Shown piece after piece: positions 1 to 64,000 of a stretch of 64,000 nucleotides of DNA (the first letter of the stretch is position 1; each line of letters opens with the position of its first letter). The notes beneath the pieces were generated by a model. The model saw only the letters and a list, made by a program, of their open reading frames with translations. It made no database searches and had not been told where the DNA came from. A program made the position numbers and the translations under genes. Where the stretch lies: NCBI GenBank assembly GCA_025403435.1, contig CM046333.1, forward strand, positions 36,663,521-36,727,520, read 5' to 3'. The DNA is from Artocarpus heterophyllus. Its lineage: Eukaryota; Streptophyta; Magnoliopsida; Rosales; Moraceae.

Positions 1-188
1 TCGAAAAAAAAAAAAAAAAAAGCCAACGTGTAAAATTCCTCCCTAAACCCTTGGCCAAAATAGTACACGACAGTGGAAAAACCACTATGGAACCTCGTTA
101 GTTACCACGATGGTGAATTTTTTAAACCATGATGGTAACTTTACACGATGGTTAAAAACTATTATGGTATGTGAAATTTCTACTAGTG
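1..188. mobile_element. CACTA (EnSpm) transposon terminus, partial
   Basis: The segment ends in CTACTAGTG at 180-188, so read from the other strand it begins CACTAGTAG, the terminal signature of CACTA elements. Just inside are several copies of a short motif like ACCA(C/T)GATGG (about 98-150) in both orientations, as expected for subterminal transposase-binding repeats. The rest of the element lies left of the window. No transposase is visible. The assignment rests on the terminal sequence and subterminal repeats only. Confidence 0.5.
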
Positions 189-2640
189 CGTCGTTGTTTA
201 TACTTCTTTCATAATTTTGTCGTTTATAGTTTAGATTCAATGCAGTCGTTTTTAAAAGATTGGTCGTGTTTTTTACGGATGTCTCATTCTACATTATGTT
301 GTTGTTTAAATTTAAATATAGGGTAAATTGGTCGTGTTTCTATGATTGTGGTTGTTTGTATTTGGGATAATAGTAAAATTTTCTATGTTTTATCAAAACA
401 CATTGTTCTATCCTATAATTTCATAATTTCAAGAATGTTGCCATAATGCCTCACTTTTATGTTAACTTATTAACCAATACCCTAAAGAAGTTTTTAAATG
501 GCCAAAATGACATACTTAACTTTTATCTAAATAAAAATTAACATTACAAGGGTTTTTGGAATAATGGTTCAAACTATTAGTTTAAACTATAAACAGTGTA
601 AAGCTCTCACATACTACAATAAAAAACTACAGTGTAAAGCTCTCACATGCTACAATGAAAAACTACAGTGTAAAGCTCTCACATACTACAGCTCTCAAAC
701 CTAAACTGATGGTTTAAACTACTCTAGCAAACATCCTATATAAAACAATTAAATTTATTTTGTTTAAAAATTAAACACAAAACAGTTTTATTTATTTTGT
801 TTAAAAAATTAGGGTCATAGATATTAAGAAAAGTAAATAATATAAAAAAAAAATTTGTAAAACCAGGTGCCCAAGGTCAAATTGTTGGGAGGGAGTGAGT
901 CCATCTTTAAAAAAATAAAGCAAATATTGTTAAGCAAAAATATTATAATAATAAATATCTCATACAAAATATAAGTTCACCTATCTTAAAATTTAGAAAC
1001 ATAAGAGTTTATTGTTTTTAAGCTAAACCTATTCAAGATTATAAGAATAACCCTTAATCATAATCTCACCCTTTGATTTTGGTTATGATAACATGAAATT
1101 TACTTATGCTATTTTAGGGAAAAATTAAGATTGTTTCGATATTACAGCTAGCGTCGGTGAATTTTGCTGAGTTGCCTACATACCCCATTGAGTGATCAAG
1201 CCACTGTCAATATTTGAATGTTGGGTTTAGAAGATATAGGTTTGAGATTTGAGATTTTAAGTAAATGACCTTTTTTGGGATTCTGAATGTTTTTTTTTAT
1301 TTGTTTTGTATGTGATTGCACAGAGAGTGACCATATATGGAATCAGAAGGACTCTTTAGAATTGATTTTTTTTTAATCCTTGAATATTTGAGGATTTGAA
1401 TTGAATTTGCAGCTCCGCCTATTTTTCTATTAGGTTACCTATGTATCCGTTTGTAGAATCAAGTCAAATGTAGTTCAAGACCTTGAGTTGAATTTGGATA
1501 ATTCTGTGCTGTATGACCATATAAGGAATTAAAAGGAATTTTTTTTTTATTTTGGATTTGAAATTTAATTTTAGGTTGTTATAACTGCACCTAGTTTATA
1601 GGTTGTGTACATATTTGATGAGGAATTAAGTCAAATTTAATTCATAATTTGACAGATTTTGCTTCAATATTTGCCAAATTCCACTCTAACGGCCTTCACC
1701 AGCGACCGAAGACAAACGATAATGTTTTGTTGAAAACAAAAAGTAAGATAATATGACATATTTTGCTTTAGCATCTATTCCAACGCGCCATGTCAGTGAC
1801 CAATCAATAGTTTTTATTGTAAATAAATAATTAGATAATCTGACAAATATTGCTCTGACTTATGCTAGATTCTACTCTGGTGGTCCGTGTCAGCGACCGG
1901 GATAATCTATTATAGAAGAAATTGAGAAGTAACAGTAATTTGAACTTTTAATAAATCATTTTTTTCTAATTAAAGAGCATATGTGTAAGAAGTTCTTTAC
2001 GAGTATAGTATTGAAAAATACTTCTTTAGAGGGGCATTGTTGTTCTTTTCTTTTTTTCTCTGCTTCTTTTTTTTTAATCTTCTAACATAATATTACTAGT
2101 GGGCCGAGCTTCATCCTCTTTCTCTTAGGAAACTTTTTGAAATAAATAGCATATTTTAGAAATATATTACAGTACATAGCATATTTACAATGTAAATAAG
2201 GGTAAATAGATTAGTTCCAGCTTAAATCTAATTACTGTATAAATAAGAACTATTTAAGCTATAAGTAAGGGAGTAAACAAATTATTTACTCTGTAAAATT
2301 CCTATCCACTATAAATATTTTCAAAACTCTATTTACTACAATTATTTTTGGAAAAGGATTATTTACTATAATTTCTCTTTCTTTAAGCCCCTTTTTTCTT
2401 CAACAATAAAACTAAACTGTAAAAAAATACAAATAAATAACATGTTTTTAAAACTTAGTTTTAACTAGGGGTAGATAAGTAAATGTATAAATTAAATTTA
2501 AAAGATAATATACTTTAAAGGGGCAGTTTTGAAAGGTGAAAAAAAGGAGAGCATTTTTTATAAGGAGTGTTAATACATGGGTGTTCTATGTAGTTTTCTC
2601 AATAGATAACATGAGACAATACAAGTAAATTTGAAACTTG
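189..2640. other. AT-rich intergenic DNA
   Basis: No ORF of note and no recognisable gene or RNA. The stretch contains one MITE-like block (about 548-735) and otherwise looks like decayed repetitive sequence with homopolymer runs. Confidence 0.5.
548..735. repeat. MITE-like element with 36-bp internal tandem repeat
   Basis: A 36-bp unit beginning ACAGTGTAAAGCTCTCAC is repeated about 2.8 times (starts at 593, 629 and 665). The block is flanked by GTTTAAACT-type sequence and by a terminal sequence that, reversed, reads GGATGTTTGCTAGAGTAG. Related ends and the same core motif recur near 10115, 18311, 31741 and 33707, so this is probably one member of a small dispersed non-autonomous family. No coding capacity. 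Confidence 0.45.
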
Positions 2641-3261
2641 AATTAAAGCTTCTCACTGGTGTTGATTCAACTCTCCTTCAATTACTAATATCCTTAATCG
2701 ACATCATGGTAAGTTGGGCCTATGGCAGAGAAAGACAACATGACAGTGACGGTATGGCTAGTAGCTCGACAACTGTTGATGCCTGAAAATGGCACAACAC
2801 TGCATGCAGGGGCGCACTATGGCTGAATGTTTTGCCTAGATCCACTCAGTCTAGTTGAATCTGCAAGAGAAGAGAAGGCCTTAGAGTAAGGGAACACTGA
2901 TGTGGTGTCTACCAAGGGCATTTCAATGCTTAAGTTAGTGTTCTAACTGGGAAAAGCAAGGGGAGAAGTAGAGTAGGCAAGGGAAGAATCCTCGTACCTT
3001 TATGGTGGAGTAGATGCTCCTATTTATAGAGTTTAGCTTAGATAATCTATGTGTAATGGTCTAGTCCAGACCCAAGTGTAGTATTGTATAAAGCCAAGGT
3101 AGTTACTGATAGGTGCTACGATCTCTAGAAAAAGAGGGTTGCCTCATGGAGGCCTAAGATGGTGCCACATAGGGTTCTTTGAGTATGATCTACTACTATA
3201 TGATCTGGTCAAGGTTCGACCACCTTATAGGCACTGTAGAGTTGTTCTCCGTGGTTGCTTT
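2641..3261. other. Degenerate LTR-like sequence left of the solo LTR
   Basis: Moderately GC-rich stretch with a TATA-like CTATTTATAGAGTT near 3022 and no ORF. It is continuous with the minisatellite DNA at 7272 once the solo LTR and one copy of its target duplication are removed, so both flanks belonged to one older sequence, probably itself a retroelement LTR. Confidence 0.35.
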
Positions 3262-5885
3262 TGTGACATCTAAGCATTTATAGTGCATTATAAATACAAT
3301 AATCAAGGAATTATGTTAAGTAAATTAAGTACAAATTTTGTGAGCTAAAATTTATGCTTGAAAATTTGTTAAATATTTTAAGAACATAAAGAGTATCACA
3401 AGGATTATTGTTTTAATTTGATTTTTATGATAAATTCCATAAAAATAAAAATGAGATTTTTAAGGTTAAAAGTCATGCCAAAGTCTTAAACAAGAAAGGA
3501 AGGATATGAAAATAAGCTGGAAAGCTTAACTGTTGCAAAATTTGTTCCAACAAATATTAAGACAGAAATACAGTTTAAGGAAAATGTTGTATAAAAGTAT
3601 GAAAAATTACACAATATTAGAATAATGTAACATAAGAATTATACTAATAAAGTAATGCAGTGTGAGAAATTACACTGATAAAGTTATACAGTATAAAAGT
3701 TATACAGCATAAAGTTAAGCAGTATAAAATTTATACTGTATAAAGTAATGTAGTATAGAAATTAGACTGTATAAAGTTAAGCAGTATAGGAATTATACGT
3801 GTGAAGGATATAGATGAGTAAGGAATATTGTGTAAGTTATCATAGTATAGAAGAAGTGCACTAACAGTATGGGAAAAACATTGAATATAAATTTGGATTG
3901 TTAAAAGGATAAGTAGGGCCCACTTAGAGACACCACTAAGGTGGAAGTTCTTCCACATCTTCCCCACGTTAGAATCAGTTTGGCCTCTTTTTTTTGGGGC
4001 AATTTTTAATTGCAAATAATATTAAGTGATGACTAATGAAGGTGAGTCATCAACGTTAGAAAAAGATGGCATTTGGTCTCCATCATTTTTCATGCAAAAA
4101 TTGAAGAAAAAAACTCTCTCTTTTCTCTAACGAAAAATGGTCCCTTCCCCCTTGTACCTCTCTTTTTTTTTTTCAAGAAAATAACCTCCAATCAAGTTTT
4201 ACATCAAGTTCAAGTGATGTACATCAAGATTGGTCACTTTTGGAGGTAAAATCCAACTCTTTTGCTTGCAGATTTTAGTGGTTTTCTTAAGTTTATGGAT
4301 AGGTTTTGATAGGGGTTTTGCTATGGTTCATGTCAAGAAGGAATATCAAGGTTCAAGCACTGTTGAAGAGGATCAAAAAGCTTGAAGAAATCCTTGGTAA
4401 ATTCTTAAACCTAAGTCTTGAAAATATGCAGTTTTCAAGAGTTAAGATTATGGTTTGTAATCTTTTTTGGACTAAGGCATGTATAAGGGACTTTATGGCA
4501 TGATTTTATTACGGATTATGTTGATGTTGATGATGATGATGACGACGACGATGATGGAAAATAAAAAACTATGGTTTAAGGTTAAAAGGACAAAGTGTGA
4601 CAACTTTGTCATAAACACTAAGTTTAAGTAAACTAAGTGTTTGATGAAATAATCTCAACCATGGCATGATTATTTTATATGTTAAGTGCTTGATTAATCA
4701 TTTAAAAAGGTTTAAATGAGATTAAACCTTAGGAAATGAAGCTAAGATAAGTTAACGTGAAAAAAAATGTGTTTAAGGGCATTTTTGAAAAAATTTTATG
4801 TTTGAGGCCCTTAGAGGCTGAAATAGTTTCTGGATCCAACATGTAATTTATTAGAAACGTCAAGCTTGACAACTTCCATGAAGAAATGCTACTCGAATTC
4901 TGATCGGAGCAAGCCAAAAAATGTTGATTTCAGTACTGTCTTATCAAGAACGCTATTAAGATGAAAGATTTTGAGAGAAGTTAAAATATGAAAGTTGTAT
5001 ATTTCATCAAAACAGTCATGATTGTAGATGGTTTGTGAAAATTCTATATTGATTTCAAGTTATGAGTTTTACAAGATTTTAAGCACAAAATTTCGTAAAA
5101 AGAAAAACGTTATAGAATGTTTTGAATTTGACCAAGGAACTTTTGTAAGGTTCAATCTTTGCAAAAAAACTGAACGTTTTGGTATAAAATAGTCATCTTT
5201 GGTCCTAAGCGCAAAATGTCAAGATTTTGTGTTTTGGGCCAAAACTATAACACCGTGTGAAACTAAATTTTTCCACAACAAAGTGCCAGTTTCTTTGCTC
5301 TACAATGGACAATAAGTAACCACATATATTAAGCTCAAAAGAATTTAAAGGTTTTATAAAGTAAAGAATTAGAAGTACGTTAAGGGCAAAAACGTTATGG
5401 TTTTCGTATTACGGTTAAAAACTATAAAGTTTCAATAAAAAAATATTTTTTGTGAAAAAGAAACCAATGTTTAATTTTTCATAAATTATAAAGTTTCATT
5501 TTGTCATTTTATAAAAAATGTTCATTAGCAAAATGCCCTTAGACAAAAAATATTCTATAATATGAAAGAAACAAACTATCAAATAAGACAGGAAATTTAA
5601 CTAAAATACATTCAAGTTAAGTAGAGGGAAAAATAAGCTGATAGGAGACAAAGTTTAGTAAAAAAGGAATGAACGTTTAATGATTAAGTTATGTTATCAA
5701 TCGAGCAGATTGATAATGAGAAAGGTTAGCTAATAGTCGAGTGTTATTTGAACAAGACACAAAAGCCAACTAATAAGAGGAAAAAGGAAATGAAATAAGA
5801 ACATGAGAGCGTTATCCAGGTAATTTTCAAACTTCACCTACAGCGTGAAGAAAATAAATTACAAATGTTGTGAATATGTTTTATG

Positions 5886-6118
5886 TTTGCATTTATTATG
5901 TATAAAGTTTTAAAGATCAAGTCAAGACTTACAAAATATTTGTAATTGTTATGTTTATAGTATATTTGCATTTGTTATGCATAAAGTTTTAAGATTAAGT
6001 AAAAACTTGTAAAGTATTCGCTATTGTTATATTTAAAGTATGTTTGCATTTATTATGCATAGCGTTTTAAAAGTTCAAATTATGATTTGTAATGTGCTTG
6101 CATTTGCTATATTTAATG
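5886..6118. repeat. Tandem repeat, about 82 bp x 3, inside the solo LTR
   Basis: Three diverged copies beginning with GCATTT(A/G)TTATG(T/C)ATA(A/G) followed by a GTTTTAA block. The copies differ by several substitutions and small indels. Confidence 0.5.
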
Positions 6119-6151
6119 TCTCAATGCTAAGTTATAACATAAGATATATTT

Positions 6152-6301
6152 AGCATTTGATATGCTCATGAAAAACAAGAAGGTAAAGCAAAGATGATAA
6201 GTAAGTGTCGTACCAGCCTCCTTGATAGCATTTGATATGCTCATGAAAAACAAGAAGGTAAAGCAGAGATGATAAGTAAGTGTCGTACCAGCCTCCTTCA
6301 T
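6152..6301. repeat. 75-bp direct tandem duplication inside the solo LTR
   Basis: AGCATTTGATATGCTCATG starts at 6152 and again at 6227. The two copies are almost identical through CGTACCAGCCTCCTT. The duplication gives a repeated peptide on the minus strand, which is not a gene. Confidence 0.85.
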
Positions 6302-6545
6302 GTAAGGTTTACAAGTAAAGTTAAAGATATGACCTCGTTGTTCGATGGCCTTAAGTCTTCTGCAAGGGAATCATTATGCTTATATTCTCATAATTGATGA
6401 AGTTGGTACAAATACTAAACCTCCTTGGTGTGAGGTTTACAAGTAAAGTTAAAGTTATAACCTCGTTGTTCGAGGGTCTTTAGTCTTCTACAAGGGAAGC
6501 ATTATACTTATATTCTCATAATTGATGATGTTGGTACAAATACTA
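6292..6545. repeat. 127-bp direct tandem duplication inside the solo LTR
   Basis: Two adjacent copies beginning CCTCCTT and ending GGTACAAATACTAAA (6292-6418 and 6419-6545), with scattered substitutions. The copy is older than the adjacent 75-bp duplication judging by divergence. Confidence 0.8.
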
Positions 6546-7271
6546 AAGTTCACAAGATAAGGAAAGATAAAAACGATGATAAGAAGTTTAACTACGTAAT
6601 GAACGATATTAGGAAGCTCATAAATGGATGTTCATAAATGAGCATAAATGAAATCATGCATTATGATCTTGCTTGCATTTTTTGCCATGAAATATTTATG
6701 TGATATGCTATGAAAAACATTTTGAGAAATGTTTTATGATAAATGTTTAAGAAAAATATTTTATGAAAAATTTTTACAAGAAAAGGTTTATGAAGAAGTT
6801 TTATGAAAGAAAGTTTTAAATGTTTTATGAGATTATGTTTGAACTTATAAAGCAAAAGCTCATTATAAGTTCCTTCATATTGTAGGTAGTCCTATAGGAG
6901 ACTAGTAAGACCGGTAGAAGAGCTCAGTGTTGCAGTGAATAGATGTGAAAATTGGGTATGGATACTACTACAACAGTGTTTTACTGCTTAAAGAAAAAAG
7001 GTTTTCTATTGATTTTAAAAAAGGGTTTAAAAGGTTTTATAAAAGTAAATGTTACTTAACTAGTTTCAGAAATTTTTTGAATAATTTTAAAGTCAAGTGT
7101 TAAGCTATATCTCAACTTTGATTGCAACGAAAGTAGCAACAGTTTTAAATATGTTTGAAGAAAAAAGAAAATTTTATCTAGTATTTTCTTACAAGTAAGT
7201 AAGATTAAAGTTAAAAAATCATAGTTAAGCAAGTTAAGTGACGACTCGAAAAAGCAGGGTGTTACAGCTTT

Positions 7272-8200
7272 GGCCTGGTATCGGTCATTCGGTGCACAAC
7301 CTAAGATTAGTCATTTACTTAGTACCCAGCCTAAGGTCGGCCATTCGATACTTGGCCTCTTTAGCCATTCGATGCTTGTCGTAAGGTCGGTCATTCGCTT
7401 AGTACCCAGCATAAGGTCGGCCATTCGATACTCAGCCTCTTCGACCACTCCGTGCTCGGTCTATGGTTGGTCGGTGCTCGGCCTAAGGTCGGTTGTTCGC
7501 TTAGTACCCAACTTAACATTAGTCATTTGGCATTTGGCCTCTTTGGTCGTTCACTTTGTACCCAGTCTAAAGTTGATTGTTTGTTTAATACCCAGCCTAA
7601 GGTCGGCCGTTCGGTACTTTGCCTCTTTGATGCTTCGCTACTTGGTCGTTCGCTTAGTACCCAACCTAAGGTCGGCTGTTTGCTTGCACCTAGCCTAAGG
7701 TCGGCCATTCGGTACTCAGCCTACGGTCGGCCATTGGCTTAGTACCCAACCTAAGGTCGGCCATTAGCTTTGTACCCAGCCTAAGGTCAGTCATTTGGTA
7801 CTCGGCCTATGGTCAGCCATTTGTTTTGTACTCAATCCAAGGTTGGCCGTTCAGTACTTGGCCTCTTCGACCATTCGCTGCTTGGCTTGTGGTAGGCCGT
7901 TTGGTGCTCAGCCTATGGTCCTCCGTTCACTTTATACCCAACCTAAGGTTGGTTGTTCGGTACTTTGCCTCTTCAGCAGTCACTTTGTACTCAGCCTAAG
8001 GTTGGTCGTTGTTTGCTGCTCGACCTGTGGTCCATTGTTCACTTTGTACCTAGCTTAAGGTCAATCATTCGGTACTCAGCCTATTTGGCTGTTCACTTTG
8101 TACCCAGTCTAAGGTCGACCGTTTGGTACTCGGCCTGTTCGACCGTTCACTTAGTCTTCTTAGCCTACCCTTTAGATTGGCCTTCCTAGCCTAGCTGGTT
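7272..8200. repeat. Minisatellite based on GTACCCAGCCTAAGGTCGGCC
   Basis: More than 20 diverged copies of alternating short units, one type like TTAGTACCCAACCTAAGG and the other like TCGGCCATTCGGTACTCGG. All apparent ORFs here are products of the repeat (recurring QPKVGRS / LVPSLRS peptides) and are not genes. Arrays of this kind occur inside some plant gypsy LTRs and internal regions. The 4-kb solo LTR inserted at its left edge. Confidence 0.8.
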
Positions 8201-9368
8201 AAAGGGGCCATCATGAAGAATTTCTCCACAACAGCAGCGAAGCATAAAGAAGTCGTTGGTTGCTAGATGGGGCAGGCTAGGATTTCAGTCCATAAGTTTG
8301 TCGTAGTTGTATATGTTAGTTCTTTAATTTGATTGTTTTTATGGATACTGATGATAAGTGACTAGGAGAAGTATAATTACAGAGTATGGAAAGATACATC
8401 TTATATGGGTAAAATTTCTTGTGATGACCAATGAAAAAAATAATAAATAATAAAAATTCTCATATAAAAAGAAACCACTGGTTTCTCAATTGCTCCAGTT
8501 CATTGCCATTCATCTCTTTTACACCAGATTACTAATGGACAAGATTTAATTTCATTATTCGTAATATTCATGTCACAATTTTCGATAAATAGACAAAATA
8601 ATTTTAAAAAAAAGTTACGTCCTCGATAAAGTATCATCATTCCTTCCTCTACTATGTTACATTGTCATTGGCACATTTTGGACCGTACAAGACACATTTC
8701 ATAAATAGTCCTAAGTTCATCAATAAATTACAACTTTTTGCCAGTTGACTCATCAGATGCATGGTTTATACACGGTTTCCACACATTTCCATTGTCATTA
8801 ATCCAACAAAATTCTTCCAACCTGGCTCATTTAACAGTTTAAACCAACCCATTAAAATACAAAAGAGGTGTCAGGCCAGTGGGCGAAATTTTTGCCCGGA
8901 CGGACGGAAATCATATATATATATAAAATTTAAGGTCGCGAATTCAAACTGTACCTAAAACTTTGTAGTAGATATAGGTGGAATTATATGTTTATACACT
9001 AATTAGGTAGCTAGTATATAGTGTATGCTCCGTTTAAAAATTTTTATACTTGGACTAAGATTATATATCATGCATGCATGAACTTTTGCTTAGAGTTTTA
9101 TGCAGCATCGCATTTAAACAAAAATCTGAATGCTTGTATTCATATCTTTACTTCCACTTTCTCAAAATACAGTACTAATTTCCTGATATTATTATTTCCA
9201 ATCTAGAAAAATCAAATGCTAGCTAGCTTCAGAAAACTTAAGAATTTTTTTTTTTTGTACTTTTAAATTTATATAAACCTTTGGGAATAAATTCTTAATC
9301 GAATTTTCATTTGTTGGTTGTCTAAATTTCAATTGGAGGCATTATAATATTTGCATGAAATCATGCAG
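8201..9368. other. Region 5' of the permease exons
   Basis: AT-rich DNA searched for the missing first permease exon (about 30-40 codons ending in a Lys-Arg-Thr-Gly-like stretch and a donor site). None was found. No other gene is evident. Confidence 0.4.
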
Positions 9369-12300
9369 GAACGTTGTGGACGGCATGCGCGCATATAATC
9401 ACGACGGCTATAGGCGCCGGAGTCCTCTCGTTGGCGTGGGCTATGTCGCAGCTGGGATGGATCCCCGGAGTTGGCATACTCCTACTATTCTCAGCCGTTT
9501 CACTCTACAGTGGCGATCTCTTGGCAGATTGCTATAGAAGCCCTGATCCAGTCACTGGCAAAAGAAATTACTCCTACACGGAAGCTGTTAAAACCACCCT
9601 AGGTATTAATTAAACTAGATAAATTGAAGCATATATTTACCAAACGTTTTCACCTATACTTCTCAAAAAAATCTTGCTAATATAATGTCATGTCATTTCT
9701 AATTTGTTATCGAATTTTGGATGGTTTGATTAGGTGGAACAATGTGCATGATATGTGGATGGATCCAGTATGGCAACCTTACCTCAATTGTTATTGGCTT
9801 TACCATCACTATGGCCAAAAGCTTAGTGTAAGCTATCTTTTTCATACACCAAAACACTGCAACATACTATATAAATTGTAATCATATTCAGCTGAACCAG
9901 AAATTTTTTCATCATGGAAAATTCGCTGAAAAAAAAATAAAGATAGTTTTTTATTAATTGAAAACATAGTTATATATTTTTAGTCATGGAGTATAGTTAA
10001 AATTTTTCTTGTAAAATTGGAACACATGCATCTATTTATTTTAATTATTCAACCAAGAAGATAGGCATAATTTTTCTTCCAAAAAATACTTGCATAGCCT
10101 ATTTAAAATTGTTAGGATGTTTGGCATAGTGGTTGGAACCATTGGTTAGAATTATAAATACTGTAACATATGAAAGCTTCATACTATAGCAACTTTTTTG
10201 CTTTTACTATAACGTGTGAAAGCTTTATATGGTTCCTAATTAAAAAGATAGTTTAAACTAACTAATGCCTAATAAGCTTTGTATTTACAAAATAGTAGAA
10301 TTGGTTATCGTTTATAGTACATAAAATTTAAGACCGTTTATCAACGTAGTTTGAACTATAATTTATAGTTCAAAATAAGTTTGCTTTTTAAAATTGTGAG
10401 AAAAAAAATATTGTATAAAGTTAATTTGAATTACAAATTATAATTCAATATTTGTAATTCAAACCGGAATGGCATAGTATTAGTTGAGTGGATTGATGTA
10501 TCAACGTGGCCTGCAGGGCTATGCAAAAGTCATATTGCCACCGCAGAAGGGGTTCAAATGCCCCATGCAAGTTCTCCGATAACCCACACATAATTGGCCT
10601 TGGGATTGTTGAGATTTTCTTGTCACAAATACCAAACTTCCACAAGTTGTCCTGGATATCGGCCGTCGCTGCAATCATGTCTTTTGCATATTCCATTACA
10701 GGAATTGGACTCTCTATTGACAAGATTGTCAAAGGTTAAAAAAATAAAAAAAAATCCCGCAGAATTTTAATATTGTCCCACATTTAACCTATTAACAAAG
10801 TAATATATGTGAAACATGTTGCAAGTTTAATTTAGTACATTATATATAATAATTTTTTAGTTTTATTAATCATGCAATTTTGTGTCGTGAATAACTATGA
10901 TCACGAGCCAATGATAATAAATTTTAATGTCAAATTAATATCTATTATATGAAATTTCAAGTAAGATATAAAGTTATGAAGATTGATGATGGGGGATTTT
11001 GAATTCAGGACGTGAACGCAAAACATCCTTATTTACGGGGGTGCACGGAGACGAAGTGGGGTTGTCTGCAGCAGATAAAGTCTGGAGAATGTTTACGGCT
11101 GCTGGTGATACAGCTTTTGCTTGCATTTATGGTCCAGTTTTTATTGATATCCAAGTAAGTACATTTCCAATTGTTTGCTTCTTAAGCCTCTTTTAGAAAC
11201 CAGGGCAGGTTTTAATTCCACAAAAATTAAAGGCAGAACTACTAAAGTTTGCCTAAATTATAAAGACTTGGTTTTTCTACTAAAATAGCATCTATTTCTT
11301 CTTTTTCGACCTACCGGTTGCATTAATCTTAGCCTTTTATCATGTCATTTTTTAACATTACATGCAAGTTATAGCTGTCCGAGTGTGTAAAGATCACTTA
11401 ATTAACCTCATTTTCATTTATTAACCAAGGGTAAAAATGTCATTTTAGGCTCTAAATGTAGTTGAGATTATTATCATATAATTAGGAATATTTTTGTAGG
11501 TCATTTAAAAAATTAGTTTGAACTAAAAAAGTTTGAATTTATATTATAGCAATTAAAATTTTATGACGGAAATACTATGGGGAAATAAGTTTAGATTGCA
11601 ACGAGAATCAAATTGCAACGACAAAAGCAAATTGCGACATATAAGATAGCCAATCATTAGGTAGTGTAAGCTTAAATTAGTCTTGTTGATTTGTCACGTA
11701 ACAGTTCTTTTTGCAGTCATGATAAAATGCTTTATTTCATGTACAAATTATTACATCCGAATTTTTAGTAGCTTAGGTGAACCAATTATAACAGGCTTGA
11801 ACACATATAAATAACGTATGGAGCCACCTAAGAATGAAGGTGGACGACCACCCTCTTGAACTTTTTTTTTTATAATTTTGTATACAAAATTCTATAAAAA
11901 AATTATATTATTCATTAGTTCAGTCAAACATCCGTCTCATCTCACTGACTTTTCTAACTCCACTCCCGACTATAAGACATTTTTAATTTATATCAAGTGT
12001 TAGTGAAGATTAATGTGTTTCAGGAAAATTCATTTCAGGACACATTGAATTCGTCACCAGCGGAAAACAAAGTGATGAAGAGAGCCAGCCGCATAGCAGT
12101 TTCTGTGATGACAGCATTCTTCGTGATGTGTGGTTGCTTAGGCTACGCTGCATTTGGAGACCACGCACCTGAGAACCTGCTAGCAGGCTTCGGATTTCAT
12201 CAGACCTCCTGGATCATTGATTTGGCTAACTTCTTCATTGTCGTTCACCTAGTGGGTGCTTATCAGGTGATTTGTTTCATCAATTTGATTAATTTTCTCA

Positions 12301-15300
12301 ATCTATATATATATATACACACACACATACATATAGCTGCATGGAAAAAGGCAAAAAATCTAATAATGTTACAACTTACAAGTCCAAAAGAATCCGGTTA
12401 AAACAATGGCTTGAACTCAAGGGGAATCTCTTGAAAACAAGAGCCGGCCTTTGTGTTCTCGGACATCGAAGAAGGTCTAGGCCTGTCCATAGGGGTCCTA
12501 AAAACAAGGACTAAAAGGCTAGGGTTCGGAGAGTGCATTCTCAAGCCTGGTCCTAGATGAATGATAGGATTAAAGTATAAAGCAAAATGGGTGTTATTTT
12601 TAAAGCCTAATTATTCGCACATATTACTTTATTGTTGGTTTTGAAAAACGTTTTTTCACAAAATAAAATGGAAACATGATAATAGTATAGATCGTGTTTA
12701 ACAAAAATTTTCTAAAACACTATAGATTATACCAATATTTCGTGCATAAATAAATATGAAAATACTTTGCTTATCAGTAGAGAGATGAAGATGAACTAGA
12801 ATAAGTTTTACAAAAGAAGTTCTCTATTTATAGAACTAACATCTTTCTCTCTTAGTCCTTAGCACCAGATGGACATACGTGTAGGCATAGAAGGAATATG
12901 GTTTTTAAAAATCACTCAACTAATTTAAGTCACGAAAATAGAAGAACTCTTCTTCTTTTTCTTTCTCTCTCTCTACAGGCCTTTGAGTGTTTTTTTGCAG
13001 AATACTCTCAGTCTCTCCAAGACTCATAAATATATTCTAAATGAATAGAGGAGGCTTCTATTTATAGAGAACAAGAAAGCTAATAAATTTTAGAAAGTTT
13101 CTTTATTTTAATTTTAATATCAAATATTTAATTAAAATAAAAGACACAAGTTTCCTATTTCTACACTGCCATAGGCGCCATACACGCAGATACCCTATCT
13201 ATGTGTGGAGCCAGTTCAAGGAGAAGGAGAAGAGAAAAACTGCTTGTAACCCAATCTCATTTGTCTCCACATTAAACTTTCCAAATTTGAATTAATTCAC
13301 ATTTATTCAGAATTAGAAATACTAAATATGAAAACTTTGTAAACAAGCTTTGATGTGTACAAGAGGACTTTTCACTTTGTGCTTGGGAGCCACATCCCAC
13401 TCTATGACTTTCAAAATTAATTATTTTATTTTATTTATTAAACAATCTAATTTTTAATAAATATAAATTAATTTATAATTAATTTATTTTGAGTGATATT
13501 TAATTTAGAATTCTATAATTTTAAATTCATTATTTAGACTAATAATTTCACTTGTCTAAACAGTGTTTACAAAGATGGCAGGGGACTAATGAGTCCATGA
13601 TTTCAAGTTCCAATAAAACCAATACATTAATTAAACTCTTTAATTAATATATTACTCTTTTATTAATTCCAATATAACTTTATTAAATACTTGAAATTGT
13701 ATTATTGAAATTATAGCTATTCAATTTACTCATATCTGAAAATTTTCTATTTAATATAATCCTTACACATAAGTCGATCCTCTATAAATAATTCATAATT
13801 AGAGCTAGGTAAAATCCGTTGACTTCTCTAATTACTTATTTCCATTAATTCTGTAATGAATAACAAATTCATGAACTTAATCATGAATTAAGTGCTCTTG
13901 TTAGTAAAGCAGCGAATTAATACACAAGAGAATTATTTATCTGCTTCTCATTAGAGAATGAATGAATTTCATATTGTAATACTAATATTGACAGCTACTT
14001 ACTTCATCATGCCTCCAAGATATAAGGAATAAGATTTGATTCTTAAATCTATACCAAGTCAGTCAAAAGACATAAATCCTTAAATAAGCATCTGCTAATA
14101 ACTCAAGATTAAGATAATCTTATATGTGACCATTGGTCGATGTGATTAAAACTTACTATATTTAACGAAAATTATTAGTTGTTCATATCCCATCACGTCC
14201 TAATCCTACGTAATCTCATTATACACAGTGCACTTATTTAATAACTCACTACATTAATGGTTCAGATAAAACTGTTCTGTTCTTAATGGAAATAACTTGC
14301 ACTAGTAACAATCAATTAAAAATTTCATACTTTAATTGAATTATTATTTATAACAATTAATTATATGTTATTGACCATTTTAATTATCTTCTTTAAATAT
14401 TATCCTCTTGTATATAATGCTTATATATATATTTAAAATCACATAGGTAACTATAGAATTTTTATTATATTCTTAAAGTATTTAAAATACATACACGTAA
14501 ATGTAATGAATAAATTTACTTTATTTCTCTATAAAAATGTCCATTTCAAAACATCATATGCTTTATGGACATCTATCCTAACATTTGTGTCTCTTAATAG
14601 TTACAACTTTTGGACGGATTTGTTACGTTAGTTCCACATCAGTCGATACCAAAGTTGAAGGTTTTCTGTTTAAGTTTTCATAGGTGCACCCTTGAGGAAT
14701 ATATTTTTAAGAAAGAGGGAATATTGCAGGTTCATCACATGAACACAAAGGTGAACCTATATGGTCTTAAGCCTCAAATAAGGCTTAGACAAGTTCTCAA
14801 GGATCCTTGAAGTAAGGAAGTTTAGTCACTTGTAACACCCCTGAATTTTAAAGTAAGGTTAGTTATGCTAAGTTTAATTATTAAGTGTGTCAGTGTAAAT
14901 TTTGTTGTTCATTTTAGTCATTCGGAGATTTTGTTACATTTTTCATATTTAAAATTTGATTTTAGTATTAAAATACCAAATGACATTTTTACCCCATATT
15001 TTTTTTTCATATTTACGAAAACGCCCTTGGGCTTTCCTTTTTCTTTTTCTTTTCCCTTTCCTTTTTCATTTTCACACTTTCTCTCTCTCTTGCTCATGCG
15101 TCGCTCAGCCCTCTCTCTCTCTTTCTTTCTCTTAAAAATTTTGATTTCAAGCTTCATTCTCATGGATTTGAGCAAGGATTGAAGTTCAATCATCAAGTTT
15201 TTCATCCAAAAATGATGATTAAAGGTTAACCCTTTTTCTCTAAAACTTTTGATTGTTGTTTTGAATCTTTGATGTATTTTGCAATCCGAACTTTATTGAG

Positions 15301-17858
15301 CTTGAAAAATGTTTAATCTAAGCTTATAGGACTTGTTTTACAATGAATCTAAGCTTTATTTGAACAAAATTTGATTTAATCAAGTTTTTACATTTTTCTT
15401 TGATTTTTAAAATTGAGTTTAAATTTGGAGAAAATGGTTTAAACTTGTTCTACTATGATTTTCTATGCTTTCTATATGATTTTTATGCTCTAGGATTGAG
15501 AAAATAGGTTTTAAATTTGAATTTTGAGCTTGGGAAGGTCGAGACTCGAAGTCTCGGGTCCCCAGATTTTGCTAGTTCGGTAGGCCAAACTTGATCTTCG
15601 GTAGGCCGAACCTGGGAAAAGTTCGATAGTCCGGTCTGGATGTTCGAAAGGCCGAACTGTACAGTTCGGCAGGCCAAACCAGGATGTTCGGCCGGCCGAC
15701 TGTGGACTTGAAAAATTATGTTTTTACTTAGGTTTTCAATGTTTAATGATTTTGAAATGTTTCAAAAAGGATTATGATTTTGGACTCGAAGTCTCGGGTC
15801 CCCAGATTTTGCTAGTTCGGTAGGCCAAACTTGATCTTCGGCAGGCCGAACCTGGGAAAAGTTCGACAGTCCGGTCTGGATGTTCGAAAGGCCGAACTGT
15901 ACAGTTCGGCAGGCCAAACCAGGATGTTCGGCCGACCGACTGTGGACTTGAAAAATTATGTTTTTACTTAGGTTTTCAATGTTTAATGATTTTGAAATGT
16001 TTCAAAAAGGATTATGATTTTGGGTTATGATTATTTTGAATCAAAAAGGTACACTGATAATTAAATTAACATAATGATATTTGTTAAATATGATTTCTAA
16101 TTTTAAATGCAGTTTTTAAGCTCTTTAACATATATGGAGCATACGTTGGATTTTATTTAAAGCTTATGTTATTGGATTTTAATGAGGTGGGATATTACTA
16201 TCCCTTTCTTTGGTAGCCCCTTTAAAATTATTTTGGTCAAAGTTTATTTCTTAAATGTTTTCTTTAAGGATGATTTCTGTGATTGATTTTGAAGAATTGT
16301 ATTTGAATATTCCTTTCAGATTTTCAAAACCCGTACAGTGATGTTTTATCAAGTTTCATTCAAGTAAGTATTAATTAATTTTTATTAAGACCTTGAGATT
16401 AGTTTACCAATGATATTTTTATCTATAACTGTCATTTTTAAATAACTTGTTTTTAACTAATGATCCTACTGAGCCTTCCGCTCACATTTTCTTGTTTTTA
16501 AAATTCCCCTTCCAGGTTTGGAGAGGAAGGATGGACCCAAAATCAAAACCTAGCTCTATGAGTAGATATGGTATTTTCTTTAAAACTGTGGTATGATGCG
16601 TGTATTGTACGACTTGTCCCATTGTTTATGTCTTTTCATCTCTATAAATTGTATATTTTTAATTTATCTTAGAGACGATGATTTTCAGTATTTTTGTATT
16701 ATTATCTTTGATATTGTATTTTATTTATCAGCCTACCTTCGTGGTAAGCATCCACGTGATGGTGAATGAGAATAAGATCTCAGCTACATCTTTGTAGCAT
16801 TCACGTGATGAAAACAACCGATATTATTATTTATTCTGATAATATTTATTTATTTATTATGTATATATATACTCTTTCTTTTATTTACTTAAAACTCTTA
16901 TACCCTTCTCAAGGCGTCACATCTCTTGACTAAATCACGAATGACAAAAGCTGTAGTACTTAGAACACGACAAGAAATCTCTTTTTCAAGAGTCTCAAAA
17001 GTCCAAAGGTGGGCTTATAAATCTACCTAAACCCACTTAGGATTAGAAAAACACTCTATTGTAGGGGTTGGCATTGAAAGACACTAATTTCTTTCTTAGG
17101 CTCATGTCTTGCAGTGTTTTTCACCTATTTTGTTTTGAAGACAGTATTGTCCCTTTCCACTGCTTCCTTTTCTTGACTGGCGAATGGCCCACCGCCATCC
17201 AATCACTAGACTATTGTGGCCATTCATCGGATATCGCCAGTAAAACGGTTACTTGTTAGGTTACCTATCAGGTGACTTCGATCATCTAAGATTATAAAGA
17301 TTATTGTTCATGTTCAAAACTGACATTTTTTTTAAGAAAGCGGTACAAAACGAAAGAAGTGATTGGAGGGATTATTTCCTATTTTTCTCTTTTGGTTCTT
17401 TTTTGTTTTTCAATTTTGCCCTTCAATCGCAGGTATTGGCCCAGCCCGTGTTTCGCGCGGTAGAAACCTGGGCCAGCATGAGGTGGCCAAACTCAGGCTT
17501 CATAACCAGCGAGTACACAATTTCCATGTACGGCAAAAGGCTCATCCCCATGAACCTCTTCAGGCTAACTTGGAGAACAATCTTTGTGGTGATGGTAACT
17601 GTTATAGCCATGGCACTGCCTTTCTTCACACACATGATTGCACTAATGGGGGCCATCGGGTATTGGCCCCTTGTGGTGCACTTCCCTGTTGAGATGCACA
17701 TAGCCCAAAACAAGATTCCCAAACGGACCATGGCGTGGGCTGGGCTCCAACTCCTTAGCCTAATGACCTTTCTCATTTCCTTAGCCGCGGCTTCTGGCGC
17801 CATTCAAGGAATTCACAAGAATCTTCACACTTATCAGCCCTTTAAGTCCACAGATTGA
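9369..17858 (+). CDS. Amino acid permease, AAP family; exon 1 not found
   Basis: Membrane H+-coupled amino acid importer of the plant AAP family (AAAP superfamily). Six exons join in frame with consensus splice sites: 9369-9602, 9734-9827, 10517-10734, 11009-11154, 12039-12266, 17433-17858. They encode about 448 residues, starting with the first membrane segment (ACAHIITTAIGAGVLSLAWA) and ending at a TGA. Family hallmarks seen include LLADCYRSPDPVTGKRNYSY, GIVEIFLSQIPNF, GYAAFGDHAPENLL and YWPLVVHFPVEMHIAQ. AAPs are about 470-490 residues, so roughly 30-40 N-terminal residues are missing. The first visible exon starts in phase 1 after a good acceptor, so an upstream exon must exist or have existed. 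The 5.2-kb intron 12267-17432 holds two solo LTRs. The protein is diverged from classic AAPs (e.g. YGPVFIDIQ, SMYGKRLIP). It is either a working gene with a distant first exon or a 5'-truncated copy. Confidence 0.85.
10113..10475. repeat. MITE-like block in permease intron
   Basis: Begins near GGATGTTTGGCATAGTGG and contains two copies of the ACTATA(A/G)C...GTGAAAGCTTTATA motif. It resembles the elements at 548 and 33707. Boundaries are approximate. It ends just upstream of the third visible exon. Confidence 0.35.
12633..14583 (-). mobile_element. Solo LTR, Copia-like, minus orientation, in permease intron
   Basis: On the minus strand it begins TGTTAGGATAGATGTCC (at 14583) and ends AAAACCAACA (at 12633). 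Flanking pentamers are TTTAT (12628-12632) and TTTGT (14584-14588), an imperfect target duplication. It has TATA-like stretches of the type CTATTTATAGA in both directions and no coding region. Assignment to Copia rests on the TGTTAGGAT start and is moderate. Confidence 0.5.
14831..16921 (+). mobile_element. Solo LTR, gypsy-type, in permease intron
   Basis: Starts TGTAACACCC at 14831 and ends GGCGTCACA at 16921, matching the ends of chromovirus-type LTRs such as the one at 21100. The flanking pentamers TCACT and TCTCT match at 4 of 5 positions. It contains a pyrimidine-rich block near 15020-15130 and a 240-bp internal duplication, and has no internal retroviral genes. It is in the same orientation as the host gene. 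Confidence 0.6.
15543..16022. repeat. 240-bp direct tandem duplication inside the solo LTR
   Basis: GACTCGAAGTCTCGGGTCC starts at 15543 and again at 15783. The copies are nearly identical over 240 bp. Each contains several short alternating motifs of the form GTTCGG(T/C)AGGCC(G/A)AAC, including the palindrome TTCGGCCGGCCGA in the first copy only. Confidence 0.9.
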
Positions 17859-20800
17859 CTATTTTAATCCCCAGAAAACTTATGAATATTAGTATATATA
17901 TTTTGAACGTTTTTCTAGGTAGAAAAAATACATGGGGCACCGCCGTTGCTAGACACGACAAGTAATTGAAAGTAAGGTCTTATAAATAGGACCCACCCTA
18001 TATTAATGTATAGCGTGCAACACCATTGGTGTTCTATAGCATTGTTCGGTTGAGTAGGACTCCTTTAAACTATGTTAAAAGTGGTTTATGTTATATTATT
18101 ACTCTAGTTCACTTTGTCGAAAGAGGCAATATTGTGTGTATTTTGTCATGTGGCAATCCAAGTTGTAATTCTATGTTGCTCTCAATCCGGTCCTTCAATA
18201 TGGACTACATCTTTGAGGATTTTCTTTTGTTTACTCAACTCCAGAATCAGTTATATTTTTTAGAAGATATAAGAGACAAATTTGGAACCAAACTGAAACT
18301 TGTGTAACATTAAAGCTTTACACTATAGTAACATGTGAAAACTTTATACTGAATTTTAGTGTTGGAACTTAATTCTCAAACATTCTCAAAAAGCTACTAA
18401 TATAATCACCCCTAAACAGGTTTAACTACAACTCATCTTTCCTTTGCTGCCTATTTTATAACTATGTTATTTTGAAATTATTTTGAGGTTAAAAGTTTAT
18501 TTTTACAAGTTATAAACCTTATAAATTATAAAAAAAATAGTATTTTTGTTAAATAATTAAATAAATATGTTGTTTTTATACTTTTAATAGCAAATGTAAC
18601 GGAAAATGCTATCTATTTTTTAGTGGCACTAAACGTGACTCGAACCCTCAATCTATAGTTGAGATAAAAAAAACTTACAATCAATTAAGCTGCTTTAATT
18701 TGTTTTAATATTAATATTTGTAATGAGGTTTTTTGACAACCACACAAGATAATATTCTAGGATCAGCTAGCTACTTTATTTGTTTTCCCTTATTTTAATT
18801 TCCGTCAATCAGTATTAATAGACTGCCATAATTTTCATATAAATGTTGTTCAATGAAGTATGTGTGTGTGTTTTTTTTTTTTTTTCCTTTCTTTCTTTCT
18901 TTTTTACTTGATAGTTAGCTATTCCAACTTTTCTTCTAATTTGGTCAGACATGCAATCAATTTTCAGAAGGTAAAGCATCCCGCTTTGTTGACTACTCAA
19001 ACTAATGTTGTTCAACTAGCTAGCAGCCAAAAGAGTTTTAACATATATATGGTACAATTTTCCAATAACGGGCGCCCACTTTTCTACACGTGACATGACC
19101 AAAATGCTTTAACTTCAATTGTTGATACACCCACAAGTGACGAAAATGAGCACAAATATTCTAAATTATTTTTTCAGAGATCATTAAGTAAAACGTTAAT
19201 GCAACTTTAACACTATCATAATTCAAAATTTTCCCAAAGAGTTTATTGCAAATGTGTAATTTTAATTTTTATAATTAATGGAATCATAAACCAACTTAAT
19301 ATTTTTTTTTCTTTTAACTTGTTTTAGGTAGATAGTCTACTGGTGGTATATGTTTCTAAATAATAATTAGATTTGATCAAAATTACGTTAAACTGAAAAA
19401 AAAAATACTTAAACTTTCAAAATTTAGTATAGATCTAACTATTTAAAGTAAAACAATCCCACCATAGAATTTTACTTTCGTTTTTAGTTGATACAAATCC
19501 AAGGTTTGTAGGTAAAAAGCTTATTTTTTGAAAAAATTACAATACGTGTCTAAATTATTGTTATGAAATTAAAATCTAACACAATATTTAAAATATTTTT
19601 AAAATATCCTTAATGATATAGTAATTATCTTAATGATATTACATATTATACTATATAATTACATATAAATAATTTTAATGATATCATTATGAGATATTTG
19701 TAAAATTTTTATAAATTATAGTCATATTTTAATTCAATAAACATAATTGGGCCAATTATCTCATTAACCTCATATGAACCTGTCAACAACAATTTGTCGT
19801 TGAAGCTCCCAAACATACAACTTCAGCGATGACAAATATCGTGACTAAAGACTTTTAACGATGAGAATTCGTCACCGCAACCATCCGCGCAATGGCATTT
19901 TAGCTTTCAGTGTCGTCAAGAGACTTTTTCTAAAGGGTTAAAGAGTCCTATCCTGTAATGTGGTTCACTGCAGGTTGGGTTCTATTGGTGTCTTAAACTA
20001 GTAAACAGTAGTTGAGAGTAGTTAAGTTGTAATAGTCATAAGTAACTCTACAACTTTGCTTGCACTTCTCGTGTACAAAAGCATAAAATAATAATAATAA
20101 TAATAACAATAAAAGATGGATATTTATCTTTTTATATTTTAGGCTAATTCAAAACTAATATTTATCTTTTTTACTATTTAGGTTAATTTAAAACTAAACG
20201 TTATGTTAATAGTTAATTTTGACCTTTAAAAATGGTTAAATTATCTTTAAGTAAAAGAGAAAAAAATTAAAACTTTTTGAAAAAAAGAAGAAAAAAACAA
20301 ATACAGACAAAACATCCATTTTTAAGGTATTCTATACATTTTTCGAAGTCAAAAATCTTAAAATAAAGTTTTTTTAAAGTTTTCATAGTTTTTTATTCAA
20401 TTTGAGGGTATTTTATATAATTTTTTAAATAAAAAATAAAGATTGATAAAAAAAAGTATAAATTTATACATTAAATATAATTTGAATTTATCCCTAAAAA
20501 ATCTAATTTAAAGTTATATATCCAATGAGGTCAAAAACATCTGAAATAAAGAATATAAAAAGGTAAATAACCCTGATGATGATGATAATTATTATTGATA
20601 ATACTAAAATAATAATGAGGGAAAATGGAAAAACTAGTAAAAGCTGATGATATCATATAATTGCATAAATGCTAAATAACTTGGTTGGTCTTTAACTTTT
20701 TAAAAGCTACAATTTCATTCCTAACTTTTTTTAACTGGGATCTTTTCAAAAAGGTGCAATTTTATCCCTCATTCTTTAATTTTAGATGGAAAAAAGTTTT

Positions 20801-21094
20801 TGATCACTTTAGTAAAAGTATTTTAATAAAATACCAAATATATTTTAAAGAAATTAGAATTAAAACTTAAAAAACAAAAGAAATTAAATCTTAAAACGTA
20901 AAAAATAAATTTAAAAAAGAGCTTGAAAACTTCATTGAATTATGGAGACTACACAGATCTAGATGAGAAGAAATTCGACAACCTGACAAAGTCGTCATTG
21001 CCATCTGGGCGAGAGGGTGAGTTGCTGGAGGAGAGGGAACGAGAGATTGGAAGGGATAATAGAGGAATGCCCTAACGCCATCCCACGACCATAC
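17859..21094. other. Permease 3' flank and AT-rich intergenic DNA
   Basis: About 17859-18030 is the presumed 3' UTR of the permease. Beyond it lie AT-rich sequence, a fragment with the AAGCTTTACACTATAGTAAC motif (18311-18350, same family as 548), a tRNA-like reversed GACTCGAACCC sequence near 18638, and a TAA microsatellite near 20090. The block about 20940-21094 is less AT-rich and is the left side of the retrotransposon insertion site. No gene was recognised. Confidence 0.5.
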
Positions 21095-21099
21095 CTTAA
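21095..21099. repeat. Target-site duplication, left copy (CTTAA)
   Basis: CTTAA immediately before the TGTGACACCC start of the left LTR. The identical pentamer follows the right LTR at 30055-30059. Confidence 0.9.
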
Positions 21100-23464
21100 T
21101 GTGACACCCGTTATTCTTCTAACGGGTATTGAGGTAATTAAATTAATTTTTAATGTATAAAAAAAAAATTGCTTCATTTAAATTTATTTTATAATATTTA
21201 TTTTTATCTATTTTTAAATTTTCTAAAATTCTCCTATATTTATTTAGTATGATTACTAAAAAGCCTTAGAACTTCTAATAAATCTCAAAAATGTCATATT
21301 GGCATTATGTGTGTTAAAGTCTTTAGATGAGACATAAGGATATATTTTCCAACTACTCTTGACCCTCATTTTCTTTATTTCCTCCGTGACATGCTTCAAC
21401 ATGTCTCCTCTATAATTGTTTCTATCACTTCTTTTCAAAGACTTCATCTTTTCTTCCTTTTTCTTCCACGGTTCCCACACTCTTCTTCTCATTTCTTTGC
21501 TGAAGCAAAATACTTAGAGAACTTCTTCAAGGCAGCCATAAAAATCAGCCACCATCACCTCCATTTGAGCAAGAATTTCAGTCATACCGAAGTAAAGGAA
21601 CCTGTTTTGAAGCCATTTCAAGCTTCCAACTAACCATAATCCGAGGTTAGAATCTTATGAACAAATTTAGTCTTTCATTTATAAATTTTCTTTTATACTA
21701 AAGGATTATTCAAATTTGCGTTCTTAAACCTAAGTATATGTTTGTTGCTATTTTGGAGCATATGTATGAAGTCTAAGTGTATATGCCCTAGACAGAAAAT
21801 TTATATTGTTAAACTTTGTAATACCCCTATGGGCAGTGGTTATTTCTTGAAATTCTAAGATTAAATTAAAATGAATTTTATGAATTGGTTTGCATATTTG
21901 AAAAGTAGCATCCTAGGCTTTCTAACGAGCTATCATAAACCTAAATCGGAGTTGTATTTTATTTTCTAAGAATTATTCAATTTTTGTATTGGAAACTAGT
22001 AAATCTGCCAGTTTGTTATGGTATACCAGCTGCTAACCTGAACCAAGAACCCATCTTTGCTCACCACCTAATTCTTTAATGTCTTGCAACCTTTCCAATA
22101 TTATCCTAAGTGATTGATGAATCTTATTAGGGACTAAAACATATAGATTACTTGTTCACATTTTATATTGTGTTAAGACAAAAATTGTTTACTGTGGTAT
22201 TCAAAAGAGATTTATATAAAAGCTTTAATGGCATACTAGTAAGATAGGTTTACACATGATTTATTTATGAATGTAGTTGTATGTTGTGCTTTAGTTTTAA
22301 TTGTCCTTATGCACGCCTTAGGATCAAGGGAGTATGGAGCTAACGTTAATTGATTCCAGGATTAAGAGACTGTTGATAAGCTTGAAAGGTAGGGATTCTA
22401 TTACTCATCTTTTGTGAGGTTTTTATAGAATTAAAATTGATTGTTTTGCCGCAATATATATATATATCTATGTTGAACTGATATTATATGTGTATCACAT
22501 ATGAAACTGTGACATGGACTCGTCTTGTATTGTACGGCGAGGAACATAATGAATTGACACATGTTATAAATTGAGAAGCATGGTTAGGAAAATTAACTCT
22601 ATTAATAATGATTTAATATAGAGAAATTGTGAGACATGAAAAGGGCGACGGTTACGTCCTTGGGCATGAATACCCTAAAAGGTAAAATAGGGGGAAGGTG
22701 ATGACGCTTCCTTGGGTTGAAAGTCCCAGAACACACTGTACAGGAATTGATTTGGTGAGGACTCGGGGCTTGATGTCCCCTCACCGGAACACCCTTGGAA
22801 TGTTTATAGGGTGATCAAGTGCGCCCATTTGGGTTTCGATGAGTTGAGTGATACTCAATTTAACATGGATACCTAGGAACAATGATGATTGGTAATATTT
22901 GTATAAATGTGTAATTATGACACTTGGTAATGATTAACTACGGTATCCATAAGATGTGATCATAATAAACCTCATAATCTGGAATATGATGTGACTTACT
23001 AACCATGCAGATTTTAATGTGGTAATGATAAAAACCTGAAGGTGAGTAATGGCTTTCTCTACTGAGCATAGTGTTGCTCATACCCTTATATTTTTATCTT
23101 TTCAGGACTCACTAAGTGTGAGGTGGCTACGAGAAATATAGTTGAGGAAGTGATGTAGCTATATTACATTGGGACTGCTTCAATTGTTGAGAATGTTCTT
23201 CATGATAATGTAAGCATCAATTGTTACTTTCTGTGACTGTATTACAATGTGTTGAGGGTTAAAATGATGATGACAACAGTTTATATTATTAAATTTAAGG
23301 TGCTACATTAAAACTGTGGTTTATTTATCGTTTATATTTTTATTTTTGAGTTGAGAGTTTTCATTTAAGTCCCGGGCAAATTTTAATCTTTAAGGTTTTA
23401 CTTTTATTATTTATTTTTATTTTATCTCATTAAAAACTGTTAACCCCCATATAGGGGCGTTACA
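21100..23464 (+). repeat. Left LTR of the retrotransposon, 2365 bp
   Basis: TGTGACACCC...GGGGCGTTACA. It contains a pyrimidine-rich stretch near 21420-21490 and an AT dinucleotide run near 22456. Small ORFs inside recur identically in the right LTR and show no domain resemblance; they are not considered genes. Confidence 0.92.
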
Positions 23465-23471
23465 GAATTTT

Positions 23472-23483
23472 TGGTATCAGAGC
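23472..23483 (+). promoter_or_regulatory. Primer-binding site, initiator Met tRNA
   Basis: TGGTATCAGAGC, complementary to the 3' end of plant initiator tRNA-Met, placed 7 bases after the left LTR. This is where minus-strand DNA synthesis would begin. Confidence 0.85.
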
Positions 23484-24921
23484 CTAGGTTCGGTTAACCT
23501 AGGGAGTGTAGCATCACTTTAAAAAAATATATTTTTGAGATGGTTTTGAAGCTGAATTTTCATTGTCATCATCAAAATGAACCTTCACATTGATTTATAC
23601 AGTCTAGAAGGATGTAACATGGAAAGGCCATAGAATGAAAATACTAATAGTTTATGAGTACAATAATTATATAGAAGGAAAGTATTAATAGTTATAAGGG
23701 AATGATAATTATATGGAATGAGTTTATAAGTAGAATGCTTATGAGAGATTCGTATAATATTTGGATCTATAAGCATATCTAATTCGTATAAACGATGAGA
23801 AATTCGTATAGATAAGAGGATTTAAAAGCCTTTTGTCTCGTGAAAAACAATGAGAAATATAAGGCTTGATTTATTGATTTTAAAGTTTGACATAGATATG
23901 CCAAATTTTTCGTAATTGATTCAAACCTAAGTAATGATTATGTGTGGATTCGATGGAGCACATAAGTGTCAATAACTTTTCTTGAAAGTTCTATTTATTT
24001 GAGGAATATGATATAAGTTGGGAATCATGGTATTGAATCTTGAGAGAGATAAATGTTAGACTTTTGGTCTGTTGAGACTGTGTAAAGTCTAGAATGCATG
24101 AATCTCAAAATTGGAATATTTTGTTACGTACATTGTATTTAAGTGTATCAGTGAATCTTTCGGTTACCTAAGGTTTTGTTATATGAGGAAATTATATATT
24201 GTATGAGTAGAATTGTGGGGATTGTAGATGTTCTTAAGTAGTAACATCAAGTGTCTTTGTTCATTGATATGGTCTACGTTGAAAGACGTAAATCGTATTG
24301 ATTTCAAGGTTAGTCGCATTCTAAACCCTTGGTAGTAATGATGATGAATCCATTGATAGATGTTGAGTATTATCAATAACATATGGGTGTATGCATTGTT
24401 CAATAAGGTTTTGATTAAAACAAAATTATTTGAGTTGCTGGATCATTCAGGAAGATCGTTGTTGTCGTTAAATTAGATTTGTTGTTTATAGTTAACTTTA
24501 TCTATAGTGGACTTTGAATTGGGTTTAAGATTTATACAAATTGGTTTTCAATTTTATGTTTGTTATTTAACTCGTTCTAAATGTGTTAAGGCCCGAAACA
24601 ACCTGACCATTTTCAACTAAGAACATTTGGGCCTAGTTCAAATCTTAAATCAGTTTGATTCACACTGTCTCTCCCACGTGGTCTCTATACGTGTCATATA
24701 CAGTGGTTTAATTATTGTTTACATATACGTTTACTGTGCGTATGACCTTATTTCTCCGAGTTCACTTTTTCTCTCTTAATTTGTTATTTTTTCTCTAAAT
24801 CGCAAATCCTCTTCTTTTTCATTAAAAATTCTTCTTTTCCTCTAAAAGAAGAAGGAATTCTAGGATTCTGCAATTTACTATCTTAATTTTTCCTTTCTAT
24901 TTACTCTTCTTTCATCTCATC
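23484..24921. other. Retrotransposon 5' interior, untranslated
   Basis: No ORF of note and no gag remnant. The last 150 bases (about 24770-24921) are pyrimidine-rich with CTTCTTTTTC and TTCTCTCTT runs, like a plant 5' leader, directly before the first cargo ORF. This could be an inherited leader or internal promoter region of the captured sequence. Confidence 0.4.
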
Positions 24922-25335
24922 ATGGACCCAAAGTACCAACACCTGAGAAAGTATTTCCCATCACTCTCCCAAAAGATTCTTAGAAAGAAATACAAGGCTA
25001 GAATTACTCGGTTGTGGATTCTTATGCGTTTTGGTATCCCTTGTGATGTGAGAATGTTAATAGAGGGGAAAATCCGTCCGAGTGACTTTAGTCAAGATGT
25101 CGGTTTACCAGGAACAGGTACCAGTCGTAGTGCAATGAAAAGAAGAGCTCGTGCCATCGTGGTCACTTGTAACAAATGTGGAAGACAAAATTGTAACGGT
25201 AAATGTACTTCACCTGGTTATATGTCTACGAATAGAGAGGATAAAATAAGGTTTTGTAGGGATGGACTTTCAAAGGAGAACTTGGATAGCATCCATCCTC
25301 CTATCCACGGTCACCCTAGTGGATATGTTCAATGA
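24922..25335 (+). CDS. Cargo ORF 1: basic Cys-cluster protein (137 aa), NABP-like
   Basis: First cargo ORF, ATG in context TCATCATGG. An amphipathic/hydrophobic stretch at about residues 28-48 (ITRLWILMRFGIPCDV) is followed by an Arg/Lys patch at 68-78 (SRSAMKRRARA), then four cysteines at 83, 86, 91 and 95 (CNKCGRQNCNGKC), then SPGYMSTN and an FCRDGL segment. The order hydrophobic helix, basic patch, CxxC...C cluster, PGxS/N matches the small nucleic-acid-binding cysteine-rich proteins of carlaviruses and vitiviruses (Betaflexiviridae), although the second half of the Cys cluster is more tightly spaced here. It is not a gag CCHC knuckle. A role in nucleic-acid binding is inferred. After the TGA the same frame stays open for 35 codons to a TAA at about 25441. 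It could also be a lineage-specific plant protein with convergent features. Confidence 0.6.
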   Translation: MDPKYQHLRKYFPSLSQKILRKKYKARITRLWILMRFGIPCDVRMLIEGKIRPSDFSQDVGLPGTGTSRSAMKRRARAIVVTCNKCGRQNCNGKCTSPGYMSTNREDKIRFCRDGLSKENLDSIHPPIHGHPSGYVQ

Positions 25336-26086
25336 GCTATTTTTAAACTCTGGCCTAAATTTTATACAGAAAGACAACGCCTCAGGAATATGGTATTTTT
25401 AGATCCTGTTTGTCAAGCCATAAGAAAACTGGATGGGGAATAAGTCATCGCTCTATAAAGGTTATTTAGTCTTTACTTATTTGAAGCAGTTTTAGCTTAT
25501 GTTCAACAGTTTGTGTTTTTCTTTTACTCAGAATATTTGCTTTTGTGTTTGAAATAATTGTGATTATTAGATTGATACAGTAAGTGTTAATATCTTATTT
25601 AATTTATGATTTTCTTAAATATATATATAATAAAATATATTATCTTATCAAACACGTTACATACGGTACAGTAATATGTTTGAATTTTGAAAAGCTTATC
25701 CAGATATTTCAAGATTTGTGTCTCAAATTTCAAAAGTTCTACAGTATTTGTCGTTTATATTAAATTTCTAGACTTGGTGTATATTTGTCAAAAAGTCTAC
25801 AGTTGTGTCAAGAGGGTCTTTTGTCGAATTGTTCTCAATTGTCAAAAGTTATACAATTAGTGTCTAATCTTTTTCAAAAAGTGAATCAGATTTTCTATAA
25901 ACTATCAATCACCTTATCTTACTTTCTTATCCGCACAAGATTTTGTTTAAATCTTTGGATTACCTTTTCATTACCTACTCGTCTATCTCTTTAGCCCTTT
26001 TTGTATATTTCTCATCTTTAAAATCTCATGTAGAACCCGAAGTCTAAGTGGAGCAGACATTAAGCAACCACTTCTATAAACCAAAT
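25336..26086. other. Spacer between the cargo ORFs
   Basis: The first 105 bases extend the frame of ORF 1 beyond its stop. The rest is AT-rich with a TATA-like run near 25620-25640. The LOG frame opens at 26048 after a stop but has no ATG until 26087. No poly-A tract marks the end of ORF 1. Confidence 0.4.
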
Positions 26087-26737
26087 ATGTCTACCTCCCA
26101 GTCCACGAAGAAAATAAAGAATGTCTGTGTCTTTTGTGGTTCCAGCCTTGGAAAAGATAAAGCTTATTTAGAAGCTGCAAATCACTTAGGGCAAGTCCTA
26201 GCACGCAAGAAGATTAACATAATCTATGGGGGTGGTAGTATAAAAATGATGGTAAATATGGCACTAGCAGCTAGGTCTAGTGACGCTACTGATGTAAGAA
26301 TTTGGCCTCATATTCCAGTTGAAGGAAACCTTTGTAAGGAAGCCATAGGTAAGGGAGAAGGAGTCAGGAGTATCCCTAAAAATTTTAAAGACATAATCTA
26401 TAATTCTGATGCTTTTATAGCATTACCTGGTGGTCTAGGTACTCTTGAGGAAATATTTATAGTTGCTTGTGGGCAATTGTTGGGCTTTTATTCCAAACCT
26501 TTGGGACTGCTGAACGTAAAGGGTTTTTATGACGGTCTTTTGAAATTTCTAGATTACGCTGTGGAAGAAAACATCACTACAGAATCGGAGAGACAAATCT
26601 TTGTCACTGCTTCAACAGCTGAGGAATTGATAGATAAAATGCAAATCATACATCCAGAATCCGACACTGCAACATCCAAGCTTGAATGGGAAAGAGAAAG
26701 CCGGGAGCGGCCAATTGATTTGAATCTCCATCTGTAA
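26087..26737 (+). CDS. Cargo ORF 2: intronless LOG-like phosphoribohydrolase (216 aa)
   Basis: Homologue of plant LONELY GUY, which cleaves cytokinin riboside 5'-monophosphates to free active cytokinins. First ATG of the open frame chosen; the length of 216 matches plant LOGs. Visible: VCVFCGSS at 13-20, IIYGGGS at 45-51, SDAFIALPGGLGTLEE at 107-122 (the PGGxGTxxE loop with its Glu), KPLGLLNVKGFYDGLL at 137-152, and SKLEWE near 197-202. Plant LOG genes are split by several introns; this one has none, so it came through an RNA step. The segment holding the catalytic Arg in LOGs (a QRKAEM-type motif) is replaced by SIPKNFKDII (95-104), with Asn where the Arg would align, and GGGSVGLMG-type sequence reads GGGSIKMMV. 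The canonical activity is therefore doubtful. The C terminus RPIDLNLHL contains an EAR-like LxLxL motif. The frame is intact, so it is either young or under constraint. Confidence 0.88.
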   Translation: MSTSQSTKKIKNVCVFCGSSLGKDKAYLEAANHLGQVLARKKINIIYGGGSIKMMVNMALAARSSDATDVRIWPHIPVEGNLCKEAIGKGEGVRSIPKNFKDIIYNSDAFIALPGGLGTLEEIFIVACGQLLGFYSKPLGLLNVKGFYDGLLKFLDYAVEENITTESERQIFVTASTAEELIDKMQIIHPESDTATSKLEWERESRERPIDLNLHL

Positions 26738-27690
26738 TCTTTTTGTTTTATCTTTGGCATGTAGGCATGTGTGTCCGTATTTCGTGTGTTACGAATAACC
26801 GTTTGCCTTGTATTCTGTGTTTCTTGTGGTACGTTGTTGTTCAATCTTTTAGATTCATTGAGCCTAATGCCGGGATGGCTGGATACGGAGTACTTGATGC
26901 TCTCGAAACGCATCCTTCTTAAGGTCCGATCTTTTGTTTATCGATGTTTTTGTATTCTATAAGCATGCATGATATGGATAGCTGGTATACGGAGTGCCTT
27001 GTACTCTCGAAACGTATCCGTATTATGTTTGTAATGTGTAATATTCTGTTAATATTATGTGGAAGTACCAGAGTCAATTATGGGGATATTCCATATGTAA
27101 TATGAATATATTATTTGGGTTGAATGTTTGTGTCATGATGATAGCTGTTTAATGAAAAATATGTCGGGTTTGTCTACAACCAGAGATTCCGTTTAATATC
27201 TCTATGAATAAGTTTAATGTATGGTTTTGAATATAAGTGTTTGTGATATATGTTTTATGATTATGTTTTAGTTTATTAGTTGAGGTATGAAATCAAATAT
27301 ATTTGACTTTTCCTTACTCAAAAAGGAAAAGGAACCTAAAGATGAAGTATATAAAATTTCTCTAGCAATCTCCTTAAATGTGATTGTAAATCACAGTCCA
27401 TGGACAATGAAGGACTGGAATCATGATATGGTCAATATGTATGCCTGATCAGATTCTTAGACTATTATACGGTGTTATAAGTTGAAACTTGTCAGAAATA
27501 CTCTCATTGAGGGATTTAGGAGTAAGATTTATTATGCAAGTAAATAAGTGGAGATACGATAACTTAACTTTGGAAGATAAACAACATTAACGGTTTAGAC
27601 TCGGAATTGGAATCATAATGGAATCAAAATTTTTACTAGTATTGCTGAATTGAAATTTCGAGGACGAAATTTCTTTAAGGGGGGTAGAGC
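26738..27690. other. Retrotransposon 3' interior with imperfect repeat
   Basis: No ORF of note. A 38-bp segment at 26877-26914 (GGATACGGAGTACTTGATGC...CTCTCGAAACGCATCC) recurs imperfectly at 26984-27020 (GGTATACGGAGTGCC...CTCTCGAAACGTATCC). The segment ends in the polypurine tract. Confidence 0.5.
27677..27690 (+). promoter_or_regulatory. Polypurine tract
   Basis: AAGGGGGGTAGAGC directly before the right LTR, preceded by GAAATTTCGAGGACGAAAT, a sequence shared by many Tekay/Del-type plant gypsy elements. It would prime plus-strand synthesis. Confidence 0.8.
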
Positions 27691-30054
27691 TGTGACACCC
27701 GTTATTCTTCTAACGGGTATTGAGGTAATTAAATTAATTTTTAATGTATAAAAAAAAATTGCTTCATTTAAATTTATTTTATAATATTTATTTTTATCTA
27801 TTTTTAAATTTTCTAAAATTCTCCTATATTTATTTAGTATGATTACTAAAAAGCCTTAGAACTTCTAATAAATCTCAAAAATGTCATATTGGCATTATGT
27901 GTGTTAAAGTCTTTAGATGAGACATAAGGATATATTTTCCAACTACTCTTGACCCTCATTTTCTTTATTTCCTCCGTGACATGCTTCAACATGTCTCCTC
28001 TATAATTGTTTCTATCACTTCTTTTCAAAGACTTCATCTTTTCTTCCTTTTTCTTCCACGGTTCCCACACTCTTCTTCTCATTTCTTTGCTGAAGCAAAA
28101 TACTTAGAGAACTTCTTCAAGGCAGCCATAAAAATCAGCCACCATCACCTCCATTTGAGCAAGAATTTCAGTCATACCGAAGTAAAGGAACCTGTTTTGA
28201 AGCCATTTCAAGCTTCCAACTAACCATAATCCGAGGTTAGAATCTTATGAACAAATTTAGTCTTTCATTTATAAATTTTCTTTTATACTAAAGGATTATT
28301 CAAATTTGCGTTCTTAAACCTAAGTATATGTTTGTTGCTATTTTGGAGCATATGTATGAAGTCTAAGTGTATATGCCCTAGACAGAAAATTTATATTGTT
28401 AAACTTTGTAATACCCCTATGGGCAGTGGTTATTTCTTGAAATTCTAAGATTAAATTAAAATGAATTTTATGAATTGGTTTGCATATTTGAAAAGTAGCA
28501 TCCTAGGCTTTCTAACGAGCTATCATAAACCTAAATCGGAGTTGTATTTTATTTTCTAAGAATTATTCAATTTTTGTATTGGAAACTAGTAAATCTGCCA
28601 GTTTGTTATGGTATACCAGCTGCTAACCTGAACCAAGAACCCATCTTTGCTCACCACCTAATTCTTTAATGTCTTGCAACCTTTCCAATATTATCCTAAG
28701 TGATTGATGAATCTTATTAGGGACTAAAACATATAGATTACTTGTTCACATTTTATATTGTGTTAAGACAAAAATTGTTTACTGTGGTATTCAAAAGAGA
28801 TTTATATAAAAGCTTTAATGGCATACTAGTAAGATAGGTTTACACATGATTTATTTATGAATGTAGTTGTATGTTGTGCTTTAGTTTTAATTGTCCTTAT
28901 GCACGCCTTAGGATCAAGGGAGTATGGAGCTAACGTTAATTGATTCCAGGATTAAGAGACTGTTGATAAGCTTGAAAGGTAGGGATTCTATTACTCATCT
29001 TTTGTGAGGTTTTTATAGAATTAAAATTGATTGTTTTGCCGCAATATATATATATATCTATGTTGAACTGATATTATATGTGTATCACATATGAAACTGT
29101 GACATGGACTCGTCTTGTATTGTACGGCGAGGAACATAATGAATTGACACATGTTATAAATTGAGAAGCATGGTTAGGAAAATTAACTCTATTAATAATG
29201 ATTTAATATAGAGAAATTGTGAGACATGAAAAGGGCGACGGTTACGTCCTTGGGCATGAATACCCTAAAAGGTAAAATAGGGGGAAGGTGATGACGCTTC
29301 CTTGGGTTGAAAGTCCCAGAACACACTGTACAGGAATTGATTTGGTGAGGACTCGGGGCTTGATGTCCCCTCACCGGAACACCCTTGGAATGTTTATAGG
29401 GTGATCAAGTGCGCCCATTTGGGTTTCGATGAGTTGAGTGATACTCAATTTAACATGGATACCTAGGAACAATGATGATTGGTAATATTTGTATAAATGT
29501 GTAATTATGACACTTGGTAATGATTAACTACGGTATCCATAAGATGTGATCATAATAAACCTCATAATCTGGAATATGATGTGACTTACTAACCATGCAG
29601 ATTTTAATGTGGTAATGATAAAAACCTGAAGGTGAGTAATGGCTTTCTCTACTGAGCATAGTGTTGCTCATACCCTTATATTTTTATCTTTTCAGGACTC
29701 ACTAAGTGTGAGGTGGCTACGAGAAATATAGTTGAGGAAGTGATGTAGCTATATTACATTGGGACTGCTTCAATTGTTGAGAATGTTCTTCATGATAATG
29801 TAAGCATCAATTGTTACTTTCTGTGACTGTATTACAATGTGTTGAGGGTTAAAATGATGATGACAACAGTTTATATTATTAAATTTAAGGTGCTACATTA
29901 AAACTGTGGTTTATTTATCGTTTATATTTTTATTTTTGAGTTGAGAGTTTTCATTTAAGTCCCGGGCAAATTTTAATCTTTAAGGTTTTACTTTTATTAT
30001 TTATTTTTATTTTATCTCATTAAAAACTGTTAACCCCCATATAGGGGCGTTACA
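27691..30054 (+). repeat. Right LTR of the retrotransposon, 2364 bp
   Basis: Same as the left LTR in every stretch compared, except for a poly-A run of 9 instead of 10 near 27750. The element's polyadenylation signals would be supplied here. Confidence 0.92.
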
Positions 30055-30059
30055 CTTAA
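30055..30059. repeat. Target-site duplication, right copy (CTTAA)
   Basis: CTTAA immediately after GTTACA of the right LTR; identical to 21095-21099. Confidence 0.9.
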
Positions 30060-30344
30060 GGATAGGAAGAGGGTGAGAGAGAGAGAAATAGGGGTGGGGG
30101 CGACGGGGTGAGGAGGCTTCGGTGGTCGTCAGGGTCTAGGTGCGGCAGAGAGGGGGCTCAATCACGCCGGCGACGTGGGGGAGGCATACGCCGACAAAAA
30201 TACACTCGACGTAACGCAGATTGCAAGTCATCGATGAGGGGGCAGAGGGAGAGGTTGAGGAAGGAAATGGAAGGCCTTCCAAAGGAGGAGGTCGGAGCAT
30301 AAGGGGTGCTGGAGTTCAATTTGTAGTTTTTTTTTTTTTTTTTG

Positions 30345-30382
30345 GGTGGTGGTGGTGGTGGTGGTGGTGGTGGTGGTGGTGG
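30345..30382. repeat. (GGT)n microsatellite
   Basis: About 12 GGT units preceded by a T-tract of about 18. Confidence 0.9.
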
Positions 30383-32663
30383 GGAGGGGGATTGATTAGT
30401 TTTTTTGGGAATAGGGTCGCCGTCGTGGAAAGGTAGCGGAGGGTAGGGGTGAGTGACGGGGGACGGGCTTAAATTTAGTTTTTTTTTTTTGTTGATTTTT
30501 ATTTTTTGAGGTAAAAATTAAAATCAATAGCTATGATTTGGTGTTTTTAAATCAATGGTTGTGATTTACTCTTAAATTTTAATATAATAATTATTTTAAA
30601 GAGTAATTTAGGAATTTAAATTAAAAATGATATTCAGTATTTTTTTTCCATCGAAAATTAATAGTTAACGACTAAATTGTATTTATTTTAAAAAAATTAG
30701 ACGTAATTAAATAAAGAAATTAAGAACAAAATCTTATTTTTTAAAAAAAGTTTGGCCATTCATCCTTCCATAAATTGTCTCGGCATCATGAATGCGTTCT
30801 AGATGAAAACTTTTCTTTAAGCTAATAGAAGGTTCTATCATCTTTTCAGACCAATCTTTTGGCATTCATTATGATTTTTTTTTTTTTTTTGTGGATATAG
30901 CAAGCATTCATTAATAATACGCGCAGCAACGAAATTTGCAAGGAGCTGGAGCCCACATTATACACACATATATCATATCATTGTCAGTGTGGATTAGTTC
31001 CTTTGCACCCAACAATTTGCAATGTAACCAAAAAACAATCAACATAGCAATCATGTTTTAACGCGGTAATATTTGTCTTCGTATAATTATCGTAATCTCA
31101 TCATCATATGCTCATATTTATATATGCTATCTGTAATCTTATATATGAAACGTAATCAGATGAAAATTAATTCCAAAAAAAAAAGGTATGAAGAAAAACA
31201 TAATATATATATAGTATAAATTTTATAATTCTTCCTAAACTATATTACTTGTATCAAAATACCTCTTAAACTTTAAAACTTAACTGTTATATTCCATGAA
31301 CTATAATGCTATTATATATTCACCCATTGGACTTTGAAACATGTTATTTTTCGACAAAATAATACTTATTACGCCTATTAAAAGAATAAATTCATATGTT
31401 TACTCAAAACCCTTAAAGAACCAACTTAAATTTAGTGCATTTTTCACTTTTCTTCCCTCTTTTTTTGCTTTTGAGCTAATACCCTAGATAGAATATACGA
31501 AAGTTTGATACCAATTAATTCATTTAAAGTTAAAAACACATTCATATTGACCTTATGTATAATGTCTAATTTTAAATCAAACGAAATTCGATGAATTCGT
31601 CCAAAAGATAAATAAGTTTCAAAGTTTAGGGGTGAATTTGAAGAAATATTAACTTAGTTTAACTAGTTAGTTACAAGTAATAAGTTCTAACTGCTACAAT
31701 ATAAATCGTATATATGCTATAATGAAAAGCAAAAGTTTATTACAGTATAAAGCTCTCAAATATTACAGCGTTTAAATTTCAACTTCGTTTCTAAACATTC
31801 TCATTATAGTCCAAGGTATATATATTATATATTTTAAAGTTTAAGAATATATTAATACAGTGACATAATTCGAGGAAAACTCGTAAAATTTACCGATATA
31901 CATTATTACACAACAGATAATTATGTTCGTCTTTTCTCCCACTCAAGCATCAAGTTGTAGCACTGAGCGTTGGGCGAAGAATATTTCTATTTGTGTAAGG
32001 CCCTCCACTTGAATGGGCCACGTATATACTAATTATATAACCAGGCGGCCATGGAAAAGCAGTGCGTTCAAAAGAGTCGTCTTTTTGAAGTTTGACTAAC
32101 GTGTGAACATGACATTTACCATATCATATTAATTAGTTATGAAAAGCTATTTTTGCAGTCAAAGACGTGATAAAAGCACTCCTAATGTTTATACATTTGG
32201 GTGAAGAAAACCAAGAAGTGGGAAATTTCCTGTGGTCTGCCATTGTTGCCACTTGGTTCGTGCATATGAAGATTGTAGACTGCAAGATACATGCATGCAT
32301 AAATTTTTTAGTATATATGTATATATATGATGCTCCTTGATAAGCATTTATGAATTTTTCACGTCAAACTTATGTAAAATAGTGCCGTCTGCAAATGGTA
32401 TATATGCATATTGAGATTTTTCTTTCCCGTGTCATTACCTTACTTCAAATTTTGTTCGTTCTAACTCCTTTTAAATGCAAATATTAAATAACAAGATAGC
32501 TAGGATCTTATTCCAACTTGACATTTCCAAAAACAAAAACAAAAACAAAAACCAAAAAAAAAAAAAGAACGAAGGAAAAAAGAAAGAAAGTAAAAACAAA
32601 AAATGCCGCACCCCATGCCTACTTATAACTATCAAAAAATAGGTTTCTTGTTAACCTCTCTGT

Positions 32664-32694
32664 ATTATTATTATTATTATTCCTACGAAAGTTC

Positions 32695-32732
<38 letters not shown>
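32664..32732. repeat. (TTA)n microsatellite, interrupted
   Basis: Two TTA runs separated by CCTACGAAAGTTC. Confidence 0.9.
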
Positions 32733-32733
<1 letters not shown>

Positions 32734-33461
32734 CATTATCATTCGTCCTAATCTAATTTGAAAATGTGTTTTGTCTTATATAGACTAATTATGTTGTCAT
32801 TACAAACAATAATTATTCGCTCTCCTGTGATATGAATGAAACTAAAATATTGAACTTCTAGAGTCCAGGAGGAAAAAAAATAATAAATAAATAAAATAAA
32901 ATAAAACAAAAAGAGGTGCGCGCCAGCAGCAAGGAAGTGAATAAGCGGCCTAAAGATATCCGCTGTTTGTCTGTCTTGTTAACCATATATGATAAAAGCA
33001 CTCCTAAATAATTTATTTATTTACAAGATGTTCAAAAACACGGTTAAAACTATATTAATATATGGTTCAAACTATTTTTATCATAATTTTTTTGTTACAA
33101 ATTTTCAAGCAAAAATAATTTAAACCATACTAGTGTGGTTCTAACTGTACTCCCAAACAGCCATTTATTTTATTTCGTGGGTAATTAAATTAAGTAGAGG
33201 AAATATATTTACGGACCTATGTTATTGCTTCAACAGTTCAACTAAAATCCCAATGCATCTGTCTTTGGTAGAACATCCAGATGCATCTTTGAATTTACGT
33301 CGAACTCCCTTTCCATCTAACTGTCACTAATGTTCAATTCTTCTTTTTCTTTTGCTCTCTTTTCCCCTTTTAAAATATCTTTTTCTTTCATAAATAATAG
33401 CTTCTAGAACCTTGCTCGAGCAGCCATTCCCAATTAATCAGAAATTTATAAAATCTTCTTG

Positions 33462-33463
<2 letters not shown>

Positions 33464-33500
<37 letters not shown>
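33464..33500. repeat. (AT)n microsatellite
   Basis: About 18 AT units. Confidence 0.9.
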
Positions 33501-33502
<2 letters not shown>

Positions 33503-33706
33503 AATCTTTTCACTTTCACATTAGAGATACAACAATAAAAATTTCACTCTAAACACCACTTTGTTTATCACTTTAACATGATACTAAAAAGTGGCTAGTC
33601 ACATAAGAATCATCAAGGAAAATGTTTTTGTGAACATAAATTTGTCATATCAAATAGCAAACCACAATAAATAAGGTAGGTAATATATCCGTGAACATTT
33701 TATAAG

Positions 33707-33830
33707 GTGTTTGGCTAGTAGTGAGAACTATTGATAAGAACCATTTTTACTGTAGCATATAAAAGCTTTACACTACAACAATTTTTTTTTTTACTGTAGC
33801 ATGTGAGAGCTTTACACACCCTCTTAATTG
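33707..33830. repeat. MITE-like block, same family as 548
   Basis: Starts near GGTGTTTGGCTAGTAGTG and carries two copies of ACTGTAGCAT(G/A)T(G/A)(A)AGCTTTACAC, the reverse complement of the 36-bp unit at 593. Right boundary uncertain. Confidence 0.4.
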
Positions 33831-34350
33831 TTGTTTGTCAAATGTGTTTAATTGCAACAGTTAAACAAATATAAAAGTAAACTATCAAAAATAAAAATTT
33901 AAAGAGCAATTTGGCACAAAACAAATAGATTCTAAAAATCATTCAAATTCTTGATTAATAAATGCATAGGATCTACAAGTACAATCTATAGATTTTCATT
34001 AGACTACATACATTAAAACGACGTCATATATAAATAAGACTAAAGTATTGAGTCAAATATTACTAAACAATGTTTAACCTTGTGCATTTCGTACAAAATG
34101 ATTTGAGTAGCGTTTTGTTTTTTGCTGAATTATGCAAATGGCATTTAGATGAGCCGTGTTAGAACAAAACTCTGTGAGTTGACTCACCTGACTCGCCTGA
34201 AGGCTTGGCATAATTGTAATTTAAGACGATTTCAGTGTCATTTAGGTTCAATCGGCACATAAATGCCCAAGGGCCGTCTATTTTGAATCGCGGCCGTTGC
34301 TTCTTTCTTCCCTGATCATTTTTGCCCGGGAACGAACCAGACCATTCCAA

Positions 34351-37300
34351 ATGTCCAAAATACCCTTCTCATCTCCCACAATGCCAGCCCTTCTCTTCCT
34401 CTTCATCTTCTTTGCCTTACCCCTGGTGGTAATTTCACAGTCCTCGGATGCCGAACGATCAATTCTTCTGAGCCTCAGAGAACAATGGGGGAATCCGCCG
34501 TCGCTGGCGTCGTGGAACTCGTCGTCCTCGCCCTGCGATTGGCCGGAGATTCAATGCTCTGCCAATGGCACCGTCACCGGACTTTCACTCCGCGAAAAGG
34601 ACATAACGGAGAAGATTCCGGCGACCATCTGCGACCTCAAGAACCTCACTTTGCTCCACCTGGCACTGAATTACATCCCCGGAGACTTTCCGAAAGTTCT
34701 CTACAATTGTTCGGAGCTCCAGTTCCTTGACCTTTCGCAGAACTGCTTTTCCGGCCAAATTCCCGACGATATCAACCGGCTTTCGGGCCTCCGGCTTTTA
34801 GACCTCAGCGGGAACAACTTCTCGGGAAATATTCCGGCGTCCATCGGCCGGTTTCCGGAGCTGAGAGAGCTGAATCTTCACATGAATTTGTTCAACGGAA
34901 CGTTTCCGAGAGAGATTGGAAACTTATCTAATCTCGAGCTGCTAAGACTGGCCTACAACGGCCTGTTCGTCCCCGCTTCGATACCGTCAGAGTTTGGTAA
35001 GTTGAAGAATTTGAAGGAGTTGTGGATGACAGGGACGAATTTGATGGGAAATATACCGGAAAGTTTCGCCGATCTTCAGAGCCTCGAGAAATTGGACCTT
35101 TCGATGAACAAACTGGTTGGTTCGATTCCTAAAGGACTGCTGATGTTAAAGAATCTACAATATTTACTTCTGTTCCATAATAGATTGTCCGGTGAGATTC
35201 CGAGACCCGTTCAAGCACTGAATATCAGCGAAATTGATATTTCAATGAACAATTTGACTGGTTCGATCCCGGATGATTTCGGAAAGTTGAGCAATTTGAC
35301 GGTTCTAAATCTGTTTTCAAATCAATTGAGTGGCGTGATTCCAGTGAGGATAGGACTAATTCCGACTCTGAAGCTCTTCCGCGTCTTCAGCAACGAATTG
35401 AACGGAACTTTGCCACCGGAGATCGGCCTGCATTCAAAGCTCGAAGCCTTTGAGGTCTCTAACAATCAACTAACGGGTCAATTGCCAGAAAATCTATGCG
35501 AAAATGGTGCTCTACGAGGATTGATTGCGTTCTCGAACCACCTTAGCGGAGAATTGCCTAAGGGGCTAAAAAATTGCAAATCCTTGACTACTATTGAGCT
35601 TTACCAGAACAATTTCTCCGGCGAGGTACCACTGGGGATGTGGACAGCACTGAACTTGTCGACTTTGATGATCAGCGACAACTCCCTTTCGGGACAGCTT
35701 CCGAGCAAGTTGCCGTGGAACATGTCGAGGCTCGAAATTAGTAACAACAGATTCTCCGGCGAAATCCCCACAGAAGCGTCCACTTGGGAAAGTTTGATCG
35801 TTTTCAAGGCTAGTAACAACCGGTTTTCTGGTAAGATCCCAGTCGAAATCACGAGCCTTTCTCGCTTAACGACTTTGTTGCTCGACGGGAACCAGTTTTC
35901 AGGCGAACTTCCGTCACCAATCATCTCATGGAAGTCACTTGACACGCTTAATCTCTCAAGAAATGAACTCTCAGGCCAGATTCCACCATCTATTTCTTCT
36001 CTACCGAACCTTCTTTACTTGGGCTTATCAGAAAACCATTTATCAGGCGAGATTCCTCCTCAGCTTGGCAGTTTGAGGCTAAATTCTCTCAATTTATCTT
36101 CCAACAATCTCTCCGGGAAAGTCCCATATGAATTTGACAATCTTGCGTACGAAAACAGTTTCTTGAAGAATCCAAACCTGTGTTCCAACAACCCAAATAT
36201 GAACCTTCTTCGAACTTGTGGCACAGAATATTTCCGTGACTCCAAAAAGCTCTCTTCCAAAGTCCTCGCCTTGATTCTGATACTCGCCGTAATCGTTGTG
36301 CTGGTGACTGTTTCGTCGACTTTTTACATGGTCAAACAGCTTACAAGGAAAAGGCATGATCAGAAGTTAGCCTCATGGAAGCTTACCTCATTCCACAGAT
36401 TGGATTTCACAGAATATAACGTTTTGAGGAACTTAACGGATAACAATCTAATTGGTGATGGAGGGTCAGGGAAAGTGTACAGGATCGGCACAAACAGTCT
36501 CGGTGATTTTGTGGCTGTGAAGAAGATTTGGAACGACAGGAAATGGGATGAGCATTTGGAGAAGGAATTCCTAGCCGAAGTTCACATCCTGGGGACGATT
36601 AGGCACTCCAACATTGTCAAGTTGCTGTGCTGCATTTCAAGTGAGAACTCGAAGCTTCTCGTCTACGAGTACATGGAGAATCAGAGTCTAGATATTTGGC
36701 TTCATGGAAAGAGGAGTAGGAGGAAGTTGTTGAGCCATGGAATTGGCTTGATTCATCATGTTGCTTTGGATTGGCCTAGGAGGCTGCAGATTGCAATTGG
36801 GGCTGCACAAGGGTTATGTTACATGCACCACGACTGCTTGCCGCCCATCATTCACCGCGACGTCAAGTCAAGCAATATATTATTGGATTCTGAATTCAAG
36901 GCAAGGATAGCAGATTTCGGTCTAGCCAAGATATTGGCCAAGCATGGAGACCACCACAGCGTTTCTGCCATTGCAGGCTCCTTCGGTTACATAGCCCCAG
37001 GTAAAGAACTTTGATTTTTTTGAAATACAATTTTCTAAAACTCATTTATCATAGTCTAAAATCGATTACATTTGGCAGAATATGCTTACACGGCGAAGGT
37101 TAATGAGAAGATTGATGTTTATAGCTTTGGGGTTGTACTACTTGAGCTAGCAACTGGAAAGGAGCCATATTGTGGTGAAGAGGAGATGAGCTTGGCAGAA
37201 TGGGCATGGCAGCATTACGGCGACGAAAAGCCTATTAGTGATGCCCTTGATGTGGAGATCAAGAAACCTAGTTATTTGGATGAGATGACCACTGTGTTTA

Positions 37301-37533
37301 AACTAGGACTCATGTGTACAAGTACATCGCCGTCAGCTAGGCCTTCGATGAAGGAGGTTTTGCAGATTCTTCGCCGGTATGGCGGTCCAGAAGCATATGA
37401 AACCAAAAGGGTGGGAAGTGAATTTGATGTTGCTCCACTTCTTGGCAATACCAAGTATCTTATAAGTTACAAGAGCAAGAAGTCGTCCCAGGGAGACGAC
37501 GATAGCTTTTTCACTAGGACACACTCTAAGTAG
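34351..37533 (+). CDS. LRR receptor-like kinase, HSL1/RLK5-like (LRR-XI)
   Basis: Plasma-membrane leucine-rich-repeat receptor kinase of subfamily XI (HAESA/HSL group, whose members bind small secreted peptides). Two exons, 34351-37000 and 37079-37533, join as APEYAYTAK (G|AA codon) and give 1034 residues. Start chosen at the first ATG of the frame; a second ATG at 34381 lies directly before the signal peptide (ALLFLFIFFALPLVV). Then come an N-terminal cap with SPCDWPEIQC, about 20 LRRs (xxLxLxxNxxSGxIP), a membrane segment near residue 640, and a kinase domain. The kinase has GDGGSGKVY near 702, catalytic Lys in VAVKKIW near 722, IIHRDVKSSNILLD near 832 and ADFGLA near 853. All catalytic motifs are intact and it is an RD kinase. 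A short extra loop (KRSRRKLLSHGIGLIHH) precedes the ALDWPRRL segment. The intron at 37001-37078 in the activation segment is typical for the family. Confidence 0.93.
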
Positions 37534-38868
37534 TTGCAAAGAGAACTCGTACTATCTTATTATTGTCGTAGGTCATTCGAGGGAATTTAGACCATCTCAC
37601 AACCTATGAGAGTTGATCTAGATCATCCGACTATGCCCAAATCTTTTTGGCTTTTTTTAATGGACAATGAACACACTGTAATTGAGATATGAATAGTATA
37701 ATAGCCTTGAGAGAGGAGTGTACTCTAAGGAGAGCAGACATGTGGAGCAAGTGCTAAGTGATGTATAAATTTCTGCGGTAATAAGATTTCTAACATGTCT
37801 GGAGGGTTTAAATTCTGATTTCTCAGAACCTTATATTGCAGCCTGAGTGGCCTTTTTTCCTTTGGAAAATCGAGTTCTTCCCCAAAAGAAATTCTTAGAC
37901 TTCAACACATTTATATATAACTCTGTCCAAACAAGCTTTAATGTACAGTATTCCTTTTAAAATGCTCCAAACACAGCTTACTATGTTACAAAGGAACTCA
38001 GATGGGTAATAATAGTTTACAATGAGATGGCACTCCACCATTTTCATATTATTATAAAAGGCAAGTCATACATGAGTTTTCAGTTATACATAAGTTTTAA
38101 GTACCATAATCCACACTTACATTTTACCATCTTATGCATGGTCTCTGCAAATAACCTATCAAACGTTCCATACAAATTTTTTTTCCCATAACAAAACAGA
38201 CTCGAAAGAATTCTTTCCAAGCGCAAAACTCTACGTTTGGACTTGGTTTCGGTCCTGGCTTTGACACGCAACTACAAGTCTCCTTCAATTTTTTGTCAAA
38301 CCGTAACTATAAAAGTGGAGACACAAGCTGAAGTTCACGAAAGCATATCGGTGAAGGCAAAGTATTTTTATGCATTTTTACCGACACGTAGTGCTAGAAA
38401 CTCGATAGTCAATACTTCCTTTTTTATTTTTTTATTTTTTGGTAATTAACTCGATACTCTTTTTAACACACCATACATACTACTTGTATCAAGCTACGAG
38501 CTCGTACTTTTTGTAACACACGTGCTACAAGATTAATCTACATGTAAATAAAAAGATACACATACGTACATACGTACGTACATATATATATATATATATA
38601 TATTGAGAGACAATTTGAATACTGTCACTCCTCAGCGATATATAATGTCACTTCTAAACGATAAATAATGAGAGAAGTTAGGAGCAAAAATCTTACAAGT
38701 TAAAGGGCATAAATCCACGTTCTCCAATGAGAGGACATTCCTATAGATTTCCCTTTATCTTGAGGTGTAGACAAGAGTTTTTGTGTGTCTCTGTCTCTGT
38801 CTCTGTGTGTGTGTGTGTGTAGGAGAGAGTGAGAGAGAGTGAGCGAAAGCGGCTGCTTGAAAGATGAA
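37534..38868. other. 3' flank between convergent genes
   Basis: Receptor-kinase 3' UTR and spacer. Contains ACGT/AT microsatellites (38570-38602) and a TCTG/TG repeat (38783-38820). No coding region. Confidence 0.5.
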
Positions 38869-40069
38869 TTTTTATTAACAAGATTCAAACTGTTACAATT
38901 GAACGACGTTCAGACGAAAGAATCCCTCCTACAGCCAAAGCATTGTGCATGGCTGCTAATTTGTCCAAGTTAAATGAATCTCATAAAAGACTATGGCACC
39001 TCCCATCCCACACCAGAAAAGCTATATATCCACAAGTAAAAGAACTCAAACAACAAGGCCATGAAGTCTTTAAAGCACCAGCATGCGCCTATAGCTTCTT
39101 AGGTGCTTGCAACTTCATCAGCGTCATACATCCAACACTCGTCAAATTCCTCGAACCATAACTCAACCACCCAGATGCGCTTCGGGTGGGTGGAAGGCCT
39201 ATCCTTCACTCCAGTTCCGGTCCGCCTGATGTCGCTCAGCTACACCTGGAAAACCACAATGAGAGCCACGAAAGCCAGCAATCAACAAGGCACTTACCGA
39301 GATGCTGGCTCTCTTCTTCACGTGAGGGAATCCTTTCCATGATTCACATCTCACTCACAGATGTTCATCACGCTGTGGACCTCAGACTTAACCTGGAACA
39401 GAAGATCCCAGACAAACAAACAGGCCAGTATAAAGACATAATGACTCGCATAGAAAAGATTTTGAGTTTCAAAGACACGCCTTGTCACTGTTTTCTGTAA
39501 AGAATCTGACCTAGCTCCATCTTGAGAGTTGGCAACTTTTCCGATTGCAATATTTGGCTAAACCGAACAAAATCATGGGTTCAAAACCTAATTAGGTTTC
39601 AATCAATGGGAGAAAAAAAAGGGGAAAAAAAGGGTCACAAATCCAAGGCTTAGACGCACGCACAAAGTAATAAAAAGAAAAAAAAAAAAAGGGAGGCTCT
39701 TAATCACAGTTTCTGGAACTATAGCAAATATGGTAGTGCATGACCAGCCACCACCTATGCACCAGTTAGGAGATTGTAAAAAGATTACCATTTTTCAAAT
39801 GCTCGTAGAAGATCTGGCAACATCTTTGCAATAGAAAACATGCACGTTATAGAATTAGAACCAACTATCAACAAACATGTTGATCCCTACGACTCTGAAC
39901 CCAACTATTGCAAAACAATTGTGAAATGCTACAAATGCATTATCCAAATCAGAAACCACAATGCTTGAAAAACAAGATGGTATTTGAAATTGGTGAAAAA
40001 TAAAAAGATAAAAGCAACGACTATAAGTTCCTCAAAAACAATTACTGATAGAAGAATTCAAGTTTAGGT
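38869..40069 (-). other. Probable 3' UTR of the poly(A) polymerase gene
   Basis: Minus-strand transcript-like sequence continuing past the poly(A) polymerase stop. AATAAA is encoded at 38876-38871 on the minus strand and would place the transcript end near 38850. A possible 52-bp intron (39297-39246, GTAAGT...TTCCAG) is unusually short for a plant. ORFs here show no family resemblance. Confidence 0.4.
38871..38876 (-). terminator. AATAAA polyadenylation signal
   Basis: AATAAA on the minus strand within TTAATAAAAATTC, downstream of the poly(A) polymerase gene. Confidence 0.4.
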
Positions 40070-45009
<4,940 letters not shown>

Positions 45010-45320
45010 GGCAACTCCTCGAGAAACTAAACCCTAAAAGGAAACCAAAAAAAAAAAGAAACCTGAATACGCAGAAACTCGGGACGAAACCTAGGGTCGA
45101 AAACGCCTCACTGGGAGATAAAATGAAGAAATAAACGAATCTGGAAAACCGAGTCGAAAAGCCAAGATAGGATTGAAATTTGATTTTGGACAAGAATCGA
45201 AACGGATAAAAGAGCAGATTGTGAAGCGATGAAGAGAGGGCTAGATCCAATCTCTCTCTATCTCTGATTCTCGTTGAGAAGACCGAAGACCCGAAACTGG
45301 TCAAACACGAAATTGCAGAG
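45010..45320 (-). promoter_or_regulatory. 5' UTR/proximal promoter of poly(A) polymerase
   Basis: Upstream of the ATG the minus strand shows pyrimidine-rich leader sequence (TCTCTCTATCTCTCTC near 45250-45330 and again at 45340-45375), common in plant housekeeping gene leaders. No clear TATA box. Confidence 0.35.
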
Positions 45321-47832
45321 AAAGAGAGAGAAAGTTAGGGGGAAAGATCGAGAGGGGAGAGAGAGAGAGAAAGAGGCGGAGACAGGAGTGAGAGTTGGCT
45401 TGGCAGGTGGGCGAAGGGAGTGTTTGGAAGCTTCTTTTATCGGAGTTTGGATTAAATTACGGATTTCACACGTTTTATCCAGCTAAGCTTTAGATTTTTT
45501 CTCTTCATTCCCTATACTCCTCTTGTCAGGCATTTCTTCTTTTTTCCGCCAAACAAAATAGAAATAAGCACCATTTATATATATGTATGTATATATAAAT
45601 ATATATATATATATGGAAATGGATATTTTTGTCGGGAAAAAAAAAATCAAACCCAAACTTTCCATAAAAATATTCTAATCATTCTATTTCAGATTAAAGG
45701 TATCGCTTTAATATGTAATAGTTGCCATAAAAAATAAATTTGAACGAAACTTGAAGATCAGGTTAATGAATAATATTTTGGGAGGATGTAAAATAATATT
45801 AAATAAGAACAAGTTTGAAAATAATTATTACATTATGCGATAAAATAAATTAGAACAACAAAGTTTTTTTATGACACACGATTTAAATGAAAGACATAAA
45901 ATTGTACTAGGAAAAAACACAAGGGGAAAAAGCAAGAAGCAAAAAAGAACATAAAAGGAAATCAAAATTACAAAAACGAGAAGAGCAGAAGAAGAAGAAT
46001 ATATAAAGGTGCCAAAGGAATAAACTTGAGTGGGTAAGATGTGAAAAACTACTTATAATATATATAAGAAATGAAAAGACATCTACAGGGACACATTTTG
46101 GGGTATAATATCTTATTGGCTATCACAAGAGAAAATGTTTATGAATATAAGATATGATAAATATTGTTTTAGTCTTTTAGAGAATTATAAGTGAAATACT
46201 TAATAAGGATGTATTTGTAAGAAATAATATTTTGATGATATAAATGTGAAAATCAATTAGATATTAGGGAAAGCAACAAAAGAACAAGTAAAAAGGCAAA
46301 AAGAAACAAAATGTGGGGCCAGAAGATATAAATAAAAAACAAAAGAAGGCCAACAAAAATAAACAAATGCTAAAAAAAAAAAAGATGAAACTTTTTTTAA
46401 TCCTCGTGTCAAAACTACCGAAGAAACGTATTTATTAGATAAGATGTGGAAAATTACTTAATGGTACGTGTAAGAATGTAGAATAATACTAACATGGTAC
46501 TTGGGATGAGCATGATCCGGTCAGTCTGATCCTAAACTGTCAGGTTTTTGGGACAAGATTATTTTGATGGTTTGAGAAAATTGAGAGCGAACCATGTTAA
46601 GCAATTTTATTTAACCTTATAAGGTTATAATATCATTATTAATAAAACGGTAGAATTTATTTTAAAAAATACATTATATACTAGACTGGGCCTATTGTTT
46701 TGTAAATAGCGGATTATAATCTTAAGAGAATGAAAACAATTTTTCAACCATTTTTGCTCTTACGACAGGACTGTTTTAACCATTCTAGTTTAACTACGAT
46801 TTAAGACCCTTTTTAGATTTTTTTTTTTTTTGGATTTTTTAGGGAGAACAAGGGAAATAATAAAATTTTAAAACTATTTGAAGTAAATATTACGTTTTCA
46901 AAATACTTATAATAAATAGTAGATTCATAATATAAATAATTTATTTAATGTAAAATTAAGAATTATTTACACTCTAGGCAAGGGTATAAATAAATTATTT
47001 ACACATTAAATTTATTCATTACCTAAACAATTCTCATTCACATTGTAAATAAAAAAGATAAATAATTGATTATATCATAAAATTGCTCTTTGCTACAAAT
47101 ATTTTTAAAACCTGCTATTTTTAACAGTTAGTTTTGAAACATGATTTTTGCTGTAATTTCCTCATTTTTTGCTATATTTTATACTTATAAAACATATTCA
47201 AACCACACAACACAACACAACATTCTAAACAAAACTAAAAATAGCAACAAAATCAAACACAATATAAAACATAAAATCCAAGGGCAAATCATAAAATAAT
47301 ACTTCTATCATATGCATATATATAAACGGTCATGGTCCAGCCTACCGCCACTAAAATTTTCAAAATCAGATTGGTGGTTTGGTTCATGTTGGTCTAAAAA
47401 CCGCTAGATTGGGCTGGTTCGGTGATTTTTTGGTTTTCTGTACAATCCTAACAGACACATTTGAGGGGCAAAAAGCACATACAAAAGGACCAAAGTAATA
47501 TACTTACGTAAACAACAAGGGGAAAACTATTTAAGGATACATATAAAAAAAATACTTACATAGGCACATTTGAGGGGAAAATATTTTAGTAAAAATTATA
47601 TAATCTGTCTATTTTTTAAGGAGTAAATTAATATCTGTTTTTGTTCTGTAAATATCACTTATATGTCCCTTTTTTAAAATTTCATATATTCAAAACCCTA
47701 AAATACCCTCTAACTAAAATATTATCATGTATTTAAATTTTTATAATAAATTTTCTTATTTTTGAATAGTTAAATTAGGCAAAAAAAATATCCACGTATA
47801 TTTCTTATTTTAACATATTACATTAATGCATT

Positions 47833-48150
47833 ATCATTATCACTTGGAGTCTTAAAGAAATGAAATAAATGTCATTGAGTATCATTATCATTACGTATCT
47901 TAACTTAATAATATAACAATTATATAACTTATAAGACACACAAAAATACTTAATAAATACTATATCATTAATTTAATTACATATCATAAAAAAAAAAAGA
48001 AAATATCATTCACTTGAAATCTTAAGAAATGAATGTCATTACGTATCATTATCATTATATATCATTAACTTAAAGATATAACAATTATATAACTAATAAG
48101 ATACATAAAAAGACTTAATAATACCATGTCATTAATTTAATTACAACATT
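47833..48150. repeat. Imperfect tandem duplication, about 160 bp x 2
   Basis: Both halves run from TCA(T)TCACTTG(G/A)A(G/A)TCTTAA through TATAACAATTATATAACT to a TCATTAATTTAATTACA end, with many substitutions. Confidence 0.6.
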
Positions 48151-49810
48151 TTAATTTTAATTTGTCAGTAAAACTATATTATTAATTTAATTAAAATACC
48201 CTAATTCTAATTTGTCGGTAAATCTAACTTGTCGATAAAAAAATTTCATCTTTTTAGAGAATTTTAAAATCATTATTTTAGATACCAATTTAAATTTAAA
48301 CAACAAACACCCTAATTTTAAGAATTTTTTTAAATATAATGATATCATAATCCATTTGAAATCTTAAATATATGTATTATAGTTATTCTAAAATAATAAA
48401 TTAAAACTAACAATATCATTATTATGGTCATTAATATCTTTATATATATACATTAGGACGCATAAAAAATATTCATGAACTGTAGATATATTTTAATTTT
48501 ATAAATAAAAAAGGACCACATGTCTCGTTAACCTTTTATTTTAATGAATGATAACTGTGGGAAAAATACTTGAGGTATATATTTGTAAGAAAATTATTTA
48601 ATGGAGACAAATTATAAATGGAAAATTATTTTTATAAAATGGATGTGAAAATAAACAAATATATTTAGTAGGAAAGCAAAAAAGCTATAAAAGCAAGGAG
48701 GGAAAAAAATGAAGGACAACAAAGATGTAAATGAAAAAATGGATGACAAAAACTAAAGCAAAGATGGAAAAAAAAAAGACAAAATGTTTCGTTCTTTGGC
48801 GATATGTATTAACAAATTGATTGTCTTTAATATATACACTAAATATTATTTATTAGGTAAATGTTAAAAATTTATTTGAGAAGATTTCAAAAAAAATATA
48901 TAGATACCAATTTTTACAAGAAAAAAACTATTCCAGTGTAACAAATTGAAATAAAATATTTATAAAAATCATGTTTAGAAAAGAAAAAAATAAGAATGTT
49001 TAGGATAAAAAAAAAACAAAAAAGAAGGGTGAAAGTCAAAAAGGAAAGAAAAAGGTTAAAAAGAATAAAAGAATAAAAACAAAGAAGTTTTGATGTTTCT
49101 TTCGTTACAGAAAATCCATGAAAGAAACAGATTCTCCTTTACGTGGTAGGAAAGATAAAGATATGAAAAAAAAATTTATAAAAAAAAAATACGTTCTTTA
49201 TCAGTAAATTTGGGGAGTTAATAAAAGTCTTAAACAACCATGTCTCGTTGTTAGAAAAAATACTCAAAATATCAATGTATTAAGTTAAAATATTATTTTT
49301 GCATCTCTAATTTTCCAATACCTAAAACATCATTTATGTTGGTTTAAAAAACTACATTTATTTTTCATGCCTATTGAAATGGTCTAAACAACCTGTCAAA
49401 TTCTAAAAAAAAATCTCAAAACTATCCTTAATAATCTACATTTTGCATTAAAAACATCCAAATTCCTTTGTATTTAGTTAAAATACACCTTTGGCACTTT
49501 CATTGTCATAATGCCTTCATCATCTTCCACTTGTAAAATTAATCATAGAAAAATCATTTTCATTCCTATGAGATTATAACCTCACTAGTCATAAAACTGT
49601 GGGCTTCAATCTAGTATACAGTGCATTTTTTAGACTAGGGATCCTATTGTTTTGTTAATAGCAATGTTATATCCCCGTAGAGTTAAATAGAATTGCTCTT
49701 AATCATAAGATATCTACTAAAGCCTAACATTTTTAGAAAACACTAGGATTACTGTTCTCAATATATATCAAATACTATTTGAAATATTAATTCTCTAAAA
49801 GATCCAATAA

Positions 49811-50000
49811 GATAAATTTTAAAACTAAAAATACTCTAAAAAGATGGGGAAAAAAAAGACAAAAACAAATCTCTTTCATCAACAAACCAGTTCAAGACTC
49901 GTTAGATAAAGTTTAAAACTAAAAATACTCTCAAAAGAAAAAAAAAAGACAAAAAAAAAAAAACCAAAACTCTTTCATCAACAAACCAATTCAAGACCTT
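49811..50000. repeat. Tandem duplication, about 96 bp x 2
   Basis: GATAAA(T/G)TTTAAAACTAAAAATACTCT starts near 49811 and 49907; both copies end CTTTCATCAACAAACCA(G/A)TTCAAGAC. The copies differ mainly in A-run lengths. Confidence 0.75.
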
Positions 50001-52634
50001 TTTGGTAGAATTTTTTTATAATTTTTGTTTGTGCTTTTAATTTATTAAAAATAAGTTGTGGCTTTTCAATGCATATTTGGAACCACTGTTAACTATAATA
50101 AAAGAGTGAATAGCCATTCTTATTCATATTTTGGTTGTCCATAACAGTCCCATAACAATCATTGGGTAATTTCACTTTTTTTAGTTTCTTTTTCCTTTTT
50201 TTTTTACTGTTTTCTTAAAAAAAATTGTTTTCTTAAAAAAAAACTTTTATTCTTTTTCTTCTATTTTTCTTTACTTAAATTTTTTTTTTTTCTGTTTCAA
50301 ACTGTAAACAATGGTTTTAACTAATTTTGGTTCAAACCAACATTTTGGTTCAAACATATCAAATAATTGTTCAAAATCAAATTTTTAGTTCAAACTCCAA
50401 ACAATAGTTTCAATTAATTTTGGTTTAAACAAACTTTTTTACATACTTACCAAACAATAATTATAACTACAAATTATAGTTCAAACTCATATGATTGGAT
50501 CTAACCGACAATTTTAACCATTTTTTCAAACGGAGGCTTAGTACTTTCCCTCGTTATTTTGTGCTATACCTTTTTCCTTTTTTATTTTATTATCTTTTTT
50601 ATCTTTTTTTTTTTTTGTTTTTTGGTACTCCATCTGTCTATCATAGTCTCTTACTTCAATTTTCTTTTTGTTTTTTCAACCCCATTATTTTTGTGCTTCA
50701 CTTTTTTGCTTTTTTAAATTCTTTTTGTTGATCATTGTCTCTTGCAAAACTTGTTTGTTTCTTCCCTTTTTTTTTGTTTTTAATTTTCCTTCTTTTAGGA
50801 AATTCTATGGCGGAGAATAACTAAACACCATGAGCTAAAAATCAGATGGTTGGAAAAGATGAAAGACCATCAAACGAAAATAGAGTCTCCCATATGTGAT
50901 TATTTTACATTCATAAAAAATATAAATAAAATAAAATAAAAAACTAAAGGTTAGTTTTTTTCTTCGACCATGGAGCTTCCAATGGACTGCAGATTCTTCT
51001 CTGACTATAGAGCTTCATTTTCACCAGAGTTCTACCATGCCCCCCTCCATCGAAGCTTCCTTTCCAATCATCGACCCCATCGTCGATGCCCCCAACGGCT
51101 CACTGTCACACCTAACCTCCACGGCGAGCCCAGCACTGCCATGCCCAAATCCCACGCTTCTAGCTCCTACGAGATTTGCTAATGGTTCGCGAAGTGGCAG
51201 GGAGGTTTCTTTTCCCCCTTTTTTCTCATTTTTCCTCCATAGCGGCACACAATGGTGAGAGCACAATGGGAGGTAGGGGTGAGATTATTGAGAAAAACAC
51301 TAGTTAGTCTCCTTAATTAGCAAACAGTTTGCACTAAGATCGTGTAAATATATATTCCCTAGGGTTTTGGGATTTAGTTAATAGAGAATTAAGGATTCAA
51401 GATTACAGAATTTCAAAATTAGTTATATGCTAATTTTTCTTTGAAATTTGTTGTATATAGTCCAACAAAGGCTCTTGTATATGATATATAAACTCAATAC
51501 AATTTCTTCCATTTTTCCCATAATCTTGCCTTCATTTAGGGATAGGTGGCCAGTGGCAAGTCCATTGTTGGTGCCAGAGCAGATGACCGAGATGTGGTAG
51601 TTTTTTTTCATTAAACCACTTGGATATTATTCAAACTATGTTATTCAGTCGAGATGTAATAGGTGGCCGTAGAGGAGGAGGTTGCCAGAAAGAGAGAGGA
51701 GCTCTTTACCCAAATTTTTATTATTTTAGTTTTTTAAATTTTTGATCAAATCTTGTGTAAGAAGGTCTACCCAAATTTTTGTATCTCTAACGTTTGATTT
51801 CTTTTTCTTTTTTTTTTTTCCAATCATGTGGCTGTTATTTGTGTTATTTATCAAGGAAAAATTTTAGTATTCTCCACTATAAACCTCCTTTTTTTTTTCT
51901 CTTTCTTTTTAGGGGCTTTACTTTTTTCCCCGTTTTCACTTATTTGTATTTTATCGTAATTTATATATTTTTTCTTCAAATTCTATTTGTTTACCATTGT
52001 TTTTTATATATGATGGTTTACTCTCTTTTTTCTCTTTCTTACTTTTTGTTGTTTTACTTTTTTCCCTTTCTTTATTTTTTGCTCTATTTGCCTGTTGCAA
52101 TATCTTACATTCAATGTTCTCTTATCTTTTCCCTTTTTTGTTCCTTTTTAATTTTCTCTCCATTTCAACTTTATTCATCTCTCTTATAGATTTTTTAAAC
52201 CTCTAATATCAACTAGCTCTCTAGAATAATCTCATTGTTTGTGATTAATTCTGACTTGTACTGCGGTTAGTTCCTTTCATTCTTATCATGGTATATTTTT
52301 GTTTGTATGCTTTAATATTTTTATGTTAATCTGAATTGAAGAACTATGATCAAAATTTTACTTAGTTAATAAAGTACAATTTTGATTACATAATTGATAA
52401 ATCATTTATTTTCAGATAAAAATTGGCATGATACATGTTGTGAGAATTTTGAAAAAGATAAAAAATAATTTTGAAACAAATCTTTAAAAAATACATATTT
52501 GAAATAAAAATTAAATTGTGTCACATTTTTTTCCTTTTGAAAGGAATTTTTTTTTATCTATTTGTTTTTTTACTAATTTATTTATCATAAAACCTACCCA
52601 GTATATACCTGCAAAAAATTTATTACTTTGTTAA

Positions 52635-52930
52635 TGTTATAAATATAGTATTACGATGGATGTCCATAACCTTCAAAGTCTTCAAGTCTCATAACCCCTA
52701 AAGCTTCTTAAATTCCATCACCTCTATTTGTTACAATTTATTCATAGTTATTTTTTCCATTTACAACACCATTAAACTTATTGTAATATATGTGCATCTT
52801 TAGCCTATAAATAGAAGCTTTGAGAGGCATGTACAAAAAGAAGAAAAAATATAGATATCATTCTCTCATTCTCTTGTGTTCTTCTCTACTTTCAAACTAT
52901 ATTTTATTGTTTTGTCTTTTTTATTTTACA
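52635..52930 (+). repeat. 5' LTR of a Copia-like element
   Basis: TGTTATAAATATAG...TTATTTTACA, about 296 bp, with a TATA box CTATAAATAGAAGC near 52805. It is directly followed by ACACGTTATCAGCACGAAC, a common primer-binding region of this plant Copia type. No matching 3' LTR is in the window. Confidence 0.6.
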
Positions 52931-53685
52931 ACACGTTATCAGCACGAACTAGCTCTAATTGTGTCTTTCTACCGAAGTACCTTGACGATTGCTGAGTGTA
53001 CTCAGTAAGTGACTTCTACCCTCTTCCTTCTATCTCACTCAATGCCCATTTGCGTGTTTGTTTCGATGAAATGAATGTTACAAGTCTTTTAATCAAGAAT
53101 ACTAGGTCTAACAATTCCAATATATTGTTGTATTATAATTTGCGTTTTGATTTTTTTATTATTAAGCATTCAATTGACAATGCGACCATAACTGCAGTTA
53201 CTTTTATTCACTCCTTTTATATATTTAGTTCGAATATATATATATATATATTTACATATATATATTAAACCTGAATGATTCTCATTCATTGCATTATTTA
53301 TTTAGATAATCAGTTATATTATTTATTTTTCGTATTTTATTTGTTTTGAGTGATCAAATATATGCTTTGTTTCCCATTTGCTTGTTCTTACGATTATTAT
53401 TGTTATTATTACTACTGCTTATGATTTTGATTTATAGATAACAAAATACACACAAACAAAATAAACATTGAAATTATCAAATACATAAACGTTAATAAGT
53501 AATAGATAAACGTTATTGTTTATTTATTAAATATATAAACATTTTAAATATATGAACTGTTGCGGCCAAACTACTTTAAATAGATGTTTATTATTATTCA
53601 TTAAACAATGTATATACTATTTAGTGATTGTTTATTGATATTTTTATCTTCTAATTTGATTAATATTTTTGTGGTAGTCTTTACC

Positions 53686-55140
53686 ATGGCAAATGTTACC
53701 AAGTTGGAATTTGTAGCCATTGATATTATGGGCAAAAACTATCTATCATGGACACTTGACGATGAAATTCATTTGGATGCTATAGGGCTTGGAGACACAA
53801 TCAAAAAAGGAAATCAAGAGTCATTACAAAACCACGCCAAAGCAATGATTTTCCTTCGTCACCATCTCCATGAAGGATTAAAAACTAAATATCTTACTAT
53901 ACACTTGACCTTTGGAAAAATTTAAAAGAAAGATATGACGACCAAAAAATTGTTATTCTTCCAAAAGCTCATTATGATTGGATGCATTAGCAATTGCAAG
54001 ATTTTAAATCAATAAGCGAGTATAACTCTACAATATTTAAAATTAGTTCTCGATTAAAATTTTGCAGAGAAAATATTACTGATGAAGATATGCTAGAGAA
54101 AACATTCTCGATGTTTCATGCCTCGAATGTGCTCCTGCAACAACAATATCGAGAAAAAGACTTCTAAAAATACTTTGAATTGATTTCATGCTTCTTGTGG
54201 CTGAACAAAATAATGAGTTATTAATGAAAAATCATGAATCTCGTTTAACTGGTTTTGCCATATTCCTTGAAGTGAATGCAATAACATCTAACAATTCGAG
54301 GCGTGAACGAGGTCGTGGTCGTAACCGTGGTCGCGGCCGCGGACACGGTCAAGGTTGAAATACCTATCATAATCATGATAATAATAATTCTCACGTCCAG
54401 AAGAGGGAGAATAACAGAGATAAAGGAAAAGGTGCGCAACAAAAGGATTTTAAGAATTCAGAAAATATATGCTATTGGTGCGGTATGAAAGACATTGGTC
54501 ACGTACTTGTCGTACATCAAAATATATTGTTGAGCTTTATCAAGCATTGCTTAAAGAGAAAGGGAAAAATATTGAAGCAAATTCTGCCTACTTTGATGAT
54601 CTTGACCAAAGTCCTATTGATATAATTCATTTGGATGTGGCAGATTTCTTTGAACATTCTGAAGGGAGAATTGATCATTTAATTGGTGATGGGAATGTCC
54701 ATAATAACTAAAATGATTCCTAGTATTTTATTTTTTGTGTGTTTTTATTTGGCATGAGGTGTGTTTTAGCGTGTTTTTAACTATGGTTTCAATATCTAAT
54801 ATTTTATTTTGTTGGATTGTAATATTTCTTATAATGTATTTTTGTTTTATTTGAATGAAGAAAATATGGATATTCCCCAATCTTTAGTTGAACCCAAGAT
54901 TAATGGTAAAGATGTGTGTCTCGCTGATAGTGCAACAACGTATACCACACTTAAAGATAAAAAAAATATTTTTCCCACTTGATAATGGGTAAAGCTAATA
55001 TTAATACAATATCTAGTAGTATAAAAATTAATGAAGGCTATGGAAGAGACAATATATTATCACCTGGAAGAACAAGATTTATTATAAATAATGCATTACT
55101 TTCTACTAAGTCTTAAAGAAAATTATTAGTTGTATGTTTG
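53686..55140 (+). pseudogene. Copia gag-protease remnant
   Basis: The Copia gag family (UBN2-like) is visible from the ATG at 53686 (GKNYLSWTLDDEIHLDA, AKAMIFLRHHLHEGLK). It is broken by a stop at 53923-53925 and further frameshifts (near 53990, 54165 and 54355). The Arg/Gly-rich block follows near 54300-54350 and a CCHC zinc knuckle near 54470-54515 (C and H residues split by a frameshift). The protease part begins near 54890 with DVCLADSATT and fades after about 55120. Inactive fossil. Confidence 0.8.
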
Positions 55141-55380
55141 TTTCATGCATTTTTTAAACTCCATAGACTCAAGTTTAGATTCGAGTATCACGAATAATTT
55201 AGATACATGTTTGTTTCCTCTAAAATCTGAATCATTTGAGTATCAAGAATTTAAGGGTATGTTTGTTTAGGCATTCTTTGAACTCAATGCACTCAAATTT
55301 AGATTCGAGTATCAAGAATCCTTCAGATGCATATTTGTTTCCCCAAAATCTGAATCATTTGAGTCTCAAGAATCCAAGTT
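55132..55380. repeat. Tandem duplication, about 125 bp x 2
   Basis: GTATGTTTGTTT(C/A) starts at 55132 and 55257. Both copies include AGATTCGAGTATCA and AATCTGAATCATTTGAGT. The second copy is the left arm of the adjacent MITE, so the first may be a fragment of another copy of that MITE. Confidence 0.7.
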
Positions 55381-55792
55381 TTTAAAGTTTTTATCCCCTT
55401 AAACTTTTGATACTTGGATATCTTTGCTACAGTAAAAAAAATTATCACTTATATTTGAGGAAAAAAAATCATAACTTCTTTATTTGATATCCAATTGAGA
55501 TGATTCTTTTTTCACTGTCTTCCTAACGAATAGAGAAATAAATCAAGATCTATATTGCATATTTTTTAAGATTATTAATATTAAGATTTTATTAGATTTA
55601 TTAATAAATCAAAAACCATATTCACTATCGCTCCAAACACAAATTTCAATTTTATTTCATACTTAAATTAAAACTTAAATGCACATCCAAACTTTAATTT
55701 GAATAACAATTCAAATCATTAACTTAAATCTTAATTCAAATTATATCAACTCAAATTGAATCACTAATTCGAATTTATTTACCAAACAGACC
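55255..55792. mobile_element. Tourist-like MITE
   Basis: 538 bp between TAA copies (55252-55254 and 55793-55795). The left end GGGTATGTTTGTTTAG and the reversed right end GGTCTGTTTGGTAAAT are imperfect inverted repeats. Non-coding. It lies about 100 bp before the YbeY-HAD start. Confidence 0.5.
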
Positions 55793-57486
55793 TAAAACTA
55801 CTCCTAAGATAGCTAAGCCTCTATACTCATAAGCCCTCATCCACCTAAATGCTCCCCCGCCTATCCCCTCTCCTCCCACTCCCTCCGCCACTCGGATGGC
55901 GCGTTCCGCCTACGCGCCGTCCCCGTCCTCCTCCAACCCTCCTCCACTGCCGTGTCCTCACACTCCTCCTCGCGCCGGGGCTTCCACGCCTCTTTTTCTT
56001 TTCCGAAATCGTCGCTGTTCGGCCGGCAAATGCACGCACTGTGCGGAGAGAACTGGAGGGCTCCGAGGCCTTGCTCGGGGCGAGCATGGGCGGCGCAGAG
56101 GCAGAAGAGGGACTATCGGAAGCTCGGGAGGAGGCGACCGCTTTAGAGCAAGGAGAAGGAGTTGAAGCTCAGCGTTAACATTTGTATCGAAGAAGAATTG
56201 CCCGACGATCCTGAAATTTTGGTAATATATATTGCAAAGATACATACATATATATATATATATATGTATAAATATATACGTGTGTGTATGTATAATATGT
56301 ATTGATTTGTGTATCTTCATGTAATGTATATCAAGTTACCAGCTTAAAACAATGCAGCAATATTATGTAAATCAAATATTATTATACATGTGAATATTAC
56401 AGTTTTTTTGTTATTGGAATTCAGACCTTTTTATGACTAGTGGGCAGTCATCATAACTGAACTTTTATTACTTTTTATGTGCGAATGTTTTTACTATTGC
56501 GAGTAAGTTGTATAAATTGGAGGTGTTGTGCTGTTTATATAGATGGGAGAGTTTTGGAGGGCAATGTGTAGGATTCACAATGTATTGCAAACTTAGAGAA
56601 ATAGGATTTTCTATTAACCATTGAATCGACCAACCATTTTTGCGTATGAAGCAAATGAAAATAATAATAATAATAATAATAATAATAATTACATATATAT
56701 ATTTTTTCATTTTGTTGTTTATTATGATTATGCTCTAGGGTATTGTGGAAATGCTCCATTTAAATGTGCCAATGGCAATGAAGTTGGCATTTGATGGCTT
56801 GAAAGATTCGGAGCATAAAACAAGAGATGCTGCTATAAGTGATGTTGGTGGATTTGAAAGTGTTGAGCTGTCCGTGCTTCTTTGCAATGACGACTTCATT
56901 CACAAACTTAATAAGGAGTGGAGGGATGAAGATCACACTACTAATGTTCTCTCTATGTCGGAGCACATTCCTGATCTTAACCTTCCAATTGTAAGCGCTT
57001 AAATTTTTCTTTCCTTTGCATTAGACTGAGGATGTAAACTCGAGTCACACCACTTCACATGCTTTTATAATTATTCCTGCTTATGCTAGGCGATATTGTA
57101 ATTTCTGTCGAGACAGTGGCAAGACAAGCGGAGGAAAGAGGGCACACTCTTCTTGATGAGATGCGAATTCTCATGGTTGGTATAACAACACAATTTGAGT
57201 TTCCTTGTATATTATAAAACTTGACATATCAAGATGGCAAGCAAATTAACCATCAACAAACAAATTTACTGTGGTAAACTTGCTTTTATAATAGATGTTC
57301 TGAACCTGGAAGAAAATAGGATTACTACTTCAGGATAAAAGATATAACAAGTTAGCAACTATATTGGTCTGCTGGTGCTGCCACCCTGTCCCCTTCTTTT
57401 CTTTCTTTTTGGTGTAGAAGAAGGTTAAGAGATGACTGTTTTTCTGGGAGAATTTCCTGAATAGCTTTCTGGGTGGAGGACCCCAA

Positions 57487-57510
57487 AAAAAAAAAAAAAA
57501 AAAAAAGAGT
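57487..57510. repeat. Poly-A run in pseudogene intron
   Basis: About 22-24 consecutive A residues after GGACCCC; possible tail of a small retroposed sequence. Confidence 0.6.
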
Positions 57511-60051
57511 AAAGGGGCATACCGAAGTAGGTTTTAGTTTGAGCTTCCAAGGAGTTCACTTTTCTGAAATCCATGTTTTGCAAATTGATAAGGTAATTAC
57601 TTAAGCCATCTACAGGTACATGGGGTTGTTACATCTTTGGGGATTCGATCACGAGATTAGTGAAGAGGCTGAAGCGGAACTGGAGGAGCAGGAGGAACTT
57701 CTTTTGAAAAGTCTTGGGTGGAAAGGGAAAGGACTAATTCAGAGTGCATGCGATGCCGAAACTAATGCCACATATCATATGGAAAATTCAGATGGTAATT
57801 TGACCCTTTATCAGTCAAAGGATCATATCATTGCCTTCTAGGCTATATTAAGGATGGATAGTCATGTCCTCCACTCCTTTTCTCAAAATAACTGTATTTA
57901 GTTGCAAGATAACTTATATGTGAATTGTCAAAAGACAGGAAGAAAGAAGGCAGCCTTCGGTTTTATAAACCAAAGTTCAGCTATATCTTCAGTGATATGG
58001 ATGGTGAGAACAAGCTTATGATATTGACAACTTTGTTTTCAGCTCATGACAGCCTTTTTTTTTATAGTAATGTGTTTACTTTTCTCGACATTTAAGGTAC
58101 GCTGCTAAACAGTAAAAGTCTAATTAGTTCAACAAATGCCAAGGCTTTAAAAGAGGCCTCATCGAGGGGTGTGAAAGTTGTAATGGCCACTGGAAAAGTA
58201 AGAAAAGGCTTCTTTGTCAACAAACTACTCCCGTTATTCTACACTGTCTTGGATAAATATATTTCCTATACTCGCTTTCTTTGTTATACTGTTTATTGCT
58301 TTATTAACTGGTCACTGATTCGTGTTCGAGAACAGACTCGTGCAGCTGTTATAAGTATTTTCAAGATGGCAGATTTAGCTGGGAAAGATGGCATTGTTTC
58401 AGACGTTTCTCCAGGGGTTTTCATACAGGTTTGTCTTTTCTGTTTGGCGATGTCATCTTACAGCATAATTCTCGTTTTGTTGAAGTTGAATCTTTTGACT
58501 TATGTGTTGGACAAACTAAGGGTATGTTGCTAGAGAGCTCTCTATTTTTGGGGACATTTAACTCTTCAAGGACAGTAGTCCATTTTTGTGTTCCATTTAT
58601 TTTGTCAACAAATTTTGATTTTTATAAAGTTATTTTTTCTTTTTCATTTGTTATCTTGAAGTGGAAAGATTTTTCTAACAAACTAGCCAGGCTATCTCAT
58701 CATTAGGAAGGTACATTAGATTAAGTGTGAAAAAAAAGGAAATTCATTTTCATTGGGTTCGCTTTTTTTCCCGCTAGTCAAATAGAAACATTGATGCTGT
58801 ATTTTTTCCCCTTAAAAGGAAGAGAATATTTTTTGCCCCTTGAAGGGAAGAGGAATTGCATTGGCTTATTTCGTAAAATGCTCAGTCAAACTTCAATAAA
58901 CAAAGTGAATCTCTCTCTGTCTCTCTCTTATGCCACTTCCGTCCAGTCATAGATTGTTAATATTATTGCCAGATGATTCCAGGGTCTACTTGTTTATGGT
59001 TGACAAGGTCGGGAAATTTATAGAAGGAATTTGGATCCAACTATCTGCAAAGAGGTAATAGTTCTCATACTTTATAGTAATTAGTTATCTTTTATTGTTG
59101 GCTATATCTGTTGTTACTAGTTTATCAAAGAAGTCTACTCTTCATGAATATATCAACATAAATCGGTTAAACAGTTATTACTGCTGCATAGGATGTCACA
59201 AGGACATCAGCAGACTTATTCTAGAGGCTCCTGAATTTTATTGGAACCTATGTGCAAAATTCACTGTGACTTGGTTGTCATATCCTGGCCGATTTTGTTA
59301 TGTTTTTAAGACTTTCTCATGGAGTCAATTAACGTGAGGTGAAAGGGGGTTCAACTGTGGGATGAGTGTGTGAGTGAAAGAAAGTTTGATTTTGAGTCAG
59401 TTTATACAATCACCCATTTGGAATCAACCAAAACGCCCAAAAGCTGAAGTGTTGTTTGTGAGGTTTGAACTTTCAAGTGGAGTGAACATTAATTAATTCT
59501 TAGGTATATTATAGGGGTGCGTGATTTTATCGGTCTTTTGAAAGATTCTTATTTGCAATATGATGAACAAAAACAATGTTCTTTTTGCATTATTTTCTTT
59601 TTCTTTTCTCAAATTAATTTAGAGGATACCCTATCCTCTATTTCTTGTAATTGATGATTTATGATTGAAAGGAGTTTTCTTATAAAAGAAAGGAACAAAA
59701 TTTGTCTGACAATGTGCAGGCATGCCTTTACTCCTGGGAGAATAAAATTCCTCTGGTCACATTCAGTGAGGGTCGTTGCTTAACTCTATTCGATCACCCA
59801 TTGATTGACTCTTTGCACACTACATATCATGAGCCAAAGGTATCATTAGTTTCATCTTTCATCTAGATCATACCACTTATTTGTACCCAAATTGTTTTCT
59901 TTTCTAAAATTTCTGTTGATGCTTAACCAAAAAACGGTAAAAATGTGTTAGTGACATGGGGACTTCCAAACATGATAATGATTACAGGCAGAGATAATTT
60001 CTTCAGTTGATCAGTTCTTGGCTGCTGCTGACGTGCAGTTATTCTGTTCTC

Positions 60052-60086
<35 letters not shown>

Positions 60087-60088
60087 AC
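60052..60088. repeat. (CT)n microsatellite
   Basis: CT run interrupted once by GT, directly 3' of the exon with the lost donor site. Confidence 0.9.
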
Positions 60089-61368
60089 CTAGGAGGCTAG
60101 GCTAGTTACATACACTGCTATTTGTGCATAAGCTTTGATCCTTAGTCTTAGTGCGCGTCTATCTTAGAAATGGGCAAGGTATTTTGCACTTTGCACCAGT
60201 TAATTATAATTAAATTGTTAAGTACATACTATGGGCTACCTCGGCATAGCTGGTAGCATTGCATCTCATGGTATATGCTTCATGCCAATACAAACCTTTA
60301 CTAGAATAGGAAACGTTCGATTTTTACTTGTTTCAGAGGAGATTTACTCTTAAAAGTTTTTACTTGCTCCTTTACTTTTTTCATGTTTTTGCTCCCTTTC
60401 TGGGAACACTTGCTATGTGGCTTAACTTGGAAATTAAGTATTAGTATGTTCTAAATGGAAGCATTTCTTCACAAGCCTTCATGTTTAATTATTTTCGCAA
60501 AGACACTTTTCTAAGAGCCTTTGCAAGTGATCCTGAACTTGGTCCTGATTTTAACAACATTATAATTTATTTTTTTTGTGCTTTGGGGTTCTTACGTGCA
60601 TGCCTTTTGGGTATGCAGAAAGTGCTCTTCATAGACAGTGCTGAGGGAGTGAAGACTACTCTGCGCCCATACTGGGCAGAGGCAACCGGAGATCGTGCTA
60701 ATGTCGTTCAAGCTCAGGTAGACATGCTTGAAATCGTTCCTCCTGGAACCTCAAAAGGGGGTGGAGTGAAAATGCTGCTCGATAATTTGGGAGTCTCTCC
60801 AAAGGAGGTACAGACAAAGGAGGTTGTCTTCTTGTTGTTTTAGATCTTTTAATTAAAATTTCTCTAAGTTCTTTTCTCTAGAATGAGAAAATGATGATGA
60901 GAATTGAGATTTGACACATTTTTATTCAACATCTTTGAACTGTTACACCATGCAACTTTGGTGGGCGAGGATACAAATTTTAACATGTGGTCTATCACTT
61001 CAAGAGTATATTCTTCAACCTTTGGTGTCATTGGACCAAAAAAACAGCTGGTCAACAGTATATGCTTAATGTTGATCACTGTCATATGGAACAGTTGAAA
61101 ATAAGATGTTAACGAATATTTTGCCATCTGTTGTATTTTAAACCTTCTTTGTCGGTTATTTCCTAATATTGGCACCACTATTGGCTGATCCTACTCCTAG
61201 ATAATGGTCATTGGCGATGGAGAAAATGATGTCGAAATGCTTGAGCTGGCTTCTTCAGGCATTACTCTTAGTTATGGATCAGAGAAGGCAAAAGCCGTGG
61301 CGGATGTAATTGGCATCAGCAATGACAAAGATTGTGTAGCTGATGCTATCTTCCGGCATGCATTGTGA

Positions 61369-62782
61369 GCTTCGGTTGCTAGCAAGCAGGATTAGATTTG
61401 AGAATAAAATACCTTGTACAATTGAGTAGGCCGACTTTCTCTGAATAATTTTGTTCATTCTTTGTTTCTCAATTAAATTCTTGGGTGAGCCTACCCAAAT
61501 AATTGAGAAGATTCTTTAGTTTTTACATTGAAATCATCACTAGTTGTACATGAAGTCGGTCTCCATTTACAAAATATTGTGAATGATTATTTAAAACGGA
61601 GAAAGGGAGAAAAGCTTGTCTGTGATGTAATTGATGTTTATGAATTTGGATTTGTTACACCCAAGGGGTGTTGATTAGGATGGTTAGGCCTGTGGTTTGC
61701 TCCCACAAGGTCTGGGTTTCGAATCTCTTCATAGGCACCTACTTGAAAAAGTAATAGTTTCTTGCCTTAGAAAGAATGTAGGGTTTGATGAAAGGAAAAT
61801 TTCAAAAAAGAAAATGCATTTGTTACTCTTCCTCTTACCTGTCCGAAATGGATCCCAAATAAAGTACTGGAGTACTTTTATTATTTTATACAGGTTTAGA
61901 CAGTTTTGTACTTTAAGAGTTTAGTGAATTGATTGAAAAGTTTTTGGTTTTGACAGTTTTTGCAAGATAGCCCGTGAATCTAATATCAAGTTGATCAAGA
62001 CTTTAAATTTGGAAAGAAATGCCGTGGTGGCTGTGATGTGATGTCCTCTGTTAACGTCCGAAATTTTAATCTCTACTCTTTAAACGAGCTAAGGTGACTT
62101 GCAGAAGAGCATTATATCAAAATTTTAGTAATCATCGAGTTGGATTATTCTACAAAACTTTTATTGAACTTAAGTGTATATTTACCAAAACTAAAAATTT
62201 AAGTGACTAACTTGTCAAATCATAAAGATTCAAGGGACAAGAGCGCCAATGACCCTATTTAAAATGTAGTTGTATTTTCCTTTTGAGAAAAAGGTGCTTG
62301 TATTTGTCTTTCTTGTGCAGATCGATGTCGGGGAATTTGAGCACATTTTCGTGTATGATGTATCCTAGTACTACCAACAAGAATCAGCATTCTTGTTATT
62401 TTCTAGAGTGGAATGTCTTGGTTTTTCCGTCAAAAAAACAAAGTTATGTGAAGTCGTTCTACCCTCCTTAATGATGGTTCCACTTGCAGTGTGTTGTCCA
62501 TACTCCATATCCCTTGTCTCCGCTACTCAGAAAGCAGTAAAAACGAATGCAGAATATCATCTCGAAGTCAAATGGCATGCAAGATTGACAGAATTCAAGG
62601 AAAGCTCTCAACTGTTTAAAAAAATTCATTACATGTATTTAAGACATTTTTTTTGGTACCAAATGTGCCCCATTGCATATTTCCTGGGCTTTTCTGGAAG
62701 GACTAGAGATCCTTAAATGTACGGTAAAAATAATAAAAGAAAAAGAGGTTCCCAAAAGCTAATATGCTCCTTTATTTGCAAC
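61369..62782. other. Intergenic, with SINE-like insertion
   Basis: 3' flank of the pseudogene followed by non-coding DNA. ORFs at 61697 and 62393 have no family resemblance. Confidence 0.45.
61660..61760 (+). mobile_element. tRNA-derived SINE-like head
   Basis: GGATGGTTAGGCCTGTGG at about 61678-61695 resembles an RNA polymerase III A box region, and GGGTTTCGAATCTC at about 61714-61727 a B box with one inserted T. The spacing (about 32 bp) and TTTGCTCCCACAAGG between them match plant SINE heads. The 3' end is not defined. Confidence 0.4.
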
Positions 62783-63332
62783 TTAAACATCTAAACAGAG
62801 CGAGGACGGCTCAAAGTCTTGGATGATACCAATGAAGAAGTGGCAGAGCCTCTTTTTGTAATTTTCTTTGATATAATAGCCTTTGGGAACTGAAATGATG
62901 GCTTCTGGGATTTCTTTCTTAGCCAAATCTTCCACACATTTCACCTCTGAAAGTGATGCGAAAGTCCTGGCCTTCCCAGTATAATACTTTGAGAGCCCTT
63001 TCCTGCAAACCAACAATAGAGACTAAGAAAATCAATTTTTTGAGCATAGAATTTGAACAAGACAACATTTGAGTGAAAGTTTGCAACAAATTCACTCACT
63101 TTATGGGAAGCTGTGATGCCGTTGGCTCAGAAAGCTCATGCAGATCATGACTCTCTGGTGATGGGCAACTTGATGATGAAACATCATCATCATCAAGAAG
63201 AAGGTCTGATGAAGATGCTGATCCAATGGAGGAACTGGCTGACTCTTCAGAGCTGCAAGTTAAGGATTTGAACTGAGTGTTGGCAAAGCATTCTTTCTTG
63301 ACTAATTTTGAGATTGCAATCAGAACCTGCAT
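62783..63332 (-). CDS. OXIDATIVE STRESS 3 (OXS3)-like protein
   Basis: Small nuclear-type stress protein of the plant OXS3 / OXS3-like family, reported to confer tolerance to heavy-metal and oxidative stress. Two exons, 63332-63100 and 63002-62783, join in frame (AA|G) to give 150 residues. The N-terminal half is Ser/acidic (SSEESASSSIGSASSSDLLL, then DDDDVSSSSCPSPES). The junction creates PIKKGLSKYYTGKARTFASL, followed by EVKCVEDLAKKE; this GLSK(Y/F)(Y/F)xGK...SFxSL...VEDL motif is the family signature. The start is the first ATG of the frame; a longer N terminus through a further exon is possible. The minus strand shows AATAAA (62776-62771) only 7 bases after the stop, so another signal further on is probably used. 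Confidence 0.82.
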
Positions 63333-64000
63333 TAACTGAATTTACAAATAGTTTCCCCCTATTCTAAACTAGAAGAAAGCTTCTTTTTTTTTTTTTAGGG
63401 GCAAAGGAAGCTTCCTTTTGCGATCTTGTGAATTGAGCCATTTCTATGGAACCTATATATATATATATATATATAAACTGATCGAAGGAAACTAAACAAG
63501 GAGTGAGAATTCCTTCATAGATAAAGGTAATTTAATATTTTCCTTATTTGTTTTGTGGCATTCTCGTCGGGTATGTTTTCTGTTATTTTAATTAGATAGA
63601 TGTATCCAATGAGAATGCTTGGTGGAAGTTACGCAGGCCCTTTGACATTTTAGTGTCACGGTTTATGAACTCTATTTTGGTGTCTTTAATGACTCTTAAC
63701 CGACTATTTATGCAGTCTTATTTTAAAAGTTTAGATTGGCTTTTAACTGACATCTACGTGCTTTTTTCTCTACGTCTACCGAATGACTTTGTATAATATG
63801 GTTAATTATACAATATTTAGGATACTAATAGGTTGTTTAGAGCATTGATTGAAACCGATTGTTTTAAACTCAAATAGTATAAAACTCACGCAGGTTATAA
63901 TGTTTTGCACCAATTAGTTCAAACCAACGATCCAAAACACCTTATAAAAAGTAGCAGCCGGGTTCTATAACCCTATTTTATGTCTTCATTAGGGAATAAA
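63333..64000. other. Upstream region of the OXS3-like gene
   Basis: Presumed promoter on the minus strand, with an AT microsatellite at about 63456-63474 that includes TATATATA. Near 63833-63940 a block beginning AGGTTGTTTAGAGCATTG and ending GATCCAAAACACCT looks like a short MITE. No gene is seen to the window end. Confidence 0.4.

What the first reader, a model, noticed from the sequence alone, without database searches (positions are those of the whole stretch)
21100..30054. LTR retrotransposon whose coding capacity is replaced by a nucleic-acid-binding-like protein and a LOG homologue
Seen: paired LTRs, CTTAA target duplications, PBS, PPT, no gag or pol in any frame, and two intact sense ORFs (24922-25335 and 26087-26737). 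Known: plant LTR elements can capture host genes, and LOG controls active cytokinin in meristems. Inference: the pair could be selected cargo, one protein handling the element's RNA/DNA (a gag substitute) and the other altering cytokinin status of cells that feed the germline. A gag/pol-less retroelement with two intact non-retroviral ORFs is the strongest candidate here for an undescribed system.
Basis: partly seen in the sequence, partly recalled or inferred. Interest (0 to 1): 0.92.

Follow-up and report, generated by a model that had tools for sequence, protein, structure and literature searches.

The report
Jumping gene carrying two selected accessory genes
A plant retrotransposon that has lost its own copying machinery exists in many recently moved copies and carries two protein-coding genes that appear to be kept by natural selection: a relative of a plant-virus protein class known to block RNA silencing, and an altered relative of a cytokinin-activating enzyme.

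Summary
The element is real: LTRs 21100-23464 and 27691-30054 differ by one gap, with a CTTAA duplication, PBS, PPT and no gag/pol by Pfam. It is not a one-off: 150 places in the 985-Mb genome (the window's included; capped list) encode an identical LOG protein, and 13 of 16 sampled copies with both ends found have perfect, all different 5-bp target duplications. ORF1 belongs to a plant-genome family matching flexivirus nucleic-acid-binding (cysteine-rich, silencing-suppressor) proteins; here it is cut short by a stop absent from 20 of 20 copies chosen by LOG. ORF2 is LOG-like but has lost the Arg-Lys pair and GLMG seen in the five solved LOG chains aligned, and ends in LxLxL. Both genes look protein-constrained (dN/dS 0.16 and 0.27 against a diverged relative in the same genome). 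The same ordered pair follows gag and protease frames in one copy of another family here, and occurs in single gene models of Citrus and Orobanche. LOG domains in Citrus and Populus Ty3/gypsy elements are in print; the viral-type partner and the pair I did not find in nine paper searches. The anti-silencing role is inferred.

The parts
21095..21099 (.). 5-bp target site duplication CTTAA, left
21100..23464 (+). 5' LTR (2365 bases)
   Evidence: identical to the 3' LTR but for one 1-base gap
23472..23483 (+). primer binding site TGGTATCAGAGC (tRNA-iMet type, recalled)
24922..25335 (+). ORF1, flexivirus NABP/cysteine-rich-protein-like, 137 aa, ended by a stop absent from the 32 copies not chosen by ORF1 DNA
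25336..25443 (+). still open C-terminal part of the ORF1 frame with its terminal stop, conserved in relatives, cut off here by the earlier stop
26087..26737 (+). ORF2, LOG-like protein, 216 aa, Arg-Lys pair and GLMG lost, C-terminal LxLxL
27674..27684 (+). polypurine tract region TTTAAGGGGGG
27691..30054 (+). 3' LTR (2364 bases)
30055..30059 (.). 5-bp target site duplication CTTAA, right

Best explanation
A recently active, high-copy, non-autonomous LTR retrotransposon family that must be copied in trans by a gag-pol element (partner not found; inferred). It carries an old two-gene accessory module, NABP then LOG, that is constrained as protein (shown). Most likely (inferred) NABP, a homologue of flexivirus cysteine-rich proteins, binds RNA/DNA and weakens host silencing of the element. 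The LOG-like protein no longer looks like a standard cytokinin-activating enzyme; most likely it works by binding, for example as a partner of host LOG subunits or through its LxLxL tail (an EAR-type co-repressor motif, recalled), changing the state of the cells in which the element moves.
For: Mobility: one search scored 150 places (of 6120 candidates, window included), all 150 with the identical LOG and no stop; of 20 other copies fetched as 9455-base stretches, 16 have both ends found, 13 of these with perfect and mutually different 5-bp duplications; LTR pairs of 15 copies differ by 0-2 substitutions. Constraint: ORF1 in 20 LOG-chosen copies S18/N18, 0.37 of the neutral ratio, p 0.003; LOG in 38 gapless copies S16/N21, 0.53, p 0.04; against the diverged copy L068, NG86 dN/dS 0.16 (95% 0.09-0.28) for NABP and 0.27 (0.18-0.41) for LOG; 0.27-0.53 between the window LOG and 12 other LOG copies. 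Module: same order in L068, in L082 behind gag and protease frames, and in gene models P0147, P0164, P0186, P0216 (Orobanche) and P0166, P0172, P0191 (Citrus). Viral homology: 17 of 24 family members match Carla_C4 and 15 of 24 Viral_NABP at E<=0.001, best 1.2e-08; the first eight Foldseek viral hits are flexivirus NABP, silencing-suppressor or 15-kDa proteins (virus families recalled). Flexivirus CRPs act as silencing suppressors, and one also as a transcription factor causing hyperplasia (PMC12172455, passages).
Against: No expression, silencing or binding data. The window ORF1 itself reaches only Viral_NABP E 0.006 and Carla_C4 0.069, below both cut-offs; its model is weak (pLDDT 65), no viral Foldseek hit reaches E 0.001 and TM-scores of those eight are 0.17-0.45. 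Copies with truncated ORF1 still spread, so full NABP may not be needed in cis. LOG frames are broken in 2 of 40 copies, 3 of 12 and at least 39 of 150 diverged copies (counted by hand). No partner with these LTRs was found. The per-copy tests rest on few changes and a neutral spectrum from the same copies; the diverged LOGs were mostly picked for having no stop.
Confidence: 0.5

Rival explanations
1. Passive passenger model: the two ORFs are captured host or virus sequences that hitch-hike in a successful non-autonomous element; openness reflects recent amplification from few master copies.
For: Window-family copies are nearly identical, so recent openness alone proves little; truncated ORF1 copies amplify; 3 of 12 LOGs are broken and at least 39 of 150; one close pair (L068, L084) gives dN/dS 0.96.
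Against: dN/dS 0.16 and 0.27 against L068 at dS about 0.8-1.0; 0.22-0.30 between window or L068-type LOGs and the L082 type (L082, L089), at dS 1.3-1.5; pair order kept in Citrus and Orobanche gene models.
Confidence: 0.15
2. Hormone model: the LOG releases active cytokinin and favours proliferating, germline-feeding cells.
For: Fold and PGGLGTLEE kept; LOG ORF constrained; relatives L068, L085 and L089 keep GLMG and the Arg.
Against: Window lineage lost Arg-Lys and GLMG; the Arg-Lys pair is not kept in 103 of 119 LOG hits examined, the best-listed of 5291. That these residues are needed for catalysis is recalled, not tested.
Confidence: 0.2
3. Packaging model: NABP is a nucleocapsid-like chaperone standing in for gag.
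For: Zinc-knuckle-like C-x2-C-x4-C-x3-C after a basic stretch.
Against: Sits beside gag in L082; homology is to flexivirus NABPs.
Confidence: 0.1

Closest known systems
YgdH/LOG domain in Citrus and Populus Ty3/gypsy elements (PMC9289625, citing Steinbauerova et al. 2011, which is not held)
   Same: LOG-type domain carried as extra domain in plant LTR retrotransposons
   Different: Those regions were found by their RT domain; the section read names no viral NABP partner; here gag/pol are absent and the LOG site is altered
AlkB (m6A demethylase) in Phalaenopsis Ty3/gypsy elements (PMC9289625)
   Same: Accessory gene of a type also found in flexiviruses, kept by an LTR element family
   Different: Different gene, in elements with a polyprotein
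Flexivirus NABP/CRP silencing suppressors (Pfam PF05515, PF01623)
   Same: Basic stretch followed by a Cys-rich motif and conserved flank
   Different: Encoded in plant chromosomes within mobile elements, not in an RNA virus; function untested
LARD / TR-GAG non-autonomous LTR elements (recalled)
   Same: LTRs, PBS, PPT, no pol found; L082 shows gag and protease frames
   Different: These are usually described without selected protein cargo (recalled)
LOG cytokinin riboside 5'-monophosphate phosphoribohydrolases
   Same: Sequence homology and PGGxGTxxE motif
   Different: Arg-Lys and GLMG lost in the window lineage; C-terminal LxLxL present

Membership tests
Non-autonomous LTR retrotransposon | Paired LTRs with target duplication, PBS and PPT | tested here: met
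Non-autonomous LTR retrotransposon | No gag/pol domains | tested here: met
   26 of 26 internal frames of 45 aa or more in the window copy
Non-autonomous LTR retrotransposon | Mobilised in trans by a partner | not tested
Flexivirus NABP (PF05515/PF01623) | Match above Pfam gathering score | tested here: inconclusive
   window ORF1 below both cut-offs; relatives P0125, P0132, P0147, P0164 and P0216 above both, P0172 and P0186 above one, P0166, P0191 and P0232 above neither
Flexivirus NABP (PF05515/PF01623) | Silencing suppression / nucleic-acid binding | not testable with these tools
   needs experiment
LOG phosphoribohydrolase | PGGxGTxxE motif | tested here: met
LOG phosphoribohydrolase | Arg-Lys pair and GLMG motif, present in the five solved chains aligned (14 matched) | tested here: not met
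   window reads NF and KMMV there
LOG phosphoribohydrolase | Cytokinin-nucleotide hydrolysis | not testable with these tools
   needs experiment

The most novel reading that the evidence does not exclude
Eudicot LTR elements share a portable two-gene module, a virus-type silencing suppressor plus a LOG turned into a non-enzymatic regulator, that lets even gag-less and pol-less elements overcome host silencing and spread; the module stands in two element families of different architecture within one genome.
Probability: 0.3. Interest if true: 0.9.

Novelty: new variant of a known kind. Interest (0 to 1): 0.72.

Why it matters
Non-autonomous LTR elements are usually seen as protein-less parasites (recalled). 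A family with selected cargo, one gene related to plant RNA-virus silencing suppressors, would link transposon success, virus gene exchange and host silencing, and is directly testable. It also warns that plant genes annotated as LOG may belong to this LOG-like group (for instance Populus LOGL10 entries P0010, P0019, P0042) and may not make cytokinin.

Tried and rejected
Viral contig scans with ORF1 and with a Populus LOG found no relative. An AlphaFold model of ORF1 from 4 sequences was poor; with 24 it reached pLDDT 65 and gave no PDB match at E<=0.001. Matching contig lengths between parts of the LOG and NABP tables gave three coincidences, of which only the 8723-base contig (P0132, P0053) is informative: 905 bases are too short for both genes and the third is a 22-Mb chromosome. 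L068 as a clear LTR element: not shown; no PBS in the 8 kb upstream, and a 73-81% flanking repeat lacks ends that I could recognise. YN00 rates failed, NG86 used. Copy number of L068 was asked but did not complete. One-off capture and gag substitute were rejected for the reasons given. Two papers looked up were not held. Paper searches behind the not-in-print statement; one search asked about the LOG active site and gave nothing of use.
Full report
The element. LTRs of 2365 and 2364 bases bound a 4226-base interior. They differ by one 1-base gap, and CTTAA stands on both sides. A tRNA-iMet type PBS follows the 5' LTR and a purine tract precedes the 3' LTR (read directly; tRNA type recalled, as is the resemblance of these ends to Tekay/Del chromoviruses). 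All 26 stop-to-stop frames of 45 aa or more in the interior were given to Pfam; none matches a retroviral domain. Shorter frames were not scanned.

It is a mobile family. The window lies in a 985-Mb genome. The ORF1 DNA query scored 40 full-length matches, the window included, out of 700 candidates. The LOG protein scored 150 out of 6120, all 150 at 100% identity with no stop, the window included, all on contigs C1-C10, so the true number is probably higher. Twenty of the 39 other ORF1 matches were fetched as 9455-base stretches; two of these (L013, L021) hold a 100-base run of N. With ends located by short end motifs, 16 of 20 have both ends; 13 of 16 have perfect 5-bp target duplications, all different. 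Of the three others, L014 and L028 differ at one base and L010 at two. For 15 copies the LTR pair was aligned: 0-2 substitutions, 8 of 15 with none. There are two LTR length classes, about 2365 and about 1975 bases. So these are independent, recent insertions; ages would need a rate and are not claimed.

ORF1. It matches Viral_NABP at 0.006 and Carla_C4 at 0.069, below the curated cut-offs. A profile of four relatives reached 175 proteins at E<=1, of which 120 were listed; 116 of 120 (counted by hand) carry a precomputed Carla_C4 and many also Viral_NABP. Named sources are plants (Hibiscus, Orobanche, Xanthoceras, Acer, Citrus, Striga), apart from one 98-aa fragment filed under Clostridioides difficile. 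Of 24 members scanned, 17 match Carla_C4 and 15 Viral_NABP at E<=0.001; the window member does not. In Foldseek's viral library the first eight hits are flexivirus NABP, silencing-suppressor or 15-kDa proteins (best E 0.0047, none at 0.001), but TM-scores are low (0.17-0.45), so this is mainly sequence signal. Relatives have a conserved C-terminal part that the window copy loses to a stop. That stop is in 20 of 20 copies picked by likeness to the window ORF1, 0 of 20 picked by LOG and 0 of 12 picked by NABP score; the 150 score-ranked places each list a single TAA, as expected for the normal end of the frame. So the stop is a subfamily trait, not the family state.

ORF2. The nearest solved relatives are LOG-type proteins. 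The window keeps PGGLGTLEE, but the Arg-Lys pair shared by the five solved chains aligned (of 14 matched) is Asn-Phe and GLMG is KMMV. Among 119 other LOG hits (the best listed of 5291), 84 lack the Arg-Lys pair and have a C-terminal LxLxL, 14 have the pair and no LxLxL, 2 have both, 19 neither (several of the 19 are short at the C-terminus). In this genome other LOG copies show the steps: L085-L088 keep SLGLM and an Arg; L090-L092 have KMM and RNF; the window has KMM and KNF.

Selection. With a neutral spectrum from non-coding interior columns of 20-21 copies, LOG showed S12/N9 in a first set of 19 gapless copies (ratio 0.30, p 0.006) and S16/N21 in 38 gapless copies (0.53, p 0.04). The larger set gives the weaker result and should be preferred. 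ORF1 in 20 copies not chosen by ORF1 gave S18/N18 (0.37, p 0.003). LOG frames are broken in 2 of 40 and 3 of 12 copies. Against the diverged copy L068 (77% and 74% nucleotide identity, both frames open in the part read; its whole LOG match lists no stop), NG86 dN/dS is 0.16 for NABP (dS 1.03, 172 codons) and 0.27 for LOG (dS 0.82, 197 codons); bootstrap 95% ranges 0.09-0.28 and 0.18-0.41. Between the window LOG and 12 other LOG copies it is 0.27-0.53. These 12 are not a random set: of the 10 fetched, eight had no stop listed and two (L083, L084) had one and were compared over their longest frame. One pair of close copies (L068, L084) gives 0.96 on very few changes. One search printed only part of the pairs, and pairs with dS above 2 are saturated.

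The module. A LOG query from another source finds several LOG groups here (150 of 5840 candidates scored; identities 46-57%; about 111 of 150 list no stop, counted by hand; frameshifts are not shown there). In L082, from one such group, a Retrotrans_gag frame (E 2e-22) and a weak aspartic-protease frame (0.0026, below the cut-off) are followed by NABP and LOG. Five frames of L082 were scanned and none matches RT or integrase; the other frames, including those in the 1.2 kb between protease and NABP listed, were not scanned. The gag-protease frame is interrupted in this copy. The NABP of L082 matches Viral_NABP only at 0.0072, but is 58% identical to the window NABP. LTRs of L082 were not defined, and its likeness to Athila gag is recalled. 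In Orobanche (P0147, P0164, P0186, P0216) and Citrus (P0166, P0172, P0191) single gene models hold NABP and LOG in the same order; in P0166 both Pfam matches stay below the cut-offs and in P0191 the NABP one is not listed, but the parts are plain by eye and in the precomputed labels; another Citrus model, P0232, gave no Pfam match at 0.01. One 8723-base contig length is shared by P0132 (NABP) and P0053 (LOG). So the pair is old and not specific to this element. In the NABP tree the window groups with Hibiscus at moderate support (89/95), a weak hint of Malvales.

Mechanism. Shown: mobility, absence of gag/pol in the window copy, pair conservation, protein-level constraint, altered LOG residues. 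Inferred: trans-mobilisation; that NABP suppresses silencing as flexivirus CRPs do (PMC12172455, passages read: CRPs as RNA silencing suppressors, and Chrysanthemum virus B p12 as a weak suppressor and a transcription factor inducing hyperplasia); that the LOG acts without, or with changed, catalysis; that LxLxL is an EAR-type co-repressor motif (recalled). The cytokinin-gain model is not excluded for the other LOG groups, which keep more of the site.

Prior work. PMC9289625 (section 12 and passages read) reports the YgdH domain, the one found in LONELY GUY proteins, in Ty3/gypsy consensus sequences of two Citrus species and, without their filter, Populus trichocarpa, in line with Steinbauerova et al. 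2011 (not held). PMC6317226 and PMC11963269 (passages) describe extra ORFs and non-autonomous elements in general. I found no report of the NABP-type gene in LTR elements or of the pair in the searches; most subscription papers are not held, so this is weak evidence of absence.

Noticed in passing
G000:C9:16537152-16564376 (outside the window): Five LOG copies on one strand spaced 6.62-6.66 kb, about the size of one LTR plus interior, which suggests a tandem array of the element.
   Followed up: no
25445-26080: The spacer between ORF1 and LOG shows 30 changes per kb among 21 copies, against 74-79 in the other non-coding interior pieces; it could be functional or an effect of choosing copies by ORF1.
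   Followed up: no
L009-L028: Two LTR length classes, about 2365 and about 1975 bases, among otherwise alike copies.
   Followed up: no
P0010, P0019, P0042 (protein hits): Populus genes annotated as LOGL10 belong to the LOG-like group without the Lys and with C-terminal LxLxL; they may be element genes and may not be ordinary LOG enzymes.
   Followed up: partly
P0235 (protein hit): A fragment filed under Clostridioides difficile on a 293-base contig is a NABP-family piece, probably plant contamination.
   Followed up: no
L080:4603-5127: A Retrotrans_gag-looking frame in opposite orientation about 4.6 kb upstream of the diverged NABP-LOG copy L068; named by eye, not scanned.
   Followed up: no
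34246-37014: Open 922-aa frame that reads like a leucine-rich-repeat receptor kinase of the HSL type (name recalled).
   Followed up: no
40259-41350 (-): Open 363-aa frame that reads like the C-terminal part of a nuclear poly(A) polymerase (name recalled).
   Followed up: no
about 30345-30381: GGT microsatellite about 290 bases outside the right target duplication.
   Followed up: no
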